Below, one piece after another: positions 1 to 64,000 of a stretch of DNA of 64,000 nucleotides (its first letter is position 1; each line of letters opens with the position of its first letter). The translations under genes were made by a program, and so were the position numbers. This DNA is from Caenorhabditis elegans (Eukaryota; Nematoda; Chromadorea; Rhabditida; Rhabditidae): assembly GCF_000002985.6 (NCBI RefSeq), contig NC_003283.11:17671501-17735500 (forward strand). Reading direction: 5' to 3'. The notes under the pieces were generated by a model, which had not been told where the DNA came from, did not search any database, and saw only the letters and a list, made by a program, of their open reading frames with translations.

Positions 1-125
1 TTGCGCGCGCTCTCGCGCTCTCCCCTCCCCTACACTCTCTCGCCGTGAAATTTTCAACCGTCATACCTCGGCGGTGGGGACAGATATTAAAAAGCTTCCA
101 ATTAATCAAATATTCGAAATTTTGT
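1..125. repeat. hairpin (inverted-repeat) element, right half, cut by window edge
   Basis: The sequence starts in the pyrimidine-rich arm (CTCTCCCCTCCCC, CTCTCTCGCCG) and ends in the outer arm (AAAAAGCTTCCAATTAATC). This is the right half of the hairpin family described at 700-945. Confidence 0.7.
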
Positions 126-199
126 GGAGATTTCATTTTTGTTAAAATAAAAAATAAAAACTAAACAATTTATTATATGACCACCGAAAGAAAAAAAAA

Positions 200-1943
200 T
201 CATATTTTCAATGAAACATTCTTTGTAGAATTTCCTCTAGTCCCAGAATTGTCCATAGCAAGACTCAAGACACCATGTACTCGAGTATCATACTTTGATC
301 TACAGAAAAACTTCAAAATCGCCATTCGATAAATCTTAATAAAGTACATTGGCACTAGGGCATCCATAAATGGTTGTGTAGTGATAAGGGGCAGGATGAT
401 TATTTCAATTGGTCCCATATTTGTCTTGAAAATCGGGAAACATAATAGAATTCCAGCCGGGATGAACATTAGGAACACTGGGAATAGTGTTTGGGCGACT
501 AGAGATCGGAAGAGTTGACGTTGCATATCCAATGTTCTTTGTGACAGATTTTGGATTTGGCCGGCAGAATTGAGCAGCTCTTTCCGGAGCTTGAACCAAC
601 AGTATATGACAATAGAGAAGCCTGTCCCCTGAAAAACCAAAAACCTTGAAGAAAATACATTTTAAAATTGTTTTAAAAAGTTATAACTTAATTAGAAATG
701 TAGAAAAGTTTGCGCTGATCATTTTCGTATTTGAAAATTTTCTGATATCTCTTACCGTCGACGAGATAAACGCGTTCACAGTTAAGAAGGCTAAATAGTG
801 CAGGAGGGGGAGAGACGCAGACGGCGCGCCGACTCTCGCGCTCTCCCCTCCCTCCACTTTCTCTCGTCGCAAATCTTTAAACCGCCGTATCTCTGCAGTG
901 AATCGAGGTATTTGAACACTTTTAAATACAACAAAACTTAAAATTTTGCTAGGAATCCAAAATATTTATTAGTTTCTAGACAAATCCAACCGTTTGCAAA
1001 ATAAACTCACAATAATCAAGCCGAGGTTGAGCAAAAATAAAAAATCCGGGATGCTAGCGTATTCCTCCTTTGTTACAGGGTTTTTTCTCTTAAAAAATCT
1101 CTAATTTTTTATTTTAATTATTTCTGAAAACTTACATAAAACAATGATGAAGCATAGGTGTAATCAAATCTAGTTAGGTCAAAATTAATCAGCATTGTAT
1201 CTCTAAATTTACAATTTCGGCCTGGACTTAAAGCCTATTTCCAAACCTGATATGCTCGTCGACAACTGGATTTTCACCCGCCACGTGTATTGCTAAGATG
1301 AGCCAGCCAGCACTTATAAGTATGAAAATTAACACTAAAATTGAGAAATAGGGATAGGAAAATATTTTCAGCCGCGTTGGATGGCAAACTGCCAGGAATC
1401 GGTATAAAAAGTGATAAACTAGCAGAAGCATAATCATACCGTAGCAGGCACAGTTTAAAGCTGAAAAATTGGAACATTTTAAACTAAAAACTTTTTTTAA
1501 TATAAAAAAAATTCCTAAATAAAAAAGGTTTTTTTCTCTACAAAATTTATTTTTCGATTTTGATAAAAATTTCCTTTTTTTCCTTGAAATTACAGGCAGG
1601 TTTTGGGTAGTTCACTCAATTTTCAAGCTTCAAAATGCTCTCTAACTGCTCCAAATCTCCCAAACTTACCGATATACCAAAAAGATATTTGTCTAGGGAG
1701 CCCTAGCACATTTCTACTGAAAATTACATATGCACCATTGTAAAAATGGAGCATAGGTTGGTTTGTACCATCGATAAATGCAAAAATAATTCCAAAAATC
1801 GAAAAAATGAGCATCAAAAACCTATAGTTGCCCATACTTCTAGGTGTTTTAGTAATAATCAGGAAAATTAAAATGGAATTCGAGAAAACTGCCACAAATG
1901 CGTTGAGGTAACAGGAAATGATGGAGAATGTCACTTTGAGCAT
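200..1943 (-). CDS. Str-superfamily serpentine chemoreceptor (7TM GPCR), intact
   Basis: Five exons on the minus strand: 1943-1670, 1460-1247, 1202-1136, 1088-1011 and 628-200, giving 353 aa. All donors are GT and all acceptors AG, and the phases (1, 2, 0, 0) close without a stop. The N-terminus has TM1 followed by a TKTPRSMGNYRFLM motif and TM2. TM3 carries HFLYRFLAV. The last exon ends in the Str-type pattern of a long TM6 (LFRSLVAQTLFPVFLMFIPAG), then PFMDALVPMYFIKIYR for TM7 and its exit. Str proteins are nematode-specific candidate odorant receptors of sensory neurons; the ligand is unknown. The sister gene at 3446-5153 has the same five exons with identical lengths for exons 1-4. Intron 4 holds a hairpin element. 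Confidence 0.85.
700..945. repeat. hairpin element in intron 4 of the first Str receptor
   Basis: A roughly 245-bp imperfect palindrome. The left arm has the pattern GCGCTGATCATTTTCGTATTTG, TGATATCTCTTACCG and GAGATAAACGCG. The centre is GGGGGAGAGACGCAGACGG facing CGCTCTCCCCTCC. The right arm mirrors the left. No coding capacity is seen, so it is a MITE-like non-autonomous element. It is the type example for the other copies listed. Confidence 0.85.
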
Positions 1944-2064
1944 AGAAAATCTAAAAATACGACGTTTTGTGTTGGGTATAAGACAAGATTTATTAAAAAG
2001 AAAAATAGTAATTAAACAAGATTTTGAGACATCAAAAAAATAATTGAAAATTAATTTTTAACTT

Positions 2065-2310
2065 TTAATTTTGAGTATTCCGTCAGTTGAAAGCTTTCCG
2101 ATATCTCTACCCGCTGCAGAGATAAGACGGTTCAGAGTTTTGCGGCGAGAGAGTGTGGAAGAAGGGGAGAGCGCAGAGCGTCTCGCCACCTGCGTCTCTC
2201 CCCCTCCTGCACTATTTTGCCACGATAACTTCTAACGCGTCTATCTCCCGAACGGTGAGATTTATCGAAAAACTTCCAATTGGAGAAATGATCAGAATTG
2301 AATTTTGCGT
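2065..2310. repeat. hairpin element, intergenic
   Basis: Both arms are complete. The left arm carries CGATATCTCTACCCGCTGCAG and the right arm TATCTCCCGAACGGTGAG. The purine block GAAGGGGAGAGCGCAGAG faces GCGTCTCTCCCCCTCC. Confidence 0.85.
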
Positions 2311-3129
2311 CGTTTATGACGTGAATTGGAAATTTTGGGAATATTTCTAAGAAAATTTTACGCATATTTGAAACATGATACTGATTTTGGAAAAACAACC
2401 TTAAACCGAAATGCAGAATTTTTGCAAAATTTTCATAATTTTCGAAAAACAATTTTCAAAAACTTCGTTAATCTAGAAAATCTCTTTAAAATGAGAGCCA
2501 AATTTATAAAAATCGATAAGATTTACTGCCATTGCTGTGCTGAAAATGCTTAAAACCTTGGAAAATGTATAGAAACTGGGTGAAATCAAAGAAAATCAGG
2601 GAATCTTCAACGGAAATCTTAAAATTCAGCGAAAAAAGTATTAATATAAATCTTTACATGTTCTAGATCAATATTTTTCTTGAATCTGACCACAAAAAGT
2701 CACAAAAACATCAAAAACTAGAGTAGTTTCTGTGCTTGACTGGATCCTCATCATATTTTTCGGGGATATGCACGTAGAAACGCACAGAATTCAAAATTTT
2801 TATTTAACTAAAATGTTAAAACATGTTTATATTATGTACTTCAAGTTTTTTTTGAAACCAAAAATCACAAAGTCATTTATCAAATAATGCTTCTTTTTCA
2901 AAGATTGGACCCCACCTCGTTAGTAATATTCATTGAGAATACGCTTCAATGAGTATATTCGAATGTTCAGACACCTAAAAAGCATTTCCCCAAACGAAAC
3001 ATCATCACACGTTAGGAATTGTTCGAGTGGAAATTGTACCTTATTATCTTTCATGTGAACAAAAAACTTTGATTATTTGAGAAATCAAGGGAAGTTACCA
3101 AGAAAGTATTTATTCCAAGTATTTCTTTA

Positions 3130-3366
3130 TAAAATTCGGTGTATTTCGTCATTTGGAAGTTTTTAGATATCTCTCCTCAGTGCGGAGATACAACGCTTTG
3201 AAGTATTGCGGCGAGACAGTGTGGGGGAGGGGGAGAGTGCAGACTGTCTGCCGCCTGCGTCTCTCCCCCTTCCGTGATGTTTCTCTTGTAGAAATTGAAA
3301 CACTTGTATCTCGTGAACCAATATAGCTATCGAGAAAGTTCCAATTGAAGAAATAATCAGCATAAC
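3130..3366. repeat. hairpin element just 3' of the second Str receptor
   Basis: Palindrome with GGAGGGGGAGAGTGCAGACTG facing CTGCGTCTCTCCCCCTTCC. It ends in GAAATAATCAGC, about 80 bp from the receptor stop codon. Confidence 0.8.
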
Positions 3367-3445
3367 AATTCTAATCGAATGAAACTAACACATACATTAT
3401 TTATTGAATAAATTCCACTGTTTATGTTGTGTTGTTCACTAAAAA

Positions 3446-5153
3446 TTATGTCCGAAATGAAAAAATCTTCGATGAATGACTAGAAGTTCCATGGATCCTT
3501 GAATGATATCTCTTTCCACAGACAAACTTCAGAATTGCTCTCCGATAAATCTTAATGTAATACATAGGCACTAAGGCATCCATAAATGGTTGAGTAGTGA
3601 TGAGGGGTATGATAATAGTTTCAATTGGTCCCATATCAATTCTCAAAATCGGGAAACATAGTAGAATTCCGGCCGGGATGAACATTAGGAACACTGGGAA
3701 TAGTGTTTGGGCGACTAGAGATCGGAAGAGTTGGCGTTGCATATCCAAGGTTCTTTGTGATAGATTTTGAGTTTGATCGTCAGAGTGGAGAAGCTCATTG
3801 CGGAGTTTGAGCCAACAATATATGATAATGGAGAAGCCGATTATCTGAAACAACTAATTAATTAGGTAGAAAATTCCACGCTGATCATTTCTTCAGTTGC
3901 AAGGTTTTCGATATTGCTTCCCGTGTAGGAGATAGACACGTTTGAAATACGACTGCGAGATAGCGTGGGGAAGGGGGAGAGACGCAGACGGCGCGCACAC
4001 TCTCCCCTCCCCTCTCACTCTCTCGCCGCCTAACTTCAAACAGTTCTATCTCTGCAATGGGTGGAGCTATCAAAAAACTTCCAACTGACGAATTATTCCA
4101 AATTTTTCGGAGATCACAATTTTGTGGTTCAAAATTCGGAAACTACGTTCTAACTCACAATAGTGGTGCAATGATTTATCAGGAACAAAAAATCCGGAAA
4201 ACTTGCAAAGTCCTTTCCTGTGTCTGGGTCAGTTCTCTGGAAATTAGTATTGATTGAATTTGTGAAAAAGTTCAATGTCTTACATAAAATAGAGATGAAG
4301 CGTAGGTGAAATCCAAACGAGATAGGTTGAAGTTGGTGAGCATTGTATCTCTGGAAAAGTTCACAGATTTTCAGTTGAAACTGTATTGGTAGCTCTAACA
4401 GTTAAGGAAATAAACACAATGAAAGATGGAGAAGAGAGAGATAGTGTGGAAGGGGGAGAGACGTAGACGGGTCAGCACTCTTCCCTTCCTCCACGCTATC
4501 TCGCCGCTCAACTTCAAACTCGCGTAGTTCCACGCTGGAAAAAGCTATCAAAAAACTTCCAACTGACGAAAAACTCAAAATGTTATGCTGAATCCATTGG
4601 CTTACCTTATATGTTCATCAATAATTTCATTTTCGCTTGCCATGTAAACTCCAAGTACCAGCCACTCTGCACTGACAAATACAAATATTAAAATGAGAAT
4701 AGTGACATATGGAAAGGAAAATAATTTTGACATGTTTGGCTTGCAAACTGCCAAATATCGATATAAAAAGTGGAAAACCAGTAGGAGCATGATCATACTG
4801 TAGCACGTGCAGTTTAAAGCTGAAAACAAGAAAATAAATTTTTTGAATTCCCCAAAAAAAATTTTATTTTGCGACTTACCAATATACCAAAATGATACAT
4901 GCCTAGGGAGTCCAAGCACATTTCTACTGAATATAACATATGCACCATTGTAAAAATGAAGCATTGGCTGATTTGTACCATCGATGAATGCAAAAATAAT
5001 GCCGAAAATTGAAAAAATGAGCATCAAGTGCCTATAGTTGCACATATTTCTGGGAGTTTTTGTAATAATTAGGCAAATTAAAATGGAATTTGAAATAAAT
5101 GCCAAACTGGCGTTGATGTAACTGGTTATAATTGAAAATGTGACGTTGAGCAT
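3446..5153 (-). CDS. Str-superfamily serpentine chemoreceptor (7TM GPCR), intact
   Basis: Minus-strand exons 5153-4880, 4819-4606, 4350-4284, 4236-4159 and 3844-3446 give 343 aa. It is a close paralogue of the receptor at 200-1943: exon lengths 274, 214, 67 and 78 nt are identical and so are the phases. It shares FSIFGIIFAFIDGTNQPML in TM2, an HFLYRYLAV motif in TM3 and PFMDALVPMYYIKIYR at TM7. The start is the ATG before LNVTFSIITSYINAS, giving a short N-terminus typical of the class. Introns 2 and 4 each hold a hairpin element. Role: candidate chemosensory receptor in ciliated neurons, inferred from the family; ligand unknown. Confidence 0.87.
3870..4115. repeat. hairpin element in intron 4 of the second Str receptor
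   Basis: Central blocks GAAGGGGGAGAGACGCAGACGG and ACTCTCCCCTCCCC. It sits at the same intron position as the copy at 700-945 in the paralogue. Confidence 0.8.
4370..4585. repeat. hairpin element in intron 2 of the second Str receptor, diverged left arm
   Basis: The right arm is typical (ATCTCGCCGCTCAACTTCAAAC, AAAAAACTTCCAACTGACG). The left arm is more decayed. Confidence 0.7.
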
Positions 5154-5194
5154 AGGAAATCTGTAAAAATAGACTTTAAAATTAAGTTTAGCGC

Positions 5195-5515
5195 AAAATT
5201 TCGAACATTTCGCCAGTTTAAAGTTTTTTGATATCTCATACCGTTCAGGAGATAAACGCGTTTAAAGTGAGGGAAGTTCTGCGGTGAGAGAGTGTGGAGA
5301 GAGGGGAGAGCGCGCCTGCGTCTCTCCCCCTCCTACACTATTTAGCCTTCTCGACGGTAAGAGATATCAGAAAATTTTCAAATACGAAAATGATCAGCGC
5401 AAACTTTCGTCCAAAACTCATCGTCCAAATTTCAAAGGTGTTTATCTCTTAAACTGTAAAAGATATCGAGAAGCTTTCAACTAGAGAAATATTCAGAAGG
5501 AAGTTTTGCGTTTAA
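5195..5515. repeat. hairpin element with a duplicated right arm
   Basis: A full palindrome reaches about 5415. A second right arm (TATCTCTTAAACTG, AGATATCGAGAAGC, GAAATATTCAG) then follows. Confidence 0.75.
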
Positions 5516-5738
5516 ATTAAAGATTGATTTTGAGATGTGGAACAAAACCTGAAACAACCGAGAATCAAAAAACAAATAGAAAACACTTTGCTTCTGTTGG
5601 AGATGATCTCAATACTATGAATGACAAAACTTGTGGTTTTCTTAGTCGTTATGCTTGGCTGATCTCATTAAAAGTTTGAAAATCAAAACATGGCGCCCAT
5701 TTCCGTGAATCGAGAAAGAGAAAGCAAAAATTTTTTTT

Positions 5739-5757
5739 GGGGGGGGGGGGGGGGGGG
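5739..5757 (+). repeat. G19 homopolymer directly before a tRNA-like sequence
   Basis: Nineteen consecutive G follow eight T and precede GCAGATAGCTCAGTCGG. Long G runs can form G-quadruplexes and are length-unstable. Confidence 0.9.
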
Positions 5758-6005
5758 CAGATAGCTCAGTCGGTAGTGGTGGCAGCTAGCAGTCTGGAGG
5801 TCACGAGTTCAAGTCCGGCCTCACACCTTTGGTTCACCCAGCCTCTATTGGGAAGTGGAGCAATCCACGACTGGATTATCGGCCACAGTCCCCGGCTAAG
5901 ACGTGGCTTAAATTATAGCCCAGTGGGATCACCACCAGGAAGTGTACCTGAATCCCAGATCCGCAGTGCATAGCACTTGAAGAACGGATCGTCCTTTAAT
6001 CCTTT
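5757..6005 (+). mobile_element. SINE-like element with tRNA-derived head
   Basis: The head 5758-5825 has an A-box-like TAGCTCAGTCGGTAG and a B-box-like GAGTTCAAGTCC. The body (about 5870-6000) ends CGTCCTTTAATCC and T-rich sequence. The same body occurs inverted at 16122-16250, which supports a dispersed element. No ORF is seen. Confidence 0.65.
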
Positions 6006-6536
6006 TTTTTTAAATCCTATACGAATCTGATATGAATAACCGTTAGATAATTTCATTTTCAACATTTCCTCAGTTAGAAATTTCCCGAAATCTCCACGGA
6101 TTAAGGGGATGAAGCTGAAAGCGTTGAATGAGGAGAGACGCAGAAGACACTCTGCAGCTCCCCTGATACCGTGCTCTCTCATTCACAAACTACAACAAAC
6201 CGGAACTCCGATGCTAGACTATGAAAAAACTGGGCCAATGAACTCAAAATCACCGATCCGTATCCCGACAATGTGACCTACCAGGTAGTGCGCCTAGAAT
6301 GATCAGAAGGAAATGATGACAAGACTCCAAACGAAACTAGACAGGTGTCATAATATGTCTAGCACTTGAATTCAGGTGCAGAGTGCTCCCAGCAAAAAAA
6401 ACAAGTACGGAATATCGGCGGTTTTTGGAAACTTTCAATTTTTGATTCGCAAAAATATTTATTCAACAATTGGAGGAACAACAACAATAAAATCGGTTTT
6501 ATCACATAATTCTGATTATTTCACCATTTTGAAATG

Positions 6537-6690
6537 TCGCGGGGAGGGGAGAGCGCACGCTCCGTCTGCGTCTCTCCCCCTCCCACACTATTTCCCCCTC
6601 TCTGCTTCAAACGCGTATATCTCCTGAACGGTAAAAGATATCGAACAACTTTCAACAGGAGAAATGATCAAAATTGAATTTTGCGTCGAT
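6537..6690. repeat. hairpin element, left arm missing
   Basis: Begins in the purine block GGGGAGGGGAGAGCGCACG and continues through a normal right arm (ACGCGTATATCTCCTGAACGG). Confidence 0.75.
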
Positions 6691-7421
6691 TGTGTTGGGA
6701 AGTGAAAAAGTTTTTCGCAAGTTTTAAATTGTGATTTTTTTTTAAATTTTCTATTTCTAGGCTCAATTGGAAATCAGAAACAGGTGATATCTCAATTTTG
6801 TTTTTTTTTCTGCCTTTTCCCCTTTTCAATCTCTACTCAGCCATTATTCTTTTCAAAATGTACCAAAACTTCTCGGAAGTCCAAATTTATATCATATCAG
6901 CCTTATCACTTTATTCAAATGCTCTGCTAATATTTTAAATCGTCAAGAAAAGTCCGTCGTACCTTGGAAACTACAAATATCTTATGCTAATTTTCAGTCT
7001 CTTTGGAATTTCATTCGGTTTTATAAATGTTACGTGTCAACCGAAATTGCATTTTTACAAAGCTTCATATATAATTTTCAGTGAAAATCCTCTTGGATTA
7101 CCTAGAAAGTTGAATTTATGGTATTTAGGTTAGTCCAGAATATTTTTTGCGATAAAAACTGACAACACTTTTAGCTCTAAACTGTTCCACGTATGGAATA
7201 ACTTTGTATCTCCTGGCTTTTCACTTCATCTATCGATATTTGGCCGTTATAAAACCTCAGCGACTATATTATTTCTCGTTTCCTTATTTTTCAATATTCA
7301 TTGGTGTTTTCCTCTTTGTGACGTTGGATTGGTGGTTTTCAGCTGTCTATTTTGCCGGCGAAAATGGCGAAGTGGAGGAGTATATCAGGTTTTTTTAAGT
7401 TGAAAAATGTCGATCATAAAA

Positions 7422-7672
7422 TTGTGTACATTTCAATATTTGGAAATTTTTTGATATCTCGTTTTTCCGCGGAGACATGATGATTATGCATAATGAAAGG
7501 TTATGCAACGAAACAGTGTGGGAGGGGGAGAGACGCAGAGTGGCGCGTCGTCTGCGTCTCTCCCCCATCCACACACTATTTCTGCTTCTCTACTTCAAAT
7601 GCGTTTAACTCTCGATCCGTGAGAGATACCGAAAAACTTTAAACTGAAGAAATGATCAGCGCAAAATTTTAT
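7422..7672. repeat. hairpin element in intron 2 of the Str pseudogene
   Basis: GGGAGGGGGAGAGACGCAGAG faces CTGCGTCTCTCCCCCATCC. The right arm ends GAAGAAATGATCAGCGC. Confidence 0.85.
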
Positions 7673-7779
7673 GTCGAATGGGTAATGTATTTTTTGATTT
7701 CCAACAAACAATTCTATCAAATTTTCTATTAATTTTCAGACAATTAACGTCAAATTAATCAACAAACTTTTAGGCTTAA

Positions 7780-8025
7780 AATTCTGAATCTTCCAATAGT
7801 TGGAAATTTTTTTGATATCTCGATTCCCCGCACATAAATGATGATTTGAAGGTTATGCGACGAGGCAGTGTGGGTGGGGGAGAGACACAGAGAGGCGCGC
7901 CTCTCTGCGCCTCTCCCCCTCCCACACTATTTCTGATTCTCGACTTCGAATACGTCTAACTCTTCAACCGTAAGCGATACCAAAAAACTTTCAACTGATG
8001 AAATGATCAGCAGGAAATTTTCTAT
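7780..8025. repeat. second hairpin element in the same intron
   Basis: Same orientation and structure as the copy about 100 bp upstream. The centre reads AGAGACACAGAGAGGCGCGCC. Confidence 0.85.
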
Positions 8026-8737
8026 TAAACATGTCAAAACTTGAAGCATTTTTAAAACCATTGAGCTCACGTTTGCAGAGAAAACATGCTGCAAACTTTC
8101 AACCTGTCAGTTTCTGATTATACCTATGCCGTATCGATCTTCTATGTGAGTTTATGAGTATTTCAAACTTAAACTAATAAGTGCCAAATTCAGAGAAAAG
8201 ATCCAAAAACTGGCGTGGAGCAGGCAAGTCTCCCAGATTTTCTATTTCTAGCAAACTTAGATGGAATTATTGTAGGTCTAACGAGAAATTTTCGGTTCAA
8301 AACATTATTTTTTCACACCATTGGTTTTTTCATAATTGGATTTTGCTGGCTGAAACTTCAGCGGGTCTTCCTTCAAAAATCGCATAGTTTCGCGAATTTC
8401 CAGTCGAGAAGAACCATGGAAATGCAGCATCAACTATTCCGCGTCCTAGTTTTTCAGACTATTTTCCCAATTTTTCTGCTTTTCTTCCCTGCCGGGTGCC
8501 TTCTAGGCTTTCCAGTTTTGAAATTTGAGCCAGGTCCAGTGGAATCCATAATTTTGTCGCTTATGGCCACTCAGCCAGTCATGGATTCCCTAGTACCTAT
8601 GTATTTTATAAGAGACTACCGAAATGCAATTAGGAAGGTTTTTGTAAAGGTTACAGTACCTGAACTATCAGTTACAACGCCGGGAAATCGAGTTTTTCCA
8701 ATATAAATTTTATTTCTATGCATTTCTCCATTTTCAC

Positions 8738-8955
8738 ATTTCTGATATCTCAATTCCCCGCAGAGTTATGCCGTTTCAAAGTTTAGAGGCGAGAGAGTAT
8801 GGGGGAAGGGGAGAGTACACTCTGGTGCCTTCTCTGCGTCTCTTCCCCCCCTTCGCTGTCTCGCTAGCAAAACTTTAAATAGCAGTATCTCCTTAGTGGT
8901 TTGAGATATCTGAAAACTTCCAATTGAAGAAATTGTCAGCGGAAAATTCTACGTT
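8738..8955. repeat. hairpin element
   Basis: TTCTGATATCTCAATTCCCC at the left, GAGATATCTGAAAACTTCC and GAAATTGTCAGCGG at the right. The centre is GGGGAAGGGGAGAGTACACTC. Confidence 0.8.
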
Positions 8956-9044
8956 CATTGTGATAATTCAAAGTGTATTTAATATTTGATACTAACTTCG
9001 TTTTGTAGTTTTTTCACGTACCTTCTTAACTGTCAACTTCCCCT

Positions 9045-9120
9045 CTTAGACTTCGAATTTGCGTATCATTGTAGCCGTAAGAGATACCGAAAAACTTTCA
9101 AAATGTTCAGCGAGACATTT
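9045..9120. repeat. hairpin element, right-arm fragment
   Basis: Only CGTATCATTGTAGCCGTAAG through GATACCGAAAAACTTTC and TTCAGCG remains. Confidence 0.6.
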
Positions 9121-9160
9121 TCTATTAGAAAAATTTATTTATAGACAATTGTTCCAGTAT

Positions 9161-12100
9161 CTAGTTCACAAATTCCGGTGCTGGTGGGCATGCCCTTTGT
9201 CTATCGTTGTTCTGAACAAGAATTCATGAAAATGTTTTCTCTAAACTTTTCTACAGTTACTTACATTATATTCTGAAAAAAACACATTCATGTCATTCTT
9301 CTTTCTCGGAGTTATCAACAAAATCAGCATTGCCAAAATCGAGATCAACACCAGAATCATCTCCCCGCCGATACTATCCATCGAGTAGAGTCCGCGAACA
9401 TTTCCATCAAATGAGTATTGCACAAAATAGAGCACCGCAATGATTGGTGCACGGATCAACACAGGCATTACTTCAAGCTGAGGGAAATTGAAAGTTAGTT
9501 GAATTATAAAAAAAAGAGAAAATGGTTACCAAATGAACTTTCACAAAAAAGCGAACAATATCTGTGAGAGCACTGGTAAATATCCCGATTGCCAAGTAGA
9601 ACGGAAAGACAGAATCTGGAAATATAACTTATCTGACGCAAAATTTTATGTTGATCATTTCCTCAGTTGAAAGTTTTTCGATAACTCTCACCGTTTAGGA
9701 GATACAAGCGTTTGAAGTTAGCGGGTGAGAGATAGTAAGCGGGGAGAGACGCAGGCGGTGCGTTGCACTCTCCCCGGCACACACACTCTCTCGCCGCCAA
9801 ACCTTTAAACGCGTATATCTCCTGACCGGTAAGAGGTATCGAAAAACTTCCAACTGATAAAATGCTTAAAATTTTGTGTTCTACTCACGCTCAATGGTAT
9901 AATGTTGAGAGCACTTGTCATATGTCTTGAAAATCGCCGGAATCACATAAATAACCGATGTCGTGAGAAAAATCACTGGAATAGTCAAAATCACTGGGAG
10001 AATCCGTCGAGTTGGCATCAAAAAGCTCAGAATCAGGAGCAAAATGGCTGATAGAGTGTATGACGTCATGGGTATCAGAGTTTTCTCGAAGAACATGAGC
10101 TCGGCGTGCTTGATGGTTTCGGCTTCGAAGAAAGCGTCGACAGCAAGGCTGGCGCCGGAGATCACACCACAAACGAGCACTTCTTGAATTAGCTTGAACG
10201 ATTTCAGCGTTTTCACGAAGATCTCGATAGCGTTATCATTATTCTCGAAATTTTCGAATGCGATCTGATCGATTACGGCATCTGGCGCCTGGTAGATGTC
10301 GGATTTTTTGAAGATCTCAGTCACCCGATCCTGCATTTGATCCGTCTTACTTCGAGCCAACAAACTGTACAGAGAGTCGTGGAATGTGCTGAAATATTGG
10401 ATTTTTAGTCAATTTTCAGCGGGAAATTTATATTTTCAGCCAATTTTTCCCAGGAAATTCAATTTTTTTGTTAATTTTCACCGGGAAATTCAAATTTTCC
10501 AGTCAATTCCCGGCTTTGATTTTAGATTTTTGTTCCATTTTTGATCCAAAATTTAAATTTTCAGTAAATTTTTGGCTTGAGATTCACAGTTTCGTCAATA
10601 AAAACCCACTAATAAGTGACAAATCCCATGATGATCGTGAGAAATCCAAAAATCTCAAAGCTGTACGACAAATCCATGGAGAATTCTGATGGTAGACGAA
10701 CGGCTACAGTGGAAAGTGTGTGTGAAGCTGTGCGGACTGAAAATTTGAATTTTTCGTAGACTTTGTAAGCTCAAAGCTACCAATTTCCAGGAGGATCAAC
10801 GCCGGCATTCTGTGATACTTTGGAACCGACTCAGCAATTGTGATTAAGGCAACGATGCGGTATATCTGAAAAAAATTTAAGTAAACTTAAGTGAAAGTTG
10901 TAGATCATAAAATTTTGAATATTTCCGTAGTTGAAAGTTTTCGAATATCTTTATTCTCCGCTGAGATACACGCGTTTAAAGCTTGGGCGGCGTGAGAGTG
11001 TAGGGTGAGGGGAGACGCAGGCCGGCGCGCCGACTGCGTCTCTCCCCCTCCCCTACTCTCTCGCTGCGCTGACTTCAAACCTTCATATCTCCTCAACCGT
11101 TAGAGATATCAAAAAACTTCCAACTGATGAAATGCTCATTAACATATTTTCAATGCGCTCACCTCCGAAAAAATCTGCGAAACATAAATGCTCATCTGAA
11201 TTTGAGAGTCGAAATGTGCCATCACAAAATACGCGGTGCTCACAAATCCCAGACAACACATTACCAGCTTTCTGGGGCTCAAAGTAGTCGTGGCAAACAT
11301 GAAGAAAGTATCCATCACAATAGTCAGCTCTCCTTTTGGTACTCGAACTGGAATGAAATTCACTTTTTCAGCAACTTTCAGTGAATCATCCATATTGTTT
11401 GGGAGACATTTTGAGTAGAAATACTCATTTGTTCCGTTGTGTTTCATAGTTTCCAGAGATTTAAGCTTTTGGGTCTCTGTTAGGAATCTGGAGGAGAAAT
11501 AGATGAAGAAGTAGACGATGAAGATTGGAAACACGGTTTTTCGGTAGTGCGGGTAGTTGGATCCTGGAATAATTGACATTTGGGTAGAAAATTGTACGCT
11601 GATAATTTTGTCAATTGAAAGTTTTTCAGTATCTCTATTCGTTTAAAAGACATGCGCGTCAAAAAACTTGACTAGAGAGTGTGGTGGGGAGAAAGACGCA
11701 GTAAGCTCGCGCGCCTGCGCTCTCCCCTCCTCCAACACTCTCTCGCCGTACAAGCTTAAAACGCGTGCAGCTCCGCGGAGAATGAAGATATTCGAAAACT
11801 TTCAACTACGGAAATACTCAAAATTTTATGATCTACAACTTTCTTTTAAGTTTTTCAAAAAAATATTTCATAATTCCTAAAACTTTTGGTTGAATATTCT
11901 GTTTAGATCTTGAAAATTCACGCATAAACACTCTGTGTACTGCGGCCGACGCTGTGCAGGTCCGCGTGGCGAGAGCACCGCTTTCGTGGAAGGCCTGCTA
12001 GAGAGTGTGGCGGGAAGAGAGGCGCAGGTAGCTCACGCGCTTGCGCTCTCCCCTCCCCCACACTCTCTCGCCGCTAAACTTTAACCTGTCGTATCTCTGC

Positions 12101-12356
12101 GTAGGATTCAGATACCAAAAATCTTTCAAATAAAAAAAATGTTCAAAATTATCCGCACAATATTTTGCAATAGTTAATTTTGGCGTAACTCCCACCAAAA
12201 CTCACCAATATACGTCATAAGCTCCTCCAAACTGCCGAACATTCTCCCATCATTGATTGATGCATCGGATGAGCTTGGCTTTAGCTCCGTCTCGACTCTC
12301 TCATCATTTTTTGTTTTAGAATTTGAAGTTTGTGACGAACTCAGTTCCGAAAACAT
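9161..12356 (-). CDS. polytopic membrane protein of unknown family, about 537 aa
   Basis: Eight minus-strand exons: 12356-12206, 11563-11163, 10865-10782 (the last edge may be off by one base), 10736-10610, 10388-9889, 9615-9530, 9477-9265 and 9211-9161. Phases match throughout. The hydrophilic Ser-rich N-terminus (FSELSSSQTSNSK) is followed by about ten hydrophobic segments, for example VFPIFIVYFFIYF, LVMCCLGFVSTAYFVM, YTLSAILLLILSFLM and MILVLISILAMLILLI. A long hydrophilic segment lies in the middle (SLLARSKTDQMQDRVTE onward). The layout of six segments, a charged loop and more segments resembles MFS/SLC22 carriers, but I see no diagnostic motif, so the function is unassigned. A longer start at 12407 is possible. 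Introns 1, 2 and 5 hold hairpin elements. Confidence 0.75.
9640..9880. repeat. hairpin element in intron 5 of the membrane-protein gene
   Basis: AGTAAGCGGGGAGAGACGCAGGCGG faces CTCTCCCCGGC. The arms are TTTTTCGATAACTCTCACCG and GCGTATATCTCCTGACCGG. Confidence 0.85.
10390..10600. repeat. degenerate TTTTCAGTCAATTTT intronic repeat
   Basis: Several loosely repeated units of GTCAATTTTCAGCGGGAAATTC type lie between exons 4 and 5 of the membrane-protein gene. The same class recurs at 29930-30030, 30540-31030 and 36030-36930. Confidence 0.6.
10905..11145. repeat. hairpin element in intron 2 of the membrane-protein gene
   Basis: GGTGAGGGGAGACGCAGGCCGG faces GACTGCGTCTCTCCCCCTCC. The right arm ends GATGAAATGCTCA. 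Confidence 0.85.
11587..11835. repeat. hairpin element in intron 1 of the membrane-protein gene
   Basis: GGTGGGGAGAAAGACGCAG faces GCGCTCTCCCCTCCTCC. The first of two copies in this intron. Confidence 0.8.
11985..12165. repeat. hairpin element, left arm replaced
   Basis: Core GGCGGGAAGAGAGGCGCAGG and CTCTCCCCTCCCCC with a normal right arm. Sequence left of about 11985 is unrelated GC-rich DNA. Confidence 0.7.
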
Positions 12357-12648
12357 TTTTGAAATACAGAAATGATTGGAAATTGAAAATATAGGGGAGG
12401 GAAGCATTGTGGCAAAATATGTGGATAGCGTGAACTTGGAAAATAATAAAAATTGACTAAAACTTTTTTGGATACAACACAAAATTGTACAAATTTAATA
12501 AGTAGATCGCTTTCGAAAAAAATTCTAACTGAATAATTGTTTGAAATTTTCCCATTTTTTTAAAACTAAAATTCTCAAGATAATTTGTTTGTAAATTCGA
12601 GAAAATCTATTGTTTTAACATTTATTTCCATTCAAAAATTTATGGAAA
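12357..12648. other. spacer upstream of the membrane-protein gene
   Basis: AT-rich; presumably holds the promoter. No specific element recognised. Confidence 0.5.
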
Positions 12649-13441
12649 TCAACAAAAATATACGAATTTGCACAATTCCTGTGGGGTAGAATCCAAGTCA
12701 TCATCGAGTTGATCTGCGATCTCTACAAGGGATTTGATGAGCTTTGGACATGTGGATCCGGAGCAATTTTTCTGAAAAAACTCAAATGTCAGCGATTTTT
12801 GAGCGATGGTAATTCAAAATTGGAAATCTACACTAAAATTGGGCCTGGAAGCTTTTTCTGCAAACTTTTTAAGTGACCAAGTGGCTCAGCTGGGTACGGG
12901 TTTGGTTATGACGCAGAAGGTCAGGGGTTCAACCCCCACAGCGGCGAAAATTTTTGTTTTTTTTTGTTTCTGCGACTAAAATCATTTTGATCTTCAGAGT
13001 ATAAAAGAAAATTTAAATTTTCAAAAATTATCAGAATTTTGTTCTTTTTTTTTGAAAAATTTCATTTTTGAGTTTTTTAGGTCAGACTTAATGCGATTAT
13101 GTATACAAATTTGAAATCTACGCAATTTTTGGATTTGGAAGTCGTTTTCCCGCAAATTTTAAAATTGGTCTCGGTGGCTCAGTAGGGTAGAGGTTTAGTT
13201 GCGGCGCAGAAGGTCAGGGGTTCGACCCCCACTGCACCCAATTTATTTTTATTTTTCAGTTACTCACCTCTACATGCTTCTTCACATAATCGTCGATTTG
13301 TTTCGCTGACAAATTAGCCATATAGGCCAATCCCTTGCCATCCTTGATCGCCTTCACACTTTTCGTGCAAAAATCGCATTTATTAGCGAATATCGGAGAA
13401 ATACAGAGTGCCAGGAGCAAAGTGAGAAGGAGAAGCTTCAT
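12649..13441 (-). CDS. saposin B-type (SPP, caenopore-like) small secreted protein
   Basis: Two exons, 13441-13268 and 12771-12649, give 98 aa. A signal peptide (KLLLLTLLLALCISPIFA) precedes a saposin fold with six cysteines: CDFC, then NCSGSTC, then ELC and a C-terminal FC. The single intron falls between Cys2 and Cys3 in phase 0, as in the other three saposin-like genes here. Nematode SPP proteins are lipid-interacting; several are intestinal antimicrobial pore formers. The exact role of this member is not shown by the sequence. The intron contains two tRNA-like elements. It is transcribed divergently from the next saposin gene, starts 288 bp apart. Confidence 0.82.
12874..12946 (+). repeat. 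tRNA-like element in saposin intron
   Basis: A-box-like AAGTGGCTCAGCTGGGTACG and B-box-like GGGGTTCAACCCC, followed by a T run. No acceptor stem can be paired. Confidence 0.75.
13166..13239 (+). repeat. tRNA-like element in saposin intron
   Basis: GTGGCTCAGTAGGGTAGAGG and GGGGTTCGACCCCC. Second copy in the same intron, opposite in strand to the host gene. Confidence 0.75.
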
Positions 13442-13728
13442 ATTGGAGGGAATCTGGAAGTTTTTTTTGAAATTTGAAGAGAATCCTACTCATTTTTATA
13501 CCAATTTTCTTGGGAAAATCTTCAAAAATTCCTAAAATTCGAGTTTTTTCCCACGAAAAATTTCCATATTAGACGTTCCAAAAGACGTGGTGTTTGGTGA
13601 CAAAATGGAAATAATGCAAATCATATGTAAAACAATCAATTTAAATTTCAAATTTCGGTACTGTAGAGATCCTCTGCAGTTTTTGCTAATCACTTATCAC
13701 TCATTAACCACACCGGGAGGCCCAAAAC

Positions 13729-14574
13729 ATGAAGCTTCTGCTTATTTTCTCTGCAATTTTCGTTCTTGCCGCTAGTGCTTTCGCTGATATTCAAGAGGCT
13801 CAGGGACAATTCTGCGAGATGTGTAATAAGAATTGGGAGGAGAAAGTGCCGAAGAGTTGGGCAGAAATGACGGGATATATGGTGAGTTGGAAACAAAAAC
13901 TAATGAAAAGTTCGAATTTGGCGCGAGATTTTGATCTTGGAGGCGTTTTTAGCACAAATTTTTTATCGGGTGGCTCAACCGGGTAGAGGTTTGGATTCGG
14001 CGCAGAAGGTCAAGGGTTCAATCCCCACTAAGAGCAAATATTTTTGTTAAGTTGGATCACTATGAAGAAGATTAAATGTTTTTTGAAAATCGCGTTTTTA
14101 CCGAAATCCGGATTTTTTGTTGTGAATTTTCCGAAAAAAGGCATCGAAATAGTCTGAACAGAGGTCTAAAATCGAAATTCGGAGTTAGATTCAATGAAAA
14201 ATGGCCCTAACTCATTTTTTTTGACCATAAAAGCTGTTTTTTTCAAATTTCGAAAAAATGATGCAATGGCTCAGTTGGGTAGAGGTTTAGCCAAGGCGCA
14301 CAAGACTGGGGTTCGATCCCCGCCGGCGGCAAATTTTTTGTTTTTTTTTTGTTTAGAAAAAGTAGTTTAACACTGAAAACCTTAAGATTGACATCCTTTT
14401 CAGAGGAAATTTTAAAAAAATTTCCAGAACCTTGCGTGCTTCCAACTTCACAAAACTCTCAAGCCAAAATGTATGGCTCTGGTGAACAATTTCAACATTG
14501 GCAACGTTTTTGACACATTCCGTCCTCAACTTATCGATTTCGGAAACGCCGTCTGTGATATGTATTGCAATTAA
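13729..14574 (+). CDS. saposin B-type (SPP-like) small secreted protein
   Basis: Exons 13729-13881 and 14428-14574 encode 99 aa. A signal peptide (KLLLIFSAIFVLAASAFA) is followed by six cysteines: CEMC, then AC and KC, then CDMYC at the C-terminus. The donor is ATG-GTGAGT and the acceptor TTTCCAG, phase 0. Same gene plan as the minus-strand saposins around it. Two tRNA-like elements occupy the intron. It converges with the broken saposin gene at 14633, with 58 bp between stop codons. Expected to be secreted; lipid or membrane interaction is inferred from the fold. Confidence 0.83.
13966..14035 (+). repeat. tRNA-like element in saposin intron
   Basis: GGTGGCTCAACCGGGTAGAGG and AGGGTTCAATCCCC. 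Confidence 0.72.
14261..14330 (+). repeat. tRNA-like element in saposin intron
   Basis: AATGGCTCAGTTGGGTAGAGG and GGGGTTCGATCCCC, then a long T tract. Confidence 0.75.
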
Positions 14575-14879
14575 AGAATTTTAACAAAGACATTTATTCC
14601 CTGCACCCTTTTATTAAAAAAACATAATTTTCTCAACAAAAATGGATAAACGAGCAAATTTGAACAGTTGTCGCGTTTTTGTTGGTCGGCCAATATTCTG
14701 CGAAAAGTTTGAAGCATGGGTCTCCGATGGATGGCATGTGAGCTGTTAGCGACGTTCAGAGGGTGTCCTGAAATTGATTTTTGTGACTTTTAGGTGGTTT
14801 TAGAAGCAAAATTGACTTGAAAATCAGAAAGAGCATTAAATTTTATCCTATGGTCGTTATTTTGAAGGTTTTCAAAAAG

Positions 14880-14952
14880 TGTCTTCGTGGCTCAGTTGGG
14901 AAGAGGTTTGACTATGGTTCAGAAGGTCAGGGGTTCGACCCCATCGGTGGCT
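14880..14952 (+). repeat. tRNA-like element in broken saposin intron
   Basis: CGTGGCTCAGTTGGGAAGAGG and GGGGTTCGACCCC. Confidence 0.75.
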
Positions 14953-15154
14953 ATTTTTTTTTTGTTATTTTTGCATCGAAAACTGTTAGTTAATGTTAAT
15001 TCCCAGTAAATCGACAAAAATTGTATTTTTGAAAATTAATATCGAGATTTTATGTAGTTTTTCGCAATTTCAGTGAATTTTTGGAGAAAAATAAGTAAAT
15101 TCAAATTCCACGCTAAAATTAGCGCCAGACGCAAGTTTTCCGAAATTTTAAAGA

Positions 15155-15225
15155 TGGTCAAGTGGCTCAGTTGGGTAGAGGCTTGGCTGTGGCCGACAAG
15201 ACCAGGGTTCGACCCCCGGCAATAC
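15155..15225 (+). repeat. tRNA-like element in broken saposin intron
   Basis: AGTGGCTCAGTTGGGTAGAGG and AGGGTTCGACCCCC. Confidence 0.75.
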
Positions 15226-15454
15226 TAAAATTTTTTCGTTTTACCGTATTTCTCCACCTTACCGCATCAATTCCAAGATCTGGTGAATATTTGTCCAAAA
15301 ATCCGGGTAAATGCTCCAAAAAGTCGATGCAAGACTGGCACATACTACTGTAACCGGTAGTGAGTACGGTAGGCTCCGTGGAATTTTCAGCAAAGATAAG
15401 GGGAGCTGAAAACAGAATAAGAAAAAAAATCGGCTTCATATTGAAAGCTTTCAC

Positions 15455-15762
15455 TGGAAAATGGAGAAAAGCTAGAATTTCTGTGCTTTTTTGTGAACTT
15501 TTGCCTTCGCGGAGGACAAAAGAGGCATTGAAATGGTAATTTCTGATGGTTTTTTTTGTGACGAAAACTTGTTGTCAACTGAAAATATTTGATATAGATG
15601 TTATTTGTGAAAGAGTAGAGTTTAAAAAATTTTTTTAAACATTGCTGAAAAAGTTTTTTTTGAAGTTTTTTTTTTGAATTTTTCTTTCTAAAATCACTAG
15701 ATCTTTAGTACAAATTTGTAATTTATTTTTAAAAAAAATTAATATAGATAGATAACAAAAAA
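15455..15762. other. intergenic, upstream of the broken saposin gene and 3' of the transporter
   Basis: AT-rich with T runs; no feature recognised. Confidence 0.5.
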
Positions 15763-18700
15763 CTAGGCTTCATTCGGTTTCTGCCCGACTTTCACGTATG
15801 GTCCAGGCTCGTCGGAGGTCAAGAATGGGAACGGTGCATTTGTGATGACAGTTACCACGGCAACAATTATGAATAGGTGAGACCACTGAAAATTGTTTTA
15901 TAAAAGTTTAATTTAAAAATTGAAAAAAAAATTTGTTTTTAATTTTTTGAATTTTTTCCAAAAAAAAATTTCCACCTCTCAACTGAAAAATGTTGTTATT
16001 TTGCACATTCGCACAACAAAAATAGCAGAGAAAAAATTTCGCGCCACTGGGTGTCGAAACCCGGACCTTCTGGGCCATAGCCAAACCTTTACCCTACTGC
16101 GCCACTTCGACATTTTAAAAGGATTAAAGGACGATCCGTTCTTCAAGTGCTATGCACTGCGGATCTGGGATTCAGGTACACTGCCTGGTGGTGATCCCTC
16201 TGGGCTGTAATTTGAGCCACGTCCTAGCCGGGGACTGTGGCCGATAATTTTCAAATTTTCAGAAAATTGGCTCCTAGGGTCAATTTTAGTGTAGAATTCA
16301 GATTTTCTAATATTTTCAACTATAAATATCACACTTTCTCACATTTTCTGCAGTATTCCCTGCAGCTGAGGTGAGTATTCCAACGACTATTGGAGCACCA
16401 AAGTAGTTTGCGTAAATTCCCAAAGAGCTCACAGTGAGAGCAAAATGAGTGTGCTGGCGGCATCTCTGAAAATTTTCGATTTCTAAGAATTGCAAAAAAA
16501 AATTGTAAAATTACCAGCTGTATACACTTTATATTTCCCACAATACTCAGTCCTGACGCAGTTATGGCAAAAGTGTACGCAAATTGTGCAATTCGCCAGT
16601 TCTCCGTCATAGCCATTAGCAAAAGCCCAATGACCACACTTCCTTGGGAAACTATTGTGCAAACTGAGAACCGCATCTGAAAATTGGTAAATTTCTAGCT
16701 AAAAAAAAATTATTTGTTTTACTTTTTCGGTTAAAAAGTCCATTCGATCCGATATCCGCCCAGCTGCAAACTTGGACAACGCACTTAATATAAATGGTAA
16801 AGCTGTGGCAAATCCGGTTTTCTTGACGTCGAAATTTAGGACATCCTGAAAAAAATGTAAAAATCTAGCTTAGCAAAGTTCAGGGCAGTTTTGAAAGTGA
16901 AAAATTTAAAATTATCGCATAGAAAAACATATATGCCAGCTCGGGGTGTCGAACCCCTGACAATCTGCGCCGTGGGCGAGCCTCTTACCGACTGCGCCAC
17001 GCTGGGTGGCTCAGTTGGTAGCAGGGATGCTTGTGGCCCAGAAGGTCAGGGGTTCGATACACCGAGGTGGTATATAGGTTTTTCAATGTGAGAAGCTTGA
17101 ATTTTTTACTTTTTGATTCACAAAATTAGCTTTGGAACTTTTTAAAATCAAACTTCCACGTGCAATTTTTTAGTTTTTACACCACAAAGTTCGAATTTTT
17201 ACTTTAAATGCTAGTTTTTACCTTCAAGTAAGTTGGTCCATACAACGTAAGAATGGTGAATCCGAAATTGCCGCCAAAAACCGACAGCCAACCTACAAGC
17301 ACTGTCCCATCCGTGCAAATCGCCCAATATGGGACCCCTTCTTTCACGATTTCCATCTTTCCGTCCTCAATCTTTTTCAGCTCTTTTTCTGAGACATTCC
17401 TGTGAAATCTCGGTGAATCCGTGTAGAAAATGTAGAAAATCGCGTAGAAAATGATGGTGGACCCGCCGAAAATGTAATAAATTGATCTCCAACCAAATCG
17501 AGATTCACATAAAAATCCTGATACAGGCATACAAATTATCATGCTCAGCTGAAAAACACACGATAATATTGCCATAAAAGTACCTGTTTCGGAAGTTGGA
17601 GCCCAGGTGCCTGAAATTTTTTTAATGAAAATTTGGGTCTCGTTACGAAAACTGGGTTGGTATAGTGTGTGTATATTTTTTGTAGATTTCGATAAAAAGT
17701 ATTTAAGCTACTTTTTGAATTTAAAAATGTGAGACAATTTTTTAAATGAGCGGAATTTTGATAGTTTGAAAATTAGAAATTTTTTTTTTTTTGAAATTTT
17801 TGGTCCCATTACTAAAAATTTCCGGGTACTGTAGTTTTTTGTGTCTTATTTTTTTTAAATTTTATTAACTTAATCAAAAAATACTTTAGCTACAATGTGC
17901 GTTAAAAAATACAAACAAATATTCAAAATGGGCGGAGTTATGCTAATTTGAAAATTATTAAAAAAAAAAAATTTTCAGAATTTTTTTTCAAATTTGGAAA
18001 ATTTTGATTTTAAAACTGAACCTTTTTTTAAATAGAAATTACGTAAATTTCTGTAACTTTTCCATTTTTACCAATGTTCTCACCTGGAATAACGCCCACC
18101 ACTGTCATTATAACCGAAACTCCGAGCCCTTGAAGCACCCGACAAAATATGACTGCATAAATGTTAGAATCTACAGAAAACGGGAAAAATAAGGTTCCCA
18201 GCGCGGAAAATGCTCCGGAAATCGATAAAACCCCACGGATACCGAGAGAATCGATTAGTGGTACTGATGGGACAAGTCCCATCACTGCTCCAATAGCTGT
18301 GGCGGAGAAGATTAGGGATTTTTCGGTGGATGACTCCATCCAATGATGACCTGTAAGGTTTTTATACAGTATTTGATTTGCTAAGTTTTGAATTTTTAGA
18401 ACAAAAAAAAGTTTTTCAAAAATTAAAAAAAAAAATTTTGGAAAATTTTTTTTGATTTTTGAATTTCTATTTTTTTTCAAAACTCACAAGCATACCTGTC
18501 AAATTTCTCGCATGATGCTCCTCCACTAAGTCATCCATACAAATCACAGTGAAGCTGTAGGCCACCGAGTTCATTTGATTCAGGGTTAGGCATGACAGTC
18601 TGAAAGCCGCTTTTGTAGGAATTCAGTGAAAATTGCATTGGTTTCATGTAAGAGATCGGAAAATTCGCTGCTTTTTGAGTATCATAGCAAAAAAACGCGA

Positions 18701-19448
18701 GAAAAAATTTCTCGCGGTAGCTCAACTGGGTAGATGTTTGAGTATAGCCCAGAGGGTCAAGGGTTCGACCCCCTAGGTGGCCAAGTATTTTTATTTTCCC
18801 AATTTAGTATATTAATTTTGTTTTAACTGAAAATTTCTTATGAAAATTAAATTTTATCCAAACATAAAACTTATGGGCTGAAAGTATAAAAAATTTCCAA
18901 CAAAAAGGGTTTTCCTAGGTTTTTGCTGAATTTTGTCTAAACTTATAGTCTAAAAATGAAAATGCCACCGATTTTGACACTGTATGCAAAAAACCAGAAA
19001 AAAAGTTGACCCGCTGGCTCAACTGGGTAGAGGTTTGGCTATGGCCCAGAGGGTCAAGGGTTCGACCCCCGCCGAGGCAAAAACCTTTTTGTTTTGGCTG
19101 ATATTGAATAAGAATGCTATTTTGTAGAACTATATTTAACTTAAATATTTTTTGGAAGAGTTGAATTTGAAAAAAAAAATTCCAAATATTTTTTTTTGAA
19201 GATCTTTTTTTTTTCTTCAAAATTTCAAAAGTTCCATGCATTCCCCTAACTCACAACACAACCATAATATACCACCTGGTGCGATGTCCAAGCACATTTT
19301 TTGAAACTTTGCGTTTCGGGCCACCAAAATTTTGGCGCGAAAATTCAAATTCCTTGAGACTTTCTTGTGACGTCGCAACCATAATCTCTTCTTCGTCTGA
19401 ACTTGCGGATAATTGAGAATAAGCCGCTGTTGATGATGATGACGTCAT
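15763..19448 (-). CDS. SLC17-type major facilitator transporter, about 494 aa
   Basis: Eight minus-strand exons: 19448-19255, 18599-18496, 18350-18084, 17610-17222, 16845-16723, 16676-16515, 16465-16343 and 15885-15763. All phases match; an upstream ATG at 19499 is also open. The N-terminus is Ser-rich and acidic (SASSDEEEIM). TM segments include LSCLTLNQMNSVAYSFTVIC. Two SLC17-like regions are GHHWMESSTEKSLIFSATAIG and GTWAPTSETGTFMAILSCVF, the latter matching the W-A-P-x-x-E motif of SLC17/VGLUT carriers. A loop KFAAGRISDRMDF precedes the second half. The family moves anions such as phosphate, glutamate or sialic acid across plasma, vesicle or lysosome membranes; the substrate here is not evident. 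Introns carry several tRNA-like elements and a SINE-like body. Confidence 0.82.
16041..16112 (-). repeat. tRNA-like element in transporter intron 7
   Basis: Reverse complement reads a B-box-like GGGTTTCGACACC and an A-box-like GCGCAGTAGGGTAAAGG. Confidence 0.65.
16122..16250 (-). mobile_element. SINE-like body, second copy
   Basis: Inverted copy of the body at about 5870-6000 (GGATTAAAGGACGATCCG through CTGTGGCCGATAAT). The tRNA-like head is absent on its 5' side. Confidence 0.65.
16920..17098. repeat. head-to-head pair of tRNA-like elements (palindrome)
   Basis: A minus-strand copy at 16933-17003 abuts a plus-strand copy at 17002-17070. Outer flanks are inverted: GAAAAACATATATGCC on the left, GGTATATAGGTTTTTC on the right. 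It lies in transporter intron 4. Confidence 0.75.
18710..18782 (+). repeat. tRNA-like element in transporter intron 1
   Basis: GGTAGCTCAACTGGGTAGATG and AGGGTTCGACCCCC. Confidence 0.75.
19006..19079 (+). repeat. tRNA-like element in transporter intron 1
   Basis: GCTGGCTCAACTGGGTAGAGG and AGGGTTCGACCCCC. About 300 bp after the previous copy. Confidence 0.75.
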
Positions 19449-19780
19449 TTTTGTTCGGTAGTAGTAGTTTTGGAGGAATTTTGGGATGGGAAATAACATT
19501 TTTTCTCGGAATTTTTTTTTTTGTTTTTTTGCAAAAGTTTTGAGAATTTGTCAAAGGAATGTTTTTGTTCTCTGGAGAACTGTGTTAGTACAACAAACGT
19601 TTATTTTTTCCGAGGCAATAAAAGAAAAGAAGAACGGGACACCACGTTTATGGCTTTAAACTTTTTATTGCAGGAAAAGTACTCGAAATTCTACAGATTT
19701 TGGATAAATTTTTAAAAATTTCCTGTAATTCCGTAAAATCGCGCGATTTCGCTGTGAAATTTCGGAAAATAATTATTTTT

Positions 19781-19854
19781 GGGACGCGGTGGCTCAGTTG
19801 GGCAGAGGTTTGGTGGAGGCTCACAGGACCTGGGTTCGACTCCCAGTAGTGACG
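19781..19854 (+). repeat. tRNA-like element
   Basis: GGTGGCTCAGTTGGGCAGAGG and TGGGTTCGACTCCCA. The T-arm could pair five bases, but the ends do not. Confidence 0.72.
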
Positions 19855-20073
19855 AAATATTTTTATTTTGTTTGATTTATTAGGAAACAAGTTAGTTTTC
19901 GTTGTCAAAAGAAAGAAACTCTCAAAAAATTAAAATGTTATACTAAACTTTTGAAAATTTTCTGATTTTGAGATTTTGTAGTAAAAAATCTAATTATTAG
20001 AAGATTTGCTAAGAATTTTTTATAATTCGTAGAAATTCGATACTAAACGCAAAAAAAATCCCAAAAAAAAAAT

Positions 20074-20146
20074 TTGCCCTCATGGCTCAGTTGGGTAGAG
20101 GCTTAACTATGGCACACATGACCATGGTTCGACCCCCGGTTGTGGT
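20074..20146 (+). repeat. tRNA-like element
   Basis: CATGGCTCAGTTGGGTAGAGG and TGGTTCGACCCCC, then a T9 run. Confidence 0.72.
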
Positions 20147-20469
20147 AATTTTTTTTTGTTAGGCTTTATTTAAACCAAAAACTTGTATAAGTTAACAGTG
20201 GCAGTTGAACTTTAATAAATTAGCAAGTATAAAACTATGAAAAAAAAACATCATAAGGTCAAAAAATGTTTCTGCAAAAAAAAAAGACCACAAGTTAAGC
20301 CAAAACTGGACCTCTTAACACCACACTGTTTCTTTTTATGCTCCGAAAGAGCAAAGAGACATGAAATTTTGCATATTAATCGTATCAGGGGATTAGTTTT
20401 GTACCGAACGGTGTTAAATATTCGGAACACCGTGAAAAGTGACCTTTTGTGCAATGGACGTTGATTGGA

Positions 20470-20900
20470 GTTGCAGGAAAGCAGCTGACATTCTGGAGGA
20501 TTTGAAAAGCGGCGGACACTTGGCGGGTCTATGGTGGCGGCCGACATCTGAATGGTTTTTGGAAGTAGCCGACGTTTTAGGGGTTCTGGCAAGCAGCCGA
20601 CATTTTAAGGGTTTTCAGAAAGCATCCGACTTTTCAGTGGTTTTGAAGAGCAGCTAACATTTTAAAGTTCTTCAGTTGCAGCCAACATCTGCATGGTATT
20701 GTTAAGCAGCCGACATTTCATGGGTTCTTGCAAGCAGCCGACATTTGGAGGTCGGAGGTGGAAAACTACTCAGGAGTGTTCTTAAGGGCAGGCAACATTT
20801 GAAACTTATTCAATGTTTCAGCGCTCTTGAGACAAAACCAAGAGATCAAAAGTCCAACACTTTTAATTCGTAGTTGTGCCCGACATTTTACAGGGCTTGA
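20470..20900. repeat. GCAGCCGACATTT dispersed repeat block
   Basis: At least seven degenerate copies of a roughly 35-40 bp unit containing AGCAGCCGACATTTT and GGGTTTT. The same motif or its reverse (TGTCGGCTGC) occurs at 23425-23870, 25490-25760, 26575-27180 and 27890-28320. Confidence 0.75.
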
Positions 20901-21001
20901 CAATTTGGTTTCTGAAATCAAAAAAAAAACTAAAAATTTTTATAATTTCAAAAATATGTTTGAAAAATAGAAATTAGCATAAAATTCAACCAAAACAACA
21001 T

Positions 21002-24000
21002 TCAAGCAAGCGGAAAAGAGACATTATTCGATCGAGGAGCAATTATCGTTGTAATTTTCCGTTTCATGTCAGTTTTCGACAGTAGAAGCATCAGAGGTAG
21101 CGAGATTTCCGGGAGGTAGTTAATTATATTTAATATCACTACTACATCAACTTTGTCCATTACTTCAGTGATCCAGACTTGGGAGTTTACAATTTCAAAG
21201 AGGATGCAGATTATCTGAAAAAAACTTCAAAGCAGTTTCCTTGAATTTTTAGGAGAAATTAAATCTGACTTTCGAGAAATTTCAACTACACATCTAGCAC
21301 TGGCCCAAACGATTTAAAAAAATTAAGAAAAAAATTTGACCGCAGCGGGGGTCGAACCTTGGTCTTGTGGGTCATACCCAACCCTCTACTCCACTGAGCC
21401 ATCTGATAAACCAAAAAAAAAATTTTTTTTTTTTAAATCAAGGTTTTTCATGAATCTGTATTATTCTGAGCATAGTTTTTCAGAAGAAAAATCCAGTTTT
21501 GCTGTGAAATCCGTTTTTTTTTTGCGATTCTCTATTAAATTTTCCTAATAGTAAGTTTTGTTTAAACCCTAATTTCTTCTCTGAAAAATTGTTGTAATCG
21601 ATATTTTCCAGCACACTAATTCAAAACAACAATTTTTGACCGCTGCGGGGATTGAACCCCGGTCGTGTGGGCCATAGTCAAGCCTCTACCCAACTGAGCC
21701 ACTCATTCAAAAACGTTTGGGAAAAAACGCACGAGGATTGAATTTCACGTAGAATTTGAATTTTGAATTTATTTTTATTCAAAAATATCTGAAAACTCAC
21801 CCCATAAAACAGAATAGTGATGAAAAGCTGCACAAAAACTCTCTGTTTTCCGTTTTCCGAAGTTCTTCTGGACAGGACTTGCTGTGTCATTCTCCGAACA
21901 TGGAAATAAAGCACAATATAACAAATGATGGATCCAAACGGAAAAATGTAGAAAATCCGGTTAATGAGCATTTGGTAGCCCGGATAGCCGGTATCCACGA
22001 ATCCGATTCTTCGGATATAAATTCTCCGGAGTTCTGAGGTTTGGATAAGAATCACTGCAGCGATGGATGCCAGAAATGCACATAGGGAAACGAGGAACAG
22101 GATACGAGCTCTGAAAAATGAGATAATTGGAAACCCGCGAGATGTCCGCTGCCACTTGGAAATCGGCAGAATTTCTGTGTTTAGGAGAACTGAAATATGC
22201 CAGCACGGTGTCGGCTGCAACTCGAAATAGTGCTAAACTTTGCAATTCTGGTGGTTCAAAGCATATCAGCAAACCAAATAAAGCAAAACAAAATTTTTTG
22301 ACCGCAGTGGGGATTGAACCCGGGACCTTCTATGTCAAAGCTAAACCTCTACCCGACTGAGCCACCGGGTCAAAATAAAATTTTCGCGGAAAAATGAGCT
22401 GAAGCAAAATTTTGCGTAGAATTCAGTTTTTCAGTACCGAAAACTACCGAAAACTTGCTCTAAACCATGATTTCTTAATCCTCGTTATTGAAAACCCGAG
22501 ATATATCGGCTGCAACTCGATTTTATACTAAATTTCGCAATTCCAGGACACTAAAGCATGTCAGCTATACAAATAAAACAAAATAAAAAATTTTGACTGC
22601 AGCGAGGATTGAACCCCGGACCTTCTGTGTCATAGCTGAACCTCTACCCGACTGAGCCACAGGTCAAAATAGAATTTTCTCGGACAAATGTGCTAGAACC
22701 AAATTTTGCGCAGAATTCAAATTTCATTACAATTTTTCTTCAAAATTCACAACAAACCTATTAAAAGCGCGTCTCCAAATCTCTGGATGCATGCAACTCA
22801 ACAATTGATTAAAAATCAACGGGTACAACATTAAAATTGAAAAATATTTAATAATATAGTCAGAATAAAGCGCGAATTGCAAGAAAAACGGGGTTTCTTC
22901 GAAAATCCAAGCCATTATCAGTGATAACATGGAAGTGGAAGTCAAAATACAAGTGATAAGACACTGATAAGCAATCATTCGAAAAATCGAATGAATATTG
23001 TAATACGAGCTCCAAAATTGATAGAAAAAGGCCAAAAATATGAAAATTTCAGTGAGCTTCCAACCGTTGAGCAACAGGGTTTTCTGAGGGAAGATGAAGC
23101 TGATTTGCTCATTTTTTGGCATAAAAATTTCGAAATTTGTGAGATTTAAGAGATTTTGAAATTCCATTGGCTTGAGAATCAGGAAAACGGGCATTTTTTG
23201 TAATAAAGTGAGGAAAGTTTGGAAGACAATCTATATACAAAATATAATTAGTGGGCATTTTTTGATATTTTCAAGCGCTTAAAATGTTTTTTTTTTGGTT
23301 TTTAATGTTTTTTTTCCATTTTTCAAAGTTTGACAAAAGGCGGGAAAAATAATTAGCGGGTTTTTGGGAAAATGGCGGTTGTTTTGAATTTTTAAGAGAA
23401 GAAAATTGGAAACAAAAAGAAAATGTAGTCGCGGCAGACGTTTCACAAGTTTTTAAGTATTTGTTAAGCTGCAGCCGACAGTTTGAGGTTTACTTTCTAA
23501 ACTAGCAGCCGGCATTTTCTTGGTCAAGAAATGTAAATTATTTGAGTGCAGCGGACACTTCACGGGTCCCTAGTTAAAAGGCGATCACGGCTTGAGGTTT
23601 ACAGCGGACATCTCCCGGGTTTCTGTAACGACCAAACCGAGCAGCCGACGTTTTCCAGTTTTGGGATTTTTTAGCAGCGGAGAGTTTACAATACATTTTT
23701 CTTAGTGGCAGACACTTCACAGGATCCCTAACAAATGTAGACTTTTAACAGGTTTTCGCGAAGCTGTCAACATTAGCGATTGCTAGCAGCCGACGTTTCG
23801 CTGGTACCTATTGAATGTTGTTGGTTGCAGCGGGCATTTAAGTCCTGAGCAGCCGACACCTCTCTGTCCCCAACTAACCTTGTAAAAACCCACAAACTAA
23901 CGGGTTTTGCTGCAAAATGAATACACCGATTAAAAGCCATCAAAAATATCATTTCCGCCGAAAAATAATCTCCAAACCAATCGAACCACATAGCAACCTG

Positions 24001-24402
24001 GACCACTTCGTAATACGGACTATATAAATCTTCCACAGTAGAATCGTCAAAAAGTCTTAAAAACAACGCTAAAAACGTTGAAAATGATGTTTTAAGCAAT
24101 GATAATGTGCCAAAAATAATCAGAATTCCGTAAAATGAAGATTGAATTCTCTCTTTTGCCGGAGTGCAGTAATGAGTAATAAGGAAGCTTGTAGTGATAG
24201 TAATCCCGAGAATTTTGATGAAATTTGGAAGCATATAATATAAATGCAGGTCTGAACGTCCTGGCGTCAAGATTTCAGCACAAGTCGCGCAATTTCTGAT
24301 ACAATTATCAAATCGTAGGCAAGGCATGGTGTTCGTCTTAAATGATAGTAATAGTTTAACTTTTCCAACGTCATCTCCACTAAAAAGGAAGATTTCGGGC
24401 AT
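21002..24402 (-). CDS. nematode serpentine receptor (7TM GPCR) with two candidate first exons
   Basis: The shared exons are 22110-21801 (TM4-TM6) and 21214-21002 (TM7 and tail). Two upstream exons both encode an N-terminus plus TM1-TM3 and both end in a phase-2 donor. Exon 1a, 24402-23879, gives a 348-aa product. Exon 1b, 23194-22758, gives 319 aa. Exon 1a has a Cys-rich N-terminus (RNCATC) and DYFSAEMIFLMAFNRC at TM3. Exon 1b has KYFSILMLYPLIFNQLL at the same place. The second half (INRIFYIFPFGSIICYIVLY, SENGKQRV, INYLPEISLPLML) is clearly related to the receptor at 26006-27697. The class is not certain (srx, srv or srxa type). Exon 1a or 1b may be an orphan of a lost gene rather than an alternative exon. 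Introns hold tRNA-like elements and TGTCGGCTGC repeats. Confidence 0.7.
21337..21407 (-). repeat. tRNA-like element in receptor intron
   Basis: Reverse complement: GATGGCTCAGTGGAGTAGAGG and AAGGTTCGACCCCC. Confidence 0.72.
21637..21706 (-). repeat. tRNA-like element in receptor intron
   Basis: Reverse complement: AGTGGCTCAGTTGGGTAGAGG and GGGGTTCAATCCCC. Confidence 0.75.
22205..22735. repeat. tandem duplication of a roughly 225-bp block holding tRNA-like elements
   Basis: 22205-22430 and 22510-22735 share GGCTGCAACTCGA, AAGCATRTCAGC, a minus-strand tRNA-like element (22299-22371 and 22595-22665), then TTTTGCG(T/C)AGAATTC. They are clearly alignable along their length. Confidence 0.75.
23425..23870. 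repeat. GCAGCCGACA repeat block between the two candidate first exons
   Basis: Repeated GCAGCCGACA(G/T)TTT and GCGGACATCTC-type units separated by 30-50 bp. Confidence 0.7.
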
Positions 24403-24689
24403 TTTTTGAAATATAAAACTTTCTGCTTAAAAATCTAGACTCAAACATCACAAAAAGCTCCGAATCTCAAGTCATAATTATAGTTCACGAGTTGTGTAGA
24501 TTTTGGCAAAAAATTGAGACTTAGTGACGTGTCAGGTGCTACTGAAAAGTTGAAAAGTGTTGGGAACCCGGGAGATGTCGGCTGCAAAAAACACCTTCAA
24601 TATGTCGGGCATTGTGTATTATGAAACCCGTAAAATGTCGGCTGCGGGTACTAACAAACAGAATAAATTAACAATTTAATTTTCAAAAA

Positions 24690-25348
24690 TTAACAAATTC
24701 CAACATGAGCACACGCAGACTCCGGTGAGCTTCCAGATTTCAGAAATTGAACAATATTCGAGAAAAATGGGCTCAAGTAGTCCGTGCATTGCCTGGTAAC
24801 GTCTATTGGCAGTGGAAAGTTTGAGCAGAGTTCTGTCTGAATTGAAAAAAATTACTATTTATTTCTGTTTAAAAAAAATGTAACGAAAAATTGTTAAATG
24901 AAAAATCTTTAGCTTAAAATTTAGAGCATTTAGTTAGTTAAAAGTTTTTTGATAGCTATCTCTGTTGCGGAGATATAGAGCTTTGAAAAAGGTAAGCGAG
25001 ACAGTGTGGGCGAGGGGAGACGCAGAGACCCTCCTCCCCCTGCGTCTCCCCTCCCCTACACTCTCTCGCACCGCAAATCTAAAAACCTTCATATCTCCTT
25101 TGGCAGTAGAGCTCGACAAAAATTTTAAAACAACAGAATATTCAAAATTTAATGATCTACATTTTAGTTTTATAGCTACTTACCGATGTTTGCTCTAAAA
25201 ACTTTGGCAAATCTTCCAAGTCGGCGACCAGTGCTTGTTCAAAGAGATTTGTGCACAATGAGCAAAATAATGGAGAAGGATAGGAGTAGACTATGGGAAT
25301 TGATACAAAAATAGTGATAGTTAAGAGTAGAAACGCTGAGGGACTCAT
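24690..25348 (-). CDS. saposin B-type (SPP-like) small secreted protein
   Basis: Exons 25348-25184 and 24836-24690 encode 103 aa. The signal peptide (PSAFLLLTITIFVSIPIVYS) is followed by FCSLC. Exon 2 carries ELC, QC, then SAC and a C-terminal GIC, making six cysteines. The phase-0 intron after Cys2 matches the three saposin-like genes at 12.6-15.5 kb. The intron contains a hairpin element instead of tRNA-like copies. Secretion is expected; lipid or membrane binding is inferred from the fold. Confidence 0.8.
24918..25160. repeat. hairpin element in saposin intron
   Basis: GGCGAGGGGAGACGCAGAGACC faces CCTGCGTCTCCCCTCCCC. An isolated copy away from the 0-12 kb cluster. Confidence 0.85.
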
Positions 25349-26005
25349 TCTTGAGGCAGGAGTGGGAAAGTTAGTGATAAGGGGCTGATTTTATAGGTAA
25401 AAATGTTGAAAAACAATTGAGAAGTCATTGATAAGAAATTATATGTTTAAATGGATTTTGAAGTGAAAAACAAGAAAATATCGCAGACAATTCAAACCCG
25501 AGAGGTGTCGGCTGCAACACAAAAAATATTTGAAAACCCTTACGGAGTGGGTCGCAATATTGGAAAGATATGTTCAATCCCGAGAGACGTCGGCCGCAAC
25601 TTTAAGCCAGTAGAATGCCGGTCGCTGTTGGGAACATATGAAAGAGCAAATATTCTTGAAATCCCGTGACGTGTCGGCTGCAGCTTGAAATCAAAGTATA
25701 TAAAAACAGCGTAAGATGTTGACCGCATAAAACCCGGGAAACGTCAGCCTCAAAATTCTGCGCCATATTCCTGCCTCTTATCAGATGGGCTGCACAGTGT
25801 GGCTCAGTTGGTATTAGGTATGCTCGCGGCACAGGAGGTCAGGGGTTCGATGCCCCGAGATGGTATATAGGTTTTGTTAGGTGAGAAGTTTGAATTTTGT
25901 ACTCTCAAATAGCGAACATTGATTTATAAAGCTTATATTGCACTTCTTCACACGGAAAATGTGACACGAAAAATAAATAAAAAAAAACTTTTATTCAAAA
26001 TCACT
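25349..26005. other. intergenic, saposin gene to receptor
   Basis: Contains TGTCGGCTGC repeats (25490-25760) and a tRNA-like element (25796-25869). Confidence 0.6.
25796..25869 (+). repeat. tRNA-like element with GGTATATAGG tail
   Basis: GTGTGGCTCAGTTGGTATTAG and AGGGGTTCGATGCCCC. The tail TATATAGGTTTTG, GTGAGAAG, TTTGAATTTT matches the right half of the pair at 16920-17098. Confidence 0.75.
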
Positions 26006-27697
26006 TTAAAAACATGCAAGTCTATTCCTAAAACTTTCAGCCTTCTTCCGAAACTCCTGATTTCCAACGAGGAGCATTATTGACAAGGCCACCTCGGGTA
26101 AATAACTAAATATATTCAATAAAGTCACTAGGGAAACTTTTTTCATGACTGTATACGACCAATCTCTCGTGTTCAAAAACTCAAATGTCAAGCTTGTGAT
26201 CTGAAAAATTTCAGTTTCAGCGAGTGAAAAGAATCCTTAAGCTTACCCCATAAATCACAATTGTGACTAAAAGTTGCTCTGAAACTCCCTGCTTCCCACT
26301 TTCAGCAGTTTGTGGCGAAATTATCGATGTTTTCCGCTCCATTTTTAGTATATAATAGTAAATTGCAAAGTAGCACAAAATGGCTCCAAACGGGAAAATA
26401 TAGAAGCACCGATTGATGAGAAGTTGGCCCTTTACAGTTCCGCTGTCCACTAGTCCGATGCTTATGTAAAAGATTCGAATCATCCCGGAAACTTGGATGA
26501 GGGTAATGGCTGTTGTCAATGAAATGAGGAGGCAGATGAAGATGATTAATGGGGTGCGGAATCTGGAAAATGGGGGGATGTGAGGTGTCGGCTGCTGAGA
26601 AACTGGAGAGTATTAGGAACGATCCTGTGACCGGGGTGTATCGGTCGCTGAGACCCGGGAAATGTCTGTTGCGAGCTCAGAAATGTTTCAGAAGCCGCAA
26701 GCCTGTGAGGCATCGGCCGCACACTCTCAAAATATTAACCTGTGAGTTGTCTGCCGCTTGTTAGCACGAATCCGTCAAGGGTTCCGTCGCCGCAAGTCTG
26801 TGAGCTGTCGGTCGCATACCGTAGAACTCGAAAAAAGACTATTGCGAGCTCGTAAGGTGGCCTACCGCAACATCCAGGACACCCGACAACTCACGGTTTA
26901 CTTAAAATGTTACGACGCACGCCACAGACCCGTACAGTGTCGGCCGCATACGAGTGCACACCGGAGTAGAATCACGTCAGAGTTCCCAAACTTAGCAGCC
27001 GACACCTCATGGGTTTCAAAATTTTGTCTCCTTACAGACGAGACTTTATTGGCCTTTTAATGGGATTTTTCACTAAGCAGCCGACACCTCATCCGTTCCA
27101 CAAAGAGGCCTCATTCGCAGCGGCCGACACCTCACGGCCACCAGATATCGGAGCCGCGAACCATCGGCTGCTACCAATTACCTACCTCTTCGAAACGAAT
27201 ATATCCAAAAATTTTGCTTTCACACCACAAACCACCGCCAACCGATTAACAGCCATCACGAAAACCATGAGTTGCGAGAAATAGTCGCCGGTGAAACTGC
27301 CATACAACGAGAATTGCAGCCATATTTTCACAAAATTACCAAGTGTCGGGCTCTTCTCAGCGACAAGAGCAAAAACGTATGCTCCAAGTGATAATATACT
27401 TCGAGCAGACAAAATAGCACAAAACCAAGTGACAAGCTCCGAGAATTGGGTGGTTTTATTGGCTTTTTGAGTGTAGAAAATGTACAAAAAGTGTACGAGC
27501 ACTGAGAGGAGTTGGACTAATAGATAGAGCACTGACAGGCTTGACATATGATGGTCAGTGAGATCTGAGACCTCATCAACGGATAAGCAGCCGGGTTGAA
27601 GGCCCGGTCCGGGCTTTAATGCTTGAAGGCACCCTCCAGAGTCACCTGGCATTGGAGTTGAGATGTCTGGATCAATTCCTTTGATGAGGTACAACAT
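26006..27697 (-). CDS. nematode serpentine receptor (7TM GPCR), paralogue of the receptor at 21.0-24.4 kb
   Basis: Three minus-strand exons, 27697-27186, 26562-26247 and 26200-26006, encode 340 aa; an upstream in-frame ATG at 27787 would add 30 residues. Phases 2 and 0 are the same as in the neighbour. TM3 has DYFSQLMVFVMAVNRLAVV. The middle has LLINRCFYIFPFGAILCYF. The loop before TM6 has TAESGKQGVSEQL, and TM7 has NIFSYLPEVALSIMLL. The ECL/N-terminal region has cysteines (GGC, PGC) like exon 1a of the neighbour. Receptor class is not assigned with certainty. Intron 1 (about 620 bp) is filled with TGTCGGCTGC repeats. Confidence 0.8.
26575..27180. repeat. TGTCGGCTGC repeat block filling receptor intron 1
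   Basis: Units such as GAGGTGTCGGCTGC and CTGTGAG(C/G)TGTCGGTCGC in the left part. The right part is inverted (GCAGCCGACACCTCA), with the switch near 26900-27000. Confidence 0.75.
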
Positions 27698-28506
27698 TTT
27701 TGGGTGGTAGTAATATTGCAAAAAATTAGACTGAAGTTTGGCTGTGGCTGGATATGTAATTACAAGGTGGAGTTTTTTTCTCGGCAAAATGGCAGGTAAT
27801 TACACCCCCGGTTGAGTATTTGGCCAGTAGATAGCCTTTTGAAAGTGGTGAATTTTTTTGCTGAATAATTGAAAATATCAGCTGAAATGTGCGGGAGAAA
27901 TGCCGGCTGCTGACCAGTCAGGTGTTGCATGCTATAAACCCGGAAAAAGTCGGATGCAAGCCTGGGAAAGACAGATGCTACAATCCTGAGAAATGTCGGC
28001 TGGTAGAAATTAAAACTTGTTAGTGGTAAACACCAGCAAACACGAAATATGTCAAAGGCAAACCTGTAAGGTGTGGGCTGCCGCAAGCCTGGAGAACGTC
28101 AACTAACACCTAGAAAATGTAGCAAGCCTGAAAAAGGCCGGATGCTAACTTGTGATTTGTCGGCTGCTACGAGCCTGGAAGAAATTAGCTGCGAACCTGT
28201 AAAATGACCGATGCAACAAACTCGGAATATGTCTACTGCTAACTTAAGAAATGTCAGCCGCTAGCCTGTAAGGGGTCGGCTGCCAACCTGCAAACTGTCG
28301 GCTGCAGCAACTACCTTCACATCATATTTCTGTTGCAACATACAAAAAAACTTACGATTTTCACAAAGAATTGTCATTTTTTCAAATTTATTTTATTCAC
28401 GTGAAATCAAATATTCTCACCGTCCGTTCCACATTTACAAACCGCCCGTTTTTGATTTATTTCCGAATATTTTTCGATCGGCGTTTGTGATTATCACTCA
28501 TTTAAG
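27698..28506. other. intergenic, receptor to small gene
   Basis: Dominated by TGTCGGCTGC-type repeats (27890-28320). AT-rich before 28507. Confidence 0.6.
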
Positions 28507-28810
28507 ATGAGAATCAGTGAGTTTCAGACCTTTTTTACAGTTAAAGCTTCAAATTATCTTTTCAGAAGTATTTTTCATACTGTGTTTTATTACAAATTTG
28601 GCACTTACAACGGGTTATCCTAACACTAAATCTGCGGATAATGAAATTAGTGCTCCAGGTAGTGATACACTTTTCAGAGAATGAAAAACTTGAATTTTTA
28701 CAGAAAACACAGTTAAATGTCATCCAATTCAGCTCAATCCCCGCGCTTCAAGAAATCCCGACAGTCTGATGCAAATATTTTTATTTCTTAAAAACTCCTA
28801 CTCCAATTGA
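28507..28810 (+). CDS. possible small secreted protein, unrecognised
   Basis: Exons 28507-28516, 28566-28658 and 28704-28810 join in consistent phases to give 69 aa. A signal peptide (RIKVFFILCFITNLALTTG) precedes TVKCHPIQLNPRAS. Downstream sequence in other frames also looks protein-coding (SSELFKKNFEICQYF near 28830-28890; HVCNQEDYICNPSNYP near 29050). The true gene may therefore be longer and frameshifted, that is, a relic. No family recognised. Confidence 0.4.
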
Positions 28811-29711
28811 AATTTTTAACTGATCCTGTCAATAGTAGTGAGCTGTTCAAGAAAAACTTTGAAATCTGCCAATACTTCCTTCTGAACAAGCCCACAGAGT
28901 TTGATAGTAGAAACAATATGAATGCTGAAAAGAGTTTATTGTACATTGTTCACAGCTGAGCACTTTTTGATTTTCTTCAGTTTCAATATTTTTCTGACAA
29001 CTTTGATCAAGTCAATCAGCACAAAGACGGATAAAAAGGCAAACTCCATGTTTGCAATCAGGAAGATTACATTTGCAATCCAAGCAACTACCCTGAAAAT
29101 GTACCACTTGAGAAACTAAATCAAAATCAGCTGAGTATTCTGTGGTCTTCATGAGAATACCAAAAATAGGTTGTTTTTTTTTGGTATCGCATGGTTATGT
29201 AATACTCAGCTTTTAATCAACTAAAAATCGTTTAATCAGCCTCGATAAGCCTGTTGTAAACTCACAAATTTCCATTAATCATTTTGCAAGAACGTGCGAT
29301 CAGTCTGATTGAATATTTAGAAATAATTTAAATGAGTTTAAAACAAGCAATGCTTGATTTAACAGAAAGTTGAATGAAAGGTTCACGGAGTATTTCTAAT
29401 ATTTGAATAGAACATGAATATAATTGAATATAGAATACTGTTCGGATTGAAATAACAACTGCCTCTTCATATTGTCTCCTGCATTCCCGTGTAGATATAC
29501 ATTTGTTTACAGCCGAAACTTGCAAGTGTTTGTCGTCATCTGTTGGTTTGCAGAGCCATTAACATTAACCATCCTCAAAAATTACGGAAAATAGCAACAT
29601 AGCTCTAAATACCAAACGCCAAATCTTTCTGCACGAACACACCCTACCTAATGATGAGTACATGTCTGAGATAAAACGTATCTCGCAAAATTGCACATTT
29701 CATCTGACATA
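28811..29711. other. intergenic with possible coding relic at its left end
   Basis: 28824-29140 has short open stretches with protein-like composition in shifting frames. The rest is AT-rich. Confidence 0.45.
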
Positions 29712-31785
29712 ATGAGCTCATCTCCAGTTTTAAGCAAATCAATTTGGAACGAAAATCCGACTTTTTACATTTGGACCCGCCAACATATTTTTGGACTTTT
29801 CACGTTTTTATATCCTTTGACTTATTACGTGGTTTTGTTCAAAACTCCAAAAAATTTTGGAAGCTTGAAGTGGTTCCTGGTTTTTCATATTTTTTCGTAA
29901 GATTTATAGCTTCAAAATTGATTTTTTTTGGCGGGAAATTCAAATTTCCTTTAATTTTTGGCTGGAAAATCATATTTGCAGTCAATTTTTGGCGGAAAAT
30001 TCAAGTTTACGATCTGTTTTCTTCTCTAATTTTCACTTTTTTTCAGAATAACCTGTCAATGGCTATGCAGTTTTTTATTAGTCAACTTCTACACATTTGT
30101 CCCATCAAAAATCACTCGAATCGATGGATTATTGATTGATTTTATCGATATAAATACACTTTTCACATCAATGTACGTGGTATACTCCCTGGCTTCTTCC
30201 TCCTGTCTACTACTTTTTTGTAATCGAATTTTGAGCATTTTGAACATGTATCGGAAATCAAAAACTTGTATTCGCAGATTTTTTGAACTGATTTTGTACA
30301 TTTTCGTATTTCTATTTCCCAATATAATGTTCTATGGTTTTCAAATTCCTGACCAGTCAAGTATAAAGGAGATGACAAAACAGGTGAGTATGACGTCATA
30401 GGCTAGATTTTGGTCACAATTTTGAAAGATTGGTCAGAATGTTTCTGAAAAACCAGGAAAAAAATGTAATAACTTTGAATTTTCAAAAAAAAAACAGACT
30501 AAAAATTAATTTTTTAATTAGCAAAAATTTCTCAAGTGATGGGAATTTCGAATTTCGCCCAAAAAATTATCTGCGAATTTGGATTTCCTGACGAAATTCT
30601 CGTGAAAATTTTTTTTTTGCTGAAAATTGATTGAAAATTTGAATTTTCTAGTGAAAATTGGCTAAAAATTTGAATTTCCGGCGGAAAATTGATTGAATAT
30701 TCAAATTTTTCGCTGAAAATTTGAAATTCCCTCTGAAAATAGTACAAAATTTTTGAATTTCCCGCCAAAAATAGGCTGAATTTTTAACTTTCCGCTAAAA
30801 CTTGGATGAAAATTTTGAATTTGCTGCTGGAAATTTTATCGAATCTTCAAATTCTTTGTTAAAAATTGTTTGAAATTCTGAATTTCCCGCTGAAAATTGC
30901 TTGAACATTTGAATATTCCCAGTGGAAATTCTTGTGAAGATTGATTTTTTTGCTAAAAATTGACTAAATATTTGAATTTTCAGCTTGAAATTGTCTGAGA
31001 ATACAAGTTTTCTTGCCGAAATTTAACTAAAACTGCCAAGAAAACGAATGCAAATTCAAAAATTTAGCCTTCTCGCTGAAAAAACTGATAATAGAGCAAC
31101 TATTTGTAAAACCCGTAAAATTTCGGCTGCTGATAAGAAATAATTTTTAGGGTACCCGTGAGGTGTCTGATAAAACCCACGAGGTGTCGGCTGCTTAAAA
31201 GTTAGACAGTCATTTCAAATCCAGTGAGGTGTGGCTTGAAGCTTAAAATTGACAAAACATTTGAATTTCCCGCCACAAATGTAATTTTTGCAGATCTCCC
31301 CCTACTACCCCGACTGCATTGACAATCCAAACATAATTGTATTCATCTCCCCAGACACTGAAAAACAGAAGAAATCCCTCATATTCTACCTAATTTACCT
31401 ACTTTCCCTGGCAATAGCAAGTATTTTATCGGCTCAATTTGCCTATTTCCTGCTCTCAAAACGAATGACAAATCAGTCTGAAAAAACCAGGAAAATGCAC
31501 CAAAAATTCAATCGTCGTACCCTTTTTCAAGTATTAATCGATACTTCTTTCACTTCAATTCCATTCACTATTTCCAATATGGTTACGCTTTTTCGGTGGA
31601 GAGTTCCTGAACTCACGTATTTTGTGGATTTCACCTCGAAAAGTGGCTCAACAGCTTGTATTTTTGTGCTTTTCCTATATTACGAGCCTTATCAGAAATG
31701 GTTACTGGAGGTTTTTAGACTTAAAAGTCGCCGGAATTCAGTACGACATGTGACAACTATTGTTAATAAATCTGCTGATATTTGA
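29712..31785 (+). CDS. serpentine chemoreceptor (7TM GPCR), Str-superfamily type
   Basis: Exons 29712-29896, 30047-30383 and 31294-31785 encode 337 aa in phases 2 and 0. TM1 is followed by FKTPKNFGSLKWFLVFHIF, a srh/sri-like motif. Exon 2 has CQWLCSFLLVNFYTFVPSKI and a TM3-TM4 stretch. Exon 3 has the cytoplasmic loop RMTNQSEKTRKMHQKFNRR, then TM6 and TM7 ending in LYYEPYQKWL. It is a tandem duplicate of the gene at 35822-38323, with the same exon structure and very similar protein. Exact class (srh versus sri) is uncertain. Ligand unknown; expected in chemosensory neurons. Intron 2 (910 bp) is filled with short repeats. Confidence 0.82.
30540..31030. repeat. degenerate AAATTTGAATTTCCCGCTGAAAATTG intronic repeats
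   Basis: About 15 loose units of 25-35 bp in receptor intron 2, on the strand opposite to the TTTTCAGTCAATTTT units. Confidence 0.65.
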
Positions 31786-32863
31786 ATGAATTTTTGTTCA
31801 TTTTCTGGGGGTTTTAGATTTTTTTTAGACAAAAAATACTTTATATGCACAATTTTTAATGGGGTTTTTCATGCGATGACGAAAAATGCAAAAATGTATT
31901 TGCATACAGTTTTCTCCCTATTTGGCTATATCTGGGGTAGATTTACGGCGCGTTGCGTGTCGCGTCGCGGCTCGTTTTTAGTTGTAAAACTGATGTGGAG
32001 TACACGACACTTTTCCACGCGTTGTCCGGCAGGCGATTGTCAATGGAGCGCGAAAATTCAATGAGGAAGGCCAGAACCCCGTGTGCGTACAGAAAAAGTT
32101 AAAAAAAAAACGGATGCATTTTTTGACATTTTTTGACATTTTTTTTACATTTTTCTACATTTTTTTATACATTTTTCTACATTTTTCAACATATTTCTAC
32201 ATTTTTCTGCATTTTTTTTAATTTTTTGACATTTTTTGACATTTTTCTACATATTTTGGCAAAACGGGTATAGAAATTTTTCTGATTTTTTAACAGTTCC
32301 GTAAACATTCTATGAACAGTTGAAACAATGGAAAATTAAATGCTCCACGAGGCATCTAGCAAAATTAATAATGTAAAACAGCGAAAAAATTAGAAAACTC
32401 GATGAAAATCGTCATTAAATTAAATAAAAACAGATGGAAAATGTTCATCTCGTAAATCCACACTTGCGGCACGGTTTTCATGGGCGTAACGTCTCTGGCT
32501 GCAAAATTTGGCTTTTGAAAACTCTCACTAGGCATGAAATGGATTTTTGGATTTTACAAAGTTAGTATAAAATCAGGTAAATTTTCTTTATTTTTTTCAC
32601 ATCTATATTAGGAATCAGGGGACCCACGAAACTCTAATCACCTTTTTAATATTACTGTAATTCATTTCATTTTTAAAATATATTTACCCACCCGCTATTG
32701 ATCACAAGATTTTTGGTGACTGTTTTGTTCAAAAGTACATGCAATGATTTCCTGTTGTCATATGCAAATTGCTTCGTGGTTAAATTAAATAATTGAATAT
32801 GCAACAAAATAAATTCCCATAAAAGCCGACCCTCAAAGTGGATAGTTTCACTGTACTAGCAAA
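31786..32863. other. intergenic, receptor to cysteine-rich protein gene
   Basis: 31930-32100 holds a GC-rich dispersed-repeat-like block (GGCGCGTTGCGTGTCGCGTC). 32115-32265 is a tandem (TTTTTGACAT/TTTTTCTACA)n array. The rest is unique AT-rich DNA. Confidence 0.55.
32115..32265. repeat. ACATTTTTCT / ACATTTTTTG tandem array
   Basis: About 12 units of 10-14 bp, with imperfect alternation of TTTTTGACAT and TTTTTCTACA. Confidence 0.8.
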
Positions 32864-35375
32864 ATGTTCAAAAATTATATGAAGATCATTCTTCTACTCT
32901 TATACATCCTATGGGTGGATGGTTGTCTTGTGGTCTTCTCGGTTCGTAATCCCAACATGCGGAACTGCAAGTGTCCACCGTTTAAACTGTCCAACCAGGA
33001 GGACATCCGGAAAAATGAAGGAGGAAAGTATTTGGGAGACCATCAAGTTTGGGATGCAATCGTTGAAACTGATAATGATTGTAAGCCAGCAATTACGTGT
33101 AGGCCAGTGCCCGGGGTCAGTTCATTCCTAACAGTGCTCTTCAGAAGTAATGGACCACCGCTTTACGTGAGTTAAAAAAGTTTGGAAAACATAATCAAAA
33201 TACTTTAGATCAACCGAGTTGTTGGAAATCAGGATACATTTAAAAAACAACCGCGGTCGATAGAAAACTTTGAATGCAAAGAAGTAGACGGAGAGCATCA
33301 ATGAGTCTTTTCGGGAGGTGTTGCTCAAGATGTTTCCTTTGCATGTATCGCAGACGCACATAGCTGCGACTGTCCACAAATTACGATTGACACCCAATCA
33401 GGGGCCACTTCTGTGAATCGAGTGCCATCTGCTACCAATCAATGTGGCTTTTTTAATGCAACATGCTCTAAGAAAGATAACACTCCGTATTTGTTCTCTC
33501 CTAAAAACCATTTCATAGACCCTGCAATGTCATGGCATCAGACCCCTGTGTTTTACCAAGATCTGCTTTGTGTGAAGGAAAAAGAAACATTCAATTGGTA
33601 TTTTGGAAATTTGAAATTTGAAGACCCAATTAGTGTTCAATGCAATCCCAGCGCGGGTAAAGAATTCGTGTGTTCATCTTTAAAAGAAATAAGAACCTCG
33701 GACGATTTGGAATGGTATCACAAGAAGGGAGACTACACCGATGCACTGTTTGAAAAGCTTAAGTCGTTGATATCGGAATGGCATCGGTATCGGGAGGATA
33801 TGCTTTACGACTGCAAAAACGGTTATAATCCAGTTGTGTTCAGTCAAAACATGGAACCCATCGAGGCAATAAGGCTTACCGAAATTTTCGACGGCGGTTA
33901 TAGTAATTTCTACGGCGGTTATAGTAATCTGAGCTGTTTTACCAGTTCATCACACGAACTTATCTGGCCCTGGGTAGTAGACGGAATTCAGCTCATTAAT
34001 CCGGCATATGCATGTGTCAAAAGAAGAACTGCTGTCGAAATGAATGGGTGTCAATGTCCACAACTGAAGTATATTAATCAAACCGGGATAAAGGATTTGG
34101 GAGAACACTCAGCTTATTTGAGCAATAGAACAGTCTCTTTACCAATTGTTACAGTGGACTCAAATTGTAAAGTGATGGTTGACGAGCGTGGTGTTGGTCT
34201 TGATCATCCAGATCATCATTTGGTTATCTTTCGTGAAGAAGCTCATCCAATCATTGTAAGTTTTCATGATGTTCATCCTTAATGTAAGATTTTAAGAAGT
34301 TATAAGAAGCATAAAGAATCTTAATAGTGATGAGACGTGATAAGAGAAGTGATAGCAGACGATTCTTCTAATGTTTTTGCATGTTTCATGTGATCCAAAT
34401 TTGTTCGTAATTTCAGATGCGCCGATTCCTAAATGGAGCCCAAACATCTTCTTATTCATTAAACGATTTGCTTTGCAAACAGCATAACGGTAAATATCAA
34501 TGGTTCTACGAAGATGCTAGGCTCTCGGAAAACTCGCTGTATTTTGCTCTCCAAAGCAATATAATACGGAATCATGCGACTGTCCAAAGTTTACCCTTCT
34601 GGAAGAAATAGTCATGGAGGAGCAACTCGAAACTTGTGATATCTTGAAGTTTACTCCTAACAGTCCAGAAAACTTCACAGAGATGCGAGTTGTAGTTGAG
34701 ACGATTCCTGGTGTTTCTAATCTGGCCGATTATCTTAGTGTAAGGAAACTCCTGCTATAGCTAGTAAAACTATCGTTTGCAGTTGGGCCCTGATACTTTC
34801 ACGATGGCAGGGGTGGTCTGTGCCAAAGGCCAATGGCATCTGAACGGATTTGCCTTATTTGTGGAACCAAAATTTTCCAGTATAAGTAAGAATATCGACG
34901 AACCTTGGGACTTTTGTATGTGGAAACTGTGTCGTTAAGTATATACAACATTTTTTCTAGCACGTCACTGTAATTGTGATCCAGTTTCGCAAGTATTTAC
35001 GTACCAATTTCATAGTCCTACAAATCAACACTTCACACGGGCAATTGACAGAGAAGACGTGTATATAAATCGTACGATCGAGGGTGGTACGAGGAAAAAT
35101 ATTGTAGAGTCTTGCGAATTTACTTACACTTGTGCGGGTGACGGCGATCTCGTGGTTTTCAGCTGGGAAAACGGTCCAATACCCGTAAGGGTACCCTGTT
35201 CGAAAGTATTTTTTAATGTATATTTTTGCAGTTCCCAGGTCAGACTATTACCGCCAAATGCCGGAGGCCACCAGTCTCTCACAGTGATGTCATGAAACCG
35301 TTTGTTACTGAAAATTACTGGTGGTTTGATAATTATATGATTCAACGCCCACAAATAACTTGTTTTGAAAAATAG
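32864..35375 (+). pseudogene. multi-module cysteine-rich secreted protein, disabled (TGA plus frameshift)
   Basis: Exons 32864-33166, 33209-34255, 34417-34739, 34783-34885, 34961-35184 and 35232-35375. A signal peptide is followed by repeated modules: CKCPPFKL, CDCPQIT, CQCPQLK, CDCPKFT and CNCDP. Each continues to DxC, xC, L-x-V-F and C...W-type positions. This resembles nematode extracellular DUF281-like repeats, but the assignment is tentative. TGA at 33302-33304 stands where other modules have Trp. In exon 3 the frame changes between the QWFYED stretch and CDCPKF, near 34545-34575. The exon is 323 nt, where a multiple of three is needed, which fits a 1-nt loss. All splice sites remain good and AATAAA lies at 35394, so decay is recent. 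Confidence 0.7.
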
Positions 35376-35821
35376 TGGGAAGTTGGATCATGAAATAAAG
35401 TGCTTTATATTTCACAATACATATGTATCTTACTTTTTGGACTTTGTTAAAACTGCAAAATCCGTTAATCGGTTTTTTTTTCATTTCAGAAACCTATGAT
35501 TGTTACTGAGAATTTCAGAAAATTAAAGTAAACTTATCGTTTTCAAATGAAAACGGTAGTTTTAAGTATGACAACTGTTATATGTATCTTAAGGAAAAAT
35601 CCGAACATTTTATTGGAAAAATAGCAAAAACATTTCCACAACTTCAACATTCATAAAATATATTTGATTTTCTTGTAGCTGTTCAGGTTCCAGAGTTACG
35701 TCAGTTCTGACCAGAGGTACCTCGAACTGTTGATCAGAAATATTCGCTCGACTGTTTTTGACTAATTACACTGGTCAGAATATAATGTTCCTATTACTTT
35801 TTGTTTCATCAAAGCTCCGCT
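35376..35821. other. intergenic, upstream of the second duplicated receptor
   Basis: Unique AT-rich DNA with the AATAAA signal of the upstream locus at 35394-35399. Confidence 0.5.
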
Positions 35822-38323
35822 ATGACCAGTTCGATTTGGAACGAAAATCCAACATTTTACATTTGGACCCGTCAACTCATTTTTGGGCTTCTCACTTTTT
35901 TATATCCTTTGATTTTTTATCTGGTTTTGTGCAGGACTCCCAAACAATTTGGGAACTTGAAGTGGTTTCTGAGTTTTCATATTTTTGCGTGAGTTATTTT
36001 TTGGAGGCTAGAATTCTATAGAAATACAGATTTTCAGTCAGTTTTGAAGGGAAATTCAGATTTTCAGGCAATTTTTGACTAAAAAACTCAGGTTTGTAGT
36101 CATTTTTCAATGAGACATTTCAAATTTTCAGTCAATTTTCAGCAAAAAAATGTTGAATTTTAGTCAATTTTTGACTAGAAAATCAAGTTTCTAGTCATTT
36201 TTCAATGGGAAATTTTAATTTTTCCGTCACTTTCCAGCTGGAAATTTGACTGGCAGCCAGTTTTTGATTTGAAAAATTCAGGTTTCTAGTAAGTTTTCAG
36301 TAGAAAATTCTAATTTTCCGTCAATTTTCAGCTGAAATTTTAAATTTTTGACTAGAAAACCAAGTCTTTAGTCATTTTTCAGTAGGAAATTCACATTTTT
36401 TGACATTTTTTTGACTAAAAAGCTAAGGGTTCTAGTATTTTTCAATAGGAAATTTCAATTTTCCGTTAGTTGTGTTTCAGCTTGAAACTTACCTTGTAGT
36501 CAAACTTTGACTAGAAAACCAAGTTTCTAGTCATTTTTCGATGGGAAATTTTAATTTTTCCGTCACTTTCAAGCTGGAAATTTGACTGGCAGCCAGTTTT
36601 TGATTCGAAAAATTCAGGTTTCTAGTGAGTTTTCAGTAGAAAATTCAATTTTTCAGTCAATTTTCAGTTGGAAATTCACTTTTTCTATCAATGTTTGACT
36701 ACAAAAAGCAAATTTCCAGTCATTTTTCAGTAGGAAGTTATAATGTTCCGTCAATTTTCAGCTGGAAATTTAAGTTTTCAGTAAGAAATTTGAACATTTT
36801 CTGTCAACTTTTGACTGAAATATCAGTTTTCTGGTAATTTTTCTATGAGAAATTCAAATTTTCAGTCAAGTTTGGGAGATATAAATTTCTGGCCAAATCT
36901 TGGCGGGAAATTCAAAATCTTTCGTTGATTGAAAAATTCACTTTTCCATTTTTTCCAGAATAACCTGTCAATGGCTGTGCAGTTTCTTACTAATCGATTT
37001 CTACACATTCGTCCCATCAAAAATCACTCGAATCGACGGATTATTAATTGATTTTATCGATGCAAAAGTGCTCTACACTTCCATGTATATTTTATCTGCC
37101 TTGTCAACTTCCTCTTGTCTTCTACTGTTTTGTAACTCGGTGTTCAACATTTTCAACATGTTAAGAAACAACAAATCTTGGTTGAGAACATTCTCAGAAT
37201 GGTTGGCTTGGACTTTTGTGTTGATGTTCCCATTTATGTCACTTCTCGGTTTCACAATACGTGATCAGCCAAATGTGAAAGCTTTGACCAAACAGGTTAG
37301 TAATGTGATCTCATTATGTTTTTTTCTGAAACCAAAAGATGTCTAGACTGAAAAAAGTTAGCTGAAAATTAAACTTTCCTATAGGGCTTCCATGCCATAA
37401 CGCCACCCCAGCCGCTCGTCCTTTATAGGCGCGGAACCCAAAAATTGTCGGCTGCGGAGAAAAAACAACATTCGTAGTATGTGTTGTAAACACCAATCCT
37501 CTGACTTCTCGTAATAGTGCATAAATAAGGCGAGAGGCCGGCGTGATGCGGGCAAGTTGGAGGCAGGCGTCAGGCCCTGAAACCGCGCCTGCCTCCTATA
37601 AAAGCTCTGCTTTTCTTTTTGCTAAAATTTGACACAAAAACTCGCATTTCCAGCTTAAAATTGTCTGAGAATACAAGCTTCAACTGTCAAAAAACGACTG
37701 CAAATTAAAATTTCCAATTTAAAAATTGCCTGAACATTGCCACAATTAGACTTAAATTTTGATTTTCCCAGTGAATATTGGCTGAAAATTTGAATTTCCG
37801 CCAAAAGAACTGTTTTTTTTTGCAGATCTCTTCATATTACCCCGACTGCATTGACAACCCTAACGTAATAGTACCCATATTGCCGGATGCGGAAGGTCAG
37901 AAAAAATCACTCGTATTCTTTCTAATGTATCTATTTACAATGGCAACCGCCAGCATATTGTCTGCCCAGCTTATTTCACACTTGCTCTCAAAACGAATGA
38001 CAAATCAGTCGGACAAAACCAAAAAGATGCACCAAAAATTCAACCGTCGAAGTCTGTTTCAAGTGTTAATTGATATTTCCTTCACCTCATTTCCATATAT
38101 TATTTCAAACTTTGCAACGCTTTTTCAGTGGAGAGTTCCTGAACTTACGTACTTTGTGGATTTTATGTCGAAAAGTGGCTCAACAGCTTGTATTTTTGTG
38201 ATTTTTATGTATTATGATCCCTATCGGAAATGGTTACAAGAGATTGTTGCTCGGAAAAGTACACAGACATCCGTGAGACATGTGACCATTGCTGTGATGG
38301 ATAGAGGTGGCAATGAGCCGTGA
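35822..38323 (+). CDS. serpentine chemoreceptor (7TM GPCR), tandem duplicate
   Basis: Exons 35822-35988, 36959-37295 and 37826-38323 encode 333 aa. Exon 2 is exactly 337 nt, as in the paralogue at 29712. Shared blocks include SIWNENPTFYIWTRQ, CQWLCSFLL, SKRMTNQSDKTKKMHQKFNRR and VDFMSKSGSTACIF, so the duplication is young. The start ATG gives a 10-residue shorter N-terminus than its sister. Intron 1 (970 bp) is a repeat array, and intron 2 contains a GC-rich element (37385-37610). Class and ligand are as uncertain as for the sister gene. Confidence 0.83.
36030..36930 (+). repeat. TTTTCAGTCAATTTTTGACT intronic repeat array
   Basis: About 25 degenerate units of 30-40 bp. Most contain a perfect-looking splice acceptor string (TTTTCAG or TTTCCAG) in the sense of transcription. 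Confidence 0.75.
37385..37610. repeat. GC-rich dispersed element in receptor intron 2
   Basis: AGGGCTTCCATGCC at the left, GGCGCGGAACCC, AATTGTCGGCTGC, and GGCAGGCGTCAGG facing CGCGCCTGCCTCC. Related words occur at 39706-39952. Confidence 0.5.
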
Positions 38324-38580
38324 TCCTATTTGAGCGGGCCCACACATGAAATCAGTGAAAAAAAAATTCCGATGTCGTATAAAAACCCTATTAAATGAAG
38401 CAACTACTGAATTATAAACCATTTTTGATTTTATATTTTACTTGTTTGTTCTGAGCTTGCCGAGTTTGGCCCAAAACTGAGACTTTGAAAAAATAAATCT
38501 GGAAGACCTTTCTTTCCTAACTAAGACAATCTGGTCTATGAATAAGCAACTTCATCTATTATATACACATTAAAAAATAA

Positions 38581-41500
38581 TCAAACATTATTATTCCCTC
38601 CCGTCGCTTGATTTGGTTGTGATTGACTTGCAGTTCGATGTCTCAATTGAGACATACTATTCACTGTCATCTGATTCTGGCTATCCGAGTGTATAAGATC
38701 TCCTCTTCTCAGTTGTACCCTTCCGAAGCCTCCTCCGTAGATATCCGCGTTGGATTTCATGAATGTGGCGATAGAGCGGACCGTGAGGTTGTTCAGAATC
38801 TCGTTCGGCGTCTCGTCCTAGAAATTTTGGAAAGTTGAGGTAAAAACTAGGCCAAGAGTCTAGGGCTAAGCCTAAGCCTAAGCGTAAGTCTAAGCCTAAG
38901 CCCAAGCCTAAACTTAAACATCACCCTCAGCTTGCCTAGGAAAAGTATCAAAACCCTCACCTGAACCTCGGACCCTGCATCGACACTCAAAGCTCTCTGC
39001 ACCTTTGGAGTAGACGGTCGGTCCTCTGGCTTTACACTGGCACTGCTTCTCGTCACAATTGCGTCCAGCTTGTTCTCCACCAGAGTGAAAGCTCCTAAAA
39101 ATTCAGAAACGTGATTTTATATTTCTGTTCCCAAGTTCTCACCAAAAATTCCATTTTCGACTGCAATAAATGTATTTCGATTGACAACTTTTGTCACAGC
39201 CATTCCGAAGAAAAATATGATAGAAATTATTGGAGCAAACTTAATTTTTTCATTTTCATAGATATTTCTATTATTCCCTACCGTTGCGTTATTCGGCATA
39301 ATATCTCCCAAACCAATAGTCGATAGAGAAATGAACGAGAAGTAGAAGCAAAGAAACATATCCATTCCAGTTCCAGGTTCAGGCCCACTTAGTTCATCGT
39401 AAAAGTATATAAATATTGTACAAGCCCCTAGATAAGAGGCCAGAAGTAGCAGGCAGGCTTTAATGGGTAGGCTAATTATTTCGTCTTCGTCTACATGCTT
39501 GTTTCCGTTGAGTTCTCTGGAAGAAAAATATTTGAAGGCGGAGAACCTTCATTTGAAAAATCGTTTTTCAGACCTAAAAAGCCCAAAACTACCGAATTAA
39601 AAAAAAAAACCTAAGTTTCAAATTTTGGTACTCCACCATTAACCGAGCATAGAAATATTTAAATTTCTCTCAAACTCACCTAGATCAAGCCTAAGTAACT
39701 CAGGCCTAGGGCTCCCATAAGGTTTCCGCAACGGCGCCTCTATTACTCAAACATCATGTATCCAAATGTATAGTGCGGCGCGGAACCCCGAACGTGTCGG
39801 CCGCTTCCAAACAACTACCTCTTCACACTATGTTGCGCACACACTAAGCTGCGAAACCCCGAACGTGTCGGCCGCTCCAACTTCATTGCACACACAGCGG
39901 CGTCGGCGTGAGGACCACATTTCGCGCCCTACTCAGCTGGGAGCCCTATTCAGGCTCATTTAACACCTCTTGACTTAGCCCAAGCCTACCTGAATTTCTG
40001 TATTCCATGAGCATATAGCTTTGTCAGATGCACCAGGAAAAATTGTCCGAGGTCACGCAGCACCACAAGTGTAACAGGAACAAATATGAACCCATAGACA
40101 CAGACTAAGACTTGCCCCAGCGTAGATTCCGGGGCAATTGAACCTGAAACCCAAATATTTCAAGCTTCATTCGTACATAAAACCTACCGTAACCAGTAGT
40201 AGTATAGACATTCATACTGAAAAAAAATGCGCTTTCAAATGTCCATTTCCAATTGTCATCTGCCTCCAATTTGTAGTAGGTACTTCCTTTGTACTGTCCC
40301 TCCAGCTTCATCAGTTCAATATAGGCTTCCTGGAAAACTACATAGCTTTCTAAAACCTTTAAAACTTGAAAAAAACCGCACCCGAATATAAACTTTCATC
40401 TCTTCTTCTGTAGTCGTTGTGTTGATATTATTCACGGATTCCGTAATATTTTCGGCGAGCCTGTCCAGTAGATGCTCGAGGTTGTTAACGTGGTCCAGGG
40501 TTTTCTGGAAAAATTTAATTAAAATTTTACAGTACCCCTACAGTACACCTACATCACTCCTACAATACCGCTACAGTATCCCTACAGTACCCCTGCAGAG
40601 TCTCTACAGTACTACTACATTAATTCAGCAGTACACCTACAGTACCCATACAGTACTACTACAGTATTCCTACAGTGCACCTACAGTTCCCTTACGGTAC
40701 TCCTACAGTACACCTCCAGTATCCCTACAGTACCCTTACAGTCCCCTACAGTACCCATAGAGTACCCATATTGAATCCCTACATTACCCCTACAGTACCC
40801 CTACAATACCCCTACAGTACCCCTAGAGTACCCCTACAGCCCCCTACAGTGCCCCTACAGTACCCCTACAGTACCCCTACAGTACTTCCTACAGTAACCC
40901 ACCGCTTTCTCATGCCGACTCTCCACTGTCCAAAACATGACGGCGCCCAACAAAGTGTACAAAAGCACCAAAATCACGACAGAAAAATGGCGAAATCCGA
41001 TTTGCTTTCGATGAAATGCAAACCAATACATTGATTTATCAAATCTTCGCAAAGTGGGCACAACGGGCTCCCCCATGGCTCCGGGAGAGCTGAACCGGCT
41101 CGCGGCGTCGGTGTGGACGCTCAGGCGGTGCTGTAGACGGCCCGGTAGCTTGTTGTAAAAATCCGGGCGGTCCCGGCCTGCAAAATTTAAATTTAATTTT
41201 TTTTTTGCGATAAAGGCTTTTGAAATTTTGAAATTTTAAGCTTTAAACGCATAATTTAAATTTCCCCTCAACTCACCTGTTACTGTATAATTATTTCTCT
41301 CATAATACTTTTCCACTACATCCTCCGAATTATTCTGTGGCTTCAGAATTCCTTTATCAATTGAACTATGTCTTGTATATCTACTCTGCTGGCTTCTATC
41401 ATTTTCTGGAATACTATCCAATCGGTGACGCTCTTCCAAATCAGCATTGCTCACACTAATGCTTCTTCTGGAAAAATTTGAATTTTTTTTTTCAGAAATG

Positions 41501-42725
41501 TTGAAAAAATTTTGGAAAAATTTGAAAAAAAAAAGTTACTTTTATACTTTTTCTCAATTGTGGTCCGTCGAAATTTTCATAAAATTTTCTGATGTTTTTT
41601 AATCTGGCGAAAAGTTCAAATTCCCTATGAAATTTTCAAAACTTTACTGCGAATTTAATATTGTCTAAAAATTTTCAAAATTAAAACTTCGAAACTTAAT
41701 TTTTTTTTTAATTTCCAATGTTTTTTCAGAGTAACTTCTAACGCACCCTACAGTACACCTACAGTACTAACACAGTACGCCTACAGTACCGTTCACAATA
41801 CCAATACAGTAACCCTACAGTACCCCAGAAAATTTCCAAAATTTTTTTACGAGGTTTTTCAAATTATCTCATAAAGTTTAAATTTTATGAAATTTTCACA
41901 AAATAATTTTCAAAAAAAAAAATTTCAAAAAAAAATGGAGGATAACTTAAAAAAATTTTTTTTCGAAATCTGGCGTAAAATTCAATTTTTCTATGAAATT
42001 TTCGAAACTATACTGCGAATTCAACATTTTTTGAAAAATGCCAAAATGATAACTTCGAATCTTAATTTTTAATTCCGAATTGTTTCTCTCAGTTCCCTAC
42101 AGTACTAATACAGTAACCCTATAGTACCCAGAAAAATTCCAATTTTTTTTTGAAGTTTTTTCAAATTTTCTTACTAAGTTTAAATTTACAAAAATTTCAA
42201 AATATGGTGCGAAATTCAAATTTGTTTTCAATTTTGAAAAAAAATTATTTGTTTAATGGCATTTTGAGTGATTCCTCCAATAAATGTAGATTTTTTTTTC
42301 AAATTTTGCTGGAAAAAAACTCACGCAAAAGGTTTCTCATTTTCCTCCTCATCCGAGCTCGCCAGGGGATCCTCAATTCTTTGAATTTCCGGTGATATTT
42401 CAGGGGTTTCTTCACTCCGAATCGCGTTTTTTCGCTTGAAATCTGGAAATTTACAGTAAATTTAATGGAAAATTAAAAAGTTTTTTGATTAAAAAAAAAA
42501 AAAAAATTTCAATTTTTTTTTCCAAAATTTAAATTATATATTTAAAATAAACTGCGCCGCTATCTTACCATTTTCCGAATGTGATGGTTTTTCTAAATTC
42601 GTCTCATCCTCCTCCGGAATACTGTCCTGTTCCTCCTCATGGATCTCCTCTAGAACAGCTGAATGCCTCGGAACGTTGCCACGTGGATAATAGTTATTCT
42701 GCTGCTGGAATAATCGATTTTTCAT
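38581..42725 (-). CDS. two-pore-domain (TWK/K2P) potassium channel, 634 aa
   Basis: Ten minus-strand exons: 42725-42569, 42442-42325, 41467-41277, 41177-40903, 40504-40382, 40329-40188, 40143-39990, 39516-39143, 39094-38961 and 38817-38581. A long hydrophilic, acidic N-terminus of about 190 residues precedes TM1 (FSVVILVLLYTLLGAVMFW). Pore 1 is NVYTTTGYGS, followed by TM2 (VLVCVYGFIFVPVTLVVL). TM3 is CLLLLASYLGACTIFIY and pore 2 is SLSTIGLGDIMP. TM4 is IISIIFFFGMAVTKVV, then a C-terminal tail of about 140 residues. The protein would be a background K+ channel of excitable cells (family knowledge). Pore 1 lacks the Asp usual after GYG. The ATG lies 5 nt after TTTATTTAG, a likely trans-splice site. 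Introns carry CTACAGTACC and GCCTAA repeats. Confidence 0.88.
38870..38930. repeat. short interstitial GCCTAA (telomere-type) repeat in TWK intron 9
   Basis: About eight degenerate GCCTAA hexamers on the plus strand. Confidence 0.8.
39706..39952. mobile_element. GC-rich element with AGGGCTCCCA inverted ends
   Basis: Left end AGGGCTCCCATAAGG and right end GCTGGGAGCCCT are inverted. Between them GCGCGGAACCCCGAACGTGTCGGCCGC occurs as near-duplicates (first at 39777). It lies in TWK intron 7. Confidence 0.5.
40530..40900. repeat. CTACAGTACCC minisatellite in TWK intron 4
   Basis: About 28 units of 12-15 bp, CCCCTACAGTAC with variants. It runs right up to the donor of exon 4. Confidence 0.9.
41740..41830. 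repeat. CTACAGTACC minisatellite in TWK intron 2
   Basis: Six to seven units; a further two to three are at 42090-42132 in the same intron. Confidence 0.85.
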
Positions 42726-43260
42726 ATTTCTAAATAAAAAAATTAATAACCAACCTCACTGGTCATTCACGAGAACAGTTGTTTGTAATTTGAAATGGCA
42801 GAATTTTTGGAAATTTTTTTTGAAAAATATTGAATTAAACTTTGATCCTTTAACTTGAAGGTGTTCCCAAAATCGTGCTGAAAAAAAAACAATTTTTGAA
42901 ATTTTTTAAAAATTTGAAATTCTGTTTCTAAAACAAAACACGAAAAAAATACAATTTTCGGTAAAAAGGTGATAAGGAGGGGGAGACACAAAGAAAAACG
43001 AAGTTGTAATAATAAATGATAAGTGGTGTGATAAGTGGTGAGGGTTGTGATGATAAGAAGTTAACACATACACCTGAAGGTTATTATCAATGGCCATATC
43101 GATGGTTTTTTTTTATTTTGCAATGTTCATTTCAGGTGTTAAAAACCTTTATTATTTGTTCTAGTTGAGCCAAATTTTTTATGGGTGAATCCTAAAAGTT
43201 TTCCAGTTTTTTTAGGCTTACTTTACCTTTTCACTTCACCTGACCTTGTTTAGGATAGCC

Positions 43261-43773
43261 TTAAAGGTGGGGTAGTCTAATTTTTTTTGTTTTATTGGAC
43301 CTAAAATTGTCTTCTCAAAAAAAAGTTATGACGGCTCTAAAAAGATACTATACTACGTTTTTTTGAGTTCATCGTCAAATTTTGAGTATACATGTTAATT
43401 GCCTTGCGTTTTAAACTTGATTTAGGTATTTTTAAAGTCGAAATTCCCAAAAATGTCGAAGAGATTTTAATTTTTTTTTACCAAATCCCTTTGTTCTTCG
43501 ACTTTAAAATACCTAAATCGAGTTGAAAACGCAAGATAATTACATTGTATACTCAAAATTTGACAGTAATTTAAAAAAAACATTGTTTGCAGCCGCTGCG
43601 ACATTGCCAAGTCGGTCAAATTTCAAGTTTTAACTAATTTTGGCCCATTTTTTGAGACACCATAACTTTTTTTTTTTGAGAATATTTCAAGAAGTCTCGT
43701 TATGAAATTCCGTGTTTTCAGACAATTTCGAGTCTAACAAAACAATAAAAAAATTTGACTACAACACCTTTAA
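43261..43773. mobile_element. foldback element with TTAA-flanked inverted ends
   Basis: Left end TTAAAGGTGGGGTAGTCTAA and right end GACTACAACACCTTTAA are inverted. The inner part is also palindromic (TTGCGTTTTAAACTTGATTTAG facing CTAAATCGAGTTGAAAACGC). It is 513 bp with no ORF, a non-autonomous element with TTAA target preference. Confidence 0.75.
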
Positions 43774-44390
43774 CTTTTTTCAACTTGCTCAAAATCACCC
43801 TAACTGTTTCAAATTAATTTTTCAGGTTTACTTTACCTTTCTTTGGTTTTTTGAAGCTTCACACATTTAAGTATATTAAAGCTTATTTAAATTGTAGAAA
43901 ATGATTCAAATCAACAAACCTGTAAAGTTTCAGAAAAATTGTCAACCTTTTATGGAACCGGTTATATATTTTAAGCTTTAATTTGTAAATTGTCAAATTT
44001 TTCAAAAACTGACGTAATGGTATCCAAAACTTTATTAAATTTGATGGTACGATCCTAATCCAAGAAGTCATTCATAGAAAAATTCTCAAATCTCACAATT
44101 TCTGTTGGCTGGTTGTGTTGTAAGGAGAACGGGAAAAACTTTTAAAAATACGAAAAATTCCACGTTTTACTATCAGAAAGTCCTAAAAAAAATCAAATGA
44201 AAACATTTAGTTACAGGAAAAAAAGTAAATGGAAAACAAAAAAAGTACTTGCGATCAATTTTTATGGTGTTTTCAACAATGATGTCGGTGATAAACAAAA
44301 ACAGATTTTTCTTGAACTTGACAATATTGAGTATAGACAAAAACAGACTAAAGTGTCAAAATCTTAAGTTTTTTTTGTGAAAATAGTTGT

Positions 44391-44455
44391 GCCCACCTTG
44401 GGGTCGAACAAGCGGCATTCAGAGCCGCAGCCTTTTACCGACTGAGCCTCATGGA
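44391..44455 (-). repeat. tRNA-like element
   Basis: Reverse complement: TGAGGCTCAGTCGGTAAAAGG and TTGTTCGACCCCAAGG. Confidence 0.65.
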
Positions 44456-44735
44456 ACCCCAGAGGTGAAATTGGGAAACATTCACCGAAACTGCCTTCAG
44501 ATGACATTCTTATAGGGATTCTCGATTTCTTTTCTCAACAAAAAAAGTAATCCGATCATAAGACACCCGGGCACCTAGGTCAACTTGTTGTAAACATAAT
44601 AAGTTCAATGTGAAGAAACTTGGGGAGGGCGCTGGATTCTTGATAGGATTACGATTTAAGAGGATTCGTGGTGGATGGTATTAGAATTACTGTAACAATG
44701 GTCTCTGGTTTGTTGAGAAAAAAGAAAAATGGGGG

Positions 44736-44884
44736 TATGGGGGCTCGAACCAGTGACCTTCCGACTCACGGTTCAGCATGTTGCCGATTGCGCCATGCGC
44801 GGACCAGCGTATTCTTCGAATGGCTCAACTGGGTAGAGCCTTGACTTCGGAGCAGAAGGTCAAGGGTTCGAACCTCAGTTAGTC
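44736..44884. repeat. head-to-head pair of tRNA-like elements
   Basis: Minus copy 44736-44803 (B-box-like GGTTCGAGCCCC) and plus copy 44817-44884 (GGGTTCGAACCTC), separated by about 13 bp. Confidence 0.75.
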
Positions 44885-45882
44885 TAAATAAGTTTTTTTG
44901 AATGTGAAAAATGAATTTTTGTATACAAAAGTTGATAATCGTTTTAAACTCTTTCAGGTTTTGAAATGTTTTTATCAGATACTTCTGTGGCGAAAAATAT
45001 ATTGAAAAATGAACACAACTAATTTAAAAATGATAAAAGTACAGAAAAAGATATTTGATTGTTTCATTTCATCTTTTTGATGTTTAGACACTTTGATCGG
45101 ACGTCAGCAAGTGGAGAACGATAGGTGGCAAAAGTACATTGTTCTGAAGAAATGTATAGCGGAGTGATGGAAATCTGAAAAAAAATATGCCTGGAAGTTT
45201 TTCAGGAAGATATAAAAATTGATTTAATTTTAAAAATAAAAAACAAGTTCATCTCGTTTAAAAATAATTGTGTTTTTTGCGGGAAGTTCAAATTTTTCTG
45301 AGAAAAAGTTCTGGTGGAATTTGATTATTGTTTTGCACGAAATTCGAAAATTATTTCCAAATTTCTTTTTTATTTTTTTAAATTTGTTAATTTAGTAGGC
45401 AGTTCTGAGTTCTGGCCGATTTTATAAACTTTTTCAAAAATTAATCAACTACTACTATTCATTTTCCATCCCATTTGCGTAAATCCAACATATGTTCATC
45501 ATTCAAAATATAACAAACAATACATCATTTTATCCCTATTTCAGAATTTTTAAGTTAAAAAAGTTGTTTTTCCGTAGCAAAAACTATACAAAACACTCAC
45601 AAAGAGAATCATCTTTCGATTCATGTAAGAAGCCAAAACACATCTGAATATTAGTATAAAACTAGAGATTTATGGAAGTTTTGTACATTTTTCAAGCAAC
45701 ATCTTACGATATTCCAATTTTTTAAACAAAAATATGAGCTGTTTTTAAATGAAAAAATCAGATTTTTTGTTGTAAAACTTTTTAAATTTTCCAAAAATGA
45801 AAACCCCACTAAAAGTAATATAAAATCATCTGTTTTAATCAACAACTTCAGAAAATTAAAAAAACCAGAAAAACTTTGGCTT

Positions 45883-46115
45883 TGGCTTACAGGCTCAGGC
45901 TAAGGCTTAGGCTTTTTCTTAGGCTTAGATTTAGACTGAGGCTTAGGCTTAGTCTAAGGCTTAGGCTTTGGCTTAGGCTTAGGCTTAGGCTTAAGCCTAA
46001 GCTTAGGCTGAAGCTTATGCTTAGTCTTAGGCCTATGTCTAGGCTCAGGCTTGGGTTTAGCCTTAAGCTTAGGCTTGAGGCTTAAACTTAGGCTCAGGCT
46101 TCATCTTCAGCCTAG
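45883..46115. repeat. interstitial TTAGGC telomere-type repeat block
   Basis: About 35 degenerate TTAGGC hexamers on the plus strand (GGCTTAGGCTTAGGC, GGCTTTGGCTTAGG). Confidence 0.92.
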
Positions 46116-47446
46116 TCTTTTAGGTTTTCTCAACACTAAACAATTTCTCAGAAGATCTCTGTAAAACCAAAATTCAAACTTCTTTTATTTCAGTGCAAAA
46201 CAAGCCTCTGTGAAAACCAAAATTCCACAAAAACTAATCGAATCAACTTTTTTCAAATGAAAAAAAAAGTTCCTCATATATTTTCTCAATGTTATCAACT
46301 AAAAATTACGGTACATTTCCTGTTGCTGATTATATATTATTTATTTGTATCATTCCAGTAGATCTTTGGAAAAATTTTCCAAGAATCGCCCTAATTGGGC
46401 CGGTACATTTCAAATGTATAATCCCTAAACGTATTGTATATAAATGAACATGTTTTTTTTTCTTTTTATTACTTTTTTGTTGATGAGCTCGATTTAAAAT
46501 TATTCAGTGATCCTTTCATCTTTTGATTCTGAGTTTAGTCATAAATTTTGACTAATTGTATCATATGGTCATAACGTCATTGGTATAGCCACTTGGGATA
46601 AAAATTGATTCCAACTTCATTAGGTCATTTGCATCAAACTAAATACGCATTATGTTTCTCAAAAAACAATTTTACCAGGAAATTTATATAAAAAATTTTG
46701 GCTGATTTTTCTAGAATTTGTAAAGTTTCTTCAAATTTAAAAGAATTTTTCAAGGGTTTTTCTTTTAGAACCAAAATTTTGAGAAATTGTTTTTGTAAAT
46801 TGAAAAGTTTCAGATCCTTCTAATACATTTCTAAAGTTTTATAGAACATTTTCGAAATTTCTGGAACTTACTAGCAACCTCTTTCTAGCATTTTCTCGAG
46901 TTTCTTCAAATCGAATGTTTCAAAGGATCCTTATATTTGGAAATATTTTCTTAATTTTTTTTAAATTTTCCAGAATTTTCTCGGATTTCATACTACTTTT
47001 ATGGAATATTAAAATATTTCTAAAACTTGCTAACTGTTTTCAATACTTTTTAAATAATTTTCTGAAATGTTTTCGGCAAAAATAAATCATTTCTAGTTTT
47101 TTAGAACTTGTCGGATTTTTATGAAATATTCTCGGATTTTTCAAAACTTAATAGCATCTGCTGAGCAAATAATTCCAATTTCTGAAACTTTGAAATTTTT
47201 TTTGGAAATTTCTAAAAACTTGATGAACTTTTTTCCTTTTTTATTAGTTTTCTTATGTTTTGAAGAAACTACAAACTATTCCAAATTTTTTTAAATTTTT
47301 CAGATTTTTTTTAACTTGCCAGATTTTTCCTTACCAAATTCCTATAAATCCTTTCTAGTACTTTCTACTTTTGTTTTAGATTTTTAGTATTTTCCGATAA
47401 TTTGTTTTCCTTCGTAGAGATATTTTTACTTCTTTCAGCCCTCCCA

Positions 47447-49793
47447 ATGACTGTTTCATTCGAAGAAGTCTCCGACAATTCCTACCTGATCGCTGTGATC
47501 TTCTGTGTCTCCTGTAACATTTTGCTCCTTTACCTTGTCTACACTAAAAGCCCAAAACACGTGGGAACTTACAAGTACCTGATGACCTTCTTCGCGTTGA
47601 ATGGAATCTTGCACTCTGTCTTTGATTTTATTACAAAACCGATTTTCCTAATGTTGGATGGAAATGAAAAACACGGCAGTATTCTGGTGTATTTTGTGTT
47701 GAATAAGAGATTTCCGTCCAAATGGTGGGCAGTGCTGGCCTCTGGTACGTTTTTTTGAAAGATATTTAGGGTGTCTGAAGCAGAGGTGGGCGATTCCGGC
47801 AGAAACTGTCGGACTTGAAATTTCCGGCAAATTGGCAAACGGGCAAATTCCCAAAATTGAAAATTTCCGGCAAGCCGGCAAATGGGCAAGTTGTCGGAAT
47901 TGAAATTTTCGGCAAGTTGGCAAATCGACCAATTCTCGGAATTGAAATGTTTGGCAAATTGGCAAACGGGCAAATTCTTGAAATTTAAAATTTCCGGCAA
48001 ACCGGTAAACTGGCAAGTTGCCGGAAATCGATATTCCGGCAAACCGGCAAATCGGCAAATGCCTGGAATTGAAAATTTCTGGCGAATAGGCGAATCTGCA
48101 AATTGCCGGAATTGAAAAATTCCGGCACATCGGCAAATTGCCGGAATTGAAATTGAAATTTTTTTTTTGGAATTGAAAATTTACGGCAAATCTGAAAATC
48201 CGCATATTGCCCGAATGGAAATTTCTGGCAAACCGGCAAAATGATTTTTCTAGATTTTTTTTCCAGAAATCTATGGCTTCTTCTTGGCTGTGATTTTTGC
48301 GGTCCACTTCATTTTCCGGTATTGGACAATTACCAAGTAAGTTGCACCAAATTTTTTTAAAGCTTTTACAAATTCCTTGGGAATTTTAGAAATTTTTCTG
48401 GGAATTTTCTAAAACATTTTCCGTTTTTTTTTTAGAATGTTCAGAAATATTTTAGAATTTTGTTGAAAATTTTCAAACTTTCTCAATTTTGTTTTTGAAC
48501 AATTTTCAACTTTATCCATATTTCAGAAATGACAAAATCCGTTTTTTCAACTTTCCATACTTCATCTGCTGGATAATCGGGAGCTACTATTTTGGAGTAG
48601 AATACTCCTATATTCTCCACGTAGAGTTCTCAGAGAGACCCGACAAAACTGAATTTATCCGGTACATATCGGCTTACACTTGTTTAAAAAATTTTGAATT
48701 TTCAGTCAAAAAATGTCGGAAGACTTTGGGCACACAATGGACGAGATCACCTATATGGCCGCCAGATTTGTGAAATATTCCGAAGAAGCGGGGGCGTTAA
48801 CTATTGATTGGCGCCAAGTTGGATTCTATTTTGCAGCCACGAAAACTATGATTTTGAGCTTTATTATATTGATTTATTGCGGAATTGCTATCACTAAAAC
48901 TATACGGAAGGACCTGAAAAGTTTAAGATCCAAGGAACGGCTGAGGCTTGAGCTTAATCTGTTTTTGGCGCTTATTGTGCAGGTGAGAGTTTTATTATTA
49001 GAACAATTTTTTTTAATTTGGCATCTTAAAACACTTTCAAAAAATTTTAAAATTTTTTCTCAAAAATTTAAAATTCTGTCACTTTTGGCGCAGTGCGATT
49101 TTTGAAATTTGCCAATCACAAGTCCGGGGTTCAAGTCCGGCTAGTGGTCAAGTATTTTTTCTCACGATGTAGTAGCCTTTTCACAAATTTTTGAGGCTGA
49201 AAAATTGTTTCTGAACTATTTTTCTAAAAAATGTCCGATTGGTGCAGTGCGATTTTCGAGTTCTGCCAATCACAAGTCCGGGAAACGCACTGTGCCAAAT
49301 ATTTTTTCTAGATGTAATTAGGCTATTCCTTAACTAAATAATCTTTATAAGTAGATTTTAGTTATATTTTTTCCTGAATTTTCAAATAAAAAAACCAGCA
49401 TTTTAGACTGTTTCGGAAAAATATCCAAATTTCTTATCAAAAATTGTTTTTTAGTCGGATTTTCAATATTCTTTGTTTCAAAAGTTACGGTTTCAGACAG
49501 TAATCCCCGTTCTCATGATCTACTGCCCGTTCCTTCTCATGTGGAATTTCCCCGTTTTCCTCGGCATAGAAACCGCCCGTCTCACCGGAATGGGCGTGGC
49601 CTTGTATCCGGGAATCGACCCGTTGGCTATTATTTTCATAGTGGCCAACTACCGAAGAGCACTTCTTAAGCCTTTCAGAAAAGTTTTTTTGGTTCAACCG
49701 GCAAGTAGTACCGTCAGAGATATCTCTTCGACAAGCCGTGCTTTGGCCCAAGTTGCCGGAAATCAAGTGGCTCCTGCCGTGGTTATTAATTGA
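47447..49793 (+). CDS. Str/Srj-type serpentine chemoreceptor (7TM GPCR)
   Basis: Exons 47447-47744, 48267-48336, 48527-48661, 48706-48982 and 49497-49793 encode 358 aa; phases 1, 2, 2 and 0 all match. TM1 ends in YTKSPKHVGTYKYLM. TM2 has FALNGILHSVFDFITKP. The last exon has TVIPVLMIYCPFLLMWNFPVF and ALYPGIDPLAIIFIVANYRRAL, the Str/Srj signature. It differs from the three Str-type genes at 0-9 kb (different exon sizes and IDPL rather than MDALV), so it is not a recent copy of them. Intron 1 is a GGCAAATTGGC repeat array. Intron 4 contains two tRNA-like units. Expected in sensory cilia; ligand unknown. Confidence 0.83.
47785..48240. repeat. CCGGCAAATTGGCAAAT intronic repeat array
   Basis: About 12 units of 35-45 bp of the form GGAATTGAAATTTCCGGCAA(A/G)TTGGCAAA. 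It fills intron 1 of the Str/Srj receptor. Confidence 0.85.
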
Positions 49794-50280
49794 CTTTTTT
49801 GCAGATAATAATATTAATAAATGACTTTCTTTAAAATCAATATTTTGAAAAAAAAAAAATTTTTAATCGATAATTTTGTTTTTAATTTTCAAAAAAAATG
49901 TCCAAATGGCGCAATGGGATTTTTGAGAGCTGCCAATCACAACACCGGGGTTCGAGTCCGCCTCGTGGTCAATATTTTTTGTGTTGTTTAATCAGGCATA
50001 TTCACCTGTTTCAAACTTGCAGATCATGATTTTCAGCTATTTTTTAGAAATTTCAAGAATGGCGTAGTGTGATTTCCGCGAGCTGCCGAGCACATGACCG
50101 GGGTTCGACTCCGCTCTATGGTCAATAATTTTTAACACCTTCATTAGGTATATACACGTCTTTGAAAATTGAAAAAGGTTGCTATTAAGTGATTTTCAAA
50201 AATTGTCCAACTGGCGCAGTGGAATTTCCAAGATCTGCGAAACACAACACCGGGGTTCGAGTCCACCTCGTGGTAATTTT
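49085..50280 (+). repeat. five plus-strand tRNA-like units
   Basis: Units near 49085, 49232, 49900, 50055 and 50203 share TGGCGCAGTG-GATTTT, CTGCCAATCACAA and CCGGGGTTCGAGTCC(A/G)CCTCGTGGTC. Same family as the minus-strand array that follows. The first two are inside the receptor intron. Confidence 0.75.
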
Positions 50281-50639
50281 TTTTTGCAGCTGAAAAGTGC
50301 TTCCTTCTTCTTTCCACATCTGATACTGTAGTTGATACTATCACATGTTTTAGTTTTTTGGTGCTTCATTGCCACATGATGTCAGCTTTTTTCTGTCAGT
50401 TCTACTCGTTCCTGTAATCGAAAAAAAAACTTGCGCCTTATCACTTGGGGTCACAAATCACCATTCGAGTTCTTCTGATTACTGCCAAGACTCCACAAAG
50501 ACTTTGCTGCCTTATCGCATGGTACTTGCTACATTCTGTTGAAAAAAAGCAGTGCGTAACAGGAAATAGGCTGGGAATTGACGTCGGAAATGCTGCAGTT
50601 TTGTTGATTTAGTCTAGTTTGGAAAAATTACGACAAGAC

Positions 50640-51476
50640 GGAGCGGACTCAAACGCCGATCTTGAGATTGGAAGCCCATAAGAATACCACTGAGCCATTC
50701 AAACAATATTTTTGAAATTTCATCAAAATAATGATTTTGCATAAAGAAAATATGTTCAGACATTCAATCACATCTTGGAAAAAAAATTTACCACGGGGTG
50801 GATTCGAACCCCGGTCTTGAGATTGATGGTTCTCGGAAATCGCACTAAGCCGTTCGGACACGATTTTCGAAGTTTCCTCAAAATATTGATTTTAAATGAA
50901 AAAAATATGTTTATATATTCAATCACATCCTGGAAAAATTTTTACCACACGGTGGGCTCAGACCCCGGTCTTGAGATTAATAGCCCACCAAAATCCCACC
51001 GCGCCATTCAAACAATATTTTTGAAATTTCATCGAAATAATGATTTTAAATGAATAAATATATTCAGATATTCGCTCATAGCTTGGAAAAATATTTTACC
51101 ACAGGGTGGAATCGAACCCCGGTCTTGAGATTGATAGTCCGCGGAAATCGCACAGAGCCATTCAAACACAATTTTTTACATTTCATCAAAATGATGATTT
51201 TCCATGAAAAAAATGTTCAGATATTCAGTCGCATCCTGGAAAAAACTTTTACCACAGGGTGGACTCGAACCCCAGGGCTAAGAGTTGAAGTCCTCGGAAA
51301 TCGCACTGAGCCATTCAGACCACATTTTTATATTCCATCAAAATAATGATTTTAAATGAAAAAAATATGTTTATATATTCAATCACATCCTGGAAAAATT
51401 TTTTTACCATAGGGTGGACTCGAACCCCGGACATGATTAATAGATTAATAGTCCTCGGAAATCGCATTGAGCCATT
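50640..51476 (-). repeat. tandem array of six tRNA-like units, period about 150 bp
   Basis: Units begin near 50640, 50790, 50942, 51100, 51250 and 51408. Each has GGGTGGA(C/T)TCGAACCCCGGTCTTGAG, TCGGAAATCGCA(C/T)TGAGCCATTC, then a shared spacer CATCAAAATAATGATTTTAAATG and TATTCAATCACATCCTGG. Confidence 0.85.
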
Positions 51477-52159
51477 TGCGCATTTTCTCTAAAATTCTTT
51501 TTTTAGCTTCCAGGCCTTGGTAATTGAGAAAATATGTGTAAAAAATATTTGTCCGATGCACCAAGGCGCAGTTGTAAAATTAAAATAATTTAAAATCGAA
51601 AAATGTTTTTTTTCCGAGCGTTTTTATTGATTTTGTTTAGATTTTAAAAAATTTTTTGGCAATTTTTTCGAAACGTTTTTTTTCAAAAAATACCTTTTAT
51701 AACCTTTTCTCAAAAGTTTAGTCATAAAAATTGTCCGTTTTGATCTTCAAAAGCCGTAATCCTCTTCTCTCATCTATCCCTTTCCCCCTCCCCCCTCTAC
51801 AACCCCCAAGCTACACACCGTCCTCCGATTCAAAGACCGTCTTGCAAAACATTTCGGGTGTTCTTTGGACATGTTATTGACATTAAAAACATGCCATCTG
51901 ATGATAAACACGGTTTTATTGGCCAAAAAGTACCAATTTTGTTGAAAAAATAATGTTAAAAATTTTGGGTCGAAAAAAAAAGATTTTTGAATTTTTTCAA
52001 TCCAATTTTTTTTTCTAGATTTTTAACATTTAAAAAATATTTTTACAGTGATAAGTATTGTGTCTTGTAAACCGTTATCTAGAACCTCTAACCACCAGCC
52101 GGAAAATGATTAGAAGGGTACCAAGGTACACGATACACCATGTAGCAACCTAACAACCC

Positions 52160-52218
52160 TTCTATCTTTCCAACCGTGAGAGGTATCGGAAAATTTTCAA
52201 CTAACAAAATGTTCAGCT
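52160..52218. repeat. hairpin element, right-arm fragment
   Basis: CTATCTTTCCAACCGTGAGAG, TATCGGAAAATTTTC, AAAATGTTCAGC. Confidence 0.6.
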
Positions 52219-53504
52219 AACTATAAGGAACAAATTGTTAGTTGACAAATTTTTGATAGCATCGCTTGCAGGGGCGCTACACGGATTCGAAGAGCGACCC
52301 TTGGACCGTGTTTTTGATTACTCATTGTGAGGGGGAGGGCCGTGAGGAAGAGGCTACAAAGCTACAGCCTGCTACTGGTGGTCAGACATTTTTGGTATTT
52401 GTGTGGGAATGGAGTATAAAAGGGAACAAGGGTCTGCGGAAAAGTACTGGAGTCTTTGGGTTATAGGCTTACCTCACCCGAAATTTCAGAATTTTAACCT
52501 TTGTTTTTCGAAAAAAAAAATTTTTTTTAGTTCCAGCAAATTCCAGAAATTTCTTTTATTTTCCTGAAAGTTTCAGCAAACCAGAACAGTTTTTTAAAAA
52601 TTGTTTTAAAAGTTTCATAAAGTTCCAGCTTTCGATTAAAATTTTCAGAAAGTTATTGAAATCTCCAAAAAAATTTCAAAAAGTTTTCGAATTTTTTCAG
52701 AAATTTGAATTTTCGTCTAAAATTTGAGAAAATCCCGGCAATTAGTACAAATTTTTCTAGAATTTGGAAAAATGATGGAATTTTGTTTATTTACTTAATT
52801 AAGTTAATAAACAAAATTCTAGAATTTTTTAGAATATTTCAAAAAGTTGGAGTAATTGCCGGAATTTTCTCCAATTTTTGAAAAAGGCCTCATCAAAATT
52901 CAGGAGTTTTTTGAGTTTTCCATATTTTACAGAATATTCTGAAATGTTACGAAAAAAATTGAAAATGTTTTTGAAGCCTCACTTTTTTTAAAAGATTTTT
53001 TTCCGCAACCTCACTTTTCTTTTACATTTTGGCTAAAAATTAATTTTCATTTTTCTAAATCTCTTCCTGAAATTTCAAAAGTCCTCAATTTTCCAGGTGA
53101 AGCCTCAAATTTTAAATTTAAATTTTTAGGATAAAAACCTGACCTGATCTCTAGACCTGACCTGATCGAGCTTTTCAACAAAATCCTCTGAACTACAGTG
53201 TACCCCCCTCTCCAAATTATGTCCCTCTTGTCTCTCACTGTGTTCACACAACTTGTTTGCCTCCGGCAAACAGACTCCGCCCCTTCTTTTGCAGTAGTTA
53301 CCTCTTAAAAATCACACCACTAAAACATCACAAACTATTTAAATTCTTCAGTGTTTTGGAATTTTATTTGGAATTTTGGTTTGCTAACTTCTGACGGTTT
53401 GGGACTAGGTTTTCGCCTAGTCCCAAGCTTATGCTTAGGCTTCAAGTTTAAGCTTCATTTTAGGCTTCTAGGCTCTTTGAAACTAAATTCTTCAAATTTC
53501 CAGA

Positions 53505-55217
53505 ATGACTCAAATCAAAGTAGATGCGATTATATCTAAACAGTTCCTGGCGGCGGACCTGAACGAGATCCGACAAATGCAGGAAGAGAGCAAGAAGCAG
53601 GTGATCAAAATGGAAATTGTCTGGAAGAATGTCGCTTTATTTGTGGCTCTACACATTGGAGCCCTGGTCGGACTATATCAGCTTGTGTTCCAGGCCAAGT
53701 GGGCTACAGTTGGATGGGGTAAGTAGGATCATACTTGTAGTTTCCTCCTGAAAGCCTACGTTTCCTAATTCAGTATTCCTCCTGCACACCCTGGGAAGCA
53801 TGGGTGTCACCGGCGGAGCCCATCGTCTCTGGGCCCACCGAGCCTACAAAGCCACCCTCTCATGGAGAGTATTCCTGATGCTCATCAACTCGATCGCTTT
53901 CCAAAATGACATTATCGACTGGGCCAGAGATCACCGGTGCCATCACAAGTGGACGGATACTGATGCTGACCCGCATAGCACCAACCGCGGAATGTTCTTC
54001 GCTCATATGGGATGGTTGTTGGTGAAGAAGCACGATCAGTTGAAGATTCAGGGAGGAAAGTTGGATTTAAGCGATTTGTACGAGGATCCGGTGCTGATGT
54101 TCCAGAGGAAGTGAGTTCTTGCATTGGTTGCCCCTAGGCTTAAGCCTAAATCTAGGCCTAAGCCTAAGTCTAAGCTTGAGCATAAGCTTAAGCCTAAGCC
54201 TAAGCTTAAGCCTAAGTTTAGGCCTAAGCCTACGTCTAAGCGTAAGCCGGAGCCTGAGCCTAAGCCTGAGCATAGGCCTGCCCCGCAGCCTAAACCTAAG
54301 CCTGAGCCTAAGCCTAGGAATAAGCCTAAGCCTAAGCCTGAGCTCAAGCCTGAGAATAAGCCCAAGCTTAAGCATAAACATAAGCCTTAGCCTAAGCCAA
54401 AGCATACGCCAAAGTCTGAGCATATGCCTGAGCCTAAGCATAAGCATAGGCCTAAGCCTAAGCCTAAGCCAAAGCCTAAGTCTACGCGTAGGTCTAATAC
54501 TAAGCCTTAAACCCTAAATAGCTAACGCTCCCCCACTGACGCCAACCTAAGCCCAAACCTAAGCTTAGTCCTCAGCCTAAGCCTAAGCCTAAGCCTAAGA
54601 CTAAGTCTTAGCCTAAGCCTAAGTCTAAGCATGTGCCTAAGAACAAGCCTGAGCCTTAGCCATCATTTAATCATCAGCCTAAGCCTAAACCTAGGCCCAA
54701 GCCTGAACCTGATGTCCAAGCCTGAGCCCAAGCCTAAAGCACTTACCTAAGAATGTAATTTTTTAGGAACTACCTCCCCTTGGTCGGAATCTTCTGCTTC
54801 GCCCTGCCCACCTTCATTCCAGTCGTCCTCTGGGGCGAGTCAGCCTTCATCGCCTTCTACACGGCCGCCCTCTTCCGTTACTGCTTCACCCTCCACGCTA
54901 CATGGTGCATCAACAGTGTCTCCCACTGGGTCGGATGGCAGCCATACGATCATCAAGCCTCATCAGTAGACAATCTATGGACATCTATTGCGGCAGTCGG
55001 AGAAGGAGGTCACAACTACCATCACACCTTCCCCCAGGACTATAGAACTTCCGAGCACGCGGAGTTCTTGAACTGGACCCGAGTATTGATTGATTTCGGG
55101 GCGTCTATTGGAATGGTGTATGATCGGAAGACTACTCCGGAAGAGGTAATACAAAGACAGTGCAAGAAGTTCGGCTGTGAAACTGAACGGGAGAAAATGC
55201 TCCACAAATTGGGATAA
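53505..55217 (+). CDS. fat-5: stearoyl/palmitoyl-CoA delta-9 desaturase FAT-5
   Basis: Exons 53505-53718, 53774-54110 and 54767-55217 encode 333 aa. The three histidine clusters of membrane acyl-CoA desaturases are present: HRLWAH, HRCHH and HNYHH. Four TM segments are visible (VALFVALHIGALVGLYQLVF and LVGIFCFALPTFIPVVLW among them). This is an ER diiron enzyme that uses cytochrome b5 and O2. C. elegans FAT-5 prefers palmitate and makes palmitoleate (16:1n-7). I recognise the protein from its N-terminus (TQIKVDAIISKQF) and length. The ATG follows TTTCCAGA by one base, which suits trans-splicing or a 5' UTR intron. AATAAA is at 55301. Intron 2 (656 bp) is almost wholly GCCTAA repeat. In C. elegans fat-5 depends on NHR-49; no such site was identified here. 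Confidence 0.95.
54126..54745. repeat. interstitial GCCTAA telomere-type block filling fat-5 intron 2
   Basis: About 90 hexamers, mostly AAGCCT or AAGCTT variants on the plus strand, interrupted near 54510-54545. Confidence 0.95.
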
Positions 55218-55322
55218 ATTTTGAAAAAAAAACATTTTGAGGTTTTCTCACTTTTTCTGTAAAAAATGATCTCTGGCGTGTTTCTGTACGTATTCTGATT
55301 AATAAAACAATTTATTATAAGT

Positions 55323-58300
55323 TCATTCACCGGTGTTATAAATATATAGCCGCCTGGTATTAATCCGTGACTTTGGCTGCTCTTCTTCAGGGTCCTCATC
55401 CCAAGTTTGTTCATAGCGTTCTGCGGTTTGGACACTGGCAACCTGGAAAAATTGATGGATTATTCTGAAACTTGAGAAATAAGCCTTGTTTAACTAAGGC
55501 TAGCTTGAGAGAATCAGGCCTTATCTCTGCACAGATCTATGCACAAATCAAGCCAACCAAACTTTGCAAAGGTTGGTCAAACGTTTGTTAGTGCTTAGGC
55601 CTTAATTATGTTTTGGTTGAAAAACTGAATGTCACTAGGAGTCCCATTTTGGTCCAACTATGTAAACAGTACGTCAGCCTAGAGCCGGACCAATTTTTGC
55701 CCAAAATTCGGTCGCAGTTTGGGCTAGGCCAATCCACTCTTTATTTGCCGGCCGCTGACCTAAACTTGAGGTTAAGCTTTGGCTTAGGTTTAAGCTTATG
55801 CATTGGCTTGGTTGGGCTTAGGCTTAGACTTAGGCTTAGGGTTAGCCTTAGGCTTGATCTTAGGCTGAGGCTGAGGCTTAGGCTTGGCGTCAGTGGCGAG
55901 CGTCAGCTGAGGCATAGGCTCAGGCTAAGGCGTAGGCTTAGGCTTAGGCTTACTCTAACGTCATAAAGATCACGCGAAGCTTTGGCAAAAACCTGAACGT
56001 TACCTTAATCTGCGACGTTGTCTGCGTTCCACTATTCCTCATCTTCGCCCGCTCGTCAAACTTCTCGTTCAACATCTTCTTCTGATGATTGCTCATAAAT
56101 CGCATCAAAAGCTTATTTCCCATCTCCATATTCTCACTGTACTTCTCTGCCACATTACCGTCGGTTCTCATTGTCTTTTTCTTGGAGGGATCGATAGAGC
56201 CGAATTCGGAGACTCCGATTGACTTTTTGCGGCTCTCCTCGGCTGAAATTTCCAATTCAGAGAATTGATTTATTTTTAAATAGAAAAGAATTAAAAATAA
56301 TAATAAGTTTAAGAAATACCTGCCACACTCAAAGTGTTCTTAAAATCGTTCTCAATTCTCTGTACAATCTGGTTGAAAATGAACTCCAACTGCATTTGTA
56401 TTACATTAATGCACATGGAAACCACAGAGAGACCTCCAAGGATGAACACGATTCCACCAACTGCCACTGTATGGCTCGGGGTAAAATCTCCGAATCCTAT
56501 GGTTGTCATGGAGATGAAGAAAAAGTAGACTGACTCGAAAAGTGTCCAGTTCTCAAAGTATGCAAAGTAGGCAACGCATTGGATCATCCAGAAGAACAGG
56601 ACGATCAGGACCAGGAGAAGAGGTATCGGACGGGTCCCGTTGGGATTTTGAGGTGATGGTGGTGTGGAAGAGGTCTCCATTAGGGGGGTCTTGTCGATAG
56701 AGCCCTGGAAAATTGGAGCTTGTGAGTGATTTTGTATGAGGATCCGGTGTTGATGTTATTCAGAGAAAGTGAGTTCTTGCATGGATAGGTCAAGAGGATT
56801 CCAAGACAAGTCTAAGCCTGAACTTGAGCCTAAACCTAAGCCTAAGTCTAAGGTTAAACCTAAACCGTAGCCTAAACATAAGACTAAACCTAAGACTACG
56901 CTTAGTCTAATGTTAAGCCTAAGCCTAAGCATAATCCTAAGCCTCAGACTAAGATCAAGCCTAAGCCTAAGCCTGAACCTAAACTTAAACTTAAGATTAA
57001 GGATAAGCCTAAGACTAAGCTTAAGCTTAAGCCTAAGCTTAAGCATAAGCTTAAGTATAAGCTTAACCCTAAGGCTAATTCTAAAGCTACCCCTCAGCCT
57101 ACGCGTAAGCATGAGCTTAAGCGTAAGAATAAGCCTAAGAAAAGGCCTCAGGCTATGCCTTTATCTAAACCAAAGCCTAAGCCTAAACCTGAGCCTAAGC
57201 CTAAGCCTAATCCGTTACCTTCAAAAAAATTTGGAACTTTTCCATTTCATCATAAAATCCTTCCGATAATCTCACCTATCTTCATTCATCATCTCATTTC
57301 CCTGGCTCATTTCAAAATGTCATGTCATCCATTAAACAAGTTATGATGTCTCAGAACAAGGGACAGCTGTTTTACACACCTACACTATCAACAATTTGTC
57401 AAATTTTTTTGAGCAATTATTGCTCATTTCTTGAGATGAGACAGGTGGCTAGAGGTCGGAGATCAACCTGGGCTTTTTTAAAATGATTGTCTCTTAGTGA
57501 GAGGCCAGGCAAATTGTCACAAAACAAATGAGAAACAATTAATTATGCTCCACAACTTTTGCTACCCGAGCAGTTGCCGGAGTCCAGGGGCTCCAAAGGT
57601 GTCAAGCGGCTCTCACCTCCTCCAAACTCTGCACTTTCCTCCGCCGGAGCTTTTGCCGGAGTGATTGGATCCATTGGCGGCCGATATTTTGCCAAAAGTC
57701 TGCAAATTTTGAAAAATAAGATTCTACCATAATAAAATGTATATAAAAAACTCACGATCCACGAAGTAAAAAAGCATATTACCCCAGTCGTTCAGGATAT
57801 TGATGACTATGGGAATTCCAATCATTGCATACAACATTGTGCATATTCGACCCCATATGGTCTCTGCGGCAAGGTCACCGTAGCCTGGAATTTGAAATTT
57901 TGAGGAAAAAATTAATATATTAATATGCAGCTTAAAATTCTGCACATTTCTCTAGTTGAAAGTTTTTCGATAGCTCTTTCCCCCGTTGAGATAGAGGGCT
58001 TTAGAGTAAGCGATGCGAAAGAGAATGGGAGGAGGGGAGACGCAGAGAGGCTTGTCGTCTGCGTCTCTCCCCCTCCCACACTGCCTCACTCTCCTAACTT
58101 CAAACGCGTGTAGCTCTTCACAGAGAAGGGTTATTGAAAAATTGCCAACTGTCAAAAACTTTAGCTTGAAATTCTGCACAATTCCCTAATTGCAACTTTT
58201 TCGATAACTCTATCTTGCGCATAGATACACAGCTTTAAGAAAATCCAAGATTGAGAGTGTGGGAGGAGGGGAGACGCAGACAGGCACCTGCGTCTCTCCC

Positions 58301-60635
58301 CCTCCCACACTGCCTCACCACGCAACTTTCAACACCTGTAACTAGTCACCGGTAAGAGCTATTGAAAAATTTCCAACTAACAAAATATTCAGCATGAAAT
58401 TTTGCGTCAAATAAGCTTGGTTTTGAAAACTTTCAAATTACCAATTGTGGTATAAATCGTCCCAGCGTAATATAGACCACCCCAAATGTCCCATCTTGTC
58501 TTCATTTTGCTATCGATCGATATTCCCATCGCCGCATCGTATTCTGACAGCACTCTTCTCAATTTGGTTTCAGAGAATTCGGAGGAACTTCCATTCCCAG
58601 AATACATATTCTAAAAACTCTCTGTTTCAAAAAATAATGTTATGGGTTTTCTTGTGCCTACCTGCAACCTCTGCACAAAAACCTGTTTAGCTGCAATACT
58701 TGTGCGGAGTACCCGCATATTGTCCTCGTGTTTCAGTGATTTTTCATTTTCAGCTTCACACAGCACGAATAAGCCGGCGCCCAGGAAACTGTACACTATG
58801 AGGACTCCGATCTTGACCAGGTGATGGAGATGGTAGCGTTCATAGTTCACGGCGACTAGGTTCCAGAACATTCTGAAAATGGTAATTGTTAGAATTGTTG
58901 AATTCTATGGAATTTTCTTATCTTTGAAATTATGTTGGTAAATTCTTTTTTTTTTTTTTTTTGAAAATTGGGAGCTAAATCTCACGAAATTAAAAAAATA
59001 ATCAAAATGTTAGAATTTTGGCGCCAATTTAAAACTATCAAACAGTAATATTTCAAAATTTCAAAACTTCAGGGTCTTAGCGCCAATTTCAAATGTTCTA
59101 AATTTTATAATTTCGGCGCCAAATGAAAATGTTTAAATTTCGGAAGTTTGGCGCCAAATTATAATTTAAAAATTCGGAATTTTGGCGCCAAATTCAAAAT
59201 TATTAAATTTTTAATAACTTGGCGCCAAACAGAAAAATTGAAAACTTCTGAATTTCAGAATTCGGCGCCGAACTCAAATGATCGGAATTTCAAAATTTTG
59301 GCACCAGCTTCAAGTTATCAAAATTCTAGGATTTTGGCGCCAAATAGACATATTTCAAAAATTGACAATTGGTGCTGAAAGTTTTTAAAATTATCAAATT
59401 TTAAATCTATAAAAACTTGGCGCCAAATTGAAAATTTCAATATTTATATTCGGGCCTAAAATTCTGAAATACAAAGTTTTAGGATTTTTGGCGCCAATTT
59501 CAGAGTTTCAGGTTTTCAGAATTTTGGCATCAATTCAAAGTTTCAAAATTTTATAAATTTGGCGGCAAACTTAATAATTAAAAATTTTTTAATTTGGCGG
59601 CAACTCAAAATTTCAAAATTTCAGAATTTTAATGTCAAATTGAAAATTTAAATATTTTTGGAAATTCAGAGCCAAACTCTAAATTTCTAAATTTCTAAAC
59701 TCTAGCGCCAAATTGAAATTTTGACCATTTTATGGAAATTTTAAACAAACTTACATCATTTTGAATTAAATTAAAAAATAGGCTACAAAGTTAAGAAAAA
59801 ATAAATATTTAGACGGAGACCAAGGGAAGTCATCAAAAACTTGAGAGCTCTTGAAGAAAATTGTTTAAAGTTGAAAAAATAGAACTCCTGCAGTCAATAA
59901 TACATATCCCTCCTCTTAGAATGTATGAAATGTGATATGATATCTCCTGGATCTGAGACCCTGTGCACTTTTTTTCCGCATTCGAAGTGTCTGGAGAGCA
60001 ATAGAGCAAGAATTAAATGAGCTGAGTTGCTCAGTTTTTGTGCTTTGATTTTATTTTTTATTATCCATTTGTGTTAAAATTATGATTTTTGAAATTGAAG
60101 CCAAAATTTGGAAATTCGGAAGCTACCAAAATAATCGCTTTTTTTGGCATTTTGAATTGTTTAATCTGGTGCAAACATAATGAAAATTTTGAAATTTAAA
60201 TTCATAGCCAGCAATAACATTTTTAATTTTTACTTAGGCGCTAACATTTTTTAAATTTAATTCTTGTTATAATTTTTATTTTTTTGAAATTTAAATCAAA
60301 TTTGGCCGCAAAATTCTAATTTTTTAAAACTTCCAATTTGACCCCGGATATAAAATTAATTCAATTTTCTGATTGGAATTTGGTGAAAAAAAATTTAAAA
60401 ATTAAAAATTTAAATGTTTTGTCAGGCGCCAAAAAATTAAAAATTTGAAAATTTTTAATTTGGAGACAAATTTTTAATTTATACGAGAAAACTTAAAGTT
60501 TAGAAGCCCAAAGTGCAATTTAATTTTAATTTATTTAAAATCCAGATTTGGTTTTTAAAAAATTATTGAATAACCCCAAAATTTCAACAAAAAAAACTAA
60601 AATTCTCACCGTTCTTTGACAAAAAAATTTGTCAT
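55323..60635 (-). CDS. two-pore-domain (TWK/K2P) potassium channel, about 453 aa
   Basis: Minus-strand exons 60635-60610, 58872-58662, 58610-58442, 57884-57756, 57699-57617, 56704-56320, 56242-56004 and 55442-55323; phases are consistent. TM1 is VKIGVLIVYSFLGAGLFVL. Pore 1 is TIYTTIGYGDL (split by an intron after TTIG). TM2 is ICTMLYAMIGIPIVI. TM3 is PLLLVLIVLFFWMIQCVAY, pore 2 is SMTTIGFGDFTP and TM4 is VGGIVFILGGLSVVSM. A basic, then acidic C-terminal tail follows. A background K+ channel by family. The tiny first exon is uncertain: an alternative 5-nt ATG exon at 59759-59755 also fits phase 2, and the ATG at 58871, directly after TTTTCAG, could be a trans-spliced start. Intron 1 is full of GGCGCC repeats. 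Another intron holds two hairpins. Confidence 0.85.
55765..55960. repeat. interstitial TTAGGC block in TWK intron
   Basis: About 30 degenerate TTAGGC hexamers on the plus strand. Orientation is opposite to the fat-5 block. Confidence 0.9.
56800..57225. repeat. interstitial GCCTAA block in TWK intron
   Basis: About 65 degenerate hexamers in plus-strand GCCTAA orientation, between the exons ending at 57617 and starting at 56704. Confidence 0.92.
57930..58160. repeat. hairpin element in TWK intron
   Basis: GGAGGAGGGGAGACGCAGAGAGG faces GTCTGCGTCTCTCCCCCTCCC. The right arm ends ATTGCCAACTG. Confidence 0.85.
58163..58405. repeat. second hairpin element in the same TWK intron
   Basis: Nearly abuts the previous copy. 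Centre GAGGGGAGACGCAGACAGGC facing CCTGCGTCTCTCCCCC. Confidence 0.85.
58960..59735. repeat. TTTGGCGCCAAATT repeat array in TWK intron 1
   Basis: About 18 degenerate units of 40-45 bp around TTTGGCGCCAA(A/T), itself a palindrome. Sparse further units lie at 60420-60970. Confidence 0.88.
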
Positions 60636-62151
60636 TTTGAGAAAAAAATCCAATTTTTTCACTTCTTCAAAAATAATAGCAAATTTGAAGATTTTAGAAT
60701 GAAAATAAAATATTTATTGTGCTCATTGAGCCCACTCATATTATCTAATAGTTCACAATTTCGCACCTCCAGGTGTTCACCACATGAGTTAATTTTTCGC
60801 GATCGAAAAGTTCAGAAAACACATAGGCGCCAAGGTTAAATATTTTGAAATTTCAATTTGGCAAAATTTTTAATTTTTAACTCAGGGCCAAAATTCCAAT
60901 ATTTCGAAATTCAAATTTAGCGCAAAAATTCCAAATTTTAAAATTTAAAAATTGGCGCCAAAACGCTGAAACTTGAAAAAATTGATTAAAAAAACTCACT
61001 TTAATTGAAAATGTCTCCAGTTTCAAAAGAAAACTCCAAAATTTTCCGCCAAAAAAAAACGATTAATAGACTCTCTTTCCCTTTTCTCAGTTGCTCATGG
61101 AGCCCCAAGAAGCTCCCACACAACTGACACGCTTCCACTGATCAAAAGATAAATCTGCGTCTCCTGTCTCTCTCTTTTATCACCACTGGCTGACCATTTG
61201 ATTTTTGTTGAGAGCAAAAAGATGTCGGAAGCCTGAGATATTAGTGTTCCAAGAGGTTGATTACAACGAAATGTTTTGACAATTTTTTCTTCTTTTTTTC
61301 TGATTTTGGATCTCCCATTACTTTATTTTTATTGCCTGCAAAATTTTGATATTCAGACACCTACCACCCACCCTCATTGGGCAATTTGGAAAAAAGAGCC
61401 GCAGTGGCTCAAACAGAAGTATTATATGCGACTGTGGCGTTCCTATTCCGGAATAGGATCCAGTTCCAGCAAAAAGCGTCTACGGCCTGTAGGTGTTCAT
61501 GGTCTGCGTATTTTGAGAGTTAGATTGTCTTAACTCTCTTGTGACCAAAAAAAAGTCCCCAGTGAGTAAGGTCTAGTTGGTCGAAGTAATCTTTGAAGTT
61601 GGTTTGCATTTTCAAGTTTTGCAAAATAAATCCGGGAAAAACCGAAAAATTTTCAATCGGCAAAATAATTTTTTTCTTTGAAAACAAGAATGAAATTCTT
61701 AAGGACACATTACATATAGAGCTTCGAAAATATTTTGGAAAAATCTTGGAAACAATCTGAAACTTGCAAAAAATGCAAAGTGTTTTGTTTTGCCGAAAGC
61801 AGCCTCTACCCACCGGAGCCATCGGGACCATTAAAATTAATTTGGAGCTCGGAGCAACTGGCAGCTCCGTGAGTAGTGTTAGGAGTCAAATTTTTGAAAT
61901 CAAATTCGAAAATCTTCAAAATTCATGCGACAAATTTGAATTTTTCATATTTGGTCGCAAAAACAAAATTCAAACTCATAATTTAGGAAAACTTGCGGTC
62001 AATTCAAAAAACAAAAAATCGAATAATATTTTCGGGTATTTCAGATTCAAATAGGCAAAACTTTATAGTCATAAATTATCTTAAAATCACAATGAAAAAA
62101 GAACAGATCATAATACCGGTAAAATAAAAATTAAAAAAATATCCAAATTGC
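60636..62151. other. intergenic, upstream of TWK channel and 3' of the ZP gene
   Basis: Sparse GGCGCC units, then unique AT-rich DNA. 61340-61533 has an open stretch (KEPQWLKQKYYMRLWRSY) after TATTCAG, but no start exon or partner, so it is not called a gene. Confidence 0.5.
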
Positions 62152-64000
62152 TCATCGCGAAAAGTCCGGGAGCGGTAGTTTTTTGGTTTTCCGACTTGCA
62201 GACTCTGAAAATTAGTTTAAAAAAAAAACTTTAATGTTAGGCAGGCACGTAGGCAGGCGCGTAGGCATCAACAAACCGTTCTCGGTGACTCTACTGATCA
62301 CCAGGTACATCAGCGATATTGTAACTATGCCAAGAGCCGCCAAAATCAGTAGGCTCAGAATGAGGTTGGTCCTTGTGAAACACACGTCGTTCGAGGCATT
62401 TGTTGGCACGTGAAATTTACGATTTCCAGTAGGATTTCCAACTTCTGGAAAGGAAAAATTGACTGGAATTTGAAAAAAAAATTGAAAAATTCCTACCAGA
62501 CTCAGGAAGATCCTGAACATTTACAGAAGGAGCTGCCACGTCGACATCCGCCAAAAGTTTGGTGTTGCCCCCCGCGACGTCTCGGCGGATCAGACGATTC
62601 ATTCTGGAAAAAATGTGGGCTAAAATTTTCAAGAAAAATCAGAAAAAAGCATACGTGACCGATGGAATCCGGCTCATCTTGTCCACCTCGTCCTCCAGCT
62701 CGTCATCTAGGAAGTCGGCACTGTAGTCGGAGTTTGAGGTCATGGCGTCGGTGGAAAATTTTTGGGATTTCTGGAATTGGGTGAGGTTAGTGTTCAGTTA
62801 GGTTAAATAAGCTGTGCTAGGTTAGGGTAAAGTTGAGTAGACTTGAGCAAAGCTAGAGTAGAGCTGAGCAAGTTTGGCTGAGTGAGGTAGGACAAGGCTG
62901 GCCAAAGTAGGGAAAACTTGAGCTGAGTTAGAGTAGGCTTGAGCAGAGATAGGTAGGTTTTACGGTTTGGAAGGGCTAGGACAAGGTTAGAATGAACTGA
63001 TCAAGGCTAGGAGTAGGTCTGAACGAGGTAAGTGCTAGGCCAAAGTAGACCTGCCTGAGGTGAGATGAGGCCTGAACAATAATATGGGAAAGCTTGAGCA
63101 GAAATTACCTATAAAGAACCTATACAAAAACCAATCCACCTCTGCGGGCTCGAACCCGCGACCTGTCTCTCTAAAGTCAAGCGTCTTACCGACTGAGCTA
63201 CGCAGCATGGCTTAGTCGGTAAGATGTTTCACTTTGGCGCAGAAGGTCGCGGGTTCGACCCTCGCTGAGGTGTATAGGTTTTTAATAGTGCTGATTTCAA
63301 ATTTATTGCTAAAAAAATTGCAAAAGCCTGTCTGAAATTGACGAAAGTTTTACATTTTTTTAGAGAACAGGCATTATTTTTAGCGTAGGCTTGAGCAAGC
63401 TGAACAAGGTTAGAGTTGTTCTGAAACAGGTCTGCGAGTTTTGAGCAAGGTAGAGCAATACAAGGTTCGGAGCCTCCTGAGCAAAAGTAGGGCTGGGCTG
63501 AGCAAGCTGGGCGAGATTTTGATAAGATTGGTCAAGGTAAAGTAACTCCCAGCGAAGATAGGATAACAAGAGGCCAGTTTACCTGCAGTTTAGTATTGTT
63601 TTGTGGTCTTGGGAAGCCTGGCGGGATATCATCGGAAACCTTCCGATCTGTCATCACATCCAAATTCTGCATTTTCGATGAAGGAAGGTTCTTGCAAACT
63701 TCTGTTGGGATCTGAAAACAGTCACGGTTAGGTAAAGCCAAGAAAGCTAGCTACTCACCACACAAGGCATCTCAGCGGACTCCTTCATCTCCACCCTTAT
63801 CATGCACGAAAAGAAAACCGTCGGCTTGTCCGCAAACTTGAAAACACTTGACATTTGCCCAGCTTCCAGCTCTTTCTCATTATACTCCAACTCTTTCAGA
63901 ATGAACGCGTCAAGTGTGCATCCGTGCTCATCGACAAGCTTCTGCCCGAATCCTTGACCGTCATCGACTACACATGAGTGAACAGTCATGCAGTACATTT
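62152..64000 (-). CDS. cuticlin-like ZP-domain membrane protein, 3' part only
   Basis: Minus-strand exons 64000(partial)-63759, 63711-63583, 62770-62655, 62603-62497, 62444-62277 and 62204-62152 in matching phases. The visible part begins within the C-terminal half of a ZP domain: HSCVVDDGQGFGQKLVDEHGC, then VFKFADKPTVFFSC and MPCV...EVC, the conserved Cys positions of nematode cuticlins. An acidic linker and a dibasic RLIRRDV follow, a plausible processing site. Then come one TM (LSLLILAALGIVTISLMYLV) and a short basic tail. Cuticlin-like proteins polymerise in the extracellular matrix or cuticle after cleavage. The N-terminal exons lie beyond the window. The gene symbol is not assigned. Confidence 0.82.
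62800..63110. repeat. degenerate TAGG/GAGCA repeats in ZP-gene intron
   Basis: Loose units such as GAGCAAGGCTAG and AGGTTAGAGT; similar units at 63390-63535. They may be decayed TTAGGC. Confidence 0.55.
63135..63271. repeat. head-to-head pair of tRNA-like elements
   Basis: Minus copy 63135-63206 (T-arm GCGGGTTCGAGCCCGC pairs fully) and plus copy 63205-63271 (GCGGGTTCGACCCTCGC). The TGTATAGG tail is on the right and CCTATAC on the left. Acceptor stems do not pair, so these are not functional tRNAs. Confidence 0.75.

Follow-up and report, generated by a model that had tools for sequence, protein, structure and literature searches.

The window, that is, the whole stretch of 64,000 nucleotides of Caenorhabditis elegans DNA analyzed here, carries on its minus strand a putative seven-transmembrane (7TM) receptor gene in which two exons with start codons precede a single half containing the last four transmembrane (TM) segments, next to an intact paralogue:

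27697-26006, minus strand: intact paralogue N (exons 27697-27186, 26562-26247 and 26200-26006; 340 aa)
24402-23879, minus strand: exon A, with ATG, N-terminus, predicted TM1-TM3 and phase-2 donor GTTAGT
23195-23878, minus strand: A-B interval with scattered GTCGGCTGC repeats, where the presumed promoter of B would lie
23194-22758, minus strand: exon B, with ATG, N-terminus, predicted TM1-TM3 and phase-2 donor GTTTGT
22110-21801, minus strand: shared exon with TM4, TM5 and most of TM6
21214-21002, minus strand: shared last exon with the end of TM6, TM7, the C-terminus and the stop TGA (21004-21002)

Exon A consists of 174 codons plus two bases and exon B of 145 codons plus two bases; both are open from the ATG to the GT donor, and the other two forward frames contain stops in each case. 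The donor junctions read ACAAG/GTTAGT for A and AATAG/GTTTGT for B, the acceptor before 22110 is TTTTTCAG/A, and a second one, before 21214, is TTTTTTTCAG/A. Both donors are in phase 2 and match the shared acceptor, so that either exon can be joined in frame to the shared half (C), as had been proposed from the sequence-only reading, and the products are 348 aa (A-C) and 319 aa (B-C) long. The same reading had assigned an N-terminus and three TM segments to each exon; the coordinates and open frames are as it claimed, and structure models, of low confidence for both, contain three helices each (residues 50-78, 87-119 and 129-161 in A, mean pLDDT 54; residues 31-64, 69-97 and 102-135 in B, mean pLDDT 69). 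A simple hydropathy cut-off marks just two strong segments in A and two in B, and a fold search of the PDB with the model of exon B returned 75 matches at E<=10, none of them at E<=0.001.

Similarity searches place both exons, together with N, in a small receptor family. Here and below, contig numbers (II, III, IV, V) are taken as chromosomes. The shared half C matches the neighbor N and loci at V 7.59 Mb, III 12.36 Mb and II 4.35 Mb, from which relatives could be assembled (III, 344 aa; V, 353 aa; and II), and the relatives found amount to about seven loci. Identity over the C-terminal half is 40.7% between C and N and likewise 40.7% between C and the V:7.59 Mb relative, and identity over the N-terminal half ranges from 19 to 31% across the nine pairs involving A or B. 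A profile built from N, III, V and II only, thus leaving out A and B, and searched against the open reading frames (ORFs) of the window recovered exon A with 44.0 bits (E=2.1e-12) and exon B with 18.0 bits (E=2.1e-4), second and third after N (itself part of the profile), the next window ORF having E=0.28. On the strength of this homology we rejected chance ORFs as an explanation of A and B. With a profile from III, V and II alone, the E-values were 1.9e-8 for A, 7.8e-8 for N and 0.03 for B (10.9 bits). A is thus the better family match, and B is a more distant member with the weaker case by profile. By pairwise identity to the N-terminal half of the III relative, A (26.8%), B (26.8%) and N (26.5%) are equally far, and therefore neither A nor B looks faster-evolving. 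Altogether, A and B both belong to one receptor family, as distant yet genuine members.

The family is only weakly related to a named one. In Pfam, the III relative has a weak match to Srv (PF10323), which spans most of the protein (residues 54-298) but with 16.3 bits stays under the cut-off of 21; A-C and B-C had no hit at E<=1, and N matched no chemoreceptor family, Srv included. The survey of Thomas and Robertson (2008) states, in its available portion, that 180 singleton and small-family (10 or fewer) genes were not analyzed further (PMC2576165); our loci resemble that set in forming a small family. Str or Srh matches above cut-off are found elsewhere in the window (4605-5261, minus strand; 8173-8703 and 31285-31782, plus strand), and the receptor pair thus sits within a chemoreceptor-rich stretch. 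Also nearby are a desaturase-like ORF (FA_desaturase, 19.6 bits, under the cut-off of 29.7) and an ion-channel domain (54.6 bits).

The reading frames of both exons also look like coding sequence by codon usage. The in-frame codon score is +0.046 for A and +0.070 for B, and the remaining five frames of either exon give negative values. The range for five held-out genes or halves of the family was +0.056 to +0.127 (the training set consisted of five genes or halves, one of which ran two codons beyond its own stop), and all 44 non-coding windows, which doubled as the background of the score, were negative, with a mean of -0.158 and a maximum of -0.016. Neither exon shows a stop or a frameshift, and both have kept their start and donor. 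When neutral decay was simulated with substitutions only, at 0.4 substitutions per site, 0.6% of 2000 copies of A and 0.6% of 2000 copies of B remained free of stops. ORF length alone is weaker evidence and only moderately unusual: among 1000 Markov sequences modeled on the 4.8-kb region, five had a longest ORF that reached 217 aa, and 37 had one that reached 167 aa. Exon B carries NQ at a place where A, N, III and V carry NR, but we dropped this residue as a sign of decay because the intact II relative also has NQ there. Between A and B themselves, divergence is too great for a dN/dS estimate.

A second TM4-TM7 body was searched for with family profiles at maximum sensitivity over all stop-to-stop ORFs of at least 25 aa in the window. 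Three TM1-3 halves (N, A and B) were recovered against two TM4-7 halves, namely that of N itself and C, all other matches having E>=0.6; the earlier claim of one sole TM4-TM7 set downstream of A and B is therefore confirmed by the profiles. Between A and B, no remnant of a TM4-7 half gave a profile match at E<=5. The paralogue N has a phase-2 intron after TM3 at the same site as A and B, which points to common descent of the three. The III, V and II relatives have no intron across TM3-TM4 and are split after TM1 instead, so that A, B and N would most simply derive from one local ancestor. Neither a tree nor a comparison of divergence gave an answer as to which of the two exons is the native partner of C.

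The repeats between A and B had been taken as a possible mark of a deletion. Four of the 20 strict copies of the TGTCGGCTGC repeat in the window do lie in this gap, but they are not specific to it: with a looser pattern, 22 of the 24 copies fall within 20-30 kb, including some in the first intron of N, and three further copies by this looser pattern occur in V:7.588-7.5965 Mb. Since the copies extend over some 10 kb, the repeat block gives no support to a deletion in the A-B gap, and we discarded the idea of a scar of GTCGGCTGC repeats. Repeats of this type are dispersed over positions 20400-30000 of the window in the introns and flanks of the receptor cluster, with a spacing of often ~28 bases.

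The upstream regions of A and B show no clear similarity outside the start context. This context of 18 bases, CAAAAAATGCCC, is nearly the same at the start of A (24396-24413) and of B (23188-23205), and a 78% copy of it lies at 23252-23269, directly upstream of B. Of the ADL-type E-box, a single CACCTG lies upstream of A, at a distance of 136 bases, and B has none within 300 bases, which leaves promoter sharing through this element unsupported. Upstream of exon A lies an inverted repeat with arms of 30 bases (24996-25069), probably an ordinary palindromic repeat; its matches to microRNA families were weak and all far under the gathering scores, and none of 11 Rfam matches at E<=1 reached the gathering score of its own family. 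Four copies of a repeat that looks tRNA-like by eye (22258-22383, 22553-22678, 21325-21401 and 21625-21701) lie in two introns, one following exon B and the other following the first shared exon; ARAGORN calls none of the four a tRNA. A DNA search with one copy returned at least 14 matches, 13 on contig 5 and one on contig 4; of those on contig 5, eight lie at 19.56-19.71 Mb and two near 13.2 and 14.0 kb of the window.

A second locus of like layout was found outside the window, at the V:7.59 Mb relative:

V:7594756-7598369, minus strand: V relative, three tandem first exons followed by a single TM2-TM7 set
V:7598369-7598118, minus strand: e1, N-terminus and TM1
V:7597379-7597128, minus strand: e2, N-terminus and TM1
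V:7596322-7596077, minus strand: e3, N-terminus and TM1

All three first exons are intact, with an ATG AGC TT start and an AAG/GT donor in phase 0, and they are 75% (e1-e2), 71% (e1-e3) and 67% (e2-e3) identical in DNA. By the NG86 method, dN/dS amounts to 0.26/0.53 (~0.50) for e1-e2, 0.29/0.83 (~0.35) for e1-e3 and 0.34/0.97 (~0.35) for e2-e3; ratios by YN00 are higher, with 0.28/0.46 (~0.60) for e1-e2 and 0.38/0.77 (~0.49) for e2-e3, and this method gave no estimate for e1-e3. Neutral divergence to the DNA identity of each pair was simulated in sets of 3000 runs. No run attained the amino-acid identity seen for e1-e3, either at kappa 2 or at kappa 4; that of e1-e2 was reached in 89 (kappa 2) and 186 (kappa 4) runs and that of e2-e3 in 53 and 143, respectively. 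When the absence of stops was required in addition, the counts were 13, 0 and 3 (e1-e2, e1-e3 and e2-e3) at kappa 2 and 25, 0 and 6 at kappa 4. Constraint is thus clear for the pair e1-e3, and for e2 it is likely, though weaker. DNA homology between these exons covers the exon and, in pairs with e3, also stretches up to ~140-190 bases upstream; no match involved the shared body of the locus, compared down to 7595000, and the homology found is confined to first exons and upstream sequence. No TM4-7 half lies between e1, e2 and e3 by profile matches at E<=5, and a single TM1-3 match between e2 and e3 is at chance level and on the opposite strand (E=2.1). Upstream of e1 lies a separate, complete-looking gene (about 7600.2-7599.0 kb), whose TM2-TM7 pieces were found by profile and whose first exon was read by eye. 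This layout (V:7.594-7.598 Mb) appears to be a cleaner case than the gene in the window, and we regard it as the strongest new evidence.

Counted over the family, three of nine first exons (A, e1 and e2) lack a body of their own directly after them. A possible tenth, at V:14.29 Mb, has only a weak match (E=0.004), and we could not place the end of the C-terminal half there. As a contrast, we took two tandem clusters of Srv genes (IV:6.261-6.304 Mb and IV:5.868-5.882 Mb), using the best-scoring candidates only. There, a C-terminal piece precedes the next N-terminal piece in 15 of 16 cases, the exception being IV:5875381; by script labels the count is 15 of 17, adding piece 5874873 (profile 30-113), which in our view is an internal exon of that gene. 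In contig 4:5871164-5875503, the N-terminal end at 5875381 stands without a C-terminal piece and the C-terminal piece at 5871164 without an N-terminal one; these could be a broken pair or the result of missed exons. A literature search on Srv pseudogenes found no paper. Surplus first exons would thus seem to recur in the small family described here and to be rare in the two Srv clusters (1/16), in a comparison of small numbers between weakly related families.

Of the two explanations initially offered for the surplus exon, alternative first exons or an orphan left by a deletion, the former is the better supported, in view of two homologous exons that are intact, coding-like and of the same splice phase and of a relative with three tandem first exons, and the latter has lost the repeat block as its mark. 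We therefore lean, with moderate confidence, toward A and B as alternative first exons, each with its own promoter, of one nematode 7TM receptor gene. Each exon has a start codon of its own, would presumably have a separate promoter as well and would contribute the N-terminus and TM1-TM3; the phase-2 donor of either would be spliced to the acceptor at 22110, adding the constant TM4-TM7 half. Exon B would be skipped inside a first intron of 1.8 kb in the transcript from A, and the transcript from B would have its start downstream of A. Tandem duplication within the local cluster of N, A and B, either of the gene or of its first exon, is the probable origin of this arrangement. We infer two promoters, two mRNAs and two receptors, and any difference between them in ligand or cell. 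Against alternative first exons we counted the distance of B from the family (18 bits with a profile lacking itself), the weak constraint on e2, the dissimilar upstream regions of A and B and the small numbers of the Srv comparison.

The main rival, unlikely but to be taken seriously, is that B-C is the working gene and that A is what a deletion left of a tandem gene once located between N and B, an orphan first exon that lost its TM4-TM7 exons. N, A and B do follow one another on the same strand, as in a tandem array, and have their intron position in common, B is the exon nearest to the shared half, and receptor pseudogenes are frequent in this species, with about 400 beside some 1300 genes in the 19 largest families according to the available part of the survey (PMC2576165). 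Long past constraint on A is moreover compatible with a recent deletion that orphaned it. Yet A is intact, donor included, and matches the family better than B does, the profile scan showed no trace of a lost half, and V:7.59 Mb again has more intact first exons than bodies. The converse, A-C as the working gene with B as a remnant first exon inside the first intron of A, seems improbable to us: A is the better family match and aligns with the III relative up to the junction, including the NRC...AKP stretch, and B has the deviating NQ, but B is open, coding-like and equipped with a usable donor, and the intact II relative has NQ too. Jointly, the two orphan-exon readings take about a third of the probability. 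Very little is left for another transcript structure, such as unrelated short transcripts or splicing of A into an acceptor inside B. For the latter, two of ten listed AG sites between 23400 and the donor of B (23099 and 23009) are in frame and open, but neither has an acceptor of the TTTTCAG type found before both shared exons, and the resulting protein would either exceed seven membrane helices or have its set broken.

Taking alternative first exons as the preferred reading, the two loci could reflect a wider habit, for which we see about even chances: a small nematode family may repeatedly have made modular receptors by duplicating promoter and first exon before one constant C-terminal half. 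The window gene would then have two modules of TM1-TM3, and the locus at V:7.59 Mb three modules of N-terminus and TM1. A single signaling half would combine with several ligand-facing halves, which might be used in different neurons, and receptor diversity in this family would also come from one locus making several receptors. The common TM4-TM7 half would offer a natural test of which half sets the ligand and which the signaling.

A literature search covering titles and the beginnings of abstracts of the papers listed found no report of alternative first exons in nematode chemoreceptors, although WormBase may already annotate such isoforms; the accessible main text of the nematode survey uses "alternative" twice and "splic" three times, none of them on alternative splicing of receptors (PMC2576165). 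The known system closest in layout is Gr39a of Drosophila, an alternatively spliced receptor locus, which the available part of the fly account lists along with Gr23a, Gr28b, Or46a and Or69a, alternative splicing being rare in flies with 5 of about 120 chemosensory loci (PMC2204066). As in the Gr39a type, A/B and e1/e2/e3 consist of at least two 5' exons, each with a start codon and a donor, the donor phases all fit the shared acceptor (phase 2 for A/B, phase 0 for e1/e2/e3), and no separate 3' body lies between the alternative exons. The worm loci, as read from their sequence, belong to another receptor family and another phylum. They also differ in where the protein is divided: as far as the available description of Gr39a goes, its alternative exons encode TM1-TM6 and only TM7 is shared, whereas A and B encode TM1-TM3 before a common TM4-TM7 half, and in the V:7.59 Mb relative only the N-terminus and TM1 would be swapped.
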